This document shows, in pieces, positions 1 through 64,000 of a DNA stretch of 64,000 nucleotides. The notes below the pieces were generated by a model, which did no database searches, was not told the DNA's origin, and was given only the letters and a program-made list of their open reading frames with translations. The DNA comes from an uncultured Mediterraneibacter sp. Its GTDB lineage: Bacteria > Bacillota > Clostridia > Lachnospirales > Lachnospiraceae. The DNA lies in NCBI GenBank assembly GCA_944377745.1, contig CALWFV010000013.1:1-64000 (forward strand), given 5' to 3'. Made by a program: the position numbers and the translations under genes. Position 1 is the stretch's first letter. Each line of letters begins with the position of its first letter.

Positions 1-701
1 GCGGCGCTTGTTTCCGCCGCTTTCACGCCAACCGGAATGACAGTCTGGTAAACCTTAACCATTCTCCCGTAATTCTGCCGGATACTCTCTGCAGTCACAC
101 GGGCCAGATTGGTCCGCATATCCGCAAGCGTTAAAAGTACACCGTCCACCTTCAACGCCGGATTAATCTGTCTTTGTACCTTGCCGATTGTTTTCATGAG
201 CTGTGTCATTCCCTTTGCTGGAAGATACTGGGCCTGCACCGGAACAATTACACTGTCGGACGCTGCCAGTGCATTGATCGTCAGCATACCCAAACTTGGC
301 ATACAGTCGATTAACACATAGTCATATCCGCTTTTTACTTCATTCAGGTAATTTTTCAGCGTCAGTTCCCGGCTCATGGCATTGACAAGCATAACTTCCA
401 GTCCTGCCAATTCAATATTGGACGGGATCAGATCGACGCCTTCCTCATGGTGTAAAATCCCGGCGTGGCTATCCATTTCCCGGTCAGCCACAATCCCCTC
501 TAACTGTGTGGCAAGTGTTACAGAAAGGTTATCCTGCTCCGGCCATCCCAGTGAGGTTGTCAGATCGCCCTGTGGATCAGCGTCCACCAGAAGAATCTTT
601 TTCCCTTCTCTGGCAAGCCCGATCCCTAGGTTGACGGTGGTAGTGGTTTTCCCGGTTCCGCCTTTCTGGTTGGCAATCGCAATTACTTTGCAACTCGCCA
701 T
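1..701 (-). CDS. parA: ParA/Soj-type partition ATPase (3' end cut by window edge)
   Basis: This is a deviant Walker ATPase of the ParA/MinD family, which segregates plasmids or chromosomes by binding DNA with ATP and being stimulated by ParB. The N-terminus shows the deviant Walker A motif KGGTGKTTT (residues about 13-21), followed by the Walker B-like LLVDADPQG and the later YVLIDCMPSLG segment. The start ATG at 701 is preceded by AGGAGGGAACC. The frame stays open for 233 codons and leaves the window, so the C-terminus is missing. The family members it most resembles are those on conjugative elements of Firmicutes rather than chromosomal Soj. Together with the neighbouring accessory genes this suggests an integrated mobile element. 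ParB would be expected to the left, outside the window. Confidence 0.9.
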   Translation of the reverse strand, partial: MASCKVIAIANQKGGTGKTTTTVNLGIGLAREGKKILLVDADPQGDLTTSLGWPEQDNLSVTLATQLEGIVADREMDSHAGILHHEEGVDLIPSNIELAGLEVMLVNAMSRELTLKNYLNEVKSGYDYVLIDCMPSLGMLTINALAASDSVIVPVQAQYLPAKGMTQLMKTIGKVQRQINPALKVDGVLLTLADMRTNLARVTAESIRQNYGRMVKVYQTVIPVGVKAAETSA

Positions 702-729
702 AATGGTTCCCTCCTTTCTCAAAAATTTA

Positions 730-762
730 ATAGCCATCTTCCTGTGTGAGGAAATGGCTATG
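730..762 (-). other. Leader hairpin before parA
   Basis: A near-perfect inverted repeat (ATAGCCAT with TTCC inside, matched by GGAA and ATGGCTAT) lies between the upstream terminator and the parA ribosome binding site. It has no T-run of its own. It could be an mRNA-stabilising or regulatory leader structure. No known family is recognised. Confidence 0.45.
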
Positions 763-778
763 TACAAAAATGGGCATG

Positions 779-819
779 AAAAAAGCCGGATGATTTTCGT
801 AAATTGAAAACCTTCCGGC
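779..819 (-). terminator. Rho-independent terminator after the FRG-domain gene
   Basis: Read on the minus strand, AGCCGGA pairs with TCCGGCT, and an inner stem GGTTTTC pairs with GAAAATC. A run of six T follows. It lies 80 bases downstream of the FRG gene stop and separates that gene from parA. Confidence 0.85.
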
Positions 820-899
820 TATGTATTTTCTGTATTCACTTATTATAGTATTACTATGAGAAAGATTAATTTGATTATGATTTATCGAATTAATCCCTG

Positions 900-1763
900 C
901 TAATCTGTCAAAATTTGAATTGATCCAAATTGGTTAACTATACCTGCATTCTCCTCTTCTGGATAGTTTTTTAATAATATTTTATATCCAGAGTCAAAAT
1001 ACGCCGCAGGGAATAAACTGCTTAAAGATAAAAATTCATTTGATCCCAACCATTTAAAACCAACACTCGTTGGTATTTTTGCTATTCCAACAATTAAATC
1101 ACTATAGTCACCGGGAAATTCTTCATTTTTTCTTATCATATATGCATGTTGCGCATGTGGTCTCAAAAAATAAGACGGTGTTGCCTTTCGGAGATCAACC
1201 AAAGTTGTATCCGTCCCTTTATAAACCCCAAATTGCGTTGTTTCCTCTCTTGCATCAGAAACCATAAGAATAATATAAGCATACTCCTCTTTTGAGTCAT
1301 AGTAATATACATACTCGTGCGTATTAATTGACACAGCTTTAGCTTGATGTAATGCAAACCACAAAGCCACCCATACATTATCTACCAAGTCAATGTATGG
1401 TGTTCGTACACCATAATGTTGAATTAAAGGTTCAAAAACAGCTCTATTATATTGTCTAAAAATCCTTTTCCCTTTAATTGCTGCATTAATTCGTGCATTA
1501 TATTTCCATGTTATACTATCAAGCCTAGTCTTTCCACGATAGAGAGAAGGAATCATTGAACCATTATATAAAGAAGTTTGACCTCTAAAATATACATTTC
1601 CTATTTTGTTGTTTTTATATTTTCCAAATCCGATAAATTGTGTTAAGTCATGTACTGTTTCAATTAAATAGACATTTATGTTACTTCCACATGCCAACTT
1701 AACTGTTTCTACAGCAATATTTGAAGGTGTTTTCTTTTCAAAATTATCAATAATGTAATACAT
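900..1763 (-). CDS. FRG-domain protein
   Basis: The 287-residue protein has the features of the FRG domain, named for its conserved Phe-Arg-Gly. The segment VYFRGQTSLYNGSMIPSLYR is at about residues 57-76, and a later block resembles the family's QHYG...T...D...NPWVALWFA pattern (LIQHYGVRTPYIDLVDN, about residues 113-129, then VALWFALH). The biochemical role of FRG proteins is not established. They are often found in mobile and defence-associated regions. The start ATG at 1763 has AAGGAG eight bases upstream. The gene is clearly more AT-rich than the core genes to its right, which suggests recent acquisition. A hairpin at 1779-1807 (GAATCCTC paired with GAGGATTC) lies just upstream. It sits with parA and a small unknown gene at what looks like the end of a mobile element. 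Confidence 0.75.
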   Translation of the reverse strand: MYYIIDNFEKKTPSNIAVETVKLACGSNINVYLIETVHDLTQFIGFGKYKNNKIGNVYFRGQTSLYNGSMIPSLYRGKTRLDSITWKYNARINAAIKGKRIFRQYNRAVFEPLIQHYGVRTPYIDLVDNVWVALWFALHQAKAVSINTHEYVYYYDSKEEYAYIILMVSDAREETTQFGVYKGTDTTLVDLRKATPSYFLRPHAQHAYMIRKNEEFPGDYSDLIVGIAKIPTSVGFKWLGSNEFLSLSSLFPAAYFDSGYKILLKNYPEEENAGIVNQFGSIQILTD

Positions 1764-1984
1764 TTTTCTCCTTGTAAAGAATCCTCCTTAAGGAACAATG
1801 AGGATTCCTGTAAACACTATATTAAATGACAAAATATTCTAATCTCTGTCACTAATAATTATAGGTTATCTTTTTTCATCAAGCAATACTTTAATAATTA
1901 TGGAACAAGTTCTCATTAAAACTTTTAGATAAACACGTTATCTCAGCATTTAAAAGTGATGTGCCTATGTAATATTCCCGCCTA

Positions 1985-2338
1985 TTAAACGGGAATTTCC
2001 TCCTCTTCTGTTTCTAATCTTCTATCCTCAATCACATCATAAAAATCAAAAATAAATTCCGACATGAAAGATTCCTGCAGTTCTTCCGATTTTTCCAACT
2101 GTGCGATCTCCTGCGGATATTCCATACCGGCAATTCCAAACAATCCTCTTATCATATGGAACGCCTCGCTGATTCTGCTTGTATCCACCAATGCAGTTAT
2201 GGAGAAATAAATATCTTCTATATCCTCAATCCTCTGGCTGTTGGAAAACAGTTTGTCGATCAGGGGCAATGTATAGGCCCCGGAGATCAGATTTACAGTG
2301 CTTTTTACATCTTTGATCTTGTTGTCATCATTCTTCAT
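1985..2338 (-). CDS. Small acidic protein of unknown function
   Basis: This 117-residue protein is not recognised. It begins MKNDDNK and ends in a strongly acidic tail (ETEEEEIPV). There is no signal peptide, and no clear membrane segment. The middle appears helical and hydrophobic (residues about 15-80). The ATG at 2338 is chosen over the in-frame ATG at 2344 because AGAGG lies eight bases upstream of 2338 but only two bases from 2344. The stop codon falls inside a small inverted repeat (ATTCCCG...CGGGAAT). It belongs with the FRG and ParA genes in the accessory segment, and no function can be assigned. Confidence 0.6.
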   Translation of the reverse strand: MKNDDNKIKDVKSTVNLISGAYTLPLIDKLFSNSQRIEDIEDIYFSITALVDTSRISEAFHMIRGLFGIAGMEYPQEIAQLEKSEELQESFMSEFIFDFYDVIEDRRLETEEEEIPV

Positions 2339-2390
2339 TGACATTTCCTCTCTTTCTTTAAATCTGACAAAAGCCATATATTTATAGAAC

Positions 2391-2438
2391 GCAAAAAAGC
2401 CGCCTGCTCTCTACTATAAAGAACAAACGGCCTTTTGC
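2391..2438 (-). other. Terminator-like hairpin upstream of the small acidic gene
   Basis: On the minus strand GCAAAAGGCCG pairs imperfectly with CGGCTTTTTTGC around a 25-base loop, and CGGC is followed by six T. It could end a transcript coming from the right or act in the leader of the 1985-2338 gene. The long loop makes the assignment uncertain. Confidence 0.35.
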
Positions 2439-2507
2439 ATAATCTATCCATATTCACTTATTCATAAACAGAGTTTGCCTGTTTCTTCTGCTGATAACTT
2501 ATGATAA

Positions 2508-2678
2508 TTTGGGGGAAGATACACTCACTCATGTTCAAATTTGGGGGATAACGTTATCCCCCAAAAAGAAACGATACGCAAACTTCTCCTGTTCATTTCA
2601 GAAGAAAGAGGCGAAGTTTCACATGGCATTTGGGGGATAGTCTTCCCCCAACTCTTCCCCCAAAAATCCCCCAAATTT
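2508..2678. repeat. Cluster of G5/C5 iteron-like motifs, including a perfect 26-bp palindrome
   Basis: The motif TTGGGGGA, with A or T before RA, occurs seven times on both strands. One copy starts at 2509. Two form a perfect palindrome at 2540-2565, in which each half reads TTTGGGGGATAAC. A fourth starts at 2630. Three copies on the other strand begin near 2641, 2653 and 2665, giving a 12-base period. No convincing gene overlaps the cluster. It lies between accessory genes and the tsf terminator, the position expected for the end of an integrative element. Possible roles are integrase arm-type sites, partition sites for the adjacent ParA system, or replication iterons. The sequence does not decide between them. 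Confidence 0.7.
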
Positions 2679-2730
2679 ATCAGTAAAATACGGTAATTTA
2701 CGATACTTTGCGGATTTTCTCCAGAATCAC

Positions 2731-2774
2731 AAAAAGCCCTTGAAAACGCCCGTTTTACGGGATTTTCAAGGGCC
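2731..2774 (-). terminator. Terminator of the rpsB-tsf operon
   Basis: On the minus strand GCCCTTGAAAA pairs with TTTTCAAGGGC, with an inner CCCG/CGGG stem, and TTTTT follows. It lies 33 bases after the tsf stop codon and is a textbook intrinsic terminator. It also marks the boundary between core and accessory DNA in this window. Confidence 0.9.
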
Positions 2775-2806
2775 TTCAGCACCTTTTTAAGCTGTGGGAT
2801 TAAATC

Positions 2807-3733
2807 CTAGTTTCCAGCCATCTGTTTTGCGACTTCCTCAGCAAAGTTCTCCTGTTTCTTCTCGATTCCTTCGCCAGTCTCAAAGCGGACAAACTTTGTA
2901 ACTTTCATATTCGCACTGTTCTCTTTTGCGACCTTGTCAACGTATTTTGCAACCGTAAGGTCGCCATCCTGAACGTATACCTGATCGAGCAGACAGATCT
3001 CTTTCATCTCTTTGTTGAGACGTCCGATGATCATCTTCTCGATGATATTGTCCGGCTTCTCCGGGTTCTCTTTCTTCGCCTGAGCGAGAAGGATCTCTTT
3101 CTCGTGATCCATGAAATCCTGGGAAACTTCGTCGCGGGATACATACTTCGGGGACATAGCTGCAACCTGCATAGCCACGTTCTTCAGGCATGCCTTGATC
3201 TCGTCATTTACAACATCTGTATCGGCAACTACAAGGACACCGATACGTCCGCCGCCGTGGATGTAGGATACAACACATCCGTTCTCAGCATTCACTCTCT
3301 CAAATCTTCTGATGTTCAGATTCTCTCCGATAACAGCGATCTTCTCAACAAGAGCATCCTTTACTGTTTTGGACGGATCAGCTGCCCATGCGGCTGCCAT
3401 GAATGTGTCCATATCAGCCGGATCTGTGTCAGCCACCTGATTTGCAACAGTATCAACAAATCCCTGGAACTCATCGTTCTTTGCAACGAAGTCTGTCTCG
3501 GAGTTGACCTCAACGATCGCTGCGATCTTATCATCTTTCACGACAGTCTTAACAATACCCTCTGCTGCGATCCTTCCGGCTTTCTTTTCAGCCTTAGCCT
3601 GTCCGTTCTTTCTCAGGAACTCAACAGCGGCATCCATATCGCCGTTTGTCTCAGTAAGAGCTTTCTTGCAGTCCATCATTCCTGCGCCTGTCATCTCTCT
3701 TAATTCTTTTACCATTCCTGCTGTGATTGCCAT
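2807..3733 (-). CDS. tsf: Elongation factor Ts
   Basis: EF-Ts is the guanine nucleotide exchange factor for EF-Tu. The 308-residue product has the typical N-terminal UBA-like segment (VKELREMTGAGMMDCKKAL) and the TDFVAKN motif that contacts EF-Tu. The length is normal for the long bacterial form. The ATG at 3733 is chosen because GGAGG lies eight bases upstream; a longer in-frame start five codons earlier has no better signal. It follows rpsB by 28 bases, is transcribed with it, and ends before the strong terminator at 2731-2774. Confidence 0.97.
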   Translation of the reverse strand: MAITAGMVKELREMTGAGMMDCKKALTETNGDMDAAVEFLRKNGQAKAEKKAGRIAAEGIVKTVVKDDKIAAIVEVNSETDFVAKNDEFQGFVDTVANQVADTDPADMDTFMAAAWAADPSKTVKDALVEKIAVIGENLNIRRFERVNAENGCVVSYIHGGGRIGVLVVADTDVVNDEIKACLKNVAMQVAAMSPKYVSRDEVSQDFMDHEKEILLAQAKKENPEKPDNIIEKMIIGRLNKEMKEICLLDQVYVQDGDLTVAKYVDKVAKENSANMKVTKFVRFETGEGIEKKQENFAEEVAKQMAGN

Positions 3734-3761
3734 GATAAATTCCTCCATTAAATAAAAGTGA

Positions 3762-4520
3762 TTACTCTTCTACAGCCTCTTCAGCTTCCTCTGCTGCTTC
3801 CACAGCTTCCTCATCGTAATACTCTTCCTCGCCGGTTGCTCCCTGGTTTGCTTCGATAACAGCGTCTGCCATCTTTGAAACGATAAGTTTCACGGCTCTG
3901 ATGGCGTCATCGTTACCCGGGATCACGTAATCCAGTTCTTCAGGATCACAGTTTGTATCACAGATACCGATCAGTGTGATGCCAAGTGTATGAGCTTCCT
4001 GAACACAGATTCTCTCCTTCTTCGGATCAACAACGAAGATCGCATCCGGCAGTCTCTTCATTTCTTTGATTCCGCCAAGGTTCTTCTCAAGTTTTGCCCA
4101 CTCTTTCTTCAGAGCGATAACCTCTTTCTTCGGAAGAACATCAAATGTTCCATCCTCTGACATAGCCTCGATCTCTTTGAGACGTTTCACACGGCTCTGG
4201 ATCGTCTTGAAGTTTGTGAGCATTCCGCCCAGCCATCTCTCATTTACATAGAACATTCCACAGCGCTCAGCCTCAGCCTTGATCGCATCCTGAGCCTGTT
4301 TCTTTGTTCCTACAAACAGGATCGTACCGCCCTCTGCAGCTATATCGGAAACGGCTTTGTATGCATCGTCAACCATTCCTACAGATTTCTGCAGGTCGAT
4401 GATATAAATGCCGTTTCTCTCTGTGTAGATGTACGGAGCCATTTTCGGGTTCCATCTTCTTGTCTGATGTCCGAAGTGAACACCTGCTTCAAGTAACTGC
4501 TTCATTGAAATAACACTCAT
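3762..4520 (-). CDS. rpsB: 30S ribosomal protein S2
   Basis: Ribosomal protein S2 of the small subunit is 252 residues here. The family signature near the start ([19 protein letters not shown]) and the [12 protein letters not shown] segment are clear. The C-terminus is an acidic Glu/Ala-rich tail, as in many Clostridia. The start ATG at 4520 has GGAGG eight bases upstream, whereas the first in-frame ATG five codons earlier overlaps that ribosome binding site. The rpsB-tsf pairing is the universal bacterial arrangement. The roughly 115-base leader is described with its promoter. Confidence 0.97.
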
Positions 4521-4641
4521 GTTTCTTTCCTCCATTTGGTTTTTTTCTTCCGTGTGCTTTCTTTTCTTGAGAGACCGTCCGTTTCACACGGCTTAGGCAC
4601 CTTCTCAGGAATCCACACACGTGTTTTTTTGCAACGTTTGT

Positions 4642-4670
4642 AGTATATCATAGAAATATGGGCTTTGCAA
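4642..4670 (-). promoter_or_regulatory. Sigma-A promoter of rpsB-tsf
   Basis: TTGCAA at 4665-4670 and TATACT at 4642-4647 (minus-strand reading) are separated by exactly 17 bases. Transcription would start near 4635 and leave a leader of about 115 bases. The leader contains CCGTGTG and a CCGT/ACGG complementary segment and could carry autoregulation by S2. No described leader family was recognised with certainty. Confidence 0.8.
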
Positions 4671-4722
4671 CAATTTTTCTCGTGAGCAGAATCCATATTT
4701 GAGATCCAATCGCATGTTTTTC

Positions 4723-4752
4723 TTGTAAGCCGGATACCTGATATGATATTCT
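4723..4752 (+). promoter_or_regulatory. Probable promoter of the VOC-family gene
   Basis: TTGTAA and TATTCT are separated by 18 bases on the plus strand. The roughly 95-base leader ends in a hairpin at 4792-4832 (CGGCAGT with ACTGCCG) just before the ribosome binding site of the gene at 4855. Confidence 0.45.
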
Positions 4753-4854
4753 GACATTACAGGAATCTCCCTGTATAAACCCAAATAACCTGCGGCAGTC
4801 CGGTTCGTATCATTCCCGGTAACGGAACTGCCGACACAGACACGGAGGTAAATC

Positions 4855-5226
4855 ATGAAATTTACATTTGCACACAACAATCTGAACGTATACGACCTTG
4901 AAAAATCCCTCTCCTTCTATAAAGAAGCACTGGGACTTACCGTCTCTCGCACAAAAGACGCGGATGACGGGAGCTTCAAACTTGTGTATCTGGGTGACGG
5001 AGTGACTCCTCATCTGCTGGAGCTCACCTGGCTGAGAGACTGGGATCGCCCGTACAACCTGGGAGATAACGAGATCCACCTTGCCTTCACTGTAGACGAT
5101 TTTGACGCTGCGTTCAAAAAACACAAAGAAATGGGATGCGTTTGTTTTGAAAACCCTGCAATGGGGATCTATTTCATTGAAGATCCGGACGGATACTGGC
5201 TTGAGATCGTACCATCGTCCAGATAA
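4855..5226 (+). CDS. VOC-family (glyoxalase-like) metalloenzyme
   Basis: This 123-residue protein belongs to the vicinal oxygen chelate fold, which includes lactoylglutathione lyase (glyoxalase I) and fosfomycin-resistance enzymes. Two beta-alpha-beta-beta-beta modules are visible. Candidate metal ligands are His7 (FAHNNL), the Glu in HLLELTW, the His in NEIHLAFTVDDF, and the Glu in YWLEIVP near the C-terminus. That pattern fits GloA-like enzymes and suggests methylglyoxal detoxification, but the substrate is not certain. GGAGG lies seven bases before the ATG. It is a single-gene unit, with a promoter at 4723 and a terminator at 5290. Confidence 0.82.
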   Translation: MKFTFAHNNLNVYDLEKSLSFYKEALGLTVSRTKDADDGSFKLVYLGDGVTPHLLELTWLRDWDRPYNLGDNEIHLAFTVDDFDAAFKKHKEMGCVCFENPAMGIYFIEDPDGYWLEIVPSSR

Positions 5227-5289
5227 AACGTATTCATACAGGAAAACTTACTTTCAAGCCCACGGAAACCGAAAAATACGGCATTTTAA

Positions 5290-5324
5290 GAGCCTCTGCA
5301 TCAGATGCAGAGGCTCATTTTTTA
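5290..5324 (+). terminator. Terminator between the convergent VOC and NlpC/P60 genes
   Basis: GAGCCTCTGCATC pairs with GATGCAGAGGCTC with almost no loop, followed by ATTTTTTA on the plus strand. It terminates the VOC gene and may also stop the NlpC/P60 transcript arriving from the other side, although the T-run on that strand is weak. Confidence 0.85.
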
Positions 5325-5348
5325 TGATATTATATGTTATTCTATTTC

Positions 5349-6494
5349 TCAAGCACGGACATAAACCATTCCGCTCTGAACCGGTCCGACGATAACCCCC
5401 ACACCTTCTGTCGCCGCATGGATCATCTGGCCGTTTCCTATGTAAATACCACAGTGTCCGACTCCCGCGCAGACATCACCCGGCTGGGGATCGCTCACCC
5501 TTGACCATCCAAGGAATGTGGAACTTGTACCGATACGGGAATAGGATCCTGTCAGGCAGTAGCTCACAAGGCCGGAGCAGTCAAACGCTCCCGGGCTGCA
5601 TGCGCCCCATACATACTCAGCTCCCAGACAGCTGTATGCACGATCAACAATCGCATTTCCGGTGCTCGCGCTGTAGGCCGGTTCAGAACTGCTGCTTTCA
5701 CCGCCTCCATTATCACTTTCACTGGAGGGTTCTGTATATGCAGCTTCCTCTTCGACTGTCGCGGATTCACTGCTTCCGCCACCTCCACTATTACCACCGC
5801 TATTATTGCTTGCTTCAGCTGCCGCTCTTTCTTCTGCCGCTTTCCTCTTCGCTTCTTCCTCAGCTTTCTTTCTTGCCGCTTCCTCAGCTGCCTTCCTTGC
5901 CGCCTCCTGGATCATGTCATCAAGACTGCTGATCTCTTCGCTCTTTTCGCTGATAGTTGTGTTCAGTTCACTCTGCTGCGCCTCGAACTCAACCTGAGTC
6001 GCCTCCAGGTTGTCCTGTTTTTCCTCAAGAGAAGTCTTCAGTTCTTTTACCTTCTCTGTGGTAGCGATATATTCATCAAGTTTCTCTCTGTCATATTCAT
6101 GAACCTGCTGAGAATATTCCGCCTGAGAAAGGATGCTGCTCATATCTCCGGAAGTGAGCACTTTTTCCATTGTGGCCGTCCCCGTGCCCTCTTCATACAT
6201 ATATTTGATACGGAGCTTCATTGCCTCATACTGCTTTTCCTGATCTTCCTCAGCGGCTTTCAGATCTTCCTCCGTCTGTGCGATCTCCTCACCGGTCTCA
6301 ATCAGTTCATTTTCCAGATCAGACATCTTGTTCATCAGAGTATTCAGCTGTGACTGAAGACTGTTCATCTCGCTCTGTGCCTGTGCCTTCTGATCTTTCA
6401 GATCATCTACCTCATCCGCAAAAACAGGAGTTACGGTAAGGGAACAGGTGAGCATGGTTGCAAGAAACGCACTTCCGACTTTTTTTAACTTCAT
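5349..6494 (-). CDS. Secreted coiled-coil NlpC/P60 peptidoglycan hydrolase
   Basis: The 381-residue protein should be exported and cut peptidoglycan stem peptides during growth or cell separation. A signal peptide spans residues 1 to about 26 (basic MKLKK, hydrophobic core, cleavage near VFA-DE). Long coiled-coils rich in Glu, Gln and Lys follow to about residue 230, then an Ala/Lys/Glu segment and a Ser/Gly-rich linker. The C-terminal NlpC/P60 domain has Cys306 (FDCSGLV), His347 (GHCG) and His359 (MIHAA) as the likely catalytic residues. The layout matches PcsB- and SagA-like hydrolases. ATG 6494 is chosen because the signal peptide begins there and GGTGA precedes it; the upstream in-frame extension is not protein-like. 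Confidence 0.92.
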   Translation of the reverse strand: MKLKKVGSAFLATMLTCSLTVTPVFADEVDDLKDQKAQAQSEMNSLQSQLNTLMNKMSDLENELIETGEEIAQTEEDLKAAEEDQEKQYEAMKLRIKYMYEEGTGTATMEKVLTSGDMSSILSQAEYSQQVHEYDREKLDEYIATTEKVKELKTSLEEKQDNLEATQVEFEAQQSELNTTISEKSEEISSLDDMIQEAARKAAEEAARKKAEEEAKRKAAEERAAAEASNNSGGNSGGGGSSESATVEEEAAYTEPSSESDNGGGESSSSEPAYSASTGNAIVDRAYSCLGAEYVWGACSPGAFDCSGLVSYCLTGSYSRIGTSSTFLGWSRVSDPQPGDVCAGVGHCGIYIGNGQMIHAATEGVGVIVGPVQSGMVYVRA

Positions 6495-6636
6495 TTTTTC
6501 ACCAATCCTTATATTATTATTCATGTCCCCACATATATTCTTTATCATACAGCAAAGCTCTGGCTTTTTCAACAAAAAAAGCACAAAAAAACTCTTTTCA
6601 TAAGGACATAACAATACATTTTTATGTTTGTAATAG

Positions 6637-6665
6637 AGTATAATAAATATTCGCGGAAATATCAA
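6637..6665 (-). promoter_or_regulatory. Promoter of the NlpC/P60 hydrolase gene
   Basis: TTGATA and TATACT (minus-strand reading) are 17 bases apart, inside the 315-base gap before gltD. The inferred leader is about 135 bases long and AT-rich, and could hold control elements. None was recognised. Confidence 0.75.
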
Positions 6666-6738
6666 CATATTTTTAACATTTTCGTAACATTCCACAATTT
6701 TCGCCTCTTTAGATTAGGCCTTTCTTTTAATAACATGC

Positions 6739-6783
6739 CAAAAAAACAGGATGCGGAACCATGTTCATGCTCCCGCATCCTGT
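6739..6783 (-). terminator. Terminator of the gltBD operon
   Basis: ACAGGATGCGG pairs with CCGCATCCTGT on the minus strand and is followed by seven T. It lies 27 bases after the gltD stop codon. Confidence 0.9.
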
Positions 6784-6809
6784 TATGATACATTCTGTTC
6801 TTAAATTCT

Positions 6810-8309
6810 CTACTGTATCGACAGATTCGTATAACCCATGAGACTTTCATCGACCTCTTTCGCAGCCTCTCTGCCTTCCCGGATCGCCCAGACTACCAGG
6901 GACTGTCCCCGGTGCATATCGCCTATGACAAAAACATTCTTTACATTCGTTTTATGCATTCCAGGCTCGGTCTTTACATTCGTCCTTTCATTCACCTCTA
7001 CGCCGAAGGCTTTTGTGACATAGCTCTCACTGCCCAGAAATCCTGCCGCGATAAGGACAAGATCCACATCAACAGTGTACTCGCTTCCCGGGATCTCGAC
7101 CATCATCGTCCTTCCGGTCTTCTCGTCCTTTTTGCCCTCCAGCTTCACAAGGACTGCCTTGCACAGCTTTCCTTTCTTGTCCTTTATAAATTCTTTCACC
7201 GTAGTGGTATAGACGCGGGGATCGCTTCCGAACACCGCGATCGCTTCCTGCTGGCCGTAATCCGTCTTGCAGATCCGCGGCCACTCCGGCCATGGATTCA
7301 TCTCTGTCCTGGAATCCGGTGCCTTCGGCATCATTTCAAGCTGCATGACAGACTTCGCGCCATGCCGGATGGAGGTTCCCACACAGTCGTTTCCTGTATC
7401 ACCTCCGCCGATGACGATAACTCGTTTTCCCTTTGCAGAGATGTAGGTTCCGTCCTTGAGTTTCATGTCATTCGCCCACAGTGCTTTCGTCGTGGATTTC
7501 AGGAAATCCACCGCAAAATAGATTCCTTCCGCATCTCTTCCCGGAGCTTTGATGTCTCTCGGATTGGACGCTCCGCAGGCAAGCACAACCCGGTCATACT
7601 CCTTCAGAATCTGCGCCGCCTTCACATCTTTCCCCACGTTACATCCGGTCTTAAACTCAACGCCTTCCTCCTCGAGAATCGCAGCTTTCCGATCAATGAT
7701 CTGCTTCTCCAGTTTCATATTCGGAATTCCGTAACGGAGCAGTCCTCCTACCTTGTCCTCTCTCTCGAAAACAGTCACAGAATGTCCTCTCCTGTTGAGA
7801 AGATCCGCAGCCGCAAGTCCGGACGGTCCGGATCCGATCACAGCGACCTTCTTGCCCGTGCGCACTTTCGGCGGCCTTGCCTTCGCATACCCTTTCTCAT
7901 AGGCATTTTCTATGATGGCGTACTCGTTGCTCTTTGACGCCACCGGATCCTGGTTCAGCCCGCATGTGCATGCATTCTCACAGAGCGCCGGACATACCCT
8001 GGAAGTAAACTCCGGGAAATTGTTGGTCTTCGCCAGGCGGTAATATGCCTCCTCCCAGTTGCCGTTGTAGATCAGATCGTTCCACTCCGGCACCAGGTTG
8101 TGGAGAGGACAGCCGCTGGCCATCCCCATCAGATTCAGTCCCGACTGGCAGAACGGAACTCCGCATGCCATACAGCGTGCTCCCTGAATCTCCTGTTCCT
8201 CTTTCGACAGGGGCGTGTAGAACTCGTTGAAATGCTTGATCCTCTCAAGTGGCTGTTCCGCCGTTTTATTCTGTCTCGCATAATCCATAAATCCTGTTGG
8301 TTTTCCCAC
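6810..8309 (-). CDS. gltD: Glutamate synthase small (beta) subunit
   Basis: This 499-residue subunit takes electrons from NADPH through FAD and two 4Fe-4S clusters to the large subunit, which makes two glutamates from glutamine and 2-oxoglutarate. The N-terminal Cys-rich block is visible (CMACGVPFCQSG, then SGCPLH, and later CPALCENACTCG). So are the FAD-binding GSGPSGLAAADLL motif, the NADPH-binding GGGDTGNDC motif and the C-terminal GDMHRGQSLVVWAI segment. The start is GTG at 8309, with AGGAGG eight bases upstream. It begins 12 bases after gltB and is co-transcribed with it. Confidence 0.96.
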   Translation of the reverse strand: MGKPTGFMDYARQNKTAEQPLERIKHFNEFYTPLSKEEQEIQGARCMACGVPFCQSGLNLMGMASGCPLHNLVPEWNDLIYNGNWEEAYYRLAKTNNFPEFTSRVCPALCENACTCGLNQDPVASKSNEYAIIENAYEKGYAKARPPKVRTGKKVAVIGSGPSGLAAADLLNRRGHSVTVFEREDKVGGLLRYGIPNMKLEKQIIDRKAAILEEEGVEFKTGCNVGKDVKAAQILKEYDRVVLACGASNPRDIKAPGRDAEGIYFAVDFLKSTTKALWANDMKLKDGTYISAKGKRVIVIGGGDTGNDCVGTSIRHGAKSVMQLEMMPKAPDSRTEMNPWPEWPRICKTDYGQQEAIAVFGSDPRVYTTTVKEFIKDKKGKLCKAVLVKLEGKKDEKTGRTMMVEIPGSEYTVDVDLVLIAAGFLGSESYVTKAFGVEVNERTNVKTEPGMHKTNVKNVFVIGDMHRGQSLVVWAIREGREAAKEVDESLMGYTNLSIQ

Positions 8310-8321
8310 TTATCTCGCCTC

Positions 8322-11300
8322 CTATCTTCCGTTTTTGATCTTATTGAACGCTTCAATTTTCGCCTTATCACGGCTCAGTCCCTTTTCTTCCATCTGCATG
8401 ATCGCAGCCATCATTCTCTCGTAGTCCTCCGGAATGATCTTCTTGAATTTCGGAAGATACTCATCGAAATTGTCGAGGATCCTTTTTCCCACTTCAGAAT
8501 TCGTGTAGGAGACATGCTCCTGGATCATGCTCTTTAATTCTTGAACGTCATACTTATCTGTTACACGCTCGATATTGACCATATCTTTGTTGACTTTCAT
8601 GTACAGACGACTGTCCATGTCAAGGACATATGCGATACCGCCGCTCATTCCTGCCGCGAAGTTCTTTCCGACCTGGCCCAGGACGACCACGCATCCGCCG
8701 GTCATGTATTCACATCCGTGATCTCCGACGCCTTCCACAACCGCCCTCACACCGGAGTTGCGCACGCAGAACCTCTCGCCTGCAACACCGCTGATGAACG
8801 CCTTGCCGCTTGTCGCTCCATAAAACGCAACATTTCCTATTATAATATTCTCATCGGATTTAAACTTTGTTCCGTTTGGCGGACATACAACAAGCTTTCC
8901 GCCGGAAAGTCCTTTTCCGAAGTAATCGTTGCTGTCCCCGGTCAGTTCCAGGGTAAGTCCCTTCGGGATAAATGCTCCGAAGCTCTGTCCGCCCGCGCCT
9001 TTACACTGGATCACAAAGCTGTCCTCCGGAAGTCCTTCCGGATATCTCCTGGTGATTTCGGATCCGAAGATCGTTCCAAAGGTACGGTCTGTATTAGTCA
9101 CATCCACCTCGATGCTCCTCTTCTGCCCCTTCTCAAGAGCCGGAAGAAGCTGTTTCACCAGAACTTTCTCATCCAGCGTCTTCTCAAGTTCGAAGTCGAA
9201 GACCTTCTTCGGATTGAAGATCATTCCCTTTTTCTCTTTCGCGTATGGATTGTAGAGCACACTGCTCAGATCCAGCGTCGCCGCGCGGCTGGACGTCGGG
9301 TCCTCCTTCACCTTCAGAAGGTCGGTGCGCCCCACCAGTTCATCCACAGTACGCACACCCAGTTTCGCCATATATTCTCTCAGTTCCTGGGCAATGAAAC
9401 GCATGAAGTTGATGACATACTCCGGTTTTCCGGTGAAACGTTTTCTCAGTTCCGGATTCTGTGTCGCCACACCTACCGGACAGGTATCCAGGTTGCAGAC
9501 ACGCATCATAACGCATCCCATGGTCACCAGCGGAGCTGTGGCAAATCCGAATTCCTCCGCTCCGAGAAGAGCTGCGATGGCAACATCACGTCCGCTCATC
9601 AGCTTTCCGTCTGTCTCAATGCGGACACGCTCTCTCAGCCCGTTCTGGATCAGAGTCTGGTGTGTCTCCGCCAGTCCCAGCTCCCAGGGAAGCCCTGCAT
9701 TCTGGATGGAACTTCTCGGAGCGGCTCCGGTTCCTCCGTCGTAACCGGAGATCAGGATGACGCCGGCTCCCGCTTTCGCAACACCTGCCGCAACGGTTCC
9801 CACTCCAGCCTCGGATACGAGCTTGACTGAGATCCTTGCGTTCTTGTTCGCATTCTTGCAGTCATAGATCAGCTGAGCCAGGTCCTCGATGGAGTAGATG
9901 TCATGGTGCGGCGGAGGTGAGATCAGGCTCACGCCCGGCGTGGAGTGACGGGTATTCGCGATCCACGGGTACACCTTTCCTCCCGGAAGATGTCCGCCCT
10001 CTCCGGGTTTTGCTCCCTGTGCCATCTTGATCTGGATCTCCTGAGCGCTGACCAGATATCTGGATGTGACACCGAATCGTCCGGATGCAACCTGCTTGAT
10101 CGCAGAGCTGCGGTTGGTGCCGAGGCGCTCGATCTCTTCACCACCCTCACCACTGTTGGACTTTCCATGAAGAGTGTTCATGGCGATGGCAAGCGTCTCA
10201 TGAGCTTCCTTTGAGATTGAACCGTAGGACATGGCTCCTGTCTTAAAGCGGGTCACGATGGAATCCACACTCTCCACTTCCTCGATCGGAACACCTTTCT
10301 TCGGATAATTAAAATCGAGCTGACCTCTCAGATTGATCTTCTCGCCTTCCTCGTCCACCATGTAGGTGTACTGTTTAAACATCTCATAGTCCCCACGTCT
10401 CGTGGACTGCTGAAGCATATGGATCGTCTGCGGGTTGTAAAGATGTTCCTCCCCGCCGCTCTTATATTTGTGTCTTCCCATGCTGTCAAGCGTCATGTCG
10501 CTGTCCAGTCCCAGAGGATCAAATGCCTCTGTATGGAATTGGGTATAATCCGCTGCGATCTCCTCGATGCCTATGCCTCCCACACGACTGACTGTATCTG
10601 TAAAGTACCGGTTGATAAACTCCTCCTTCAGTCCAATGGCCTCAAAGATCTTTGCTCCCTGGTAAGACTGGATCGTTGAAATTCCCATCTTGGAAGCGAT
10701 CTTTACGATACCGTGGAGAACAGCCGAATTATAGTCGTCCACTGCCGCATAGTAATCCTTATGCAGAAGCCTTGCATCAATGAGCTGTCTGATAGATTCA
10801 TGGGCCAGATACGGGTTGATCGCACAGGCTCCGTACCCCAGCAGTGTTGCGAAGTGATGCACCTCTCTGGGCTCCCCGCTCTCCAGTATCATTGCCACGG
10901 AAGTTCTCTTTTTCGTACGGACCAGATGCTGCTGCAGTCCGGATACCGCCAGAAGGGACGGGATCGCGACATGGTACTCGTCCACATCCCGGTCTGTCAG
11001 GATCAGAATGTTGGCGCCCTCGCGGATCACGCGGTCTACTTCGATAAACAGATACTCGATCGCCTTTTCCAGACTTGTGTTTTTATAGTAGGTGATCGGG
11101 ATCTCTGCAACCTTGAACCCTTCTACGTTCATGTTCTTAATCTTCAAAAGGTCTGTATTCGTCAGTATCGGATTGTTCACGCGGAGCATCTTACAGTTCT
11201 CTTCCTTCTTTTCCAGAAGGTTTCCGTCACGCCCCACATAGATCGTCGTCGATGTAACGATCTCCTCGCGGATGGAGTCGATGGGCGGGTTTGTAACCTG

Positions 11301-12854
11301 CGCGAAAAGCTGTTTAAAATATCCGAACAGGGGCTGACGTTTTCTGGAAAGTACTGCGAGAGGAATATCGATCCCCATCGCAGCGATTCCCTCGCCTCCG
11401 TTCTTCGCCATGGTGAGGATCGAAGTCTTCACATCCTCGTAGGCATATCCGAACGCCTTCTGGAGACGCGTGCATTCTTCTTTCGTATATTTGGGGATAT
11501 CCTTGTTCGGTATCTTCAGATCCTTCAGTTCGATCAGGTTCCGGTCAAGCCATTCTCCGTAAGGTTCCTCATTGGCATATTTTTCTTTCAGTTCCTCGTC
11601 TCCGATCACTCTTCCCTCGACCGTATTTACAAGGAGCATCTTGCCCGGATGAAGTCTCTCTTTTACGAGAATTTTTCCCGGATCGATATCCAGAACTCCG
11701 ACCTCGGAAGAAAGGATCAGATTGTCATCATCCGTAATGTAATACCTGGACGGTCTCAGTCCGTTCCGGTCCAGAACCGCTCCCATCACATCTCCGTCGG
11801 AGAATAAGATAGAAGCCGGTCCGTCCCAGGGCTCCATCATGGTGGCATAATACTGGTAAAAATCCTTCTTGTTCTGAGACATGCTGCGGTTGTTCACCCA
11901 GGGCTCCGGGATCGCAATCATCACGGCAAGCGGAAGCTCCATACCGCTCATGACCATGAACTCCAGGGCGTTGTCCAGCATCGCCGAATCAGATCCGGAT
12001 GTATTGATCGCCGGAAGAATCTTGTGGAGTTCCCCCTTCAGCGCTCCGGATTCCATCGTCTCCTCACGGGCCCGCATCTTATCCGCATTTCCACGGATCG
12101 TATTGATCTCACCGTTGTGTACGATAAAACGGTTCGGATGAGCCCGCTGCCAGCTCGGCGCTGTGTTCGTACTGAACCTGGAGTGTACCATGGCGATCGC
12201 GGATTCAAAATCATCATCCTGAAGATCCTCAAAGAAAAGCCTAAGCTGTCCTACGAGGAACATTCCCTTGTAGACGATCGTCCTGCTTGACAAAGACACC
12301 ACATAGGTATCGTCGCTGCTCTGCTCGAAGATCCTTCTGACGATATACAGTCTGCGGTCAAACGGAAGACCTTTTTCCACTTTCTTCGGTCTCTCGATAA
12401 ACGCCTGCATGATACACGGCATACAGTCCACCGCGGTTTTTCCGAGGATTTCCGGATGGATCGGCACTTCTCTCCACCCCAGGAAATTCAGTCCTTCCTT
12501 CTTCACGATGACTTCAAAGATCTTCTTTGCCTGATTCCTCTTCAGCTCATCCTGCGGAAGGAAGAACATACCGACGCCATAGTCTCTCTCTCCTCCGAGA
12601 GTGATCCCCAGCGGCTGACAGACTTTACTGAAAAACTTGTGGGAAACCTGAAGAAGGATACCCACACCGTCACCGGTCTTTCCCTCTGCGTCTTTTCCGG
12701 CCCTGTGCTCCAGATGTTCCACGATCTTGAGAGCGCCGGCAACCGTACTGTGACTCTTCTTACCTTTGATGTTTACGATTGCTCCGATACCGCAGTTGTC
12801 ATGTTCAAAACTTTCACGGTATAATCCCTGCGGACGTTCATTTTCATTCCTCAT
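8322..12854 (-). CDS. gltB: Glutamate synthase large (alpha) subunit
   Basis: This 1,510-residue subunit has the usual domain order. An N-terminal class II glutamine amidotransferase domain comes first, in which Cys21 (DNCGIGA) becomes the nucleophile after removal of a 20-residue propeptide. A central domain follows, then the FMN-binding synthase domain (PGEGGHLPGGKV), the 3Fe-4S cluster Cys motif near residues 1110-1122 (CVMMRVCNLDTC), and the C-terminal GXGXG beta-helix (CKGAGGQSFGAF onward). The length is normal. The start ATG at 12854 has AAGGA upstream. The enzyme links nitrogen assimilation to glutamate synthesis together with GltD, and the upstream inverted repeat may be its control site. 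Confidence 0.97.
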   Translation of the reverse strand: MRNENERPQGLYRESFEHDNCGIGAIVNIKGKKSHSTVAGALKIVEHLEHRAGKDAEGKTGDGVGILLQVSHKFFSKVCQPLGITLGGERDYGVGMFFLPQDELKRNQAKKIFEVIVKKEGLNFLGWREVPIHPEILGKTAVDCMPCIMQAFIERPKKVEKGLPFDRRLYIVRRIFEQSSDDTYVVSLSSRTIVYKGMFLVGQLRLFFEDLQDDDFESAIAMVHSRFSTNTAPSWQRAHPNRFIVHNGEINTIRGNADKMRAREETMESGALKGELHKILPAINTSGSDSAMLDNALEFMVMSGMELPLAVMIAIPEPWVNNRSMSQNKKDFYQYYATMMEPWDGPASILFSDGDVMGAVLDRNGLRPSRYYITDDDNLILSSEVGVLDIDPGKILVKERLHPGKMLLVNTVEGRVIGDEELKEKYANEEPYGEWLDRNLIELKDLKIPNKDIPKYTKEECTRLQKAFGYAYEDVKTSILTMAKNGGEGIAAMGIDIPLAVLSRKRQPLFGYFKQLFAQVTNPPIDSIREEIVTSTTIYVGRDGNLLEKKEENCKMLRVNNPILTNTDLLKIKNMNVEGFKVAEIPITYYKNTSLEKAIEYLFIEVDRVIREGANILILTDRDVDEYHVAIPSLLAVSGLQQHLVRTKKRTSVAMILESGEPREVHHFATLLGYGACAINPYLAHESIRQLIDARLLHKDYYAAVDDYNSAVLHGIVKIASKMGISTIQSYQGAKIFEAIGLKEEFINRYFTDTVSRVGGIGIEEIAADYTQFHTEAFDPLGLDSDMTLDSMGRHKYKSGGEEHLYNPQTIHMLQQSTRRGDYEMFKQYTYMVDEEGEKINLRGQLDFNYPKKGVPIEEVESVDSIVTRFKTGAMSYGSISKEAHETLAIAMNTLHGKSNSGEGGEEIERLGTNRSSAIKQVASGRFGVTSRYLVSAQEIQIKMAQGAKPGEGGHLPGGKVYPWIANTRHSTPGVSLISPPPHHDIYSIEDLAQLIYDCKNANKNARISVKLVSEAGVGTVAAGVAKAGAGVILISGYDGGTGAAPRSSIQNAGLPWELGLAETHQTLIQNGLRERVRIETDGKLMSGRDVAIAALLGAEEFGFATAPLVTMGCVMMRVCNLDTCPVGVATQNPELRKRFTGKPEYVINFMRFIAQELREYMAKLGVRTVDELVGRTDLLKVKEDPTSSRAATLDLSSVLYNPYAKEKKGMIFNPKKVFDFELEKTLDEKVLVKQLLPALEKGQKRSIEVDVTNTDRTFGTIFGSEITRRYPEGLPEDSFVIQCKGAGGQSFGAFIPKGLTLELTGDSNDYFGKGLSGGKLVVCPPNGTKFKSDENIIIGNVAFYGATSGKAFISGVAGERFCVRNSGVRAVVEGVGDHGCEYMTGGCVVVLGQVGKNFAAGMSGGIAYVLDMDSRLYMKVNKDMVNIERVTDKYDVQELKSMIQEHVSYTNSEVGKRILDNFDEYLPKFKKIIPEDYERMMAAIMQMEEKGLSRDKAKIEAFNKIKNGR

Positions 12855-12962
12855 AGTCGCTGTCCTTTCTTTTGAATATTATGTCATGCGCGGCGGGCGT
12901 TCCTGATGCTCACGTTCCTGTTTTCTGCCTGAACTGCCTGTCGGCTGCATTTCTAGTTTAAC

Positions 12963-12991
12963 AATATACACCTTTTTCTCCGGCTTGTAAA
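12963..12991 (-). promoter_or_regulatory. Sigma-A promoter of gltBD
   Basis: TTTACA at 12986-12991 and TATATT at 12963-12968 (minus-strand reading) have 17-base spacing. The transcript would begin near 12956, about 100 bases before gltB. The gap from 12855 to 13194 holds no gene. It contains this promoter, the inverted repeat at 13012-13054 and the terminator at 13144-13172. Confidence 0.75.
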
Positions 12992-13011
12992 TAAAAAATA
13001 TTTCCAAATTG

Positions 13012-13054
13012 TCAGATAATTTGATAATTGTAGATTTCGTTTAAAGTTATCTGA
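13012..13054. promoter_or_regulatory. Inverted repeat upstream of the gltBD promoter
   Basis: TCAGATAA at 13012-13019 is mirrored exactly by TTATCTGA at 13047-13054. The half-sites are 35 bases apart, between about 20 and 63 bases upstream of the -35 box. Such spacing fits a dimeric or tetrameric activator of LysR type, by analogy with GltC of Bacillus, but no regulator gene is adjacent. Confidence 0.4.
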
Positions 13055-13143
13055 TTTTTTAATTTTACCGAAAACTATAGGAATAATTATTAAAATCTGT
13101 ATTTTCCTCTGTCATTTCCCTTAAAATTTTTATTTTTCCCAAC

Positions 13144-13172
13144 AAAAAAACGGCAGGATCCATTTCCTGCCG
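13144..13172 (-). terminator. Terminator of the argS-alaX-CPBP operon
   Basis: CGGCAGGA pairs with TCCTGCCG on the minus strand, followed by seven T. It lies 22 bases after the stop codon of the CPBP protease gene. Confidence 0.92.
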
Positions 13173-13194
13173 CACACAATTTAAAATTGTTTTT

Positions 13195-14127
13195 TTACGA
13201 AAACATATCGAAGTGATCCCGTTTTTCCTCCGGATCATTTTTCATTTTCGCCTCTTCCATCTGCCGGATCATCACGAACATCACAGAACAGATAAATGCG
13301 CTTAAGATGATCGCCATCGCCATCCTGATCAGATCCGCCGCCAGCCAGTTGAACAGCCCTGCCTGTGTAAAGACCAGGGCTCCCAGGTTCAGCGCGATGT
13401 GAAGGAGCAGAGGCGCCTTTATAGATCCGAACTTCTCATAAAGCCATGCCAGCATGATCCCCAGGAGAAACGTATAGACCATCTGGATCGTATTCGTATG
13501 CATGATCGAGAAGAACAAGGCCGACCACAGGGCGGAGTACCAGAACCGCCTGTTCTCCCGGTATCTTGAAAACATGATCCCCCGAAACATGAACTCCTCT
13601 GCAACCGGAACGATCAGGCCCAGCGCAAGAAGCTGCATTGGAAACGGAGCGGAATATACCGCCTGGGTACTCTGAAGATATTCCTGGTCGTACATGACGG
13701 CCTGGGCCATGGCCGACAGGCAGGTGACTCCGATCGTTCCTGCGATCCCGAACACTGCTACCGGAAGGTATTTGTCCGACGCAATCTTCTTCGGCGGAGC
13801 GATCCCGAGACTTTTTTCCAGTTTCCTGTCCTTGCGGAACAGGATCAGCGTCAACGGAAGCGTACAGAGCGCAGCCGCTCCCGTGATCTCCGTCGCATAC
13901 CTCATCACCGCCTCCATCGCCGGACCGATCACAGAAAGATAGCTTTCCATCATCTCTTCTGAATTTGTGATCTGACCGCTCATGAACTGTTCCAGATAGG
14001 CGCTGGTCATCATCGGCACCTGGATGATCGCCTGGATGATAAACTGGACTCCGAGCTGAATCCCCCAATAGGCGATCAGCGGACCGGCAACGCTCCAGAA
14101 CGGACTCTTTCTATGGATATGGTTCAT
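13195..14127 (-). CDS. CPBP (CAAX/Abi) family intramembrane metalloprotease
   Basis: The 310-residue multi-pass membrane protein carries the three motifs of the CPBP family. These are EEFMFRG (Glu-Glu...Arg), FSIMHTN (Phe...His) and a later His/Asn block (LLLHIALN), which form the metal site within the membrane. Family members process proteins or confer bacteriocin immunity; the substrate here is unknown. The ATG at 14127 is preferred because its A is the last base of the TGA stop of the preceding gene (TGATG), which indicates translational coupling. The longer GTG start at 14157 has no properly spaced ribosome binding site. It is the last gene of the argS operon. Confidence 0.88.
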   Translation of the reverse strand: MNHIHRKSPFWSVAGPLIAYWGIQLGVQFIIQAIIQVPMMTSAYLEQFMSGQITNSEEMMESYLSVIGPAMEAVMRYATEITGAAALCTLPLTLILFRKDRKLEKSLGIAPPKKIASDKYLPVAVFGIAGTIGVTCLSAMAQAVMYDQEYLQSTQAVYSAPFPMQLLALGLIVPVAEEFMFRGIMFSRYRENRRFWYSALWSALFFSIMHTNTIQMVYTFLLGIMLAWLYEKFGSIKAPLLLHIALNLGALVFTQAGLFNWLAADLIRMAMAIILSAFICSVMFVMIRQMEEAKMKNDPEEKRDHFDMFS

Positions 14128-15305
14128 CACAGATTCCCCGCTTTCTCTAAGATCCACTCCCTCATCTCAGTTTCACTTCCCTTTGCCGTTCCCTGGACCA
14201 TCTCCGGCTTACCGCCTCCCCGTCCGGAAAACGCAGCGTTAAATTCTTTTACCAGACTCCGCATATCCTTTGTCCCGCTGCCGATCACATAACGGTAGCC
14301 TTCCGCGTCATTCCCATAGAACACCGCGCAGAGTTTCCGTTCCTTCTCCAGCACACGGTTCATGAGCAGACGCATGGCATCTCCCCCGATATCTTCCGTG
14401 AAGATACAGACCGTCTCTTCCTCATCCGGCACCATATCCGCCCGATACGAGGCAAGCATTTTGTCTTTCTCCGCGATCTGATATTTCAGATCGGAACACT
14501 CGTCTTTCAGATGTTTCACCGCAGCCGCCGTCTCCCCGGTCTTTGCGCAGAGGAGCGCGGAGATCCCGTCGGTCTGTTCCTGCTTCATCTCATAGTCATC
14601 CAGAGCGCGCACGCCGCAGAGCATGGTCACTCTCACACCGCCTTTATAGCGCTGTACATCCGTAAGCTTGATCACACCGATCTCTCCGGTCATCTTCACA
14701 TGGGGCGCACAGCAGGCGCAGACGTCATATCCGGGAATCTCAACGATACGGATCTGCCCTTCGATCTCGATCTTGCTGCGATACTCCATCCGCTCCGCCT
14801 CTTCCGGCGACGGATACAGTACCTGAACCTCCAGATTTTTCCAGACAGCGCGGTTTGCCTCCCTCTCAATCTCCCGGAGTTCTTCCTTCGAAATCTCCCC
14901 GTCGAAATCCATGGTACAGTCCTCACTGCCGAGATGGAATCCAACATTATTATATCCGAACCGGCCATGGACCAGCCCGGAGACAATGTGCTCTCCCGTG
15001 TGCTGCTGCATCTTCATAAACCGCTCTTCCCAGTCGATCCTCCCTGTCACCGTCTCTCCCAGCTCCAGAGGCCCGTCCGTCAGATGGAAGATCTCTCCGT
15101 CTTTCTCCTGCACATCCAGCACGCGCACCTGATCCAGAGTTCCGTGGTCCGCGTACTGTCCGCCCCCTTCCGGGAAGAAGGCTGTCTGATCCAGCGCTAC
15201 TTCATACTGCTCTCCCTTCTGTCGGCAAGAGAGCACTTTTGCGGTAAATTCACGGAGATGGCTGTCCTGATAAAACAGTTTGTCCGTCATTTTTTTCTCT
15301 GTCAT
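14127..15305 (-). CDS. Alanyl-tRNA editing hydrolase (AlaX-like with DHHA1 domain)
   Basis: The 392-residue protein resembles the editing half of alanyl-tRNA synthetase and should hydrolyse mischarged Ser- or Gly-tRNA(Ala). A short N-terminal beta-barrel region (TAFFPEGGGQYAD) is followed by the zinc-binding editing site, with HTGEH at about residue 100 and CACCAPH at about residue 195. The C-terminal DHHA1-like domain ends in the Gly-rich SGRGGGKPEMVQG. The aminoacylation domain is absent, as expected for a free-standing editor. ATG 15305 has AAGGA about ten bases upstream. It starts six bases after argS ends, so the two form an operon. Confidence 0.9.
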   Translation of the reverse strand: MTEKKMTDKLFYQDSHLREFTAKVLSCRQKGEQYEVALDQTAFFPEGGGQYADHGTLDQVRVLDVQEKDGEIFHLTDGPLELGETVTGRIDWEERFMKMQQHTGEHIVSGLVHGRFGYNNVGFHLGSEDCTMDFDGEISKEELREIEREANRAVWKNLEVQVLYPSPEEAERMEYRSKIEIEGQIRIVEIPGYDVCACCAPHVKMTGEIGVIKLTDVQRYKGGVRVTMLCGVRALDDYEMKQEQTDGISALLCAKTGETAAAVKHLKDECSDLKYQIAEKDKMLASYRADMVPDEEETVCIFTEDIGGDAMRLLMNRVLEKERKLCAVFYGNDAEGYRYVIGSGTKDMRSLVKEFNAAFSGRGGGKPEMVQGTAKGSETEMREWILEKAGNL

Positions 15306-15310
15306 TCAAG

Positions 15311-17077
15311 CTACATCCTTTCCGGCGCTTCAAAGCCCAGCAGGTCGATACACGTCTCCAGCACTCTCTTTGTCAGCGCAAGAAGCGCAATATATCCTGC
15401 CTTCCTTTCCCCGTCCTCCTCGGACAGGATCTTTGTCTCATGATAAAACTTGTTAAACTCGTTTGCCAGTTCGTAGATATATGCACAGATCTTGTGCGGC
15501 GCAATCTCCTCATACACCGTGTTCATCACATCGTTAAACCGCAGCGTCTGGAGCATGAGCGCTTTTTCATATTCATCCTTCGCCGGAAGTACCTGAAGTC
15601 CGTCCAGACTTCCGCCGCTTTCCTGGTATTTGTTCAGGATGGACTTGATGCGGACGATCGTATAGAGGATATACGGTCCCGTATTTCCCTCAAAGGAAGT
15701 AAAGCGGTCCACGTCAAAGATGTAGTCTTTCGACGCCTGATTGGAGAGATCTCCGTACTTGATGGCAGCCAGACCCACGATCTCAGCGGTGCGCTTCGCC
15801 TCTTCTTCTCCCACCGTGCGGTTGTCCATGATCTTCTTGTACATTTCCTCGTCAATCTCGCGGATCAGGTTTTCAAGGCGCATCACGCCGCCTTCCCTGG
15901 TCTTGAACGGCTTTCCGTCTTTTCCGTTCATCGTACCGAAGCCGAGGAATTTAAGTTCTGCCTCCTGCGGCACGATCCCTGTCTTCCTGGCGCAGCGGAA
16001 CACCTGGATAAAGTGGAGTTCCTGACGTTTATCCACCACATAGATGACTTCATCCGGATGGTAGTCCTCCTCGCGCTGCACCAGCGTGGCAAGGTCCGTC
16101 GTGTCGTACAGGGCGGCTCCGTCTGATTTCAGGATCATGCACGGCGGCACTTCCTTATTGTCAGATTCTTCCTCGACGTCCACCACCAGAGCGCCCTCGT
16201 CATAGCGCGCAAATCCCTTGTCCTTGAGCATCTGCACCATGTCCGGGATATATTTCTGTGCGTCCGCCTCTCCCTTCCAGAGGTCGAACTCCACGTTCAG
16301 CTTCTGATAGTTTTTCTTCAGATCCGTCACGGAAACGTTCATGATATGATCCCATATCGCGCGGTAACCCCTGTGCCCGTTCTGGAGAAGATAGGTCGCA
16401 TGCAGCGCCTCTTCTCTGTAATCTTCGTGTTCTTTGGCATAAGCGCTTGCCGTGGGATAGATCTCCTCCAGCTCACTGATGGTAAACGGCGCTTCCTTAG
16501 GGTATTCTCCCTCAAAGTTCTCATCAAAATAGGGAAGATCCGGCTTTCTCTTCTTAAGCTCCGTGATGATCAGCCCCATCTGATATCCCCAGTCTCCCAT
16601 ATGAATATCACCGATCACCCGGTTTCCCTTAAAACGGGCGATCCTCTTTACGCTTTCTCCGATGATAGCCGAACGAAGGTGACCGACATGGAGCGGCTTC
16701 GCCACATTCGGTCCGCCGTAATCGACCAGGATCGTCTTAGGTTCTTTCTCATCCTCAGATCCCAGCTTGTCCGCCGCAGCCATCCGGTTCAGATAATCCG
16801 CAGCAAACTCCGGCGCCAGCTTCAGATTGATAAATCCGGGCTTTACTACCTCCACTGTCTCAAAACAGCTGCTGTCCTTCAGGTAACCGGCAACCTCCTC
16901 CGCGATCACGAACGGCGCCTTCTTATATTTCTTCGCTCCCGCCATCGCCCCGTTGCACTGGTACTCACACAGGTCAGGACGGTTGGAGAGCGTCACCTTT
17001 GCAAGCTCTTCGTCATATCCCGCCTTCTGAAACGCGTCCCGCATCTCAGCGGTGATCATCTCAAGTAATGTCTTCAA
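15311..17077 (-). CDS. argS: Arginyl-tRNA synthetase
   Basis: This is the class I enzyme that charges tRNA(Arg), here 588 residues. The HIGH-type signature is KPLHVGHLRS near residue 130, and the KMSK loop is replaced by the ArgS-typical degenerate form (KPFKTREGG near residue 390). The C-terminal anticodon-binding domain ends in the family's LLGFEAPERM. The start is taken as TTG 17077: GGAG lies upstream at usable spacing, and the sequence following (LKTLLEMI) aligns with normal ArgS N-termini. The next ATG at 17059 would cut into conserved sequence. Promoter 17112-17140 gives a leader of only about 28 bases, so no T-box controls it. Confidence 0.95.
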   Translation of the reverse strand: MKTLLEMITAEMRDAFQKAGYDEELAKVTLSNRPDLCEYQCNGAMAGAKKYKKAPFVIAEEVAGYLKDSSCFETVEVVKPGFINLKLAPEFAADYLNRMAAADKLGSEDEKEPKTILVDYGGPNVAKPLHVGHLRSAIIGESVKRIARFKGNRVIGDIHMGDWGYQMGLIITELKKRKPDLPYFDENFEGEYPKEAPFTISELEEIYPTASAYAKEHEDYREEALHATYLLQNGHRGYRAIWDHIMNVSVTDLKKNYQKLNVEFDLWKGEADAQKYIPDMVQMLKDKGFARYDEGALVVDVEEESDNKEVPPCMILKSDGAALYDTTDLATLVQREEDYHPDEVIYVVDKRQELHFIQVFRCARKTGIVPQEAELKFLGFGTMNGKDGKPFKTREGGVMRLENLIREIDEEMYKKIMDNRTVGEEEAKRTAEIVGLAAIKYGDLSNQASKDYIFDVDRFTSFEGNTGPYILYTIVRIKSILNKYQESGGSLDGLQVLPAKDEYEKALMLQTLRFNDVMNTVYEEIAPHKICAYIYELANEFNKFYHETKILSEEDGERKAGYIALLALTKRVLETCIDLLGFEAPERM

Positions 17078-17111
17078 TTTATTCCACACTCCTTTAATCC
17101 GTATGAATGTC

Positions 17112-17140
17112 AGTATAACATGATTCCCTGCCGACGGCAA
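17112..17140 (-). promoter_or_regulatory. Promoter of the argS operon
   Basis: TTGCCG and TATACT on the minus strand have 17-base spacing. The start point near 17105 leaves a very short leader. It is divergent from the nfo promoter, whose -35 box begins 30 bases away. Confidence 0.78.
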
Positions 17141-17170
17141 GTTTCCGCAGGATTTACGCCGTTTTTATGC

Positions 17171-17199
17171 TTGCAATACCCTGTCGCAGAACGTATAAT
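17171..17199 (+). promoter_or_regulatory. Sigma-A promoter of the DNase IV gene
   Basis: TTGCAA at 17171-17176 and a perfect TATAAT at 17194-17199 have 17-base spacing. Transcription should begin near 17206, about 120 bases before the coding start. Confidence 0.85.
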
Positions 17200-17208
17200 T
17201 CAAGAGAT

Positions 17209-17282
17209 GTCCCGTCAGAGGATATCTCGCCGGGACTTTTCACCGGGGCCTGCCCCTTTTACAAAAGAGGCAGGCCCCGGTG
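17209..17282 (+). other. Tandem-hairpin 5' leader of the DNase IV mRNA
   Basis: Two hairpins fill the leader. The first, at 17209-17236, has GTCCCG paired with CGGGAC and an inner GAG/CTC, and is followed by TTTT like an intrinsic terminator at the very start of the transcript. The second, at 17241-17282, is a 20-bp inverted repeat with one mismatch and a two-base centre. Its outer arm reads CACCGGGGCCTGCC. The ribosome binding site lies 30 bases beyond. No riboswitch family is recognised. Confidence 0.6.
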
Positions 17283-17325
17283 GACACGATTTTCAGAATA
17301 CTCAGACAAACGGAGGACAATACAT

Positions 17326-18243
17326 ATGAAATTAGGTTCACACGTCGGCATGAGCGGAAAAGACATGCTCCTTGGTTCCGCAAAGGAGGCCGTCTCCTAC
17401 GGCGCCGACACTTTTATGTTCTACACCGGAGCGCCACAGAACACGCGCAGAAAAGAGATCAGCGAACTCAACATCGGGCCGGCATGGGATTATATGAAGG
17501 AACACGGCATCGATGAGATCATCGTACACGCTCCCTACATCATCAATCTGGGGAATTCCGTAAAACCGGAAACCTTTTCCCTTGCAACAGAGTTCCTTGC
17601 CAAAGAGATCGAACGCACCATAAGCTGCAGGAGCCACGTTCTGATCCTGCACCCGGGCGCACACGTCGGAGCCGGAACTGACGCCGGGATCGCACAGATC
17701 ATAAAAGGGCTGAACGAAGTCCTTACGGCAGACACAGACTGTTTCATCGCGCTGGAGACCATGGCGGGCAAAGGCTCTGAGATCGGCAGGTCATTTGAAG
17801 AACTCGCCCGCATTTATGAAGGGGTAAAATACAACGACAAGCTGAGAGTCTGCTTTGATACATGCCACACAAGCGACAGCGGCTATGATATCGTCGGCCA
17901 TTTCGATGATGTGATCGCCGAATTCGACCGGATCCTCGGGAAAGATCAGATCGCGGTCTTTCACATCAACGACAGCAAAAATCCCAGAGGCGCTCAGAAA
18001 GACCGGCATGAAAATCTGGGATTTGGAAATCTCGGTTTCGACGCGCTGAACTATATCGTACATCACCCGGACTTCGAGAACGTTCCGAAGATCCTCGAGA
18101 CCCCCTGGATCCCGTCTGAGGCCAATCCGAAAAAATCATATGCCCCATATAAATATGAGATCGAAATGCTCCGGAGCGGAAAATTCAATCCGGATATGAA
18201 AAACCGCATCCTGAAAGACAGCGAAAATCCTGCCGGGTCTTGA
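17326..18243 (+). CDS. nfo: Deoxyribonuclease IV (AP endonuclease)
   Basis: The 305-residue TIM-barrel enzyme cuts DNA at abasic sites in base-excision repair and uses a trinuclear metal centre. Family motifs are visible in order: the start ([10 protein letters not shown]), [67 protein letters not shown] and ILETPW, which supply the His, Glu and Asp ligands. The ATG at 17326 has CGGAGGAC nine bases upstream. An open frame continues upstream but runs through the hairpin leader and is not coding. It is a single gene with its own promoter. Confidence 0.96.
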
Positions 18244-18255
18244 CAGCCTTCTTCT

Positions 18256-18288
18256 TTCAATGTATGATTGTACTATATCTATAATACA
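18256..18288 (+). promoter_or_regulatory. Promoter and operator of the GntR-ABC operon
   Basis: A TATAAT box at 18280-18285 is preceded 18 bases upstream by a weak TTCAAT. A near-perfect 20-bp palindrome of the form TGTA-N-TATA-NN-TATA-N-TACA at 18269-18288 covers the -10 box. That is what is expected for autorepression by the YtrA-type GntR regulator encoded directly downstream. Confidence 0.7.
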
Positions 18289-18317
18289 GTTTACAAGAAA
18301 GAAAACGAGGTGATACG

Positions 18318-18701
18318 ATGCCATGGGAATTAGATAACGACCGCCCCATCTACCTTCAGCTGATGGAGCGCATCCAGCATGACATCATTTCGGGTGTATA
18401 TAAACCCGGAGACAAGATTCCATCCGTCCGCGACCTCGCGCTGGATGCCGCAGTGAATCCAAACACAATGCAGAAGGCTCTCTCCGAGTTGGAGCGAAGC
18501 GGTCTTCTTTATTCTCAGAGAACAAGCGGACGCTTTATTACAGATGATGAAAAACTTCTGAAGAAAATGAAAATGGACCTTGCGTCCGAGCATATCCATC
18601 AGTTCTTCGAACAGATGCATCATCTTGGTTTCAGCGACGACGAAACGCTGGAAATGATACAGGACGTATTAAGGAGGGAACAGTATGGAACCGATTCTTG
18701 A
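18318..18701 (+). CDS. YtrA-type GntR transcriptional regulator
   Basis: The 127-residue protein has the winged helix-turn-helix of the GntR family. Residues about 10-75 read IYLQLMERI, then GDKIPSVRDLA, VNPNTMQKALSELERSGLL and RTSGRFI. A short helical C-terminus replaces a ligand-binding domain, which is typical of the YtrA subfamily. These repressors usually control the ABC transporter genes next to them. Here the next gene starts 17 bases before this one ends. AGGTGA precedes the ATG. The palindrome at 18269-18288 is the likely operator. Confidence 0.92.
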   Translation: MPWELDNDRPIYLQLMERIQHDIISGVYKPGDKIPSVRDLALDAAVNPNTMQKALSELERSGLLYSQRTSGRFITDDEKLLKKMKMDLASEHIHQFFEQMHHLGFSDDETLEMIQDVLRREQYGTDS

Positions 18702-19383
18702 ATGCAGGGATCTGACAAAAAAATACGGCAGCAAGTACGCCCTCTATAATCTGAACCTCTCCCTGGAGCGAGGACAGATCGTAGGACTTCTTGGGCCCAA
18801 CGGAAGCGGAAAGACGACACTGATCAAACTTGCCAACTCACTTCTGCACCCCACCGGCGGCCAGATCCTGATAAACAGAACAGAACCGGGGATCGAGACA
18901 AAGAAGGTTGTCTCCTATCTGCCGGACCGCAATTATCTCGGCAGACATATGCGTGTGGATGAGATCACAGCATACTACAATACATTTTATGACAATTTCA
19001 GTATGGAGCGGGCCGCGAAGATGATGGACGCGCTGGACATCGACCGCCGCGCCAGACTATCGTCACTGTCTAAAGGGACTTTGGAAAAAGTACAGCTCAT
19101 CCTTGTCATGAGCCGTGAGGCGAAGCTGTACATCCTGGACGAGCCGATCGGAGGCGTGGATCCCGCCGCCCGGGACTATATCCTTCAGACTATCCTGACA
19201 AATTACAATGAGAATGCCACAGTCCTCATCTCCACCCATCTGATCTCCGATATTGAAAACGTGCTGGATCATGTTGTCTTTCTCCAGGAAGGCCAGCTCG
19301 TCCTCAGCGAATCCGTGGATGAGATACGTACACAGCACGGCAAATCTGTGGACACTTTGTTCCGGGAGGTATTCAAATGTTAG
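18685..19383 (+). CDS. ABC transporter ATP-binding protein
   Basis: This 232-residue nucleotide-binding subunit has Walker A GPNGSGKTT (about residues 38-46), a Q-loop region, a degenerate signature SLSKGTLEKVQL in place of LSGGQ, and Walker B LYILDEPIGGVD. The signature variant is common in YtrB-type ATPases of GntR-controlled operons. It overlaps the regulator gene by 17 bases and the permease gene by seven, so the three are translated together. AAGGAGG lies seven bases before the ATG. The substrate is unknown; cell-envelope stress or antibiotic export is typical for such operons. Confidence 0.93.
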   Translation: MEPILECRDLTKKYGSKYALYNLNLSLERGQIVGLLGPNGSGKTTLIKLANSLLHPTGGQILINRTEPGIETKKVVSYLPDRNYLGRHMRVDEITAYYNTFYDNFSMERAAKMMDALDIDRRARLSSLSKGTLEKVQLILVMSREAKLYILDEPIGGVDPAARDYILQTILTNYNENATVLISTHLISDIENVLDHVVFLQEGQLVLSESVDEIRTQHGKSVDTLFREVFKC

Positions 19384-20183
19384 GGAAATTACTGAAATTC
19401 GACTTGAAATACGGGATGAAGATCTTCCTTCTTCTGCACGGAATCCTGATCGTCATCTCCCTGCTGGGGCGTTTCCTTTTTCTGGATCAGCTCAACTTTA
19501 ATGAACCGGACGCTGCTCTCGTTTCAAGCGTGGCGCTGTTTGCCGCTGCCATAATATTTCTGCTCATGGCTGTCTGCTTCTGCACATGGATGATCATCGC
19601 ATTCCGGTTTTACAGGAATTTGTTCACAGGGGAAGGTTATCTCACCTGGACCCTTCCCGCTTCCGGCGTGCAGCACCTGTGGTCAAAAATAATATCCGGC
19701 AGCATTCTGTTCCTGCTGGACTGCATCATAGAGGGCGGATGCGTCCTGCTCCTCGTGACAGGGTGCAATGTCACAGAAGCTTACAGCGTGATTGCTCCCG
19801 ATGTAAATTCCGAACTTGGGATGACTCTGAGCACCTTTGCTTTGATCCTGTTTGTCATCATGCTCATCTCAGGACCGGTCAGCGTGATCCAGACCTATTT
19901 CTGCATCGCTATCGGACAGCTTTTCCCGGCCCATCGGCTGCTCGGTGCCATAGCTGCATACTTTATATCCAGCTTCTTGATACAGCTCCTCTCTTTCGGA
20001 CTGCAGATCGGGATTGGACTGTTTCCGGAATACATACTCATCGGGCCGACCGACACAGCGGACCAGGTCGGCACATACCTGTTCACTACAATGGGATATT
20101 CAACAGTGATGATGATCGTCATCGCCATATTGCAGTACATAGCAGTCCACTATATCATGCAGAAAAAGATCAATCTGCTGTAA
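19377..20183 (+). CDS. ABC transporter permease (ABC-2 type)
   Basis: The 268-residue protein has six predicted membrane helices with short loops and no ATPase motifs. The segment FTGEGYLTWTLPASGVQHLWSK between helices 2 and 3 is typical of Lachnospiraceae ABC-2 permeases paired with a YtrA/YtrB-like set. It overlaps the ATPase gene by seven bases, with GGGAGG before its ATG. It should form the membrane part of the exporter or sensor complex encoded by this operon. The operon ends at the structured element and terminator that follow. Confidence 0.88.
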   Translation: MLGKLLKFDLKYGMKIFLLLHGILIVISLLGRFLFLDQLNFNEPDAALVSSVALFAAAIIFLLMAVCFCTWMIIAFRFYRNLFTGEGYLTWTLPASGVQHLWSKIISGSILFLLDCIIEGGCVLLLVTGCNVTEAYSVIAPDVNSELGMTLSTFALILFVIMLISGPVSVIQTYFCIAIGQLFPAHRLLGAIAAYFISSFLIQLLSFGLQIGIGLFPEYILIGPTDTADQVGTYLFTTMGYSTVMMIVIAILQYIAVHYIMQKKINLL

Positions 20184-20188
20184 GATTT

Positions 20189-20435
20189 ATGATGCCAGGG
20201 TCAAAAGGTCTAAACCCACATGAGCTTGCTCATAAGTGGGTGAAAGACCTTGGGATCCGCCCCGATATGAGCGTAAAAGTGGGATGTATATCCCACGATA
20301 TGCGAATATCGGGAAGGGTGCTGCGCGCCAGCGACGCGCGTTTAGCACCGACCGAAACGGAGTGTAGACGTGAGAGTGCGCAGCACGGAACAATCCGTAG
20401 GCATCGTAGTTGGGGGCTTTTGACCCCAACATCAT
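20189..20435. repeat. 247-bp structured element with terminal inverted repeats
   Basis: The left end reads ATGATG-NNN-GGGTCAAAAG, and the right end is the inverse of the same pattern (16 of 19 positions match). Between them lie ordered hairpins. At 20206-20250, AGGTCT and ACCCAC pair with GTGGGT and AGACCT around a GAGC/GCTC tip. At 20261-20313, CCCGATAT pairs with ATATCGGG around GTGGGAT/ATCCCAC. Near 20316-20350, GGTGCT pairs with AGCACC. An 82-codon frame on the minus strand runs through the whole element and is judged an artefact. It resembles a miniature, non-autonomous mobile element that forms a folded RNA. Confidence 0.65.
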
Positions 20436-20441
20436 ATTTAT

Positions 20442-20491
20442 AAAAAACCCGGGAAGTGCAGAACATCATGTTTGCACTTCCCGGGTTTTTT
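20442..20491. terminator. Bidirectional terminator between the ABC operon and tRNA-Arg
   Basis: AACCCGGGAAGTGCA pairs perfectly with its inverse 16 bases later, with six A before and six T after, so it works on both strands. It ends the GntR-ABC transcript and the tRNA-Arg transcript, which converge here. Confidence 0.92.
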
Positions 20492-20492
20492 C

Positions 20493-20564
20493 AGCGTCTG
20501 AGCGGAGTCGAACCGCCGCACATGCCTCCGGAGGGCATCGCTCTATCCACTGAGCTACAGACGC
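20493..20564 (-). tRNA. tRNA-Arg (anticodon CCG)
   Basis: The cloverleaf is complete on the minus strand. The acceptor GCGTCTG pairs with CAGACGC, the D-stem GCTC pairs with GAGC, and the anticodon stem ATGCC/GGCAT encloses the loop CTCCGGA (anticodon CCG, reading CGG). The T-loop is TTCGACT. CCA is not encoded. A perfect hairpin (AAGGGGAAG with CTTCCCCTT) lies 14 to 37 bases upstream, at 20578-20601. Confidence 0.93.
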
Positions 20565-20648
20565 ATTTTGGCCTTTCAAGGGGAAGACAATGCTTCCCCT
20601 TAAAGCAACCTTAATTATCCTACCACAATTTTCACAAAATGTAAAGCA

Positions 20649-21596
20649 CTAAAAAATATCACTTTCCGCTTCCTCGCCTTTATTCAAATACACCTTTCCG
20701 GTACTGTATTCTACAAAATAGGCATGGTCGCTCAGAATATCCTCCTCATCCACCTGCGTATCATTAATCTCCTTTACCATCTCGTCCAGCTCATCAATAT
20801 CGAACTCTGTAGAACCCGGAACGATCACAACTTCATGGACGCTGCTGGGAAGGATATAGTAGTCTTTTTTCAGTATCTGCCCTATCATATTCAGTATATG
20901 AGGGTATGCCACACATGCCGCCCCATAGCAGCGGAACTGATTTGACAACACATACATCCCGTCTCTCTTTCCACCCTTCCCGACCAGAAGATTTTCCGAT
21001 TCTCCGCTGTTTTCAGACAGTCCTCTCATCAGTTCTCCGAGAGCATGACTCATCGTAAAAAGTTCTGCCGGGAGGATCTTCTTCGCATTTTCAACGGCAG
21101 CATTCCATAGCATGTCCACATCTGCCTTCCACTGTAACATGTGGCTGTTCTTCACTGTCATTGCAGCCGTCCTCTCACTGTTCATCTCCAGTAAGACATA
21201 AAATACCGCAGACAGATCAAACACATCCCTGTGAGGAACAGTGCGCAGAAAATCCAGATTCTTCTCAGTATTGATCAGGCGGAACACGACCTTATCTCTG
21301 ATCCCTTCAAAAGACATAAGACTTCTGTTGTCCCATGATTCATCGCGGCGGATGCACTCGTAAAATCCCATCACCTCGTCCACTATGCCTTCGATGGAGC
21401 ATCCGTTTTGGTAACACTCATAGTACTCTTCAAGATAGATCGCCGGCGAGATATTGACCCCTTTTTTCTCTACCATGATCCCTCTTTTCTCTGTCCCGTT
21501 ATTCTTTATTGCCGTATATGATGAAACCCGTTCTGAATCTCCAAGTCTCTGGTTCATCATCTTTTCGACTGCGCGTGTAAATTCTGTATAATCCAT
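20649..21596 (-). CDS. DUF5688 family protein
   Basis: This 315-residue cytoplasmic protein of unknown function belongs to the DUF5688 family, common in Lachnospiraceae and often present in several copies per genome. Recognisable parts are the N-terminal FTRAVEKMMNQRL, the segment GVNISPAIYLEEYYECYQNG, and the C-terminal ILPSSVHEVVIVP followed by an acidic region. There is no signal peptide or membrane segment. The ATG at 21596 is preceded by AAGGAG. Upstream in-frame codons to 21770 cross the promoter and are not coding. It is a single gene. Confidence 0.82.
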   Translation of the reverse strand: MDYTEFTRAVEKMMNQRLGDSERVSSYTAIKNNGTEKRGIMVEKKGVNISPAIYLEEYYECYQNGCSIEGIVDEVMGFYECIRRDESWDNRSLMSFEGIRDKVVFRLINTEKNLDFLRTVPHRDVFDLSAVFYVLLEMNSERTAAMTVKNSHMLQWKADVDMLWNAAVENAKKILPAELFTMSHALGELMRGLSENSGESENLLVGKGGKRDGMYVLSNQFRCYGAACVAYPHILNMIGQILKKDYYILPSSVHEVVIVPGSTEFDIDELDEMVKEINDTQVDEEDILSDHAYFVEYSTGKVYLNKGEEAESDIF

Positions 21597-21701
21597 TTTT
21601 CTCCTTTCTCTCGCGCGGTCCATATAAATTAAATGAGAAATCGGCACGAAACGTGCCATTTGAAATAGAATCAGTGATCTGAACAATATTATGTAATGCT
21701 C

Positions 21702-21730
21702 ATTATAGACGATCTCATAAAAAATGGCAA
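21702..21730 (-). promoter_or_regulatory. Promoter of the DUF5688 gene
   Basis: TTGCCA and TATAAT on the minus strand are 17 bases apart. The roughly 100-base leader contains a 15-bp palindrome, GGCACG-TTT-CGTGCC, at 21643-21657, which could be an operator or an RNA hairpin. Confidence 0.75.
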
Positions 21731-21751
21731 GACTTTTTCCGTCTCCATCAG

Positions 21752-21783
21752 AAAAACCTCTGTACTTCAAAAAATACAGAGGT
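21752..21783 (-). terminator. Terminator after efp
   Basis: ACCTCTGTA pairs with TACAGAGGT around a 10-base loop on the minus strand, followed by TTTTC. It lies 26 bases after the efp stop codon. Confidence 0.88.
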
Positions 21784-21808
21784 TCTGATCTTTTATCACT
21801 TTTCTGTT

Positions 21809-22366
21809 TTACACTCTGGAAAGGTACTCTCCTGTACGTGTATCGATCTTCAGCACATCACCGACTTCAACGAACAGTGGAACCATAACCGTCGCTCCTG
21901 TCTCGACAACAGCCGGCTTTGTTGCGCCCTGTGCTGTATCTCCCTTGAATCCCGGTTCTGTCTCTGTAATGGCAAGTTCGACAAAAAGCGGCGGCTCAAC
22001 AGAAAATACATTTCCTTTATGGGAACAGATTTTCACTGTCTCATTCTCTTTCACAAACTTCAGAGCATCTCCGACCACATCCGCGTCAAGAGCAATCTGA
22101 TCGTATGTCTCCACGTCCATGAAGTTGTACAGATCTCCATCCTTGTAAAGATACTGCATGTCTTTTCTGTCAATATGTGCATTCTCAAACTTCTCAGTTG
22201 GGCGGAAAGTTTTCTCAACCACACCGCCGCTGATGATGTTTTTCAGCTTTGTTCTGACGAACGCTGCGCCTTTTCCCGGTTTTACATGCTGAAATTCCAG
22301 GATCTGAAAAATATTTCCATCAATCTCAATGGTAAGTCCGTTCTTAAAATCTCCTGCTGCGACCAT
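21809..22366 (-). CDS. efp: Elongation factor P
   Basis: The 185-residue factor relieves ribosome stalling at polyproline stretches. The three beta-barrel domains of the family are present. The loop [10 protein letters not shown] near residue 28 carries the tip lysine that is modified in many bacteria, and the C-terminal signature ends in [24 protein letters not shown] lies eight bases before the ATG at 22366. It has its own promoter and terminator, so it is probably monocistronic. Confidence 0.97.
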
Positions 22367-22418
22367 TTATAATCCTCCTTCAATCGTACGCGCGCCCTGC
22401 GGGCACTCCACTCTATTC

Positions 22419-22447
22419 ATTCTATAATAATTCTCTTCTTTTTTCAA
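22419..22447 (-). promoter_or_regulatory. Promoter of efp
   Basis: TTGAAA and TAGAAT on the minus strand have 17-base spacing, about 53 bases before the coding start. A GC-rich inverted repeat (GTGCCCGCAGGGCGC) follows in the leader. Confidence 0.65.
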
Positions 22448-22476
22448 TCCTTTTTTTTGATGTCAGTCATCTTCCG

Positions 22477-22992
22477 TCACATTTTGTCTGTTTTCCGGCT
22501 CTTCTGCCTCATATAAAAGTGCAGAACAATCCTCTCCAGATACCGTTTGAGGACAATCTGGATCTCCTCTTTCGGATGGATCGGTCTGACAAGGATACTG
22601 TGTATCCCCGTACGTTTTGCCCCCCACACATCCGTAAAGAGCTGATCGCCCACAAAGAGCGTAGTCTTCCGGTCCGTTCCCATAAGCTCCATGGCGCGGA
22701 CATAGTTTTTCATCGAAGGTTTATGTGCATTGAAAATATATTCTGTACCGATATCCCGGTTGAACATCTTCACACGGGGTTCCCGGTTATTGGAAAGAAG
22801 ACAGGATGCGAATCCGATCTCCTTCAGCCGCACAAACAGTTTCCACGCACGCTCGTCCGCCGGGGCACCGTGGGGCACCAGCGTATTGTCTATATCGAAT
22901 ATAACGCCTCTGTATCCTTCCTCATACAGTTTTTCAAAAGGGATAACATATGTGGATGCCACATATTCATCCGGGAAAAATCTTTCAAACAT
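22477..22992 (-). CDS. YqeG family HAD IIIA-type phosphatase
   Basis: The 171-residue protein has the HAD phosphatase motifs: DIDNTLVPHG (nucleophile and general acid Asp), LLSNN with Ser, Lys in NAHKPSMKN, and FVGDQLFTDVWGAK supplying the acidic metal ligands. YqeG-type members act on small phosphorylated molecules; the substrate is not settled. Its ATG overlaps the TAA of the preceding fusion gene by one base (TAATG), so translation is coupled. In Firmicutes yqeG is often next to aroE or yqeH, so being tied to a shikimate-pathway gene is consistent. Confidence 0.9.
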   Translation of the reverse strand: MFERFFPDEYVASTYVIPFEKLYEEGYRGVIFDIDNTLVPHGAPADERAWKLFVRLKEIGFASCLLSNNREPRVKMFNRDIGTEYIFNAHKPSMKNYVRAMELMGTDRKTTLFVGDQLFTDVWGAKRTGIHSILVRPIHPKEEIQIVLKRYLERIVLHFYMRQKSRKTDKM

Positions 22993-23777
22993 TATTTACC
23001 ATCCAGTTCCATCAGCTTTGAGATCAGTTCTTCGCTGATCTGCAGGATCGTCTTGTTATCCGTCTGTATCACCACATCCGCAGCAGCCTCGTATTTCTCA
23101 CGGCGCTTCTCCATCAGATCAGCGATAAACTCTACATTCTTATTCCCGTTGAGCACCGGCCTGTCATCGCTGTCCTTTACTCTCTCATAGATCGTCTCCG
23201 GACTTGCGGTGAGAAGGACCACACGGCCGTTCTTCTTCATCTCGACTACATTTTCTTCCCGGAGCGCAACACCTCCGCCACAGGAAATAACACAGTTCTT
23301 CCCTGTCTGAAGTTCCTTTAACAGCTTTGTCTCCAGCCCCCTGAAATATTCTTCACCATAGGTTGCAAAAATATCCGGAATACTCATCTCTTCTCTCTCG
23401 GAGATCTCCTGGTCCATCTCCACCAGACGCATGTCAAACATGGTGCTCAGATAATCGGAGATTGTCGTTTTTCCTGCCCCCATAAAACCGATCAGCACAA
23501 TATTGTATGAGAAAAGTTTTCTTGCCTGGATCCGCTTGCTGTTCCGCAGGATCCGCTTGAAAACATCCTGAATCTCCTCCCTGTACTTATTATCCTTAAG
23601 TTTTTCATTGAGCCTGCGCTCCTGCTTCGCCTCCTGTGCCGGCTGCAGGATCGGCATACCGTATGTCTCCTTGTATGCCATGATCTTCTCAATTATGGCA
23701 TTTCTTTCCACGAGGGCATCTATGATTTTGTCGTCACAGAGTGCCAGCTGCTCGCGGTACATTTCCAGATCGTTCAT
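22992..23777 (-). CDS. Chorismate mutase-shikimate kinase fusion
   Basis: This 261-residue bifunctional protein has two parts. Residues 1 to about 85 form an AroQ-type helical chorismate mutase domain (MYREQLALCDDKIIDALVERNAI), which converts chorismate to prephenate. Residues from about 92 form a shikimate kinase, with Walker A GFMGAGKTT near residue 97, the substrate-binding MDQEIS and FRGLETKLL segments, ISCGGG, and the lid containing DRPVL. The two activities act before and after chorismate, so the fusion spans the branch to phenylalanine and tyrosine. GGAGG precedes the ATG at 23777. A promoter lies inside the end of the amidase gene upstream. Confidence 0.92.
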   Translation of the reverse strand: MNDLEMYREQLALCDDKIIDALVERNAIIEKIMAYKETYGMPILQPAQEAKQERRLNEKLKDNKYREEIQDVFKRILRNSKRIQARKLFSYNIVLIGFMGAGKTTISDYLSTMFDMRLVEMDQEISEREEMSIPDIFATYGEEYFRGLETKLLKELQTGKNCVISCGGGVALREENVVEMKKNGRVVLLTASPETIYERVKDSDDRPVLNGNKNVEFIADLMEKRREKYEAAADVVIQTDNKTILQISEELISKLMELDGK

Positions 23778-23871
23778 CTTCTTCCTCCAGACTTTAAGGC
23801 AGGCATTTGCCCGCCTCTACTGCTTATTCACAAGTGCGCAGCAACCTGCTGTATTCCGCACAATCTTTAAT

Positions 23872-23900
23872 ATTATATCAATTCTCCAGGCTTCTGTCCA
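23872..23900 (-). promoter_or_regulatory. Promoter inside the 3' end of the amidase gene
   Basis: TGGACA and a perfect TATAAT on the minus strand have 17-base spacing. The -35 box overlaps the last codons of the amidase gene. It would start the aroQ-aroK and yqeG transcript independently. Confidence 0.6.
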
Positions 23901-24546
23901 TAGCCTTGCGCACATTCAGCCGGAATTCTTCCCAGGCGTCTTCATGATCCACAAAATATTTCGGACAGACTTTCCCTGTCACATCATAATGCCGAATCAC
24001 ATCCTCTTCAGTCAGACCAAATTTCATGCACAGCCATGCAGTGAGCTGGACAAGAGACTTGTAAGTCTCATCTGTAAAATTCCCGCTCTCGTCGGGATGA
24101 CAGCATTCGATCGATACGGTATCAAAATTCCTCTCATTGGATGCATAGGCAACCTCCCATGTAGGAACGCACTGTATGATCTCTCCGTCCAGTCCGATGA
24201 TGAAATTGCTGCTTGCCTCCGTTGTATGCGTATACTGCAGATCATTAAAATAGTCCCTGTTATCCTGCGCTGTGCTCCCTGGATTTGCCGTATAGTGGAT
24301 CACAATGCCATTGATTCTCTCTGTCCCGATTCCCGGTCTGGAATATGCGTTGACATCAAGGAGCTGGACATCGATCTCCGGCTCTGAAGCATCCACATCG
24401 AGATTCCTCCGCCCGCCGGATACACAGGAATAAATGCCCAGGATCACTGTGAGCACGATCAAAACAAGCGCTCCAACTCCAATATACATTGCCCGGCGAT
24501 CCGTTTTTTTTCTTCTTTTCTTTCTTCCGCTCCGTCCTGTTGTCAT
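23878..24546 (-). CDS. Membrane-anchored N-acetylmuramoyl-L-alanine amidase
   Basis: The 222-residue protein should cut the bond between muramic acid and the stem peptide. A very basic N-terminus (RKKRRKKTDRR) is followed by one membrane helix at about residues 19-42. The Amidase_2 domain then shows IVIHYTANPG (zinc His), SNFIIGLDG, VAYASN, VSIECCHPDESG and RHYDVTGKVCPKYF, supplying the remaining His and Cys ligands. This suggests a wall-facing enzyme tethered by an uncleaved anchor. AGGGA lies upstream of the ATG at 24546. It is probably transcribed from the promoter at 24584. Confidence 0.92.
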   Translation of the reverse strand: MTTGRSGRKKRRKKTDRRAMYIGVGALVLIVLTVILGIYSCVSGGRRNLDVDASEPEIDVQLLDVNAYSRPGIGTERINGIVIHYTANPGSTAQDNRDYFNDLQYTHTTEASSNFIIGLDGEIIQCVPTWEVAYASNERNFDTVSIECCHPDESGNFTDETYKSLVQLTAWLCMKFGLTEEDVIRHYDVTGKVCPKYFVDHEDAWEEFRLNVRKAMDRSLEN

Positions 24547-24583
24547 TCGTATCCCTCAATTTCTGCTTTCAGCTTTTTTAATC

Positions 24584-24612
24584 ATAACATACATTTTATA
24601 AAGGTTTGTGAA
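24584..24612 (-). promoter_or_regulatory. Probable promoter of the amidase gene
   Basis: TTCACA and TGTTAT on the minus strand are 17 bases apart, 38 bases before the coding start. The -10 box is imperfect. Confidence 0.45.
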
Positions 24613-24642
24613 AACTTTCTTATGAAATTATAAAACAGAAGA

Positions 24643-24681
24643 ACAAAACGGCTGCACTGGCTTTCGATGCCTGTGCAGCCG
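24643..24681 (-). terminator. Terminator after guaB
   Basis: CGGCTGCAC pairs with GTGCAGCCG on the minus strand, with an inner GGC/GCC, followed by TTTTGTTCTT. It lies about 45 bases after the guaB stop codon. Confidence 0.85.
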
Positions 24682-24726
24682 CACTTCAAAGTCCCTGAAG
24701 AACCCTTTCGTCTCTTATCATCATTC

Positions 24727-26184
<1,458 letters not shown>

Positions 26185-26234
26185 CTATCTACCTCTCTTT
26201 CTTAGAATCCACTTATGTAAACGTATTATCTGAT

Positions 26235-26263
26235 ATACTACATAAATTCATGTCAGATGTCAA
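26235..26263 (-). promoter_or_regulatory. Promoter of guaB
   Basis: A perfect TTGACA and TAGTAT on the minus strand have 17-base spacing and leave a leader of about 48 bases. Confidence 0.78.
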
Positions 26264-26376
26264 GAGTTTCACAGCCCTGCTGCGGGATGAAAGGTTGATT
26301 TATTTTTAATTTTATTATTAAGCTGTGCTTATAGATCAGACTCTGTTTTTTAGTACAATTACTATTGTCATAAATA

Positions 26377-26461
26377 CCGGAAGTGACAAAAAGTACGTTC
26401 CGGAATTGTAAGCGGTCGCCAGGGACTCGGATAAGCCCGGGCTTTGGCTCGTCAGTGTCAC
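26377..26461 (+). ncRNA. Candidate structured RNA of unknown family
   Basis: The 359-base gap between guaB and groEL holds no gene. On the plus strand CCGGAA (26377-26382) pairs with TTCCGG (26398-26403). The loop contains GTGACA (26383-26388), which pairs with TGTCAC (26456-26461), so a pseudoknot is possible. A GC-rich stretch with GCCCGGGC lies between. A strong terminator follows at 26462-26502. A separate dyad, ACAATTACTATTGT, is at 26355-26368. No convincing plus-strand promoter was found, and no known RNA family was recognised. Confidence 0.3.
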
Positions 26462-26502
26462 AAAAAAGGGTATGCACGATTTCTGAACTGCATACCCTTT
26501 TT
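26462..26502. terminator. Terminator of groESL (works on both strands)
   Basis: GGGTATGCA pairs with TGCATACCC around a 12-base loop, with six A on the left and five T on the right. It ends the groESL transcript 39 bases after groEL and would also end any plus-strand RNA from the gap. Confidence 0.9.
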
Positions 26503-26540
26503 CTTATGATCTGGATTCTGTCAAAATCCGTTTATGCTGA

Positions 26541-28169
<1,629 letters not shown>

Positions 28170-28210
28170 CTATAAAATATTATTCTGTATATTCTGTCTT
28201 TTCCTATTTA

Positions 28211-28426
28211 CCGTATCGGCTAAAACACTAGGCTCGAAAAAACCTCGCCAAGTGCTGTATCCTTCGGATACTGATGATACGACTCACATCCGTTCGCCGT
28301 ATCGGCTAAAACACTAGGCTCGAAAAAACCTCGCCAAGTGCTGTATCCTTCGGATACTGATGATACGACTCACATCCGTTCGCCGTATCGGCTAAAACAC
28401 TAGGCTCGAAAAAACCTCGCCAAGTG
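28211..28426. repeat. 86-bp tandem repeat (2.5 copies) between groES and groEL
   Basis: Two identical 86-base units (28211-28296 and 28297-28382) are followed by the first 44 bases of a third (28383-28426), which stops two bases short of the groES stop codon. Each unit contains CACTAGGCTCGAAAA and CCTCGCCAAGTG. A hairpin spans the unit junction, with GATACG at 28276 and CGTATC at 28298. A second small hairpin is GTATCC-TTC-GGATAC. The same hairpin-plus-core arrangement occurs once more at 53092-53158. The perfect identity of the copies suggests recent duplication. Confidence 0.92.
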
Positions 28427-28428
28427 TT

Positions 28429-28716
28429 TTATGCCTCGACGATTGCGAGAATATCGCTCTGTTTTACGATGATATACTCTTCCCCGTCAAGTTCTACGTC
28501 TGTTCCGGCGTATTTGGAGTAGATCACCTTATCCCCTTCTTTCACCTGCATAACTACTTCTTTTCCATCTATATTTCCGCCAGGTCCCACAGCGATAACT
28601 TCCGCTTCCTGCGGCTTTTCCTTTGCCTGTCCGGGTAAAACGATCCCGGATTTCGTGGTCTCTTCCGCTTCTAACTGCTTTAAAACAATCTTGTCACCTA
28701 ATGGTACTAACTTCAT
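28429..28716 (-). CDS. groES: Co-chaperonin GroES (Hsp10)
   Basis: The 95-residue lid of the chaperonin has the standard features: PLGDKIVLKQ at the start, the mobile loop TTKSGIVLPGQA, GPGGNIDGK, and VIYSKYAGTDVELDGEEYIIVKQSDILAIVE. AAGGAGG lies eight bases before the ATG. It is the first gene of groESL, behind a CIRCE operator and a sigma-A promoter. A repeat array begins immediately after its stop codon. Confidence 0.98.
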   Translation of the reverse strand: MKLVPLGDKIVLKQLEAEETTKSGIVLPGQAKEKPQEAEVIAVGPGGNIDGKEVVMQVKEGDKVIYSKYAGTDVELDGEEYIIVKQSDILAIVEA

Positions 28717-28741
28717 TGTAATTCCTCCTTACTTGACCTTA

Positions 28742-28768
28742 TTAGCACTCATTTGAGTCGAGTGCTAA
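28742..28768. promoter_or_regulatory. CIRCE operator (HrcA-binding site)
   Basis: TTAGCACTC-N9-GAGTGCTAA matches the CIRCE consensus exactly. It lies in the groES leader, downstream of the promoter. An extra half-site, GAGTGCTA on the minus strand, overlaps the -10 box region near 28783-28790. The repressor gene hrcA is not in the window. Confidence 0.97.
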
Positions 28769-28781
28769 ACCTCACGAATAT

Positions 28782-28810
28782 AAAATAGCACTCCCCGGAC
28801 TGTTTGTCAA
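28782..28810 (-). promoter_or_regulatory. Sigma-A promoter of groESL
   Basis: A perfect TTGACA and an extended TGC-TATTTT on the minus strand have 17-base spacing. It lies directly upstream of CIRCE, so HrcA would block transcription near the start point. Confidence 0.82.
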
Positions 28811-28890
28811 CCTAGTTTAAACTTTTTTTATAAAGATTGGTAACAGTTCAGAGATGGCGCCTGAAGACGAGCAGCAACCATCCTGTTCAA

Positions 28891-28930
28891 AGAATAAACA
28901 AACGGGCTTCCGCACATGCAGAACACCCGT
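28891..28930 (-). terminator. Probable terminator of the comM-codY gene group
   Basis: ACGGG pairs with CCCGT on the minus strand, with partial inner pairing, followed by the T-rich TTGTTTATTCTTT. It lies about 30 bases after the 108-residue gene. The stem is short. Confidence 0.45.
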
Positions 28931-28961
28931 CACGACCAACTTCTCCAGGCTCCCCTGATTC

Positions 28962-29288
28962 TCACAGTCTCTTTGTCATCCTTCGCCCCTCATATTCATT
29001 ATAAAATCCGTTCTCGATCCGAAACTTCAGCAGATTCAGATCTTCAGAGCAATATCTCTCTTTCACGACTCCTGTACAGTAGAGGAGTTCAGACTTTGTC
29101 GATATATAACATCTGTACTTCGCGTCAAGCGATATGGCAGTGAGATCATCTTCCTTCAGTTCCAGATAAATGTAATCCTCTTCAAGATCATATTTATATA
29201 CTCTGCATTTTCTCGTCGAATCATCAAATATTCCGTCCGCCGAGATTATCTTCTCCATCTTGAGATCAACTGGATTTCCCTCGTACAT
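28962..29288 (-). CDS. Conserved protein of unknown function downstream of codY
   Basis: The 108-residue protein is not recognised. It looks like a compact beta-rich domain, with alternating hydrophobic strands such as EDYIYLELKEDDLTAISLDAKYRCYI, and a basic C-terminus. There is no signal peptide or membrane helix. The pattern is loosely reminiscent of PilZ-like or small beta-barrel domains, but no defining motif is present. AGGAG lies seven bases before the ATG at 29288. It starts 14 bases after codY ends, so the two are co-transcribed. Confidence 0.7.
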   Translation of the reverse strand: MYEGNPVDLKMEKIISADGIFDDSTRKCRVYKYDLEEDYIYLELKEDDLTAISLDAKYRCYISTKSELLYCTGVVKERYCSEDLNLLKFRIENGFYNEYEGRRMTKRL

Positions 29289-29302
29289 TTCCTCACTCCT
29301 GA

Positions 29303-30082
29303 CTACATGCGCTCTTTCTTGATATGTTCAAGCTCAGTAAAGACATAATCGTTAAGGACTTTAATATAGGTTCCCTTCATTCCGGAGGATCTAGATTCAA
29401 TCACACCTGCACTCTCAAACTTCCGCAGAGCGTTGACGATAACGGAACGGGTAATCCCTACCCGGTCTGCTACCTTGCTCGCCACAAGGATCCCCTCCGT
29501 ACCGTCCAGCTCATCAAAAATATGTATGATTGCTTCCAGTTCGGAGAAGGAGAGGGTTCCTATTGCTGACTGTACGATATGCTCTTTTCTGGTCTCCTCT
29601 GCACTCTCCTCGTTTACAGAGCGCAGCATTTCCAGACCTACCACTGCTGTCCCATATTCGCTCAGGATAATATCATCAATGGAGTAAGAAGAGTCCTGTT
29701 TATAGATAAACAGAGTTCCCAGCCTTTCTCCCGCTATATCGATCGGAGTAACAATGGCCTGATATCCTGCCACCGCTTCCGGAGAAAATCCGAGCGTCTC
29801 AAGATTCACATTCTCCTTTGTCGACAGAATGCTGAGAAGCCTTTCGTTCAACATACTGTCAATATGAGATCCCACCGCTTCTGTGATCAGTTCATGGATC
29901 TCTTTCACCTTACTGCATTTCCCTACGCCGAGTATTTTCCCCTTCTTGCTGACCACCAGCACGTTGGAATCAAGAATGTCCGTCAGGACGGCGCAGATGT
30001 CGTTGAATACGACCTTGCTTGAATTATTGTTGTGCAGCAGCTTGTTGATTTTTCTGGTTTTATCCAATAGTTGTACGCTCAT
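29303..30082 (-). CDS. codY: GTP- and branched-chain-amino-acid-sensing regulator CodY
   Basis: CodY is a global repressor that binds DNA when GTP and branched-chain amino acids are plentiful. The 259-residue protein has the N-terminal GAF sensor domain (residues about 1-155, starting SVQLLDKTRKINKLL), a linker helix, and the C-terminal winged helix (ASKVADRVGITRSVIVNALRKFESAGVIESRSSGMKGTYI, given here only as a region at about residues 200-240). GGAGG precedes the ATG. It follows comM, dprA and topA on the same strand, an order common in Firmicutes, but it also has a possible promoter of its own. Confidence 0.97.
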   Translation of the reverse strand: MSVQLLDKTRKINKLLHNNNSSKVVFNDICAVLTDILDSNVLVVSKKGKILGVGKCSKVKEIHELITEAVGSHIDSMLNERLLSILSTKENVNLETLGFSPEAVAGYQAIVTPIDIAGERLGTLFIYKQDSSYSIDDIILSEYGTAVVGLEMLRSVNEESAEETRKEHIVQSAIGTLSFSELEAIIHIFDELDGTEGILVASKVADRVGITRSVIVNALRKFESAGVIESRSSGMKGTYIKVLNDYVFTELEHIKKERM

Positions 30083-30101
30083 TATTTCCTCCGCATTCTA
30101 C

Positions 30102-30130
30102 CATATACTTCCACCAATTGTGTACACAAA
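30102..30130 (-). promoter_or_regulatory. Possible codY promoter with a palindrome over the -35 box
   Basis: TTTGTG and TATATG on the minus strand have 17-base spacing. A perfect 12-bp palindrome, TTGTGTACACAA (30118-30129), overlaps the -35 box. A weak CodY-box-like sequence (10 of 15 positions) lies near 30166-30180, so autoregulation is possible. Confidence 0.4.
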
Positions 30131-30210
30131 TCGCAATAAAAAAATAGACAGAATAATATTATCACACAATTCTGGAAATATCAATGTAATTCCCCAATAC
30201 TTTTCAAGCA

Positions 30211-30247
30211 ACAGTTCAGCCATAAGAGATGGGCGGGACTGAACTGT
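30211..30247 (-). terminator. Hairpin after topA, weak terminator
   Basis: ACAGTTCAG pairs exactly with CTGAACTGT around a 19-base loop. The T-run on the minus strand is poor (TTGCTT), so it may only partly terminate transcription from topA into codY. Confidence 0.4.
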
Positions 30248-30285
30248 CACCTTTTCACATTGCCATCTGACATAAAACCTGCCTG

Positions 30286-32370
30286 TTATTCATCTTTGGA
30301 CGATTTATCCAGCGCCGTGACGTAACCGCACTCTTTATTCGCACACACAAGCCGGCTTCCTTTTTCTACCATATAGCTTCCGCATTCCGGGCACTTTTCC
30401 TTCGACGGTTTCTGCCAGGACATGAATTCACACTCCGGATTATTCTCGCATCCGTAATACTTTCTTCCCTTTTTCGTCTTCCGTATCACGATGTCTTTTC
30501 CGCAGACCGGACACGGCACTCCAATCTTCTCCAGATAGGGTTTCGTATTCCTGCACTCCGGAAATCCGGGACATGCAAGGAATTTTCCGTGAGGGCCGTA
30601 CTTGATGACCATGTTTCGTCCACACTCCTCGCAGATTACATCCGTCACCTCGTCCTCAATCTTGACAGTCTCCAGTTCTTTCTCCGCTTTCTTCACAGCC
30701 TCCTCAAGGTCCGGATAGAAGTTTCTGATCACTTCCTTCCATTCCACCTTGCCCTCTTCGACCATATCGAGAAGCCCTTCCATGTTCGCAGTGAAATTCA
30801 CATCCACAATACTCGGGAAAGACTGTTTCATCATATTGTTCACAACCTCGCCGATCTCGGTGAGATAGAGATTCTTTCCTTCCTTCGTGACATATCTTCT
30901 GCCAAGGATGATCGCGATGGTGGGGGCATAGGTACTCGGACGTCCGATCCCCTGCTCTTCCAGAGTCTTGACCAGTGAAGCCTCTGTATAATGAGCCGAC
31001 GGCTGTGTGAAGTGCTGTTTCGGATCGAACTCTTCTCTGGTGAAAACAGAATCCAGACTGAGATTTCCTACCAGTACATTGCTCTCTTCCTTCTCTTCGT
31101 CCGCTTCCGTATATACAGACTGAAAGCCGTCGAAGGCCACTTTGGCAGTGGAAACAGTGAAACAGTACTGATCTGCGCCGATCTTCACAGAAATTGTCTC
31201 ATAGCGCGCCGGCTGCATGCGGCTTGCCACGAACCTCTTCCAGATAAGCTGATAGAGCCGGAACTGATCTCTTGTAAGAGAATCTTTCAGCGCGGACGGT
31301 GTCCTGCTGATATCGGTAGGACGGATTGCCTCGTGGGCATCCTGTATCTTTTTCCCTGTATTCTTTGAACCGTTTCCTTCCGCAACATACTCTTTTCCAT
31401 AGACGGAACCGATGTAATCTCGGGCAGAAGCATCCGCTTCATCCGAGATCCTGGTAGAATCGGTACGCAGGTATGTGATCACACCCACTGTGCCGTTCCC
31501 CTTGATATCGATTCCCTCATAGAGCTGCTGAGCAATACGCATTGTTTTCTGTGTTCCAAAGTTCAGCGCCTTCGACGCCTCCTGCTGAAGCGTACTCGTG
31601 GTAAACGGCAGAGGCGCTCTGCGGATTCTCTCACTCTTTTTTATATCTGTGATCTTAAATTCTGCATTTTCCACCACACCGACAATCTGATCCAGTTCTC
31701 CCTTTGTGTGGATCGTCATCTTCTTTTTATCTGTCCCGTAGAATTTTGCGATCAGGGGGCGTCTCTCTCCCTTGACTTTCAGAACCGCATCCAGCGTCCA
31801 GTACTCTTCCGGGATAAACGCATTGATCTCGTCCTCGCGGTCCGCGACCAGGCGCAGCGCGACGGACTGAACTCGCCCTGCACTCAGCCCTCTCTTGACC
31901 TTTGCCCAGAGAAGTGGGCTGATCATATATCCGACCATACGATCCAGGACACGTCTCGCCTGCTGTGCATCCACCAGGTTCATGTCGATATCCCGGGGTG
32001 CCTTCAGAGAGGCTTTCACTGCATTTTTTGTGATCTCGTTAAATGTGATCCTCCTCATCTTCTTTTCGTCAAGCTTTAACGCTGCAGCAAGATGCCAGGA
32101 GATCGCTTCTCCTTCCCGGTCAGGGTCGGTTGCAAGATAGACTCGGTCAGACTTTTTCACTTCTTTTCTGAGGCTGGCCAGGATCTCCCCCTTACCGCGG
32201 ATCGTGATATATTTCGGCTCATAATCGTGCTCTATGTCGATGCCAAGCTGGCTTTTCGGCAGATCGCGCACATGCCCCTGAGATGCCGCAACCGTATAGC
32301 TGCTGCCAAGAAATTTTTTTATCGTCTTCACCTTAGCTGGTGACTCCACAATGACAAGATAGTGTGCCAT
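30286..32370 (-). CDS. topA: DNA topoisomerase I
   Basis: This type IA enzyme relaxes negative supercoils. The 694-residue protein has the N-terminal TOPRIM domain (LVIVESPAKVKTI and the acidic triad ATDPDREGEA near residue 110) and the catalytic Tyr in GVITYLRTDSTRIS near residue 297. Three C-terminal Cys4 zinc ribbons follow (CEECGRNM, CPVCGKDI and CPECGSYM). The start ATG at 32370 is chosen because LVIVESPAK follows it; the in-frame upstream extension crosses the end of dprA. AGG-type ribosome binding sequence precedes it. It lies 38 bases after dprA. Confidence 0.97.
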   Translation of the reverse strand: MAHYLVIVESPAKVKTIKKFLGSSYTVAASQGHVRDLPKSQLGIDIEHDYEPKYITIRGKGEILASLRKEVKKSDRVYLATDPDREGEAISWHLAAALKLDEKKMRRITFNEITKNAVKASLKAPRDIDMNLVDAQQARRVLDRMVGYMISPLLWAKVKRGLSAGRVQSVALRLVADREDEINAFIPEEYWTLDAVLKVKGERRPLIAKFYGTDKKKMTIHTKGELDQIVGVVENAEFKITDIKKSERIRRAPLPFTTSTLQQEASKALNFGTQKTMRIAQQLYEGIDIKGNGTVGVITYLRTDSTRISDEADASARDYIGSVYGKEYVAEGNGSKNTGKKIQDAHEAIRPTDISRTPSALKDSLTRDQFRLYQLIWKRFVASRMQPARYETISVKIGADQYCFTVSTAKVAFDGFQSVYTEADEEKEESNVLVGNLSLDSVFTREEFDPKQHFTQPSAHYTEASLVKTLEEQGIGRPSTYAPTIAIILGRRYVTKEGKNLYLTEIGEVVNNMMKQSFPSIVDVNFTANMEGLLDMVEEGKVEWKEVIRNFYPDLEEAVKKAEKELETVKIEDEVTDVICEECGRNMVIKYGPHGKFLACPGFPECRNTKPYLEKIGVPCPVCGKDIVIRKTKKGRKYYGCENNPECEFMSWQKPSKEKCPECGSYMVEKGSRLVCANKECGYVTALDKSSKDE

Positions 32371-32408
32371 AAGACCTGACTCCCTCCATCCGGCTGGTTT
32401 TCCGCCTT

Positions 32409-33515
32409 CTATTTTGCTTTTACATAATAATTCTTCGAAATTTCTCTGATGTATCCCTTCAGTTCCAATGAGACCAGGACATTGAGCAGCTCCCCTGCAC
32501 TCAGCTTCGTTTCCTCCACAAGCCAGTCTACATTCTTCGGATACAAACCGAGACAACTATACACCAAATTTTCTGTAGTTTCAAGCATTTTTTTGTTTTT
32601 GTCCTCTTTTCCCACCTGTCTGAAGACAGTGAAATTCCATTCATCCAAAAGTCTTTCCGGATCCAGGAGCACGCCCGCTCCCTGCTGGATCAGCCTGTTG
32701 CATCCGGTACTCAGCTCGCTGTTTACCGGCCCCGGAAGCGCATAGACATCCCTCCCCTGTTCCAGAGCCAGATCGGCAGTGATCAGTGATCCGCTCTTTT
32801 CCCTCGCCTCCATGACAAGAACCGCGTCCGACAGACCACTGATGATCCGGTTCCTGGGTGGAAAATTCTGGGGCAGAGGAGGCGTACCTGGTGGATATTC
32901 CGACAGGATCCCTCCCCCCTGGTTCAGGATATCCACATACAGTCCGATATGTTCTCTCGGGTAGCAGACATCAGTCCCGCTTCCGAGCACCGCGAAAGTA
33001 CGTCCACCGCCCAGCAGAGCTCCCCGCTGCCCCATGCCGTCGATCCCCCGGGCGAGACCGCTGATGATCTCAATCCCATGTTCTCCCAGCGTTTTTCCGA
33101 ATTCTACTGCATACTTTTCCCCGTAAGGGGTACATCTTCTCGCGCCGACGATTGCGGCTTTTCTTGAATTTCGATCTGGCAGTTCTCCTTTGACATAGAG
33201 CGCGTAAGGGAAGTCCTGGAGTTCCAGAAGTCTGGGCGGATACTCTTCTGCAAAAAACGGAATGAATCGTATTCCCTTCACACACATCCTTTCATACTCT
33301 TCCCTGGGATCTTTTTCTTTTTGTGCATGTCTAATTGTATTTTTCTCTGTTTCCGTTAAGAACCGAATCTCCGAAATCTCTGTTTCTTCTATATAATAGA
33401 CATTCTCTGCCGTTTTCATGTGCTGCCGCAGGAGGCATTTTTTCCTGGAGGAGATCCCCAGACCTGCAAGCCAGAATTCGTATTTCATTTCCATTTTTTT
33501 CTCATCTTTCACCAT
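32409..33515 (-). CDS. dprA: DNA-processing protein DprA
   Basis: DprA loads RecA on incoming single-stranded DNA during natural transformation. The 368-residue protein has an N-terminal helical region, the Rossmann-type domain (AAIVGARRCTPYG, IISGLARGIDGMGQRGAL, FAVLGSGTDVCYP, FPPRNRIISGLSDAVLVMEA, SGSLITADLALEQGRDVYALPG), and a C-terminal winged-helix-like domain. GGGAGG lies eight bases before the ATG at 33515. It overlaps the end of comM by seven bases, so translation is coupled. Its retention does not by itself show that the organism is competent. Confidence 0.95.
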   Translation of the reverse strand: MVKDEKKMEMKYEFWLAGLGISSRKKCLLRQHMKTAENVYYIEETEISEIRFLTETEKNTIRHAQKEKDPREEYERMCVKGIRFIPFFAEEYPPRLLELQDFPYALYVKGELPDRNSRKAAIVGARRCTPYGEKYAVEFGKTLGEHGIEIISGLARGIDGMGQRGALLGGGRTFAVLGSGTDVCYPREHIGLYVDILNQGGGILSEYPPGTPPLPQNFPPRNRIISGLSDAVLVMEAREKSGSLITADLALEQGRDVYALPGPVNSELSTGCNRLIQQGAGVLLDPERLLDEWNFTVFRQVGKEDKNKKMLETTENLVYSCLGLYPKNVDWLVEETKLSAGELLNVLVSLELKGYIREISKNYYVKAK

Positions 33516-35050
33516 GCCTGCTGCCTCCCCCAGTATTTTCTGTCCACCATCCGGTATCCAATCGCCTCTCCGAGATGTTCCTCCCTGATCTTTTCCTCAC
33601 CGGCAAGATCAGCAACTGTTCTCGCTACCCGCAGTATCCTGTGGTAAGATCTGGCGCTCATTTTCATCACTGTAAATGCGGTTTCCATCAGTTTTCTTCC
33701 TTTCTGATCAAGCTCACAGTATTTTTTCAGATCCTCTCCCGTAAGCATGGAGTTTGTCCGGATCTCCCCGGTATATCTCTGAGTCTGGACCTCTCTTGCC
33801 CTGCACACTCTGCTCCGTATCGCCTCGGAGCTTTCCGCTTTCCCACATCCTGTCAGATCCTCAAACCCGATCCTGGAGGATTCGGCACAGAGATCGATCC
33901 GGTCGATGAAAGCCTGACTGATCCTTCCGATATAAGCCTGTATCTGAGCCGGCGTGCAGGTGCATCTCTCCATATCCGGATAGCATCCGCAGGGACAGGG
34001 GTTCATCGCGGCCACCAGCATGAAGTCTGCCGGGAAGCTGTAGTTCCCGTACGTCCTGGAAAGCTGGATTGAGCGGCTCTCCAGGGGCTGACGCAGTACT
34101 TCCAGCACCCCTTTTCTGAACTCCGGGAGTTCATCAAGAAACAGGACGCCTCCGTGCGCAAGACTGATCTCTCCCGGCCGGGGGATCAGTCCTCCGCCGA
34201 TCAGCGCCGCCTTTGTCGCCGTATGGTGCACACTGCGGAACGGTCTGCGACGGATCAGCGGTTCTTTTTCATCCAGCATCCCCACTACACTGTATATCTT
34301 TGTAATCTCTATGCTCTCCTCTTCTGTGAGAGGCGGCAGGATTCCCGCAATGCATTTTGCGGTCATGGTCTTCCCGCTGCCCGGAGGGCCGATCATGAGA
34401 AGGTTGTGCCCGCCTGCAACTGCCAGTTCCGCAGCTCTCCGCACATTTTCCTGTCCTCTGACCTGGGAAAAATCATTTTCTTCCAAAGAAGTCTGCCTCG
34501 TCTCCTCCTCTCTCTTTTTGCAGAAGTTCATCTTCTTCCTCCCGTTCAGAAAATCCACCGCTTCACGAAGGTTCCGGACTCCTGCGATCTTCATCCCGTC
34601 CACCAGCGCCGCTTCACTGGCATTTTCTGACGGAACGATACAGCATCTGGTCCCGGCCTCTCTTGCCTCCATCACTACCGGCAGGATTCCCGGTACTTTT
34701 CTCACCTGCCCGTCCAGGCTCAGCTCTCCGATGAGCAGAACATCTTTCACTCGGTCGGCCTCGATCTCTCCCAGAGACACGAGTATCGCCGCAGCGATGG
34801 GCAGGTCAAAGGACGCACCTCTCTTTCTCATCGTCGCCGGCGACAGATTGATCACCGTTCTCTTTGCCGGAAAGCTGTACCCTGAATTGCGGATCGCCGT
34901 TCTCACGCGTTCCGATGCTTCTTTTACCTCGGACGACAGATAGCCTACCATGTGGAAAACAGGAAGTCCGTTGCTGACATCCGCCTCCACACGGACGAGT
35001 TCCGCCCTGAGCCCATCCATGGCTCCGGACCGGATCGTACTGAAACTCAT
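33509..35050 (-). CDS. comM: YifB/ComM-family AAA ATPase
   Basis: This 513-residue magnesium-chelatase-like AAA protein promotes branch migration during recombination of transforming DNA in studied species. The N-terminal Lon-protease-like domain (LPVFHMVGYLSSEVKEASERV, then NLSPATMRKRG) is followed by the AAA core, with Walker A GPPGSGKTM near residue 222 and Walker B VLFLDELPEF. A C-terminal helical lid follows, with the Cys pair NPCPCGC. ATG 35050 is chosen because GGAG lies seven bases upstream; the ATG two codons earlier is too close. It is the first gene of the comM-dprA-topA-codY set. Confidence 0.94.
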   Translation of the reverse strand: MSFSTIRSGAMDGLRAELVRVEADVSNGLPVFHMVGYLSSEVKEASERVRTAIRNSGYSFPAKRTVINLSPATMRKRGASFDLPIAAAILVSLGEIEADRVKDVLLIGELSLDGQVRKVPGILPVVMEAREAGTRCCIVPSENASEAALVDGMKIAGVRNLREAVDFLNGRKKMNFCKKREEETRQTSLEENDFSQVRGQENVRRAAELAVAGGHNLLMIGPPGSGKTMTAKCIAGILPPLTEEESIEITKIYSVVGMLDEKEPLIRRRPFRSVHHTATKAALIGGGLIPRPGEISLAHGGVLFLDELPEFRKGVLEVLRQPLESRSIQLSRTYGNYSFPADFMLVAAMNPCPCGCYPDMERCTCTPAQIQAYIGRISQAFIDRIDLCAESSRIGFEDLTGCGKAESSEAIRSRVCRAREVQTQRYTGEIRTNSMLTGEDLKKYCELDQKGRKLMETAFTVMKMSARSYHRILRVARTVADLAGEEKIREEHLGEAIGYRMVDRKYWGRQQAW

Positions 35051-35209
35051 TCGCATTCTCCTTTCTTAAAGAATCCCTGCAGTTTCACCGTAAAACACCA
35101 CAAATATTTACATATGTCTCCTCACGGACACTGTAAACCTTAACTGAAAAACTTGGCTGAATCAGCCGGAAATGATCTCCGGAGATGATCTCTCCAGGAA
35201 TGTAAAACT

Positions 35210-35239
35210 ATAATAGAACTTCTCCAACCATCCTGTCAA
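35210..35239 (-). promoter_or_regulatory. Promoter of comM-dprA-topA
   Basis: TTGACA and TATTAT on the minus strand are 18 bases apart. The roughly 150-base leader contains two hairpins: GGAGAGATCATCTCC-like pairing at 35173-35197 and GGCTGA/TCAGCC at 35153-35166. The gap 35057-35361 holds no gene apart from these signals and the sigK upstream region. Confidence 0.65.
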
Positions 35240-35361
35240 TGGATTTTTCCACATCCGCGACACATTCCGTTTCCCAGGTCCTCCGTCCTCTTTTTGATTG
35301 GAAAAGCACAATCCGGTCTGTTTTTTCATAAACTATACTAAATGTGCTAAGAGGTGCCGTC

Positions 35362-35982
35362 TTGAGATCATTTCCCAGTCCTCTCACCCCTGCGGAAGAG
35401 AAGTATTACATCCAGAAATACACAGAAGGAGACCTCGAGGCAAAACATATCCTAATCGAGCGGAATCTCCGTCTCGTCGCCCATGTCCTGAAAAAATATC
35501 AGAATCTCGATGAAGATCCCGAAGACCTTCTGTCCATCGGAACAATCGGACTGATCAAAGCCGTTGTCACTTTTAATCCGGAGAAGGGGAACCGGCTTGC
35601 AGCCTACGCCTCACGATGTGTGGAAAATGAAATCCTGATGCATATCCGTGCGCGTAGGAAAGGCGGAAAAGAAGTCTCCCTCTATGAGCCCATCGGAACC
35701 GACCGGGAAGGCAATGAGATCCGGCTGTACGATGTCATGGAGACGGACGAACCGGACATTCCTGAGAAGATCAATCTGAAAGAAGATATCCAGAAACTCT
35801 ATGAAAAAGTAGAAAGCGAGCTCTCCCAGAGGGAAAAGCTCGTTCTGAAAATGAGATATGGACTTTATAACGGAGAGCAGTATACACAGCGGGAAATTGC
35901 CAGACAGCTTGGGATTTCCCGCTCTTATGTCTCAAGGATAGAAAAAAGCGCAGTCCAGAAACTGCGCCTGTTTTTCAGATGA
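35362..35982 (+). CDS. sigK: Sporulation sigma factor SigK
   Basis: SigK is the late mother-cell sigma factor of spore formation. The 206-residue product has sigma region 2 (NLRLVAHVLKKYQN, EDLLSIGTIGLIKAV, LAAYASRCVENEILMHIRARRK), the SLYEPIGTDREGNEI linker typical of SigK/SigE, and region 4 (TQREIARQLGISRSYVSRIEKSA). TTG 35362 is taken as the start, since AGAGGTG lies five bases upstream and the N-terminus FPSPLTPAEEKYY fits SigK directly; GTG at 35344 is possible. There is no Bacillus-like inhibitory pro-sequence and no skin-type interruption. Its upstream region holds CATAAACT, which is weakly like a SigE -10 box. It overlaps the lemA stop by eight bases. Confidence 0.9.
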   Translation: MRSFPSPLTPAEEKYYIQKYTEGDLEAKHILIERNLRLVAHVLKKYQNLDEDPEDLLSIGTIGLIKAVVTFNPEKGNRLAAYASRCVENEILMHIRARRKGGKEVSLYEPIGTDREGNEIRLYDVMETDEPDIPEKINLKEDIQKLYEKVESELSQREKLVLKMRYGLYNGEQYTQREIARQLGISRSYVSRIEKSAVQKLRLFFR

Positions 35983-36604
35983 TCTGCTCGTCTGACGGAT
36001 CCTCGTAGTAATCCAGAAGCGGTTCTTTTTTCACCGATCTGAGAAGACATACCGGGAAGCTCTTGACACCGGAATTATACTGTGCGGCGTAGGCGTTATA
36101 AGTCATCTTTGCCTGCGCCAGATCCTCATATTCCTTCACGATCTGCGAGAACAGCTTCATCACCGTCTCATCAGACCGAAGCGTCGGGTAGGCGCTCAGA
36201 CTCGCCTTGACTTCCCCCAGAGATCTGAGATGCCGGTATTTTCTCGAATCATCCCGACTCACCTTCAGATAGACATCCTCCTCATGCTTCATCTGCTTCT
36301 CTACAACGGGATCGAGCTGGAGAAGGATATTTTCGATCCGCCCTCCGATCACTTTGATATTGCTCTTCATGGCCACCGCCTGTTCACGTATCCGGTGAAG
36401 GCCGTTATTCTCAATGTTTATCCCTCCTGCGACAGAGATGACAAGGCTCAGGATAAAACCGACCGTATAAACCCACCCGGAAATCTCTTCCTTTTCCGGT
36501 TCAAACATCAGGCTCAGCGCCACGATGATAAACAGGCTGAGGAAAAGAAAGACGATCACATAGAGCAGCAGTTTGACAATAAACGGCATTTTCTGAAGCC
36601 ACAT
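35975..36604 (-). CDS. LemA-family membrane protein
   Basis: The 209-residue protein has two N-terminal membrane helices (about residues 8-32 and 45-60). A cytoplasmic or extracellular helical domain follows, with LemA-type sequence: ENILLQLDPVVEKQ, LSAYPTLRSDETVMKLFSQI, EDLAQAKMTYNAYAAQYNSGVKSFPVC. The function of LemA proteins is unknown. The gene has no convincing partner. It converges with sigK, overlapping it by eight bases. Its upstream region (36612-36673) contains an inverted repeat of CCCCTTAGA with a 30-base spacer. Confidence 0.82.
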   Translation of the reverse strand: MWLQKMPFIVKLLLYVIVFLFLSLFIIVALSLMFEPEKEEISGWVYTVGFILSLVISVAGGINIENNGLHRIREQAVAMKSNIKVIGGRIENILLQLDPVVEKQMKHEEDVYLKVSRDDSRKYRHLRSLGEVKASLSAYPTLRSDETVMKLFSQIVKEYEDLAQAKMTYNAYAAQYNSGVKSFPVCLLRSVKKEPLLDYYEDPSDEQII

Positions 36605-36701
36605 GATAAAATCCCCCCTTAGACTTTTCCTAATTGTATCACAAAAAAAGTTCTAAGGGGAGATTTTTCAGTTATTTTCTGCTTTTCTTTCCGTCTCATG
36701 G

Positions 36702-37931
36702 TCACAGTTCACAGCGCCGCAGGATATCATATTTTTCAGGACACGCACTGAGTTCCACAAAAAGCACCTGCTTCGGATGCGGGGCACTCTCCTGCTCCTG
36801 TCCCTCTTCGTTTAGAATACGTCTGACCAGAACCTCCGCATTTCTCCCATCAGGCTTCATGATCTCGATAGTCTCTCCCACCGAGAACTTGTTTCTCTGT
36901 TCGATCCGGCATAGGCCGTTCTTCACCTCTCCCACGATTCCCAGATAGGTATACTCTTTCACATAAGTATTACTGTCATATATCTGAGCATCCTCATCGG
37001 GTTTTCCGAAGAAAAAGCCTGTGGTGAACTTACGGTAGGTGCAGTTGGAAATCTGATCCAGATACCAGGGCATGTTCTTCCGGTAAAGCTCAGGATCTTC
37101 CAGATAATCATCGATCGCCCTGCGGTACGTTCTCGCGACAGTCGCAACATAGAGAGCAGTCTTCATCCTTCCCTCGATCTTGAAGCTGTCGATCCCTGCC
37201 TCGATCAGTTCCGGTATATGCTCGATCATGCACAGATCCTTTGAATTGAAAATGTAGGTTCCCCTTTCGTTTTCATAGACCGGCATATATTCACCTGGCC
37301 TCGTCTCTTCCACCACTGCATATTTCCAGCGGCAGGGATGGGTACAGGCTCCCCGGTTGGCATCCCTTCCGGTAAAGTAATTGCTGAGAAGACATCTCCC
37401 GGAATAGGAGATACACATTGCACCGTGAACGAACGTCTCGATCTCCAGATCCTCCGGGATATGAGAGCGGAGTTCCCGTATCTCTTTGAGTGAAAGTTCT
37501 CTGGCGGAGACTACTCTCTTCGCGCCCTGCCTGTACCAGAAATTATAGGTCCCGTAGTTGGTGTTGTTTGCCTGGGTGCTGATATGCCGGTCAATCTCCG
37601 GGCAGACTTCTTTCGCAATATCATAGACACCGGGATCCGCAATGATCAGGGCATCCGGCTTCAGCTCTCTCAGTTCTTCAAAATATTCCCGCACTCCGGG
37701 CAGGTCGCTGTTATGGGCAAGTATGTTGGCTGTCACATGGACTGACACTCCGTGGGCATGAGCGAATTCAATTCCCTCCCGCATATCCTCCATGGAAAAA
37801 TTCTTCGCCTTTGCGCGCAGTCCAAATGCTTCTCCGCCGATATAAACCGCGTCCGCGCCGAAAATAACAGCCGTTTTCAGCACCTCCAGGCTGCTCGCAG
37901 GTATCAGTAATTCAGGATGTCTCTTCATCAT
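36702..37931 (-). CDS. U32-family protein, probable tRNA U34 hydroxylation factor (TrhP-like)
   Basis: The 409-residue protein belongs to peptidase family U32 (Pfam PF01136), with the family signature ETFVHGAMCISYSGRCLLS and the Cys-rich NRGACTHPCRWKY segment, both expected to bind a metal or cluster. Members YrrN/YrrO (TrhP) of Bacillus make 5-hydroxyuridine at tRNA position 34 from prephenate-dependent chemistry. The upstream overlapping gene encodes a TrmR-like methyltransferase, and that context supports the role. AAGGA lies upstream of the ATG at 37931; ATG 37928 is equally possible. The two genes overlap by 20 bases. Only one U32 gene is present here, whereas Bacillus has two. Confidence 0.85.
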   Translation of the reverse strand: MMKRHPELLIPASSLEVLKTAVIFGADAVYIGGEAFGLRAKAKNFSMEDMREGIEFAHAHGVSVHVTANILAHNSDLPGVREYFEELRELKPDALIIADPGVYDIAKEVCPEIDRHISTQANNTNYGTYNFWYRQGAKRVVSARELSLKEIRELRSHIPEDLEIETFVHGAMCISYSGRCLLSNYFTGRDANRGACTHPCRWKYAVVEETRPGEYMPVYENERGTYIFNSKDLCMIEHIPELIEAGIDSFKIEGRMKTALYVATVARTYRRAIDDYLEDPELYRKNMPWYLDQISNCTYRKFTTGFFFGKPDEDAQIYDSNTYVKEYTYLGIVGEVKNGLCRIEQRNKFSVGETIEIMKPDGRNAEVLVRRILNEEGQEQESAPHPKQVLFVELSACPEKYDILRRCEL

Positions 37932-38589
37932 TCTTTTCCTTTCTCACGCTCTGTTTGACACTTACCGCCACTCCGTCTCCCAGGGGAAGGATGGACGTGA
38001 CCAGGTCTTCCCTGTGCTTGAGTTCATACAGATACTCTCTCATCCGTGCATGGATCGTCCGGTTCCGGCGCTCAACGGCAAATCTGGATTCGATCACATC
38101 ACCGTCCTGCATCACATTGTCAGATACCAGACATCCCCCCTCGGAAAGAAGGCGCATCACATCCGGGAGATAATGGATATACTGGCCTTTCGCTGCATCC
38201 ATAAAGATAAAATCAAACTCTCCGCCGAGCTGTGCGAGTACTTTCGCGGCGTCCCCCTCGATCAGAGTGATCCGCTCCTCTTTTCCCGCCCGTATAAAAT
38301 TCTCCCTTGCTATTGGAATCCGTTTTTCATAGTTTTCTATCGTCGTAATCCTGCATCCGACCGGAGCATATTCACTCATCAATAACGCAGAGAAACCTAC
38401 GGCAGTCCCGACCTCCAGAATGCTCGCAGGTTTCTGCAGCGAAATCAGCACTTTCAGGAAGCTCTGCATCTCGCGCCGGATGATCGGCACGTCAGATGCA
38501 CGGGCTTCTCTCTCAATGGTTTCCAGTATTTCGCTGTTCTCTGTATCAAGGGAATTGATGAATGTGACGATACGTTCATCTGTTATCAT
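37912..38589 (-). CDS. trmR: O-methyltransferase, probable tRNA 5-hydroxyuridine methyltransferase
   Basis: The 225-residue class I SAM-dependent methyltransferase has the glycine-rich ILEVGTAVGFSALLM motif, the acidic TTIENYEKR, DFIFMDAAKGQY and the SDNVMQDGDV loop, as in the catechol and caffeoyl-CoA O-methyltransferase fold. The homologue YrrM/TrmR in Bacillus converts ho5U34 to mo5U34 in tRNA. Its downstream overlap with a U32/TrhP gene is the same arrangement as yrrM-yrrN-yrrO, which supports the assignment. It begins three bases after rnjA and is probably co-transcribed with it. Confidence 0.85.
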   Translation of the reverse strand: MITDERIVTFINSLDTENSEILETIEREARASDVPIIRREMQSFLKVLISLQKPASILEVGTAVGFSALLMSEYAPVGCRITTIENYEKRIPIARENFIRAGKEERITLIEGDAAKVLAQLGGEFDFIFMDAAKGQYIHYLPDVMRLLSEGGCLVSDNVMQDGDVIESRFAVERRNRTIHARMREYLYELKHREDLVTSILPLGDGVAVSVKQSVRKEKNDEETS

Positions 38590-38592
38590 ATG

Positions 38593-40263
38593 TTACACAT
38601 CCACATCCATTATGATCGGAATGACCATAGGTTTCCTCTTTGTTTTCTTCCATATAAAATCATTCATCGCATCGCGGATCACAAGTTTGATCCGGTTCCA
38701 GTCCGTATGCCTTCCGGAAAGACATTTGTCAAGCGCTTCCGCCACAGCATGTCTGGCCTCATCCATAAGCTGCTCGGACTCTCTGACATAGACAAATCCA
38801 CGGGATACAATATCCGGTCCCGCCAGCAGACGATTTGTCCTGCGCTCCAGGGTGAGCACAACGATGATGATACCGTCCTCCGCCAGATGCTGTCTGTCCC
38901 GCAGAACGATATTTCCCACATCGCCTACTCCCAGTCCATCCACGAGTATCGCCCCTGTGTGGACCTTATCGACCACTTTGCAAGACTCCGAGTCAAGCTC
39001 CAGCACATCGCCGGACTGGATGATGAAGATATTCTCTTTCGGAATCCCCAGGGATTTTGCCACTCCCGCATTTGCTTTCAGGTGACGGTATTCACCGTGT
39101 ACCGGGATCGCGTATTTCGGCTTGACAAGAGAATAGATCAGTTTCAGTTCTTCCTGACAGGCATGTCCTGACACATGGGCATCCTGGAAGATAACTTCCG
39201 CACCCTGGGCGGACAGTTCGTTGATGATCCTTGAAACTGACTTCTCATTTCCCGGAATCGGATTGGAGCTTAAAATGATCGTGTCGTTGGGCTGGATCGT
39301 CACCTTGCGGTGCACGCCGGCTGCCATCCTGGACAGAGCCGCCATGGATTCTCCCTGACTTCCAGTTGTGATCAGCACCATCTTCTCCGGCGGATAATTC
39401 TTCATCTCGTCAATCTCGATGAGTGTTTTGTCCGGAACATTCAGATATCCAAGCTCCGAAGCGGTGGAGATGATGTTCACCATGCTCCGTCCTTCCACTA
39501 CCACTTTTCTTCCATACTTATATGCCGAGTTGATGATCTGCTGCACACGGTCCACATTGGACGCGAATGTGGCGATGATCAGTCTCGTGTTCTGATGTTC
39601 CGCGAAAATATGATCAAAGGTGATCCCCACGGTCCTCTCTGACTGGGTAAATCCTTTTCTCTCCGCATTGGTACTGTCGGACATGAGCGCAAGGACCCCC
39701 TTCTTCCCGATCTCCGCAAATCTCTGCAGATCGATGGCATCCCCGAACACCGGTGTGTAATCCACCTTGAAGTCTCCCGTGTGTACCACGACTCCCGCCG
39801 GCGAATAGATTGCCAGAGCCGACGCATCCTGGATACTGTGATTGGTCTTGATAAATTCAATCCGGAATTTTCCAAGATTGATAGACTGTCCGTGACGTAC
39901 CACTTTTCTCTTCGTACTTCGGAGTAGATTATGCTCTTTCAGCTTATTCTCAATGATACCCATGGTCAGCTTTGTCGTATAGATCGGGATATTGATCTCC
40001 TTGAGCACATAGGGCAGTGCACCGATATGATCCTCATGTCCGTGGGTGATGACAAATCCCTTCACCTTGGATATATTGTCTTTCAGATAAGTAACGTCCG
40101 GGATCACCAGATCGATCCCCAGCATGTCATCCTCCGGAAACGCAAGTCCGCAGTCCACAACAACGATACTGTCCTCATACTCGAACGCCGTAATGTTCAT
40201 ACCGATCTGTTCCAGTCCGCCCAGCGGTATGATACGCAGTTTTCCATTGTTCTGTTTTTTCAA
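38593..40263 (-). CDS. rnjA: Ribonuclease J
   Basis: This metallo-beta-lactamase/beta-CASP nuclease handles mRNA decay and rRNA maturation. The 556-residue protein has ITHGHEDHIG near residue 76, HSIQDASA, HTGDFKVD, the beta-CASP block with ATFASNVDR, HVSGHACQEE and AIPVHGEYRHL, and the C-terminal domain. The start is taken as TTG at 40263 (LKKQNNGKLRIIPLGG), because the ribosome binding site GGAGGTG lies seven codons upstream of it inside the longer ATG (40281) frame; that ATG has no ribosome binding site. It is followed closely by trmR. Confidence 0.95.
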   Translation of the reverse strand: MKKQNNGKLRIIPLGGLEQIGMNITAFEYEDSIVVVDCGLAFPEDDMLGIDLVIPDVTYLKDNISKVKGFVITHGHEDHIGALPYVLKEINIPIYTTKLTMGIIENKLKEHNLLRSTKRKVVRHGQSINLGKFRIEFIKTNHSIQDASALAIYSPAGVVVHTGDFKVDYTPVFGDAIDLQRFAEIGKKGVLALMSDSTNAERKGFTQSERTVGITFDHIFAEHQNTRLIIATFASNVDRVQQIINSAYKYGRKVVVEGRSMVNIISTASELGYLNVPDKTLIEIDEMKNYPPEKMVLITTGSQGESMAALSRMAAGVHRKVTIQPNDTIILSSNPIPGNEKSVSRIINELSAQGAEVIFQDAHVSGHACQEELKLIYSLVKPKYAIPVHGEYRHLKANAGVAKSLGIPKENIFIIQSGDVLELDSESCKVVDKVHTGAILVDGLGVGDVGNIVLRDRQHLAEDGIIIVVLTLERRTNRLLAGPDIVSRGFVYVRESEQLMDEARHAVAEALDKCLSGRHTDWNRIKLVIRDAMNDFIWKKTKRKPMVIPIIMDVDV

Positions 40264-40317
40264 ATTATTAAGCACCTCCATTTTATTTTATGTAAGTTTC
40301 GCTTTACTTCCGGGCAT

Positions 40318-40345
40318 AAAAAAGACAGCAGTCGTATGGGCTGCC
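40318..40345 (-). terminator. Terminator after fur
   Basis: GGCAGC pairs with GCTGTC around a 10-base loop on the minus strand, followed by six T. It separates fur from rnjA. Confidence 0.75.
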
Positions 40346-40357
40346 TCCCTGAACAGT

Positions 40358-40819
40358 TCATTTTTCTTTTTTCATGCACTCTCTGCACAGACCATAAAAC
40401 TTCAGTTCGTGATCAAGGACATGAAATCCGGTCGCTTTCTCAATGTAATGCTCAAGATCATCGAGCAGGTCGTCCCCGAATGGGATCACCTTATTACATT
40501 TCCTGCATATGAGATGATGGTGGTTATGCTTTGACTCTCCCAAAAAGAGATGCCCGATCTCATAACGCACGCATCCGTCATCAAAGCTGATCCTGTCCAC
40601 GAGCTGCATATCCCACAAAAGCTGCAGTGTCCTGTATACGGTGGCAAGTCCGATATCCGGATAGTCCTCCGATACAAGTTCATAAATATCCTCTGCAGTC
40701 ATGTGTCTGCCGCTGTTCTCCTCGAGCACTGATAAAACAAGGAGTCTCTGTCTGGTGACTTTAAGCCCCTTTTTCTTCAGCCTGTCTTTCAGCAGTTCCT
40801 GAACCTCTTTCTGTTCCAT
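40358..40819 (-). CDS. fur: Ferric uptake regulator family protein
   Basis: The 153-residue regulator has the N-terminal winged helix (LKVTRQRLLVLSVLEEN, HMTAEDIYELV, GLATVYRTLQLL) and the His-rich metal region HNHHHLICRKCN, with two CxxC pairs for structural zinc (CRKC and CREC). Fur-type repressors bind 19-bp boxes when loaded with iron; PerR is possible, though the N-terminal binding pattern fits Fur. AGAGG-type sequence precedes the ATG. It is the last gene of an ireB-ruvX-DUF1292-fur run. A good Fur-box match occurs upstream of pflB. Confidence 0.92.
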   Translation of the reverse strand: MEQKEVQELLKDRLKKKGLKVTRQRLLVLSVLEENSGRHMTAEDIYELVSEDYPDIGLATVYRTLQLLWDMQLVDRISFDDGCVRYEIGHLFLGESKHNHHHLICRKCNKVIPFGDDLLDDLEHYIEKATGFHVLDHELKFYGLCRECMKKEK

Positions 40820-40889
40820 CAGTGTTACGTCCCCCGCAGTAAAAATCTATTGTAAACATCCGCTCATGCCATCCGGCATCTGTCGGATC

Positions 40890-41150
40890 TTACATTTCAA
40901 TATCAACATCCTCCAGCAGTTCCTCAAATACTTTCGACACTGCCAGAAGCTCTGTCTCATCTTCCACGATCTCGTAGATACTGTCCCCTTCCCGGGGTCC
41001 TTCCTCTTCTCTCAGGATCAGGCATTCCGCGTCATCATCCTGGGAATCTGTGACCAGTATGTACGATGATCCGTTTATCTTCGTCTCCTCAAGTACAAAG
41101 AATTCTTCCTCCCCGCTTCCGTCTCCAAAAGTAAAACTGATTTTTTCCAT
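40890..41150 (-). CDS. DUF1292 family protein (YrzB-like)
   Basis: The 86-residue, strongly acidic protein belongs to DUF1292, found throughout Firmicutes next to ruvX and ireB. The pattern FFVLEETKINGSSYILVTDSQ with a later ILREEE and YEIVEDETEL matches the family. Function is unknown. It starts 12 bases after ruvX and is part of the same transcript. Confidence 0.9.
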   Translation of the reverse strand: MEKISFTFGDGSGEEEFFVLEETKINGSSYILVTDSQDDDAECLILREEEGPREGDSIYEIVEDETELLAVSKVFEELLEDVDIEM

Positions 41151-41162
41151 ATGAACATCCCC

Positions 41163-41618
41163 TTATCTGCCGCTGCCGGTCTCACCGGCATTTCTGCCGA
41201 TATACAGGGAATCCAGATATCCCTGAAGTATAAATACGGCTGCGATCTTATCGATATATTTCTTTCGGTCTTCGCGCCGGACACTGCTCTCGATCAGTGT
41301 GCGCTCTGCTTCCACGGTGGTAAGCCGCTCGTCCCACATGATGACCTCAAGACCTGTCCGCCTTGTCAGCATGTCCCGGAATTCGAGCGTCTTCTCTGCA
41401 CGCTCCCCTATATCATTATTCATGTGCTTTGGAAGCCCCAGTACGATCTTCTCTACTTCATATTCCCTGATCAGAGCTTCAATGCGTGCACATGTGCGCC
41501 GGAGTTTGTTCTCCTCTTTTCTCTCTATCGTCTCTATTCCCTGTGCTGTGAGTCCCAGTGGATCACTGATCGCAACGCCCACTGTCTTTGACCCGTAGTC
41601 AAGTCCCATTACTCTCAT
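41163..41618 (-). CDS. ruvX: Holliday junction resolvase-like RuvX/YqgF
   Basis: The 151-residue RNase H-fold nuclease (RuvX) begins with [16 protein letters not shown], which supplies the first catalytic Asp. [17 protein letters not shown] and [14 protein letters not shown] follow, with the further acidic residues. Members resolve Holliday junctions or process the 5' end of 16S rRNA. It starts seven bases after ireB and belongs to the conserved ireB-ruvX-DUF1292 set. Confidence 0.94.
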
Positions 41619-41625
41619 AAACTGA

Positions 41626-41889
41626 TTATTCCCAGGAATTGTGATCGATATACGCTTTCAGCAGTTCTTCCACCAGTTCATCACGCTCCACCTTCATAAC
41701 GAGACTTCTTGCTCCGTTATAGCTGGTGATGTACGTCGGATCTCCTGACATGATATAGCCGACGATCTGATTTACCGGATTATACCCTTTCTCCTTCAGT
41801 GCCTTGTACACGATCTCCAGAATGTCTTTCGCAGAGATCTGCGGTCCCGGCTCTACCTGAAAGAACTGGGTGTTGCTTAAATCACTCAT
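41626..41889 (-). CDS. ireB: IreB-family regulatory phosphoprotein
   Basis: The 87-residue protein matches IreB (YrzL), a small regulator phosphorylated by the IreK-type Ser/Thr kinase and linked to cephalosporin tolerance in enterococci. Characteristic parts are the N-terminal Thr region [42 protein letters not shown], and [13 protein letters not shown]. The gene order with ruvX and DUF1292 is standard for Firmicutes. AAGGAGG precedes its ATG. Confidence 0.93.
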
Positions 41890-41962
41890 CTTAGTTCCTC
41901 CTTCTGATTCTGGGCAGGCCCAATTACTCTATTTACAATTTTAATATAAGCCCACTCAAAAT

Positions 41963-43273
41963 TCAATGAATAATTTGTGAATCGTTTTCAATTTGAACTT
42001 TTACGACACAATTCTTCAGATTTTCCTCTGTGTCTAGTGCAATTTTCATATATTCTTTTGTGTGTCCCACCTGGACTGTCCTTCCGTCAACCTCTGCTGG
42101 TTCTTCGATCAGCACTTCAACTTCTTTTCCAATGAAACTTTCCTCGTAGGCTTTCCTCTTTCTCTCGCCCAGTTCGATCATCTCCTGGCTGCGCCTTGCT
42201 TTCACCTGCTCACTGACCTGACTGTCCATAGCCGCGGCTTTCGTTCCTTTCCGCTTTGAATATTTAAAGACATGTGTCTCATAAAAGTCCACCCTGTCCA
42301 CAAACGCAAAAGACTGACGGAACTCCTCCTCCGTCTCTCCCGGAAAGCCGACGATAACGTCCGTGGTCAGCGCCGGATTTTCGAAATGCTTTCGGAGTAT
42401 CGCGCATTTCTCCAGATATTCCCCGCTGGTGTACCTCCGGTTCATCCTCTTCAGAGTCGCATCGCATCCGCTCTGCAGAGAGAGGTGAAAATGGGGGCAC
42501 ATCTTGGGAAGTGAAGCCAGCGCTTCGGCGAACTCCTCCGTCACGATCCCCGGCTCCAGGGAACCCAGCCGGATCCTGCGGATCCCTTCGATTCCATGTA
42601 CCGCCCGGATCAGATCCATAAGATGCCTCCCCCCGTCAAAATCGATCCCGTAGGAACTCAGATGGATTCCTGTGAGAACAATTTCACAGTAACCGTTGGC
42701 GGCAAGTTCTTCCACCTCCCGCACCACATCCTCCGTCTTCCTGCTGCGCACTCTTCCTCTGGCGTAAGGAATGATGCAGTAAGTACAAAACTGGTTGCAC
42801 CCGTCCTGCACTTTGATGTAGGCGCGCGTATGATCCCCGGGCCTGGTCAGACTCAGTTCCTCATATTCTTTCGTCCCGCTGATATTGTCCAGATCCCGGA
42901 CCGGTTCTCCTTCCCGATTTCCGTCTTTTCCTCCGGACATCTCGTACTCCTCCAGAACCCGTATCAGATCCTTTTTCCTGTTATTTCCCAGAACGATATC
43001 AATGCACGGATCAACATCCTGTTTCTGCGCCTGGACATAGCAGCCTGCCGCCACAACAACGGCATCCGGATTCATCTTTCTGGCACGGTGGAGCATCTGG
43101 CGGGATTTTCTGTCCGCGATGTTGGTCACCGTACAGGTATTGATGATATAGACATCCGCTCCTTCTCTGAATGGAACGATCTCGTATCCGGCACGCTCAA
43201 GCATCTCCTGCATCGCCTCTGTCTCATACGCGTTTACCTTGCATCCCAGATTATGTAAAGCTGCTTTTTTCAT
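41963..43273 (-). CDS. mtaB: tRNA t6A37 methylthiotransferase MtaB
   Basis: This radical SAM enzyme adds a methylthio group to t6A at tRNA position 37. The 436-residue protein has the N-terminal UPF0004 domain with Cys in LGCKVN, INTCTV and AAGCYVQ, the radical SAM motif CNQFCTYC near residue 153, and a C-terminal TRAM domain. MtaB is distinguished from MiaB by the HNLGCKVNAYE start. It is preceded by AGGT and a short spacer. It lies 73 bases ahead of ireB and may be the first gene of that transcript. No clear promoter was found. Confidence 0.94.
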   Translation of the reverse strand: MKKAALHNLGCKVNAYETEAMQEMLERAGYEIVPFREGADVYIINTCTVTNIADRKSRQMLHRARKMNPDAVVVAAGCYVQAQKQDVDPCIDIVLGNNRKKDLIRVLEEYEMSGGKDGNREGEPVRDLDNISGTKEYEELSLTRPGDHTRAYIKVQDGCNQFCTYCIIPYARGRVRSRKTEDVVREVEELAANGYCEIVLTGIHLSSYGIDFDGGRHLMDLIRAVHGIEGIRRIRLGSLEPGIVTEEFAEALASLPKMCPHFHLSLQSGCDATLKRMNRRYTSGEYLEKCAILRKHFENPALTTDVIVGFPGETEEEFRQSFAFVDRVDFYETHVFKYSKRKGTKAAAMDSQVSEQVKARRSQEMIELGERKRKAYEESFIGKEVEVLIEEPAEVDGRTVQVGHTKEYMKIALDTEENLKNCVVKVQIENDSQIIH

Positions 43274-43307
43274 AACACATTTTACCTCATTTTTGCCTTA
43301 TTGTTTC

Positions 43308-43336
43308 TTGACTTTTACCATATCTTCCCGTAGAAT
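43308..43336 (+). promoter_or_regulatory. Promoter of the HPr-like gene
   Basis: TTGACT and TAGAAT on the plus strand have 17-base spacing. The leader contains a direct repeat of TTATTGTATAA near 43360 and 43392. The second copy holds a TATAAT box, so a second start is possible. Confidence 0.65.
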
Positions 43337-43422
43337 ATACATAGGGTGCAGGCCTAAGCTTATTGTATAAATTCCATGCAGTAAGCATACTTTATTGTAT
43401 AATTCAAGGAGGGATTTTTCAA

Positions 43423-43656
43423 ATGAAAACAGTACAGATTTCATTAAACTCAATCGACAAAGTAAAATCTTTTGTCAACGAAATTACAAAGTATGACAAT
43501 GACTTCGATTTAGTATCAGGAAGATATGTTATAGATGCCAAATCAATCATGGGTATTTTCAGTCTGGATCTTTCCAAACCGATCGACCTGAACATCCACG
43601 CTGACGGCGACGTAAGCGATATCCTGGCTGCACTTGATCCTTACATCATCAAATAA
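43423..43656 (+). CDS. HPr-like protein without the phosphorylated histidine
   Basis: The 77-residue protein has the length and C-terminal pattern of HPr, the phosphotransferase carrier. DAKSIMGIFSLDLSKPIDLNIHADGDVSDILAALDPYI corresponds to helix 2 through helix 3 of HPr. The active-site block GIHARPA is absent; the matching region reads NSIDKVKSFVNEITKYDN. It therefore cannot act as an ordinary phosphocarrier at His15, though the SIMG serine site is kept. Similar proteins are common in Lachnospiraceae and are annotated as HPr family. AAGGAGG lies nine bases before the ATG. Confidence 0.8.
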   Translation: MKTVQISLNSIDKVKSFVNEITKYDNDFDLVSGRYVIDAKSIMGIFSLDLSKPIDLNIHADGDVSDILAALDPYIIK

Positions 43657-43673
43657 TATGTCAGACTTTTCAG

Positions 43674-43710
43674 AAAGAGCTGTCTCAGCCGAGGCAGCTC
43701 TTTCTTGATT
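43674..43710 (+). terminator. Terminator after the HPr-like gene
   Basis: AAAGAGCTG pairs with CAGCTCTTT around an inner CTC/GAG, followed by CTTGATTTT. It lies 17 bases after the stop codon. Confidence 0.8.
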
Positions 43711-43724
43711 TTAAGCGGTTTACG

Positions 43725-43820
43725 GTTCACACCGTGATCAGGAACACTCTTAGCACGTAGTTCGGAACTGAAGCGCGTCAGCGCGACGAGTGCGCATGCG
43801 GGCGGCGGTCAGGTGTGAAC
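43725..43820. repeat. Short copy of a foldback repeat family (copy A)
   Basis: The ends GTTCACACC and GGTGTGAAC are a perfect 9-bp inverted repeat. The right 73 bases (43748-43820) match copy B at 49103-49175 at 67 of 73 positions, starting TCTTAGCACG and including ACGAGTGCGCATGCGGGCGG. Copy A looks like copy B with about 87 central bases deleted. It lies seven bases from the thiI stop codon. Confidence 0.85.
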
Positions 43821-43827
43821 TACAGTT

Positions 43828-45018
43828 TTATGCGTTCTGCTCCACCCGAATCACCTCGGCGGTCTCGATCGCAGTCTTCATCAGTTCATCGATCTTCTCG
43901 CTCAGATTCAGTTCCGACTTTTCCATCCGCTCGATACTCGGCTTTGTGACAGGATGTTTCGCCACAAAGATCGTACAGCAGTCCTCAAAAGGCTGTATGG
44001 ACGTCTCATAGGTATTGATCTCCTGCGAGATATCCACAATGTCGCGCTTGTCAAACCCGATCAGAGGACGGTACACCGGCAGAGTGCAGACCGCGTTCGT
44101 CGCCGCAAGGCTCTGCATGGTCTGGCTCGCCACCTGGCCGATGCTCTCCCCTGTGATCAGTCCCAGACAGCCGTCCTTCTTCGCAAAGTGTTCTGCGATC
44201 CGCATCATATACCGGCGCATGATGATCGTCAGTTCCTCATGCGGACATTTCTCATAGATGTAAAGCTGAATATCCGTAAAATTGACCACATGCAGTTTGA
44301 TCGGACCTGCATAAGCCGAAACCAGTCTTGCCAGATCCACAACCTTCTCCTTCGCGCGTTCGCTGGTATAAGGCGGCGCATGGAAATAAGTGGCCTCCAG
44401 TTCCACACCGCGCTTCGCGATCATATAACCCGCCACCGGACTGTCAATCCCTCCGGATAACAGGAGCATGGCGCTTCCGTTTGTCCCCACCGGCATCCCT
44501 CCCGGTCCCGGGATGATCTCGGAGTAGATATATACCTCTTCCCGGATCTCCACATTCAGCTTTACATCCGGATCATGCACATCCACTTTCATCCCCGGGA
44601 AAGCGTCAAGGACAGCTTCTCCCAGTTCGCAGTTTATCTCCATGGAGTTCATCGGATAGCGCTTGTTCGCTCTTCTCGCCTCCACTTTAAACGTAAGGTT
44701 CCTGTCCGGATACATTTCTTCCATATAAGATACGACGTCTTTCTTCAGTTCCCCGATCTCGGCAACCTTCACCCGCACGACCGGGCAGATCCCCACAATG
44801 CCGAACACTCTCTTCAGGCTCTCCACTGTATCCTCATAGTCATATTCACCCTCGCAGTCCACATACACTCTGCCATGGCATTTATGGACAAGGAACTGTC
44901 CGTCCACACCCCGCAGCGCATATCTGATCTGACGTACAAGAGCGTCCTCAAACATATATCTGTTTTTTCCTTTGATCCCTATTTCTCCATATTTGATCAA
45001 AAATGAATGAAATCTCAT
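43828..45018 (-). CDS. thiI: tRNA 4-thiouridine synthetase ThiI
   Basis: ThiI transfers sulfur to uridine 8 of tRNA. The 396-residue protein has an N-terminal ferredoxin-like and THUMP region (residues about 1-165) and the PP-loop ATPase domain with SGGIDSP near residue 188. It ends with FEDCCTIF and a helical tail and lacks the C-terminal rhodanese domain of the E. coli enzyme. The shorter form is normal in Firmicutes, where sulfur comes from a dedicated cysteine desulfurase. That partner is the gene just upstream, 27 bases away. AAGGAGAG precedes the ATG. Confidence 0.95.
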   Translation of the reverse strand: MRFHSFLIKYGEIGIKGKNRYMFEDALVRQIRYALRGVDGQFLVHKCHGRVYVDCEGEYDYEDTVESLKRVFGIVGICPVVRVKVAEIGELKKDVVSYMEEMYPDRNLTFKVEARRANKRYPMNSMEINCELGEAVLDAFPGMKVDVHDPDVKLNVEIREEVYIYSEIIPGPGGMPVGTNGSAMLLLSGGIDSPVAGYMIAKRGVELEATYFHAPPYTSERAKEKVVDLARLVSAYAGPIKLHVVNFTDIQLYIYEKCPHEELTIIMRRYMMRIAEHFAKKDGCLGLITGESIGQVASQTMQSLAATNAVCTLPVYRPLIGFDKRDIVDISQEINTYETSIQPFEDCCTIFVAKHPVTKPSIERMEKSELNLSEKIDELMKTAIETAEVIRVEQNA

Positions 45019-45045
45019 GTATCGTACTCTCCTTATGACCTTTCG

Positions 45046-46203
45046 TCAGTGTCTTGTATATTTCCGAAGCATCGGTATACAATTATATAGTGTTTCCAGC
45101 GTATAGTCAATTTCTTCTTTCGTTGTAAACTCAGACATACTGAAGCGCAGCGTAGCGTCCAGATATTCGTTTGCCGCGCCGATCCCTTTCAGCACACCGC
45201 TGACCGACGGATGGTTGGAGGAACATGCCGATCCGGACGACACGTAGATTCCTTTGTCCTCCAATGCGTGAAGAAGGACTTCACTGCGGATCCCCGCGAT
45301 TCCCACGCTGATGATATGAGGCGCGCTGCCCTCATCCGTAAACCCGTGTATCGTCGTGTCTTCAATCTTCGAGATTCCCTCTATAAAGTAATTCTTCAGC
45401 TCACGCATGAGCGCCACTTTCATATCCATATCCCGATAGATCATTTTAGCCGCAAGTCCAAGCCCCGCCGTTCCCGGAACATTTTCCGTGCCGGACCGGA
45501 TATTCTTCTGATGACCTCCGCCGAATATGATGGGATGGATCTTTACTTTCTCTCCAATATACAGGAGTCCCACACCTTTCGGTCCATGGATCTTATGGCC
45601 GCTGGCAGTAAGGAGATCAATGCCCGTACGTTTCGGATAGATGTGGTATTTTCCAAATCCCTGCACCGCATCCGTGTGGAACAGGATAGAAGGATTATAT
45701 TCTTTCACTATCTTCGCCGCCTCTTCCACCGGCTGCACGGTCCCCACTTCATTGTTCACATACATGATGGACACGAGGATCGTCTCCGGACACAAAGCCT
45801 CTTTCAGTGCCTCCAGCTTCACCTTCCCCTTTGAGTCCACCGGAAGATATGTCACCCGGAATCCTTCCTCCTCTTCCAGATATCTCATGGTATTGAGGAT
45901 AGCCGGATGCTCGATGGATGTAGTGATCAGATGGTTTCCCGACCGCTTATTCGCTCTTGCACATCCGATCAGGGCAAGATTGTCGCTCTCAGTTCCACCG
46001 GAAGTGAAAAAGATCTCTTTCGCATTGACCTTCAGGATCTTTGCCAGCGTCTCTTTCGCCTCCCGGATATAGTGCTCCGCTTCCACACCTTTTCGGTGCA
46101 TTGACGCGGGATTCCCATAATCCCTGCACATGATTTTATAAACCAGTTCCCCCACTTCCGGATAGCTCATAGTCGTGGCGGAATTATCCAGATATACTTC
46201 CAT
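45046..46203 (-). CDS. Cysteine desulfurase (NifS/IscS family, ThiI partner)
   Basis: This PLP enzyme releases sulfur from cysteine as a persulfide. The 385-residue protein begins VYLDNSATTMSYPEV and has the PLP lysine in TASGHKIHGPKG near residue 201. The active Cys lies in SSGSACSSNHPS near residue 327. Being next to thiI marks it as the NifZ-type donor for tRNA thiolation rather than a general Fe-S assembly enzyme. It starts 12 bases after rsmE. Confidence 0.94.
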   Translation of the reverse strand: MEVYLDNSATTMSYPEVGELVYKIMCRDYGNPASMHRKGVEAEHYIREAKETLAKILKVNAKEIFFTSGGTESDNLALIGCARANKRSGNHLITTSIEHPAILNTMRYLEEEEGFRVTYLPVDSKGKVKLEALKEALCPETILVSIMYVNNEVGTVQPVEEAAKIVKEYNPSILFHTDAVQGFGKYHIYPKRTGIDLLTASGHKIHGPKGVGLLYIGEKVKIHPIIFGGGHQKNIRSGTENVPGTAGLGLAAKMIYRDMDMKVALMRELKNYFIEGISKIEDTTIHGFTDEGSAPHIISVGIAGIRSEVLLHALEDKGIYVSSGSACSSNHPSVSGVLKGIGAANEYLDATLRFSMSEFTTKEEIDYTLETLYNCIPMLRKYTRH

Positions 46204-46215
46204 TTTCCCTTTCCT

Positions 46216-46980
46216 TTACTCTTTTACTATTAAATTATGACTTCCTATCTCAAGATGATACATCAGGATGGACAGCATAGCCATCCCCGCCGTCTCTGTA
46301 CGGAGAATCCGCTTTCCCAGTGTCACAGGCACTGCGCCTGTCTCCACAGCCTGATCCACTTCCTCTTTTTCAAATCCTCCCTCCGGACCGATAAAGATTC
46401 CAACAGACTGCCCCAGCCGAATCCTTCCGATCACTTCCGCCGTTCTGCCCATTCCCTCCTCCAGTTCATAAGGTACAAGGAGAATGTCCAGATCCTGCGC
46501 GGACTTCAGTGCCTCTCCAAAGGTAAGAAGGCTCCCTACTTCAGGAATGATCCCGCGTCCGGACTGTTCCGCCGCGCTTTTTGCAATGGACTGCCAGCGT
46601 GCCTGTTTCTTCGCCGCCTTCTTTTCATCCAGCTTTGCCACAGACCGTTTCGCCGCAAAGGGCACAACACTGACGGCTCCCAGTTCCACCGCCTTCTGTA
46701 CGATCAGTTCCATCTTGTCCCCCTTGGGGAGCCCCTGGAACAGGACGATCCGGGAGGGAAGTTCCGTATCCTCTTCGCACGTCTCTTCGATCTGAAGTTC
46801 AGCACGGTTTCCGTTATATCCTTTGACCGTACAGAGATAGCGCTTCCCCGCTCCGTCGCTCACTCTCACTTTTTCTCCCTGCCTCATTCGAAGTACATTC
46901 TTCATATGGCTCAGGTCAGATCCTTCAATGTAAATTTTCCCGTCCTCGATCAGGGACGGATCTGTAAAAAACTGCTGCAT
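46216..46980 (-). CDS. rsmE: 16S rRNA m3U1498 methyltransferase
   Basis: RsmE is a SPOUT-class enzyme that methylates N3 of U1498 in 16S rRNA. The 254-residue protein has an N-terminal PUA-like domain (SHMKNVLRMRQGEKVRVSDG) and the knotted C-terminal domain with SVGIFIGPEGGFEKEE and LGKRILRTETAGM. ATG 46980 overlaps the TGA of prmA (TGATG), with GAGGAA upstream, so its translation is coupled. A longer GTG-type start at 47010 lies inside prmA and is less likely. Confidence 0.94.
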   Translation of the reverse strand: MQQFFTDPSLIEDGKIYIEGSDLSHMKNVLRMRQGEKVRVSDGAGKRYLCTVKGYNGNRAELQIEETCEEDTELPSRIVLFQGLPKGDKMELIVQKAVELGAVSVVPFAAKRSVAKLDEKKAAKKQARWQSIAKSAAEQSGRGIIPEVGSLLTFGEALKSAQDLDILLVPYELEEGMGRTAEVIGRIRLGQSVGIFIGPEGGFEKEEVDQAVETGAVPVTLGKRILRTETAGMAMLSILMYHLEIGSHNLIVKE

Positions 46981-47933
46981 CAGTCTTTCCTCGCTGTCAC
47001 GCAGACCCACTCGCCCTGATATGTCACATCCAGGACTGTAAGTCCCGCTGCCTTCACCGCTTCCTTCACAGTCTCTTCCTTATTGTCGATGATCCCGCTG
47101 GTAATGTAGATTCCGCCCGGCTTCAACTGAGATACGATCACCGGTGTGAGCTGCACCAGCACGTCCGCAAGGATATTTGCCACCACGATATCATAACATC
47201 CATATCCCACTCTGTCCTGTATTTCTTTGTCATCGATAATGTTTCCGATCATCACTTCGTACCGGTCCCGTGAGATTCCGTTCACTTCCATATTCTCATA
47301 TGTGGCATCAATGGCGCAGGGATCCAGATCGGTTCCCACAGAGTACGCAGCACCGAATTTCAGCGCCAGCATTCCCAGAATCCCGCTCCCGCATCCCACA
47401 TCCAGGATCCTCGTCGTCTCCGTCACATATTTGCGGAGCTGTCTGATGCAGAGCTGAGTTGTCTCATGCATCCCTGTCCCGAACGCAGTGCCCGGGTCAA
47501 TGTGGATGATCATCTTATCCTCATCCGCAGGCTTTACATCCTCCCAGGACGGGATAATCAGGATATCGTCCACATAAAACTGGTGAAAGTACTGTTTCCA
47601 GTTGTTCACCCAGTCCACATCCTCTGTCTGGGATTCCTCGATCAGGCACTCCCCCACATCCACATATTCAGACATCTCTTTCAATTCCCGCTTCAGGTCC
47701 GCAAGGATCTTCTCCTTATCCTCATCCTCCTCCAGATAGAAACTCAGATAAGCTGTTCCGTCGTCCACTTCGATCTCCGGAAGGATGTCCACAAACATCT
47801 GCTCTTTATCCGACTGAGTGAGAGGAATGCGGTCTTCGATCTCCACTCCCTGTATTCCCAGATCCATCAGCATGCTGCTGACAATATCCTCCGCTGCCGT
47901 TGTCGTCTTTAACCGGAATTTATTCCACTTCAT
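46980..47933 (-). CDS. prmA: Ribosomal protein L11 methyltransferase
   Basis: PrmA methylates L11 of the large ribosomal subunit. The 317-residue protein has an N-terminal substrate domain (KWNKFRLKTTTAAEDIVSSML) and a SAM-binding domain with IHIDPGTAFGTGMHETTQLC and ILDVGCGSGILGMLALK. DIVVANILADVLVQL is also visible. GGAGG lies seven bases before the ATG. It pairs with rsmE by a one-base stop-start overlap, which is a widespread arrangement. Confidence 0.95.
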   Translation of the reverse strand: MKWNKFRLKTTTAAEDIVSSMLMDLGIQGVEIEDRIPLTQSDKEQMFVDILPEIEVDDGTAYLSFYLEEDEDKEKILADLKRELKEMSEYVDVGECLIEESQTEDVDWVNNWKQYFHQFYVDDILIIPSWEDVKPADEDKMIIHIDPGTAFGTGMHETTQLCIRQLRKYVTETTRILDVGCGSGILGMLALKFGAAYSVGTDLDPCAIDATYENMEVNGISRDRYEVMIGNIIDDKEIQDRVGYGCYDIVVANILADVLVQLTPVIVSQLKPGGIYITSGIIDNKEETVKEAVKAAGLTVLDVTYQGEWVCVTARKD

Positions 47934-47959
47934 CTTTCATCCTCCTTGGGGCTGATCCG

Positions 47960-48859
47960 TCAGCCTTCTTTTTCAAACCAGATATTCAGATCCACATTTG
48001 CGTTGATCCCGGGAACCGCCCCGGTCTCACTGTACTGCCATATAGTATAATCATAAGGATTCTGGGGGAACTCATGGTAATCCGCATACCAGAAATCATA
48101 GTCCGTCAGTTCTTCCATATCAAGGGTAAACGCCATCCATTTCATATTGGCATAGATCATGGAGTCATATCCTGCGTGTTCCACCGTATCACAGAAAACC
48201 TTGCAGTAGTTCGTAAATTCCTGCCGCGTATTGTCGTCGGTCCTGGCCGTATCCCCTTTGATCTCCTCTGTGTCATACACTACAGGGCCTGTGATATTGT
48301 AAGGACGTATGAGATCAAGAACAAACTCGGCCTCCTCGACAGCCTCCCCCGGAGTGATCGCCTGAGAGAAGAAATACACTCCCACTTCAAGCCCGGCATC
48401 AAGTGCCCCTTCTATATTCTGCTCGAACATCGCATCCTGAACTAACTCCCCGGTTTCCCCGTAAGCCCGATATCCGATGCGCACGATGACAAATTCGATT
48501 CCACTGTCTTTTACCTGTTTCCAGTCAATGTCGTCTCCCTGAAACTCAGAGACATCGATCCCCATTTTTGATGTGATCCCGTTTTTTTCATCATTATATT
48601 TTTTAAATCCGGTATCTTCATCTGTTGTAAGGCAGGAGAAATCATAGGTATTTTTCGGGACACTTTCAAGCAGCTCCGCCCGGTAGCTGTTTTCCTTCAC
48701 GTCCTGAAACACAAAATAGTCTTTCCTGTCTTTTTCTTCGATCCGGATCCCCTCCTTGCCGTCCTGTTCTTCTGCAGGAATCTGCTGTCCTTCCGCCGCA
48801 AACGCCGCCAGGAGCAGAAAACAGACAAGAACCGGTATCATCGTTTTCGCTTTTTTCAT
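47960..48859 (-). CDS. Secreted GH25-family muramidase
   Basis: The 299-residue protein has an N-terminal signal peptide (KKAKTMIPVLVCFLLLAAFAAEG). A short spacer follows, then a glycoside hydrolase family 25 domain from about residue 98: MGIDVSEFQGDDIDWKQVK, FVIVRIGYRAYG, VGVYFFSQAITPGEAVEEA, PVVYDTEEIKGDTART and DYDFWYADY. The Asp and Glu residues in DVSEFQ and YDTEEI are the expected catalytic acids. It should cut the glycan chain of peptidoglycan. ATG 48859 is used, since AGGTG precedes it and GTG 48865 overlaps that site. It heads the prmA-rsmE-desulfurase-thiI run. Confidence 0.9.
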   Translation of the reverse strand: MKKAKTMIPVLVCFLLLAAFAAEGQQIPAEEQDGKEGIRIEEKDRKDYFVFQDVKENSYRAELLESVPKNTYDFSCLTTDEDTGFKKYNDEKNGITSKMGIDVSEFQGDDIDWKQVKDSGIEFVIVRIGYRAYGETGELVQDAMFEQNIEGALDAGLEVGVYFFSQAITPGEAVEEAEFVLDLIRPYNITGPVVYDTEEIKGDTARTDDNTRQEFTNYCKVFCDTVEHAGYDSMIYANMKWMAFTLDMEELTDYDFWYADYHEFPQNPYDYTIWQYSETGAVPGINANVDLNIWFEKEG

Positions 48860-48938
48860 AATCACCTGTTGTCTTTTCTCCAGCTTTTTACAGTCTCATC
48901 TGCAGCGCCGGTTCTTCACCCAGGCTGCATTCTTTAAT

Positions 48939-48967
48939 AGAATATAACGATTTCTCCCTGCATGCAA
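48939..48967 (-). promoter_or_regulatory. Promoter of the GH25-prmA-rsmE-thiI gene group
   Basis: TTGCAT and TATTCT on the minus strand have 17-base spacing. The inferred leader is about 75 bases. The gap 48860-49178 also contains copy B of the foldback repeat and no gene. Confidence 0.65.
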
Positions 48968-48992
48968 GTCATTTTCTATATTTCAGGTTACA

Positions 48993-49175
48993 GTTCAAAC
49001 CGTACTCAGGAATAGGGAAACACAGCGTCATGCATGCATGTAAGAAGTGTTTTCCCATTCCTGAGTTCGAGTGGAACTCGTAACCGCCGCCCTCATAAGC
49101 AGTCTTAGCACGTAGTGCGGAACTGGAGCGTGCCAACGCGACGAGTGCGCATGCGGGCGGCGGTTAGGTGTGAAC
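48993..49175. repeat. Long copy of a foldback repeat family (copy B)
   Basis: The 183-base element begins GTTCAAACC and ends GGTGTGAAC. Two nested inverted repeats lie inside. CTCAGGAAT plus GGGAAACAC pair with GTGTTTTCCC plus ATTCCTGAG, and GTAACCGCCGCCC pairs with GGGCGGCGGTTA. Its right 73 bases match copy A at 43748-43820 (92 percent). The stop codon of the MOSC gene lies four bases beyond. Confidence 0.85.
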
Positions 49176-49178
49176 AGT

Positions 49179-49607
49179 TCATCCCACAGTCATCTCATCT
49201 CCGGTTTTGATCCTGCCACCCCGGATCACTCTGGCAAAAACGCCTTCCCGGGGCATGATGCAGTCTCCCATCTTCTGGAAAATCGCACAGCCGTGATGGC
49301 ATTCCTTTCCGATCTGCGTCATCTCCAGGATCACATCGTTGCAATACAGGCGGGTTCCGACGGGAAGGGAAGAAAAATCAATACCTTTAACCACCAGATT
49401 TTCCCCGAACGCCCCGTTTTCCACATCTGCCCCCTTTTTTCTGAACTCTTCTATCTTATCATAAGAAAGCAGACTGACCTGTCGATGCCATTTCCCGGCA
49501 TGGGCGTCTCCCTCGATTCCAAACTCTTCTATGAAGATTCCTTCACCAACGTCTGTTTTCTGCGTTCCTTTCGCAGGACTTGTACAGACCGCGACCACTT
49601 CCCCCAT
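49179..49607 (-). CDS. MOSC-domain protein
   Basis: The 142-residue protein is a stand-alone MOSC domain, a fold that handles sulfur bound to molybdenum cofactor. The conserved Cys lies in GKECHHGCAIF near residue 103. Other family marks are IEGDAHAGKWHRQVSLL and NLVVKGIDFSSLPVGTRL. It follows moaA by six bases, and the context suggests a role in finishing or sulfurating the cofactor. AGATGGGGG precedes the ATG. Confidence 0.9.
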   Translation of the reverse strand: MGEVVAVCTSPAKGTQKTDVGEGIFIEEFGIEGDAHAGKWHRQVSLLSYDKIEEFRKKGADVENGAFGENLVVKGIDFSSLPVGTRLYCNDVILEMTQIGKECHHGCAIFQKMGDCIMPREGVFARVIRGGRIKTGDEMTVG

Positions 49608-49613
49608 CTGCTC

Positions 49614-50609
49614 TTACCCTCCTATGCTCCACATTTCTTTCTCTTCCAGACACGATCTTTCTCTGTCTGTCATTTCTCTTTCTTCTGTAAAATGATGCCC
49701 AGCGGGTTTTCGGAAAACGGTCTCTCTCATCTTCTCTTCGATCTGCCTGTCATCCGCCCCGCTCCGCAGCAATTCCCGCAGATCCGCCCCGCCGCCATAC
49801 TGCAGACAGGGCTTCAGCATTCCTTCGGATGTCAGCCTGACTCGATTACAGGAACTACAGAACCGGTGGGACACCGCGCTGATAAATCCGATCCTCCCGC
49901 GGAATCCGGGGAATTGTACATACGCCGCCGGTCCACTGCCAAGCCTGCCGGTGTATTTCTCAGGGGTTCCAAAACTGCTTTCAAGTACCTTTAACACCTC
50001 ATCGCTGTTTCTTCCCCGGAACTTCTTCCCGAGCCCGACTGGCATCATCTCGATAAAGCGCACTTCTACATCCCTTTCTTCTGCAAGAGCAGCCAGCCCG
50101 ATCCAGTCTTCCTCCCCGGCGTCATCCAACGGGACGCAGTTTATCTTGACACTGAGCCGCGGGAAAGAAAGCGCTGCCTCCAGTCCTCCGAGGGCTCTTT
50201 CCAGTTCCCCTCCCCGAGTCAGCTCCCGATAGCACACCGGATCCAGTGTATCCAGACTAATGTTAACTCCATCCAAGCCATTAGAAACTAATTCATTTAT
50301 ATTACCGCTTAATAATATACCATTTGTCGTCAATGAAACCTTCTCTATCCCCGGGATCTTCCGTACCATCTCCACCAGCCCGGTGAGCCCTTTCCGTACC
50401 AGAGGCTCCCCGCCGGTCAGTCTGATCTTCGAAATACCGAGACCTGTACCGATCCGGCACACTCTCGCGATCTCATCGTATGTAAGGATCCGGTCATGGG
50501 GAATACTCCGGATCCCCTCCGGAGGCATGCAGTAAATGCATCGCAGATTGCACCGGTCTGTGACAGACACTCTCATATAATCGATCTTTCTTCCATACTG
50601 GTCTTCCAT
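49614..50609 (-). CDS. moaA: GTP 3',8-cyclase MoaA
   Basis: MoaA is the radical SAM enzyme that starts molybdenum cofactor synthesis from GTP. The 331-residue protein has the N-terminal cluster motif with Cys20, Cys24 and Cys27 (CNLRCIYC), the SAM-binding KIRLTGGEPL, and the second cluster Cys set near residues 250-270 (FCSSCNRVRL, then CLQ). The C-terminal double Gly expected of MoaA is present as SIGG at the very end. It lies downstream of mogA with a 141-base gap, in which no clear promoter was found. Confidence 0.95.
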   Translation of the reverse strand: MEDQYGRKIDYMRVSVTDRCNLRCIYCMPPEGIRSIPHDRILTYDEIARVCRIGTGLGISKIRLTGGEPLVRKGLTGLVEMVRKIPGIEKVSLTTNGILLSGNINELVSNGLDGVNISLDTLDPVCYRELTRGGELERALGGLEAALSFPRLSVKINCVPLDDAGEEDWIGLAALAEERDVEVRFIEMMPVGLGKKFRGRNSDEVLKVLESSFGTPEKYTGRLGSGPAAYVQFPGFRGRIGFISAVSHRFCSSCNRVRLTSEGMLKPCLQYGGGADLRELLRSGADDRQIEEKMRETVFRKPAGHHFTEEREMTDRERSCLEEKEMWSIGG

Positions 50610-50750
50610 CTCTTATCCGTTCTCTTATCCTTTCATCCGGCTGACATAAGCTATGCAGCCCTGATTTAGTATACTTATATCTCTGTCATAGTCCGCACAC
50701 TGATTCCCTGACCGGATCTGTTCACATGACCGTCATGATTCCGGCGTTCC

Positions 50751-51254
50751 TCAGGGCTGTCCGCACTCTCCTCCGCTTCCGGTCAATATTTCCAGTCCAT
50801 GATCGAGAGACGGAAGCACTGCCTCCAGATTTTCCCTCGCCGCCTTCGGACTTCCCGGCAGATTAATGATCAGAGTCCTGTTCCGTATAACAGAAGCCCC
50901 TCTGCTTAACATTGCCCTGGGAGTGATCTTAAGAGATGCCAGTCTCATCGCCTCTGCGATCCCGGGCGCATTTCTTGTCGCCACCGCCATGGTCGCCTCA
51001 GGTGTGCAGTCCCGGGGAGAAAATCCGGTTCCTCCCGTCGTGAAAATAATATCCATCTTTTCGTCATCACACAGTTTGCAAAGACATTTTTCAATTTCTG
51101 TTTGTTCATCTGGAAGGAGTATATTTTTCTGTACATCATACCCTGCTTCACGCAGCATCTCGCAGACGGCAGGGCCGCTCTTGTCCTCCCGCTCACCTCT
51201 GTATCCTTTATCGCTAAGCGTCACCACAGCCGCTCTCCACTTTCCGTTCTCCAT
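50751..51254 (-). CDS. MogA/MoaB-family molybdopterin adenylyltransferase
   Basis: The 167-residue protein has the MoCF-binding motif DIIFTTGGTGFSPRDCTPEAT and the C-terminal IINLPGSPKAARENLEAVLPSL. Members adenylate molybdopterin (MogA) or belong to the MoaB group; the two are hard to separate by sequence. It starts 18 bases after moaC, so the two are co-transcribed. Confidence 0.92.
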   Translation of the reverse strand: MENGKWRAAVVTLSDKGYRGEREDKSGPAVCEMLREAGYDVQKNILLPDEQTEIEKCLCKLCDDEKMDIIFTTGGTGFSPRDCTPEATMAVATRNAPGIAEAMRLASLKITPRAMLSRGASVIRNRTLIINLPGSPKAARENLEAVLPSLDHGLEILTGSGGECGQP

Positions 51255-51272
51255 GATACACCACTCTCTTTT

Positions 51273-51785
51273 CTACAGAATACTGATCTCTTTCTTTGTT
51301 CCGGAACCTCTTGTTTCATTGTACACATCGCCACTCTTTCCACCGGTCTTTTTTACCAGGCAGATTTCCCCGATCTCCATTGCTTTATCCATAGCTTTGC
51401 ACATATCATAGATCGTCAACAGTGCAACGCTTACTCCCGTCAGCGCTTCCATCTCCACTCCTGTCTTTCCGGTCACCTTCACAGTGCAGGTGCACAGGAC
51501 TGCGCATTCTTTCGGTTCCATTTCGAAATTCACTCTGCAGTTTGTGATCGGAAGGATATGGCACATGGGGATAAGCTCTGAAGTCCTCTTTGCCCCCATG
51601 ATCCCGGCAGTCGCGGCAACGCCAAGCACGTCCCCTTTTGCCGCCGTCCCCTCTCTGATCGCCTGAAACACTTCTTTGTTGACAAAGATCCTGCCTTCGG
51701 CAGTGGCCTCCCTCACTGTTTCTTTTTTATCTGTCACATCCACCATAAGCGCTTTACCGTTCTCGTCAAAATGTGTAAGTCCCAT
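51273..51785 (-). CDS. moaC: Cyclic pyranopterin monophosphate synthase MoaC
   Basis: MoaC converts the MoaA product to cyclic pyranopterin monophosphate. The 170-residue protein has the family signature [33 protein letters not shown] and [20 protein letters not shown], including the catalytic Lys region KTGGKSG. GGAGG lies seven bases before the ATG. It heads the moaC-mogA-moaA-MOSC run. No moaE, moaD, moeA or modABC gene is within the window, so the pathway is only partly represented here. Confidence 0.95.
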
Positions 51786-51809
51786 TCTTTTCCTCCTGTG
51801 CTTTCCTTT

Positions 51810-52835
51810 TCACTTCTCCGTACCGATAATCTGGTCAGCAAGCTTCTCTGCGTCAGACTGGGGATTTTCCTGAACAGCCCTGTAAATCGGTTCAATAATG
51901 CTGCGTTCTGCTTCCATCTCATCTATTGTCTGCTCAAGGGACTTGCCTTTTCTGATCTTTTTCTGGATCACCTCGATCTGCTGAAGCAGTCTGCCACGCT
52001 CCATCCCTTGTTCCATTCCTTTTTTCAGTCCGACTTTCTCCACATAATCACTTAAATTGCACATCTGGTTCAACTCCTTTTCCAGCTTAGTTTCCATTGG
52101 GATATAAAATCTCTGCTCCAGTGCTTTTATCTTTTCCTCTGCTTTCATATCCATGGAGAACAAAACATTAAGCATCTCTGTCAAACGGTTCCCCTTTTTT
52201 GACTTTGGGTTCAAACAAATCTCTACGATAGTCATTTTATCATAGGCTTCCTTCTTGTCCGGGATGCCGGGAATACGGTCCTTTTTTACAATGCTGTATT
52301 CCGATACCGCATTACCAACATAGTCTGGAGCATTCATGCAGATCCAAATACTGTATACCTTCTTTATGCTGTCATAATCACTCCCTGAAAATTCTGTCCC
52401 TTTCTGGGCAGATATCATTCTCGAACCATAATACACACCTCTCGACGGGATCTCATAACCGGGATAGCTGTCTTTCTGCGCTTCCACGTTTATTAAAATC
52501 TTGACCTTTTTCTTCTTACCCGGCAGATATACGGAAAATCGAATATCATAATAGATTTCACCTTCTCCCGGCACTTTGTCTTCTTCTGATCCGCCGGAGA
52601 TTTTTTCCGGTTCCGGCATATTTGATTTTCCCGGAGAAACCCTCACTTTGGATATACGGATATCATTCTCAATACACTTTTTAATTTCTCTGATCTCCAT
52701 GTCGCTGAATTCTATTACTGCATATTTCAGAATCCATGCAAGGATCTCCTTGTTCGCCAGTATTCTTTTACAATATGCATCATACTGACTTTTTCCAGCC
52801 GCCAGACCGATGTCTCCGGCAAGTTCATTTCTCAT
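51810..52835 (-). CDS. Rpn-like PD-(D/E)XK nuclease-family protein
   Basis: The 341-residue protein resembles the Rpn (recombination-promoting nuclease, YhgA-like) family of transposase-related proteins. The core shows a PD-(D/E)XK pattern: YYDIRFSVYLPGKKKKVKILINVEAQKD at residues about 108-135 provides the Asp and the Glu-x-Gln pair. C-terminal repeats of Lys/Glu helices follow (GLKKGMEQGMERGRLLQQIEVIQKK), typical of the family. Such genes are often mobile or present in many copies. The ATG at 52835 has AAGGAA upstream. The longer in-frame extension to 53003 runs across the promoter and is not coding. Confidence 0.82.
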   Translation of the reverse strand: MRNELAGDIGLAAGKSQYDAYCKRILANKEILAWILKYAVIEFSDMEIREIKKCIENDIRISKVRVSPGKSNMPEPEKISGGSEEDKVPGEGEIYYDIRFSVYLPGKKKKVKILINVEAQKDSYPGYEIPSRGVYYGSRMISAQKGTEFSGSDYDSIKKVYSIWICMNAPDYVGNAVSEYSIVKKDRIPGIPDKKEAYDKMTIVEICLNPKSKKGNRLTEMLNVLFSMDMKAEEKIKALEQRFYIPMETKLEKELNQMCNLSDYVEKVGLKKGMEQGMERGRLLQQIEVIQKKIRKGKSLEQTIDEMEAERSIIEPIYRAVQENPQSDAEKLADQIIGTEK

Positions 52836-52853
52836 AGGCTTCTTCCTTTCCTC

Positions 52854-52882
52854 ATTATAGCGAATGTTATCTGTTGTTACAA
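52854..52882 (-). promoter_or_regulatory. Promoter of the Rpn-like gene
   Basis: TTGTAA and a perfect TATAAT on the minus strand have 17-base spacing. The leader is only about 12 bases. The gap from 52836 to 53245 holds no gene. It contains this promoter and the repeat elements at 53092-53251. Confidence 0.75.
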
Positions 52883-53091
52883 GCGGTTGATTTTTACCTG
52901 AGAATCCAGGCAAAGAACTACCAGATCTTCTGACGGCATCGAATGGCGACATGCCCGCCGTTTGAGATGGGTTTACTTTATCATATGTGCTAGAAGATTG
53001 CAAGCAGGCCGAACCGTTTTATGAGTACTAAGTTTTCGCCCCGTCCGATCAGACGTGTTTCAGCTCGATTCCGCCGCGTTGGTTTTATGAA

Positions 53092-53158
53092 GATACTCCT
53101 CGCATGGCTTCGGAGTATCTGCTTTCGCACTAGGCTCGAAAATACCTCGCCAAGGGCT
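53092..53158. repeat. Single copy of the hairpin-plus-core repeat seen in groESL
   Basis: A hairpin (GATACTCC with GGAGTATC at 53092-53119) is followed by eight bases and then a 31-bp core beginning CACTAGGCTCG at 53128. The core matches the groESL repeat core at 29 of 31 bases. The groESL copies have the same order: GATACG/CGTATC hairpin, eight bases, then CACTAGGCTCG. The hairpin sequences differ but the pairing is kept. Confidence 0.8.
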
Positions 53159-53187
53159 CAATGCATCGCTGAATGGCTCCGCCCTAT

Positions 53188-53251
53188 GCATAACCAGAAA
53201 GGACCTGTCATCTGCAAGCAAGCTTGCATGACAGGTCCTTTCTGGTTATGC
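53188..53251. repeat. 64-bp palindrome covering the stop codon of an ABC exporter gene
   Basis: Two perfect 24-bp arms starting GCATAACCAG surround a 16-base centre rich in GCAAGC. The right arm includes the TAA stop (53246-53248) of the ABC transporter gene at 53246-55078. There is no T-run on either strand, so it is not a normal terminator. As RNA it would fold into an extremely stable hairpin at the end of the coding sequence. Confidence 0.9.
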
Positions 53252-55078
53252 GCACGTCTGATCTGCGGATTCAAACTGTGAATTATAAAGATCGGCGTAG
53301 AAGCCTCCTTTGTTGAGGAGTTCTTCGTGGGTGCCTTGTTCTACGATATCTCCTTCCTTCATGACGAGGATGAGATCTGCGTCACGGATGGTGGAGAGAC
53401 GATGAGCGATAACAAAGCTTGTGCGGCCTTTCATCAGGTTATCCATAGCTTTCTGGATCAGGACTTCTGTCCTTGTATCCACGGAACTGGTCGCCTCGTC
53501 GAGGATCAGGATCTTTGGATCAGCAAGGATAGCTCTGGCAATGGTCAGGAGCTGTTTCTGTCCCTGAGAGACATTGCTTGCCTCCTCATTCAGCTCCATA
53601 TTGTAACCTCCTGGAAGAGTCTGGACAAACCGGTGTACATGAGCCGCTTTTGCAGCCTGGATCACTTCCTCATCCGTAGCGTCAAGCCGCCCATAACGGA
53701 TATTCTCCATGATCGTACCGTGGAAGAGCCAGGTGTCCTGGAGTACCATACCGAACATCTCCCTCAGTTCGCTTCTGTTGAAATCTTTTACATTGTGACC
53801 GTCTACTTTGATGGCTCCGCTGTTTACATCGTAGAAGCGCATCAGCAGCTTGATCATTGTCGTCTTTCCGGCTCCGGTCGGTCCGACAATGGCGATCTTC
53901 TGCCCCTCTTTTACTTTTGCAGAAAAATCATTAATGATGATCTTATCCGGATTGTATCCGAAGTGTACGTGTTCGAACTCCACATTTCCCCGAAGGCCTT
54001 CTACCGAAACCGGATTTGGCACAGTCTGATCTTCTTCCTCCTCATCCAGGAACTCGAAGACTCTCTCCGAAGCCGCCGCCGTGGACTGGAGCATATTCGC
54101 CACCTGCGCCACCTGCTGGATCGGCTGGGTAAAGTTTCGTACATACTGGATAAAGGACTGGATATCACCGACTTCGATCGTATTCTTAATCGTAAGATAT
54201 CCACCGAGTATGGCCACCACGACATATCCCAGGTTGCCGATAAACTGCATCACCGGCATCATCATCCCTGAGAAAAACTGTGATTTCCATGCGGAATCAT
54301 ACAGCTTGTCATTGGTCTCATTGAATTTGCTGATCACATCTTCTTCCTTATTAAAGGCCTTAATGATGTTATGGCCGCTGTAAATCTCTTCTACCTGTCC
54401 ATTCACATTTCCCAGGTACTCCTGCTGTCCCCGGAAGTACCTCTGGGAGTGCTTCATCACAAAAGAAAGGAGCAGTACAGAGACCGGCAGGATCAGAACT
54501 GCCACCAGGGTCATCAGCGGACTGATCGAGAGCATCATGATCAGAACACCGATAATGGTCGTGACAGAAGTGATCAGCTGTGTCGCGCTCTGGTTCAGGC
54601 TCTGTCCCAGCGTATCCACATCGTTTGTCACTCGGGAAAGGATCTCTCCAACCGGTTTTGTATCAAAATAGTTCATCGGCATCCGGTTGATCTTCTCAGA
54701 AATCTCTTTTCTCAGCCGGTATGTGGTCTTCTGAGATACTCCGGTCATGATCAGTCCCTGGATAAAAGAACAGAGCGCGCTGATCAGATAGAGTCCCAGT
54801 GTCATGAGAAGGATCCGTCCGATCTTCCCGAAGTCCATCCCGCTTCCGCCGGATACTTTGCTTACCAGTCCGTTAAATATTTCAGTCGTCGCTTTTCCAA
54901 GGATCCTGGGACCGACAATGTTGAATATCGTGCCGCAGACCGCGAAGACTGCCACAAAGATCATATGCACCTTGAAGGCGCTCATATATTTTACAAGTTT
55001 TTTCAGCGTTCCCTTAAAGTCTTTTGCCTTCTCGCCCGGCATGCCGCCGCGGCCTCCGTGTCCTCCCATTCTAGGCAT
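53246..55078 (-). CDS. ABC exporter subunit, membrane domain plus ATPase (second half of a heterodimer)
   Basis: The 610-residue half-transporter has a Gly-rich start (PRMGGHGGRGG), six membrane helices (residues about 40-320) and a C-terminal ATPase. The ATPase has Walker A GPTGAGKTTM near residue 400, signature VSQGQKQLLTIARAI and Walker B ILILDEATSSVD. The catalytic Glu is present, but the signature Gly-Gly is Gln-Gly. It overlaps the upstream partner gene by eight bases, with GGAGG before its ATG. The two should form a BmrCD-like multidrug exporter. The stop codon lies in a large palindrome. Confidence 0.93.
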   Translation of the reverse strand: MPRMGGHGGRGGMPGEKAKDFKGTLKKLVKYMSAFKVHMIFVAVFAVCGTIFNIVGPRILGKATTEIFNGLVSKVSGGSGMDFGKIGRILLMTLGLYLISALCSFIQGLIMTGVSQKTTYRLRKEISEKINRMPMNYFDTKPVGEILSRVTNDVDTLGQSLNQSATQLITSVTTIIGVLIMMLSISPLMTLVAVLILPVSVLLLSFVMKHSQRYFRGQQEYLGNVNGQVEEIYSGHNIIKAFNKEEDVISKFNETNDKLYDSAWKSQFFSGMMMPVMQFIGNLGYVVVAILGGYLTIKNTIEVGDIQSFIQYVRNFTQPIQQVAQVANMLQSTAAASERVFEFLDEEEEDQTVPNPVSVEGLRGNVEFEHVHFGYNPDKIIINDFSAKVKEGQKIAIVGPTGAGKTTMIKLLMRFYDVNSGAIKVDGHNVKDFNRSELREMFGMVLQDTWLFHGTIMENIRYGRLDATDEEVIQAAKAAHVHRFVQTLPGGYNMELNEEASNVSQGQKQLLTIARAILADPKILILDEATSSVDTRTEVLIQKAMDNLMKGRTSFVIAHRLSTIRDADLILVMKEGDIVEQGTHEELLNKGGFYADLYNSQFESADQTCA

Positions 55079-57392
55079 GGCTCACAGCCTCCTTTCCGTC
55101 TGCTCCTGCATTTCCTTCGGGCTCATTTCCGGCATCCGCCTTCTGGTCTGCTTTTTTTCTTTCCCCGTCTGTGTTCCCGGTTCTTCCCGCGTTCAGTTCT
55201 GCTTCCGAGAGCTGGGATGCCGCGATCTGCTGATACACTTCGCAGGTCTCCAGAAGTTCCCTGTGTGTTCCCATTCCTGCAACGTGCCCTTCGTCAAGCA
55301 CGATGATCTGTTCTGCATTGAGGATCGTACTGATCCTCTGTGCCACGATCAGGACAGTACTGTTCTTTGTTCTCTCCTTCAGCGCTTTTCTGAGCGTTAC
55401 GTCTGTTTTAAAATCAAGGGCTGAGAAGCTGTCATCGAAGATAAAGACTTCCGGATGCTTCGCGATGGCTCTGGCAATGGAAAGCCTCTGCTTCTGTCCG
55501 CCGGATACATTGGAGCCGCCCTGTGCGATATGGCTTTCATATCTGTCCGGTTTTGCCTCTATAAATTCTGTGGCCTGGGCAATCTCCGCTGCTTCTACCA
55601 TATCTTCCTCACTTCCGTCCGGATTGCCGAACATGATATTGGACGCAATATCTCCGGAGAACAGCAGTCCCTTCTGGGGCACATATCCGAGCCTCTCTCT
55701 CAGATCATGCTGACTGACTTCCCGGATATCCACGCCATCCAGCGTGATGCTTCCTTCCGTCACATCGTAAAAACGGGGGATCAGGTTGACCAGAGTGGAT
55801 TTTCCGCTCCCCGTACTTCCGATGATCGCCGTAGTCTGCCCCGGTTTTGCCGTAAATGTAATGTCGTGGAGCACATTTTCTTCTGCGCCCGGATACCGGA
55901 ACGAAACATGTTCAAAATGCAGCAGTCCCTTTTCGCTCTCGTCAAAGGCTTTTGACTGCTCCGGATCGTGGATGACTGTTTTGCTCTGCAGAACCTCCTC
56001 CACACGGTCTGCCGCAACAGCAGCTCTCGGAAGCATGATGGAGAGCATGCACAGCATCAGGAATCCCATGATGATCTGCATCGTATACTGGATAAACGCC
56101 ATCATATCGCCCACCTGCATCTGTCCGTTGTCAATTCCATGGGCTCCGGTCCACATGATCAGAACAGACACGCCGTTCATAACAAGCATCATGACCGGCA
56201 TCATGAAGGTCATGGCGCGGTTGACAAACAGATTGGTCTTCGTCAGTTCCATATTTGCGGCGTCAAACCGCTCTTCCTCGTGTTTCTCCGTGCTGAAAGC
56301 GCGGATGACGGGAAGTCCTGTCAGGATCTCACGCATAACGAGGTTCACCTTGTCGACCAGAGTCTGCAGAATCTTGAATTTCGGCATCGCCACAAGGAAC
56401 AGCACGAGAATGACCAGAGCGATCAGGACCACTGCCAGAGCGATGATCCATGACATGGACACATTAGTCTGGAACACCTGGAAGATTCCTCCAATGGCAA
56501 GGATCGGAGCATACAGCACGATCCTCAGCAGCATGACTGTGAGAAGCTGGATCTGCTGGATATCATTGGTACTCCTTGTAATAAGTGATGCAGTGGAAAA
56601 GTGGTCGAACTCATTATTGGAGAAATCCACTACTTTCCGGAACACCCTGCTCCTTAAGTTCCGTCCTGTGGATGCGCCAACCCGGGACGCCAGGAAGCCT
56701 ACCGCCACGCTGGCTGCCATTCCAAGGAACGCCAGCGCCGCCATTTTACCGCCTGTTGAAAGCAGATAGTCTGTCTGCATGCGGTCCATGTCAATTCCAA
56801 CATTCTCGTAAGCGGAGCGCACATAGCTGACCGCGGCCTGCTCCAGGATACTGTCCGGAAGTTCATCCATCTGGCTCTCCATTTCCCGGACCAGGGTATC
56901 TCTCTGCTCCTGAGGCATCATTGCCATAATATCAAAGATATCCATATCTTCGCCGGTCATCTGAGGAGGCAGGTTCGACTTGATCTGATCCTCGATCTGC
57001 CTTGTCATATCACTGTCAGACTCAAATCCCGCTGTGAGCATCATAGGTCCCTGAAGGATATCTTCCAGTTCCTCCATCTCTTCCTCATCGTCTGCGGCAG
57101 AATCTTTCAGCACATATACTTCCATTTCATAGGTGCTGTCGTCTTTTTCATAAGCGTCCGTTACAGTCTGCTGATCATCCTGAGGGACAAAAAGAAGGAG
57201 CCGGTCCATCTCCTCTACAGAGATTGTCTCCGGAATCTGGTCTTCAATCCCGCCCTGCTGGATACCGACATTGACTATGTCGGACGTATAAGCCGGAAGC
57301 GACAGGTCGCAGTAAGCCTGCACAAACAGGATAATAATGATCGCCAGCATGGATTTCCACTGCGCTGCCGCGTACTTGAATAAGTTCTTCAT
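55071..57392 (-). CDS. ABC exporter subunit with extracytoplasmic insertion (first half of a heterodimer)
   Basis: The 773-residue half-transporter has an unusual acidic insertion of about 170 residues between the first two membrane helices (residues about 45-210, rich in Asp, Glu and Met). The ATPase follows, with Walker A GSTGSGKSTLV, signature VSGGQKQRLSIARAI and Walker B FIFDDSFSALD. The catalytic Glu after Walker B is Asp, which marks a degenerate site, as in the BmrC-type half of heterodimeric exporters. A disordered Lys/Glu/Ala tail of about 60 residues ends the protein. It lies 21 bases after marR. Confidence 0.93.
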   Translation of the reverse strand: MKNLFKYAAAQWKSMLAIIIILFVQAYCDLSLPAYTSDIVNVGIQQGGIEDQIPETISVEEMDRLLLFVPQDDQQTVTDAYEKDDSTYEMEVYVLKDSAADDEEEMEELEDILQGPMMLTAGFESDSDMTRQIEDQIKSNLPPQMTGEDMDIFDIMAMMPQEQRDTLVREMESQMDELPDSILEQAAVSYVRSAYENVGIDMDRMQTDYLLSTGGKMAALAFLGMAASVAVGFLASRVGASTGRNLRSRVFRKVVDFSNNEFDHFSTASLITRSTNDIQQIQLLTVMLLRIVLYAPILAIGGIFQVFQTNVSMSWIIALAVVLIALVILVLFLVAMPKFKILQTLVDKVNLVMREILTGLPVIRAFSTEKHEEERFDAANMELTKTNLFVNRAMTFMMPVMMLVMNGVSVLIMWTGAHGIDNGQMQVGDMMAFIQYTMQIIMGFLMLCMLSIMLPRAAVAADRVEEVLQSKTVIHDPEQSKAFDESEKGLLHFEHVSFRYPGAEENVLHDITFTAKPGQTTAIIGSTGSGKSTLVNLIPRFYDVTEGSITLDGVDIREVSQHDLRERLGYVPQKGLLFSGDIASNIMFGNPDGSEEDMVEAAEIAQATEFIEAKPDRYESHIAQGGSNVSGGQKQRLSIARAIAKHPEVFIFDDSFSALDFKTDVTLRKALKERTKNSTVLIVAQRISTILNAEQIIVLDEGHVAGMGTHRELLETCEVYQQIAASQLSEAELNAGRTGNTDGERKKADQKADAGNEPEGNAGADGKEAVSHA

Positions 57393-57413
57393 GATCTGTC
57401 TTTCCTTTCCTAG

Positions 57414-57842
57414 TTATTCCAGATTCTCATTGATCTGGATCAGCAGCCGTCTGAAAAGCATGATCTCCTCCGGGCTCATCCCCTGGAAGATCAGTTCATG
57501 CATCTCATCTGCCACTCTCTTCACATTCTCTACGCAGGCTGCTCCTTTTTCGGTCAGCGCGAGACGCATCACCCGCTGATCCGATTCATCCTGCCTCCTC
57601 CTGATATAACCTTCCTGTTCCATCTTCCGGATAGCGGAGGTGATAGACGGCGGAGTCATATTCAGGCTTTCCGCCAGTTCCTTCTGAGACATGGAGCTTC
57701 GCTGGTGCAGAGTAAAAAGGATGCTCGCCTGACTCCGGTTCAGATCAAATTCTTCATATTTACTCTTCGCCCGTTTCATGACTCTGTGCAGGACAATGCC
57801 CAGAAGTCCCAGATCGGGAACATTACTCAAATCATACTGCAT
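57414..57842 (-). CDS. MarR-family regulator of the ABC exporter
   Basis: The 142-residue winged helix-turn-helix protein has the MarR layout: NRSQASILFTLHQRSSMSQKELAESLNMTPPSITSAIRKMEQEGYI as the recognition region (residues about 38-83, quoted only as a range), the wing RRRQDESDQRVMRLALTEKG, and a C-terminal dimerisation helix. It precedes two ABC exporter genes and so should repress them and itself until a ligand binds. AAGGAGG lies seven bases before ATG 57842; the TTG six bases earlier is too close to it. A near-perfect palindrome directly upstream is the likely operator. Confidence 0.92.
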   Translation of the reverse strand: MQYDLSNVPDLGLLGIVLHRVMKRAKSKYEEFDLNRSQASILFTLHQRSSMSQKELAESLNMTPPSITSAIRKMEQEGYIRRRQDESDQRVMRLALTEKGAACVENVKRVADEMHELIFQGMSPEEIMLFRRLLIQINENLE

Positions 57843-57856
57843 GTTCAAGCCTCCTT

Positions 57857-57880
57857 TTATTTAGTTAATTAATTAAATAA
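57857..57880. promoter_or_regulatory. MarR operator palindrome
   Basis: A 24-bp palindrome with one mismatched pair, made of TTATTTA, TTAATTAA and TAAATAA, lies between the -10 box and the marR ribosome binding site. A regulator bound here would cover the transcription start. Confidence 0.75.
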
Positions 57881-57881
57881 A

Positions 57882-57910
57882 ATAATAGTATTATTGCATA
57901 ATAAAGTCAA
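57882..57910 (-). promoter_or_regulatory. Promoter of marR and the ABC exporter
   Basis: TTGACT and TATTAT on the minus strand have 17-base spacing. The start point near 57875 falls inside the palindrome at 57857-57880. Confidence 0.78.
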
Positions 57911-58183
57911 GTATATATCGGTATATTCACACTATTTTTATGCTTTATTCATAATTTTTATTTTCATCTCTAATTATTTACAGCATCACTTTCTTCTCCG
58001 GACATCCTGTGCTGCCACCATACCACAGTATTCTTATGGAACAAACGCCCCGGTGAAGCGGATTTTCCCGCTCACCAAGGCGTGTTTCCTCTGATTATCT
58101 TCTCGGACTTTCTCAGAACAAACATCCTTCTGATGTGGTTTCCTCTGATTCTCCCCGCTTCTGATGCCTGCATTTTCCATGTG
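57911..58183. other. Gene-free spacer with small repeats
   Basis: No coding region is supported between the marR promoter and the DUF4317 terminator. A hairpin at 58052-58076 (GGTGA plus GCGG with CCGC plus TCACC) and a 13-base direct repeat, GTTTCCTCTGATT at 58084-58096 and 58138-58150, are the only structures seen. Confidence 0.6.
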
Positions 58184-58230
58184 AAAAAGGCGTGGCACAC
58201 CGGATATCGTTCCGTGTGTCCACGCCTTTT
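58184..58230 (-). terminator. Terminator of the DUF4317 gene
   Basis: GGCGTGG and ACACACGG pair with CCGTGTG-like and CCACGCC segments around a GATATC centre, with TTTTT on the minus strand and TTTT on the plus strand. It lies nine bases after the DUF4317 stop codon. Confidence 0.88.
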
Positions 58231-58238
58231 GGTTTTCT

Positions 58239-59408
58239 CTACCCCTCTTCTTCTGCCGACGTTTCTTCCTTTCTCCCATCCCACTTCATCGTCCTGACAT
58301 TGATCCCGTTCACCTCAATGTGGTCATCCACCGGGATGACGAGGCACTGTCTTCCATCGATGATCCGTGTCTCCACAAGATCAGCCCGGTCCGGATTGAC
58401 TTTGATGATGATATCCGGCGTTTCAATGTTAAACTTTCTTGTCTCCGCAATGTTGGAGGCAAGAAGTGAGGTCTTCTCCCCTGCATTTTCCTCGTAATTC
58501 CGGTCAAAATGCTCCATCTTCTCCGCTGAGACGCCGCTCTGTTCAAAGATCTTCTTCACATCTGTCTTATCCAGCTTAAGAGGCTCCGGCTCCTCCTTGT
58601 GCTCCTCGATCAGGTCATTGAGCGTCTCGTGGATATTGCGGACCGTCTCATAATCTCCGTCCTCACCCAGAGTATCCTCGATGATCATCTGGAAGGTCTC
58701 TTTCTGTGTGTCCGCAGACATGGGCATCTGGGCGCCAAGGAGCTGTTCGATCATCTCCGGCTGAAGGTCCTCTGATTTCTTTGTATAATAAAGCACAGAA
58801 TGGAGATCTGTGTTCCTGTCGTTAAAGGCAGGGAAAAGGAATCCTTTATCCGGCATGTCCACGATCCAGTCCCTCACCCGATCCTCGATCCGATTGTCCT
58901 CCGCATTGTAACATAGCCCCGCCTTGGAAAGAGATACCGGACAGATACTCATGAGCAGATATTCGTAGACATCCTCCGATGCATCGAACATTTCCAGGTC
59001 ATCCGTGGATTTTCCCGGAATATCGTACATGGAATGGATCAGGATGATATAGTAATTCTCTGCATATTCATATGTAGCGATCACCTTGTCATAAAACTCT
59101 TCCAGAAGCATGTCATCCTCCAGCTTACTGTCCCGCAGCTTCAGGAGAAACTCCTGGGTTCCTCCCGGCATCTCCGCGTCCAGAGGGAACTCCATGTTCA
59201 GCATGTTCTTTCCGATCGTTCCTGATAAGGTCTTCTTGAAAATATCAAAATATTTAAACGCTTCCTCCTCCGGAAGAGACAGGAACGCATCCTTTGACTC
59301 CATTTTTTTATTTTTTTCATGATCCACATAGCAGCCGCAGATTCGCGTGATCGCACAGTTGCGCGGGCTGAACTGCTTACGGATCTCCAGAACTTCCTTC
59401 TTATTCAT
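58239..59408 (-). CDS. DUF4317 family protein
   Basis: The 389-residue cytoplasmic protein belongs to DUF4317, a family nearly confined to Clostridia. Recognisable parts are the N-terminal EVLEIRKQFSPRNCAITRICGCYVD, the IILIHSMYDIPGK segment, GFLFPAFNDRNTDLHSVLYYTKK in the centre and the acidic C-terminus. The function is unknown. The ATG at 59408 has AGGAG eight bases upstream. The extra codons to 59459 cross a terminator and are not coding. It is a single gene between two terminators. Confidence 0.88.
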   Translation of the reverse strand: MNKKEVLEIRKQFSPRNCAITRICGCYVDHEKNKKMESKDAFLSLPEEEAFKYFDIFKKTLSGTIGKNMLNMEFPLDAEMPGGTQEFLLKLRDSKLEDDMLLEEFYDKVIATYEYAENYYIILIHSMYDIPGKSTDDLEMFDASEDVYEYLLMSICPVSLSKAGLCYNAEDNRIEDRVRDWIVDMPDKGFLFPAFNDRNTDLHSVLYYTKKSEDLQPEMIEQLLGAQMPMSADTQKETFQMIIEDTLGEDGDYETVRNIHETLNDLIEEHKEEPEPLKLDKTDVKKIFEQSGVSAEKMEHFDRNYEENAGEKTSLLASNIAETRKFNIETPDIIIKVNPDRADLVETRIIDGRQCLVIPVDDHIEVNGINVRTMKWDGRKEETSAEEEG

Positions 59409-59427
59409 TCTGTTCTCTCCTCTTCGA

Positions 59428-59466
59428 CAAAAATACGCATGCAGGGTACTTCTCCGCATACGTATT
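59428..59466 (-). terminator. Terminator of pflB-pflA
   Basis: AATACG plus ATGC pair with GCAT plus CGTATT on the minus strand, with one bulge, followed by TTTTTG. It lies 40 bases after the pflA stop codon. Confidence 0.8.
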
Positions 59467-59505
59467 TTATCTTACAACGAATCTTCTCAGAAAAAAAGAT
59501 TAATT

Positions 59506-60237
59506 TCACATATTTCCGGTTTCCAGGATCCGGTTTGCATTCTCGATCCTCTCCTTTGACGGCGGATCGATCCCTGCCAGCGGATAATCATACCCAAGTT
59601 CCTTCCACTTGTACTCTCCCAGTGTGTGATAGGGAAGTATTTCAACTTTTTCGACATTTTTCAGTGTCTTTATAAACTCATGAAGTTTCTCAAGATATTC
59701 GTCATAATCGCTTCTCTCCGGGACGAGCACGTGGCGGATCCACACCGATTTCCCGATCTCCGACAGGTACTCCGCCATGTCCAGGATATTTTTATTGGTC
59801 CGCCCTGTAAGGATCTTATGCTGTTCTTCATCGATATGTTTGATATCGACCAGGAGCAGATCCGTATATTTCATCAGCTCGTTGAACTTCCCGAAGAATG
59901 GCTCCTCCCGTGTAAAGGGAGCTCCGCTCGTATCGATCGTTGTATGGATTCCCTGTTCCTTTGCCTTTTTGAACAGTTCAAGCAGGAAATCGATCTGCAT
60001 GAGCGGCTCCCCGCCGCTGACCGTGATCCCGCCGCCGTCTTTCCAGTAGGCTCTGTAGCGCAGCGCCTGCTTTAACAGTTCATCCGCACTCTTTTTCTCC
60101 CCGGCCTGCATATTCCAGGTATCCGGATTATGACAGAACTGACAGCGCATGGGACATCCGCTGACAAAAATAACAAAACGGACTCCGGGACCATCCACGG
60201 ATCCAAAACTCTCTGTTGAATGAATATATCCTTCCAT
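59506..60237 (-). CDS. pflA: Pyruvate formate-lyase activating enzyme
   Basis: This radical SAM activase makes the glycyl radical on PflB. The 243-residue protein has the cluster motif with Cys28, Cys32 and Cys35 (CPMRCQFC), GITVSGGEPLMQ for SAM binding, and the TIDTSGAPF and DLLLVDIKH segments. ATG 60237 is chosen because AAGGAG precedes it and the sequence GYIHSTESFGSVDGPGVRF is the normal N-terminus. It follows pflB with an attenuator-like hairpin between them. Confidence 0.96.
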   Translation of the reverse strand: MEGYIHSTESFGSVDGPGVRFVIFVSGCPMRCQFCHNPDTWNMQAGEKKSADELLKQALRYRAYWKDGGGITVSGGEPLMQIDFLLELFKKAKEQGIHTTIDTSGAPFTREEPFFGKFNELMKYTDLLLVDIKHIDEEQHKILTGRTNKNILDMAEYLSEIGKSVWIRHVLVPERSDYDEYLEKLHEFIKTLKNVEKVEILPYHTLGEYKWKELGYDYPLAGIDPPSKERIENANRILETGNM

Positions 60238-60249
60238 ATTCTCTCCTTC

Positions 60250-60289
60250 AAAAAGGGACGCAGTCAATTTTAATTTTAACTGCGTCCCT
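60250..60289 (-). terminator. Attenuator-like terminator between pflB and pflA
   Basis: AGGGACGCAGT pairs perfectly with ACTGCGTCCCT on the minus strand, followed by TTTTT. It lies 56 bases after the pflB stop and 12 before the pflA start. It should lower pflA transcription relative to pflB. Confidence 0.88.
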
Positions 60290-60345
60290 CAAAATTATTC
60301 ACAATCAGCCTGAGCTTCCTGCTCGTAAGTCCACGTCTGGTGTCC

Positions 60346-62604
60346 TTACATTCTGTCGTGGCAGGTTCTTGCGATTACATCAAGCTGCTGCTCTCTTGTC
60401 AGGTCGATGAACTTCACTGCGTATCCGGATACACGGATCGTGAAGTTTGCGTACTCTTCCTTCTCCGGATGCTCCATCGCGTCGATCAGTTTCTCTGTTC
60501 CGAATACATTCACATTCAGGTGATGTGCTCCCTGATCAAAGTATCCGTCAAGCACATGTACAAGGTTGTTCTTGCGCTCGTCATCGTCATGTCCCAGTGC
60601 TCCCGGACTGATCGTCTGTGTATTGGAGATTCCGTCAAGTGCCTGCTCGTACGGAAGTTTCGCAACAGAGTTAAGAGAAGCAAGAAGTCCGTTCATCTCT
60701 GCGCCGTAGGACGGGTTTGCTCCCGGTGCCAGCGGCTCTCCGCCTTTTCTTCCGTCCGGAAGGGATCCTGTCGCCTTCCCGTATACCACGTTGGATGTGA
60801 TCGTAAGGATGGATGTTGTCGGCTCAGAGTTTCTGTATGTGTGGCACTTCTTCAGCTTGCTCATGAATGTGCGGAGCAGCCATACGGCAATGTCGTCCGC
60901 ACGATCGTCATCGTTTCCATATCGTGGGAAATCGCCCTCTACTTCGAAGTCTGTCGCAACACCGTCCTCATCACGGATCACTTTCACTTTCGCATACTTG
61001 ATCGCGCTCAGAGAATCAACTACATGTGAGAATCCTGCGATACCTGTTGCAAATGTACGTCTCACATTCGTATCGATCAGCGCCATCTCGGCAGCCTCAT
61101 AGTAATATTTGTCATGCATGTAGTGGATCATGTTCAGTGTATCCACATACAGCTTGGACAGCCACTCCATCATCTGGTCATATTTTTCCATGACCTCATC
61201 GTAATCAAGGTATTCGGATGTGATCGGTCTGTAGAGCGGGGAAACCTGCTGTTTCGTCTTCTCGTCAACGCCGCCGTTGATCGCGTACAGAAGGCATTTT
61301 GCAAGGTTCGCACGTGCTCCGAAGAACTGGATCTCCTTTCCTGTCTCTGTTGCGGATACACAGCAGCAGATGGAGTAATCATCGCCCCATACCGGACGCA
61401 TTACATCATCGTTCTCATACTGGATGGAGCTTGTCTTAACAGAAATATAAGCTGCATATTTCTTAAAGTTCTCCGGCAGGTGTGAAGAGTACAGCACTGT
61501 CAGGTTCGGCTCCGGTGACGGTCCCATGTTCTCCAGTGTGTGGAGGAAACGGTAATCGTTCTTTGTGACCATATGGCGTCCGTCCATTCCGATTCCGGCC
61601 ATCTCCAGTGTCGCCCATACCGGGTCTCCGGAGAACAGTTCGTTGTAGGACGGGATTCTTGCGAACTTCACCATTCTGAACTTCATTACGATGTGATCGA
61701 TAAGCTCCTGTGCCTGCTCCTCTGTCAGGATGCCCTTCTCCATATCTCTCTGGATATAGATGTCGAGGAATGTGGAAATACGTCCCACACTCATTGCAGC
61801 TCCGTTCTGCGTCTTGATCGCCGCGAGATATCCAAAATACAGCCACTGCACAGCCTCTTTTGCGTTTGTCGCCGGCTTGGAAATATCATAGCCATAGGAC
61901 GCTGCCATCTCTTTCATGCCGTTAAGAGCGCGGATCTGATCTGCGATCTCTTCACGGAGACGGAAATCTGTTCCCTTCATTCCATGTCTCTCATATTCAA
62001 TGAAATCTGACTGTTTCTTCTCGATCAGGTAATCAATACCATAGAGAGCTACTCGGCGGTAGTCGCCTACGATACGTCCTCTTCCGTATGTATCCGGAAG
62101 GCCGGTGATGATCTTATTGTGACGGGCTTTCTTCATCTCAGGAGTATAGATGTCAAATACCGCCTGGTTGTGTGTCTTGTGATATTTTGTAAAGATTTCA
62201 TGCAGTTTTTCACTCGGTGTGTATCCGTATGTCGTACAAGCCTGCTCAGCCATCTTGATTCCGCCGTACGGCATGAACGCTCTCTTGAGCGGTTTGTCTG
62301 TCTGGAGACCCACCACCTGCTCCAGATCTTTCATCTCTTCATTGATATATCCCGGACCATATGCTGTCAGGCCGGAAACGACCTCTGTCTCCATGTCCAG
62401 AACGCCGCCCTTGGCACGCTCCTCTTTCTGTAATTTGGAAAGTTCTCCCCAAAGTTTATCTGTCGCTTCAGTAGGACCTGCCAGGAAGGATTCATCCCCA
62501 TCATACTGAGTATAGTTGTGCTGGATGAAATCGCGCACATTCACTTCCTCTTTCCAGAGATGACCTTTAAAATCTGCCCACTGGTCAAAATTCGCTTTTG
62601 CCAT
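60346..62604 (-). CDS. pflB: Formate C-acetyltransferase (pyruvate formate-lyase)
   Basis: This glycyl-radical enzyme splits pyruvate with CoA into acetyl-CoA and formate. The 752-residue protein has the catalytic Cys cluster in [13 protein letters not shown] near residue 411 and the glycyl-radical motif RVSGYAVKF near residue 723, followed by [15 protein letters not shown]. The three consecutive Cys are one more than the usual Cys-Cys pair. GGAGG lies upstream of ATG 62604; an in-frame start 13 codons earlier overlaps that ribosome binding site. It is the main anaerobic pyruvate route and heads the pflB-pflA operon. Confidence 0.97.
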
Positions 62605-62719
62605 TCGTAAAAACCTCCTCGTGAAATCTTTGATCTGTTTCATTTCGGCACGCCGTAAAAGCGGAACGCCGGTAATTCATGAAGCCGTTCCCTCTCGTTC
62701 CCCGCCTCGTACATGCGCT

Positions 62720-62748
62720 AGTATATCATTGACTTTTCCAAAACGCAA
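62720..62748 (-). promoter_or_regulatory. Promoter of pflB-pflA
   Basis: TTGCGT and TATACT on the minus strand are 17 bases apart. The leader is about 110 bases long and contains GC-rich inverted segments (GGCGTTCCGC-like). Confidence 0.65.
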
Positions 62749-62758
62749 GAGCAATTTC

Positions 62759-62777
62759 GATAATAGTTATCATTATG
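62759..62777. promoter_or_regulatory. Fur-box-like site upstream of pflB
   Basis: GATAATAGTTATCATTATG matches the classical 19-bp Fur box (GATAATGATAATCATTATC) at 15 of 19 positions. It lies 10 bases upstream of the -35 box of pflB. Confidence 0.5.
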
Positions 62778-62780
62778 TCC

Positions 62781-62802
62781 TTTGTACTTGATTTTGTACA
62801 AA
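62781..62802. promoter_or_regulatory. TTTGTAC inverted repeat downstream of guanine deaminase
   Basis: TTTGTAC and GTACAAA are separated by eight bases. There is no T-run, so it is more like a protein-binding site than a terminator. It adjoins the Fur-like box, upstream of pflB. Confidence 0.35.
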
Positions 62803-62832
62803 TCCCAGCATTTAGGTCTATATATTGTATCT

Positions 62833-64000
62833 CTAAAAAAACAATTCTTTTCCCCTGACATACTTTGCCCTGACTTCTCTCTCATCTCCCAGATAGATCA
62901 CGCGCTCCAGTCTGTCTCTTGCGCTCATTATCCGGGGACCGGACAGACGGCTGTCGTCCAGAACCACCGCATCAAACTCATATCCCGGCTTAAAACTTCC
63001 AACTTTTCCGAAGAAGGCGCCGCCGCCCCGGGTTGCCATATAAAACACTTCTTCCATCGTCAGCGGTTTCCACCTGTCATCCTGGATCCTCCAGCGAATC
63101 TTCGACGCCCTGACAGCGTGACCCATTGCCGCGAACAGATTCTCCGTGCTGCCCGCCGCCACATCGCTGCCCAGTCCCACGTGGAGCCCATCGTCCAGAT
63201 ACCGCTTCACCGGAGCGATCCCCGATGATACATTCATGTTTGACTCCGGACAGTGTGCGATAAAGACTCCGTTTTCTTTCATCCGGCGGATCTCCTCTTC
63301 CCCGCTGTAAACGCAGTGCGCCATGACTGTGGGGCCTTCTCTGCCGAACAGTCCGAAATGATCGTAAGCATCCCCGTAAAACTCTGACCAGGGACACAGT
63401 TCCTTTACCCAGGCGATCTCCTCCGGATTTTCCGAAAGATGAGACTGCACCGGCAGCGAATATTTCTTCTGAAGTTCTCCCAGTCCCTCCAGCAGCCGGT
63501 CCGTACAGGACGGCACGAACCTGGGCGTAAGGATCGGGGTTGTGTTCTCATAGTGTCTCCCGGCGGCTTCTTTGAGCCAGGCCTCCGTCTCCGCCAGAGA
63601 ATCTTCTGTCCCCTCGCACAGATCTTCCGGCGCGTTCCGGTCCATATTGACTTTCCCGACCATGGTGACCAGCCCGCTTTTTTCCATCAGATCCATCAGC
63701 ATCATCGTCGCCGGTCTGTGGATTGTGGCAAAAATGCAGGCTCTCGTGACCGCGCTTTTCCGCATCCTCTCCGCAAAGATCTCATATGCCTTTCCGGCAT
63801 ACTCCATCTCCCCATACTTTGTCTCCTCCGGAAAGGTATGGACTTCCAGCCAGTACAGCAGTTCCAGATCCATGGCCGTTCCCCGGAAGGAATACTGAGG
63901 CGCATGGGTATGCAGGTCCACAAGCCCCGGTATGATCAGGCAGTCACCAAAGTCACGGATGGGATAGCCGCCCAGCCGGAAGGGCAGGGTCCGATATATC
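62833..64000 (-). CDS. guaD: Guanine deaminase-like amidohydrolase (5' end cut by window edge)
   Basis: This metal-dependent hydrolase should convert guanine to xanthine and ammonia. The frame is open to the window edge, and 388 codons plus the stop are present. Visible motifs are PGLVDLHTHAPQYSFRG (metal His pair), QSHLSENPEEI, TVMAHCVYSGEEEI, AHCPESNMNVSSGIAPV and the Asp in LGSDVAAGSTENL. The HAPQY segment is characteristic of guanine deaminase among amidohydrolases. The true start lies outside the window, since coding continues upstream of the first possible internal GTG at 63921. Confidence 0.87.
   Translation of the reverse strand, partial: IYRTLPFRLGGYPIRDFGDCLIIPGLVDLHTHAPQYSFRGTAMDLELLYWLEVHTFPEETKYGEMEYAGKAYEIFAERMRKSAVTRACIFATIHRPATMMLMDLMEKSGLVTMVGKVNMDRNAPEDLCEGTEDSLAETEAWLKEAAGRHYENTTPILTPRFVPSCTDRLLEGLGELQKKYSLPVQSHLSENPEEIAWVKELCPWSEFYGDAYDHFGLFGREGPTVMAHCVYSGEEEIRRMKENGVFIAHCPESNMNVSSGIAPVKRYLDDGLHVGLGSDVAAGSTENLFAAMGHAVRASKIRWRIQDDRWKPLTMEEVFYMATRGGGAFFGKVGSFKPGYEFDAVVLDDSRLSGPRIMSARDRLERVIYLGDEREVRAKYVRGKELFF

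Follow-up and report, generated by a model that had tools for sequence, protein, structure and literature searches.

The cluster of short repeats downstream of tsf in the window (the whole 64,000-nucleotide stretch of DNA analyzed here) is, from sequence comparison, very probably the tsf-proximal arm-site array, i.e., the left att half, of an ICE or an ICE remnant inserted in the 3' end of tsf. The original prediction had named integrase arm sites, a parS-type centromere and replication iterons as equally fitting explanations. Integrase arm sites are now strongly supported by a motif found at both ends of related elements, by its position beside the integrase and by a conserved layout, and the other two explanations are disfavored.

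A scan of the window located seven copies of TTGGGGGA within 166 bp. Read from tsf, the array begins with three direct sites on the minus strand (site 1, 2667 to 2674; site 2, 2656 to 2663; site 3, 2644 to 2651) and one inverted site on the plus strand (site 4, 2630 to 2637), placed at 0, +11, +23 and +37 to +38 and identified by the scan as well as by the layout test described below. These are followed by a pair of sites (site 5, 2557 to 2564, minus strand; site 6, 2541 to 2548, plus strand) that form an exact 26-bp palindrome at 2540 to 2565, and by one more site (site 7, 2509 to 2516, plus strand). Site 6 was assigned from sequence and alignment; site 5 has a homologous site in the TTGGGGA-class ends of genomes G198 and G215, and site 7 has one in G198 and a degenerate one in G215. 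Both the seven copies within 170 bases and the perfect palindrome that had been predicted were thus confirmed; the three copies said to lie at 12-base intervals proved to be an evenly spaced trio (2667, 2656 and 2644) with gaps of 11 and 12 bases. The seven copies found per 170 bp compare with a maximum of two when the whole window was dinucleotide-shuffled 200 times and likewise when the local 180 bp were shuffled 2000 times. Outside the cluster, a single isolated copy is found at 14061 to 14068; shuffles of the entire window contain 2.7 copies on average.

Outward from tsf, the order of features is the tsf tail, its terminator, an AT-rich repeat, sites 1 to 4, a 65-bp spacer, the palindrome (sites 5 and 6) and site 7; further inward follow a second AT-rich repeat, a terminator-like hairpin, a 130-aa ORF, a gene encoding an FRG-domain protein and a ParA gene. 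The AT-rich repeat on the outer flank of the array, TATCGTAAATTACCG (2691 to 2705, minus strand), has counterparts of similar sequence, noted on visual inspection, in left ends that belong to other motif classes, and the one on the inner flank, TTATCATAAGTTATC (2493 to 2507, minus strand), was identified from sequence and alignment. An Rfam search of 1800 to 2900 gave six matches at E values up to 1, every one of them far under its gathering score.

The palindrome and cluster had been predicted to lie at the element boundary, which is instead found about 145 bp further on, within the last tsf codons (2818 to 2830, minus strand), so that the tsf stop codon and the tsf terminator hairpin (2731 to 2776, minus strand) are on the element's side. 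This tsf tail, GCAAAACAGATGG, was assigned as the att core region on the basis of a junction in G432 and of tsf-tail copies that follow the integrase in related elements. In G432, which belongs to another genus, the window's segment begins at GCAAAACAGATGG, shortly past G432's own tsf stop codon. From the core on, the two sequences are 98.9% identical over 526 bp, whereas their tsf genes are 69.7% identical; therefore, the tsf tail, the terminator hairpin and the cluster travel together. An array beside a target-gene tail that has been duplicated or replaced by the element was found at this junction and, for a relative, at the flanks of a 33.1-kb element in G007. When joined, the G007 flanks align without gaps across the junction to G025, which does not have G007's element and carries a shortened TTGGGGGA array; when left unjoined, the alignment to G025 ends about 15 bases beyond the core.

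Further analysis of tsf tails in relatives revealed additional copies. A second tsf-tail copy is located approximately 31 to 32 bp past the first in G028, G036, G027 and G432 (L042, L032, L076 and L028), and G376 and G215 show a similar double core at their integrase ends (L158 and L159). In G023, G468 and G246, an insert of about 105 bp that begins with GTGAATCAAGTCC separates the tsf stop codon from a degenerate second tsf tail, and the later part of this insert is also present in G006 (L033, L014, L060 and L170); it could perhaps be the remnant of a further element.

Matched motifs were identified at the two ends of related elements. The tsf end and the integrase end share one word in G007 (TTTGGTA), G478 and G251 (both TTGGGTA), G479 (TTCGTA) and G215 (TTGGGGA), and the ends of G426 (TTGAGTA) also match, on two different contigs. 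In relatives of five word classes, the arm motif is therefore found on both att sides, and the word beside the tyrosine integrase precedes a second tsf tail; for TTGGGGGA, the tsf side alone was found. The 33.1-kb element of G007 lies between tsf and a second tsf tail, and its tyrosine integrase gene stops just before the far TTTGGTA group; in the 44.6 kb read in this genome, groups of at least three TTTGGTA sites are found solely at the two ends of the element, and ten more single sites are scattered. The elements in G478 and G251 are only about 6.1 kb long, with TTGGGTA at each end, and the G479 element (12.6 kb, TTCGTA ends) carries a relaxase and mobilization genes.

A survey of the named genomes yielded 16 related integrase loci, one of them very distant; among the 15 others assessed, the integrase was followed by repeats and a tsf-tail copy in five (L121, L122, L124, L130 and L132), nine were without these and one was cut off. 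The prediction, set beforehand, that the tsf end would carry the word found at the integrase end held in all three testable genomes out of eight, namely G479 (an Anaerostipes MAG, TTCGTA), G478 (TTGGGTA) and G480 (TTGGGTA, on two contigs). In the five genomes that fell outside this test, either tsf was not found (G477) or the integrase end was without repeats (the other four). Counts of six words across six left and six right ends, where G478 and G251 share one class and G426's ends are on different contigs, gave a near-diagonal table. Off the diagonal, the left ends showed one TTGGGGA each in G478 and G251 and one TTGGGTA and one TTGGGGGA in G215, and the right ends showed one TTCGTA in G215 and one TTTGGTA in G426. 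Separately, the integrase ORF at L092:1441-2790 (G471, L132) starts like the Rep_trans protein of G478 and is apparently a chimera formed by deletion.

Conservation of the layout was also evaluated by a test that presupposes no motif and looks for four 7-mers, of which three are direct and one is inverted, at about 0/11/23/38. Scores of 36 to 42 were obtained in 19 of 59 post-tsf regions, whereas the 427 null sequences, consisting of window segments and shuffles, reached at most 32; the sample of regions was non-random, as some had been fetched for carrying the cluster or an integrase, and one further region of less than 100 bases was dropped. The passing regions represent the word classes TTGGGGGA (9 regions), TTGGGTA (6 regions, including G471 and G480, which appear to be one genome), and TTTGGTA, TTGGGGA, TTCGTA and TTGGGAC (1 region each). 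The remaining 40 regions, including the TTGCGTA ends of G376 and G215 and the TTGAGTA ends of G426 and G483, scored at or below the null maximum. Moreover, in the nine TTGGGGGA arrays, 50 of 56 motif columns are invariant compared to 74 of 110 spacer columns (Fisher p = 0.002, with columns that are not independent).

The closest relative of the window's cluster was found in G215, which represents another genus and carries a stacked array: a TTGCGTA end adjoins tsf and a TTGGGGA left end, located at about 12.4 kb, aligns with the window's cluster. The far end of this ICE, approximately 47 kb beyond the TTGGGGA left end, consists of an integrase, four TTGGGGA sites and a tsf tail, and the tail at its left boundary is truncated. 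The seven window sites align one-to-one with sites in G215 and G198, which are mostly TTGGGGA, with some TTGGGTA, one TTGGGGGA and one degenerate site (in G215); most of the seven homologous sites thus switch together between the TTGGGGGA and TTGGGGA classes, and TTGGGGA left ends hold some TTGGGTA sites. The G215 ICE encodes a relaxase, a T4SS coupling protein, CHAP/lysozyme-like proteins, ParA, ParB and the integrase. Several genes of this ICE have matches in G034, which carries a TTGGGGGA cluster, for instance at 73% identity over 1627 aa of a 2456-aa protein, at 60% over 772 aa, and, for the coupling protein, at 75% over 102 aa; the relaxase, ParA, ParB and integrase of the ICE found no match in G034. 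The cargo of the G215 ICE (L174 to L176) also includes BlaR1-like and PBP-like genes and an OLD-TOPRIM ATPase gene beside a UvrD helicase gene, a pair which we take to be Gabija-like.

The window starts at base 1 of its contig and the element is thus cut inside the ParA gene (3 to 701, minus strand; Pfam AAA_31, E 3e-59), leaving 2.8 kb visible. The encoded ParA is 68.6% identical over 245 aa to the ParA of the G215 ICE. The original prediction, that the neighboring genes do not name the system to which a partition or excision site here would belong, was therefore wrong in part, as the ParA encoded nearby closely resembles the ParA of a related ICE. This gene, about 1.8 kb from the cluster, together with ParA and ParB being ORFs 2 and 3 counted from the left end of the G215 ICE, could suggest that the cluster is a parS centromere, with ParB spreading from it and ParA moving the excised circle. 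A parS would be expected only alongside ParA and ParB, but the same layout is present in the approximately 6.1-kb element of G478, where Pfam detected neither protein among the eight ORFs scanned; in addition, each end has the motifs, which adjoin the att core and the integrase. A centromere is thus very unlikely.

The two other genes on the window's side of the element are the FRG-domain cargo gene (900 to 1763, minus strand; Pfam PF08867, E 6e-11), with a homologue in G007, and the 130-aa ORF (1985 to 2377, minus strand), which is the first gene of the element, has no Pfam match and has homologues in G034, G007 and G002. In G007, the homologues of both genes adjoin a tsf-tail copy. No replication initiator was found by Pfam among the three window-side proteins scanned, which represent the part of the element on this contig; as far as it goes, this speaks against the cluster representing the iterons or origin of replication of the excised element, even though its direct repeats are iteron-like and its flanks are AT-rich. 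Since relatives repeat the motif at the far end beside the integrase, in a two-ended placement that flanks att, an origin is extremely improbable. As main roles, both parS and iterons were thus rejected.

Between the cluster and the 130-aa gene, a terminator-like hairpin (2391 to 2439, minus strand) was identified by eye; it ends much as the tsf terminator does in relatives. This hairpin would fit an operator or attenuator of the leftward genes, in which the repeats are bound by a regulator and read-through is controlled by the hairpins and by the terminator ahead of the 130-aa gene. Sites 5 to 7, which are present in the TTGGGG(G)A lineage and were not seen in TTGGGTA and TTTGGTA left ends, would be consistent with such a function as well. 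An operator, however, leaves unexplained both the matched motifs at the integrase end and the 0/11/23/38 layout before differing cargo, and as the principal explanation of the cluster it has very little probability. Under the preferred reading of the cluster as an arm-site array, an operator function may still be a second role for sites 5 to 7.

Among 61 genomes (60 relatives and the window's own), 13 match some part of 2340 to 2820, and at least four TTGGGGGA sites were found in 7 of 44 post-tsf regions from the genus (G000, G475, G034, G025, G002, G003 and G024); G468 has a truncated array with two TTGGGGGA sites. The palindrome, with up to two mismatches allowed, was found in 3 of 397 genomes of the family, i.e., the window's own, G432 and G164. 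In G164, the sequence past the cluster (L029:10093-16788) encodes a phosphoesterase, a RhuM protein and an ABC-three-component-like set. The plasmid and phage collections searched contained no match to 2380 to 2800, and viral contigs contained no match to two exact cluster patterns. The cluster adjoins tsf in other genomes, several of whose contigs end soon after, and none in which it follows tsf without a mobile element, as would have spoken against an element-borne cluster, was evident. In G007, G023, G036 and G005, the cluster is absent, and inspection by eye indicated that the tsf terminator is joined directly to the leader of the 130-aa gene, with a stretch at the junction that resembles GCTTTTTTGCGTTC, the shared end of both terminators. 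This looks like a deletion between short repeats that would have disarmed the att site.

Integrases were also searched for directly. A scan of the family with an integrase profile, in which up to four candidates were scored per genome, gave matches at E 1e-110 or better in 10 of 397 genomes, and a tsf-tail-like word followed seven of these ten integrases. The integrase ends of G376 and G215 carry TTGGGGA words. The tail-like word that follows the integrase of G378 is approximately 650 kb away from tsf, and neither G378 nor G246 shows an array in its tsf region. Pfam identified phage-integrase and SAM-like domains in the three integrases scanned and no N-terminal arm-binding domain in any of them. 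Their best match among solved structures, covering the catalytic part, is 6emy ('Int protein'), which we take to be the Tn1549 integrase. In pairwise comparisons, the N-terminal part of the integrases was not clearly more diverged than the rest.

A cognate integrase was found in relatives, and the TTGGGGGA element is cut by contig ends. The search for the motif at the element's other end and near its integrase, which had accompanied the original prediction, gave no right-end-like TTGGGGGA pair in 58 genomes of the genus and, in relatives, their own words at both ends. An integrase of the related subfamily was not found in the window's genome, where the best of three matches has 34% identity. 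The TTGGGGA-class integrase gave matches in nine of ten cluster-bearing genomes (the window's own among the ten), with at most 32% identity for near-full-length matches and up to 58% for short fragments. Seven tsf-tail-like words, including that of tsf itself, were found in the window's genome; none of the seven loci has an integrase match, and more than one TTGGGGGA was found at the tsf locus alone. In G164, a narrow pattern that also misses this genome's own tsf tail located no second tsf tail in the approximately 90 kb past the cluster. As neither the far end nor the integrase of the TTGGGGGA class was found, two-endedness is established for the relatives only, and the window's element may be a remnant or may have lost its far end in assembly gaps.

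Taken as an att half, the cluster suggests the following arrangement. Comparison with relatives shows that the element begins in the last tsf codons and brings its own gene tail, stop codon and terminator. The N-terminal domain of a tyrosine integrase would hold the arm sites while its other domains hold the core at the tsf tail, and by bridging arm and core the integrase would build the integration/excision complex. Sites 5 to 7, including the palindrome, could provide extra contacts specific to the TTGGGG(G)A lineage and perhaps also serve as an operator for the leftward genes, and a directionality factor is a candidate ligand of the AT-rich repeats. Among relatives with the same tsf target, the arm motif appears to have been swapped and the layout kept.

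A broader reading, which we hold tentatively and at somewhat less than even confidence, is that the tsf tail is a common att site of many gut ICEs and IMEs, which share one layout and have switched among arm words (TTGGGGGA, TTGGGGA, TTGGGTA, TTTGGTA, TTCGTA, TTGAGTA and perhaps TTGCGTA and TTGGGAC), that the word is a private address for each element, and that ends with mixed words are intermediate. If the words are private addresses, elements stacked at one core do not excise each other; if mixed ends are intermediate, the ends with both TTGGGTA and TTGGGGA represent intermediates of an arm-word switch. These analyses turn a repeat cluster into a defined attachment-site half, and provide a motif-free signature (three direct sites and one inverted site at 0/11/23/38) by which ICE and IME ends could be located in the fragmented genomes of this family. 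Moreover, integrases that share the layout and target and differ in their words represent a natural series, which would allow for testing how DNA is read by the arm-binding domain and whether differing arm words keep elements in a stack insulated from each other.

Several known systems resemble the one described here. According to PMC11963761, which cites earlier work, the attP of ICEMlSymR7A contains five P/arm-type sites for IntS, all of which are required for efficient integration. Like the probable att half described here, it is an ICE attachment region with several copies of an approximately 10-bp arm motif; in contrast to ICEMlSymR7A, which is found in Mesorhizobium and has the motif TGKTGGTATC, the arrays here are located at tsf, have three direct sites plus one inverted site and show motif swapping (PMC11963761). 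Integrases of the IntTn916 group have an N-terminal arm-binding domain that is sometimes missed by Pfam, as stated in PMC8138268. The integrases described here are like the Tn916/Tn1549 group in that 6emy is the best match of their catalytic part among solved structures. Unlike Tn916 and Tn1549, for which the same paper describes insertion into AT-rich regions without strict specificity (PMC8138268), the elements here use the tsf tail. No report of tsf, encoding EF-Ts, as an ICE target was found in the open-access literature searched, although this does not prove that none exists. A review covers tandem accretion, in which elements accumulate at a single site, as well as decayed CIMEs, and the stacked and decayed elements at one att site in G215 and G007 are similar to these; as a difference, the site here is tsf and the stacked elements have differing arm motifs (PMC5704250). 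Read as an integrase arm array, the cluster is of a known kind, and what is less ordinary is that one target and one layout are combined with an arm word that differs between elements.
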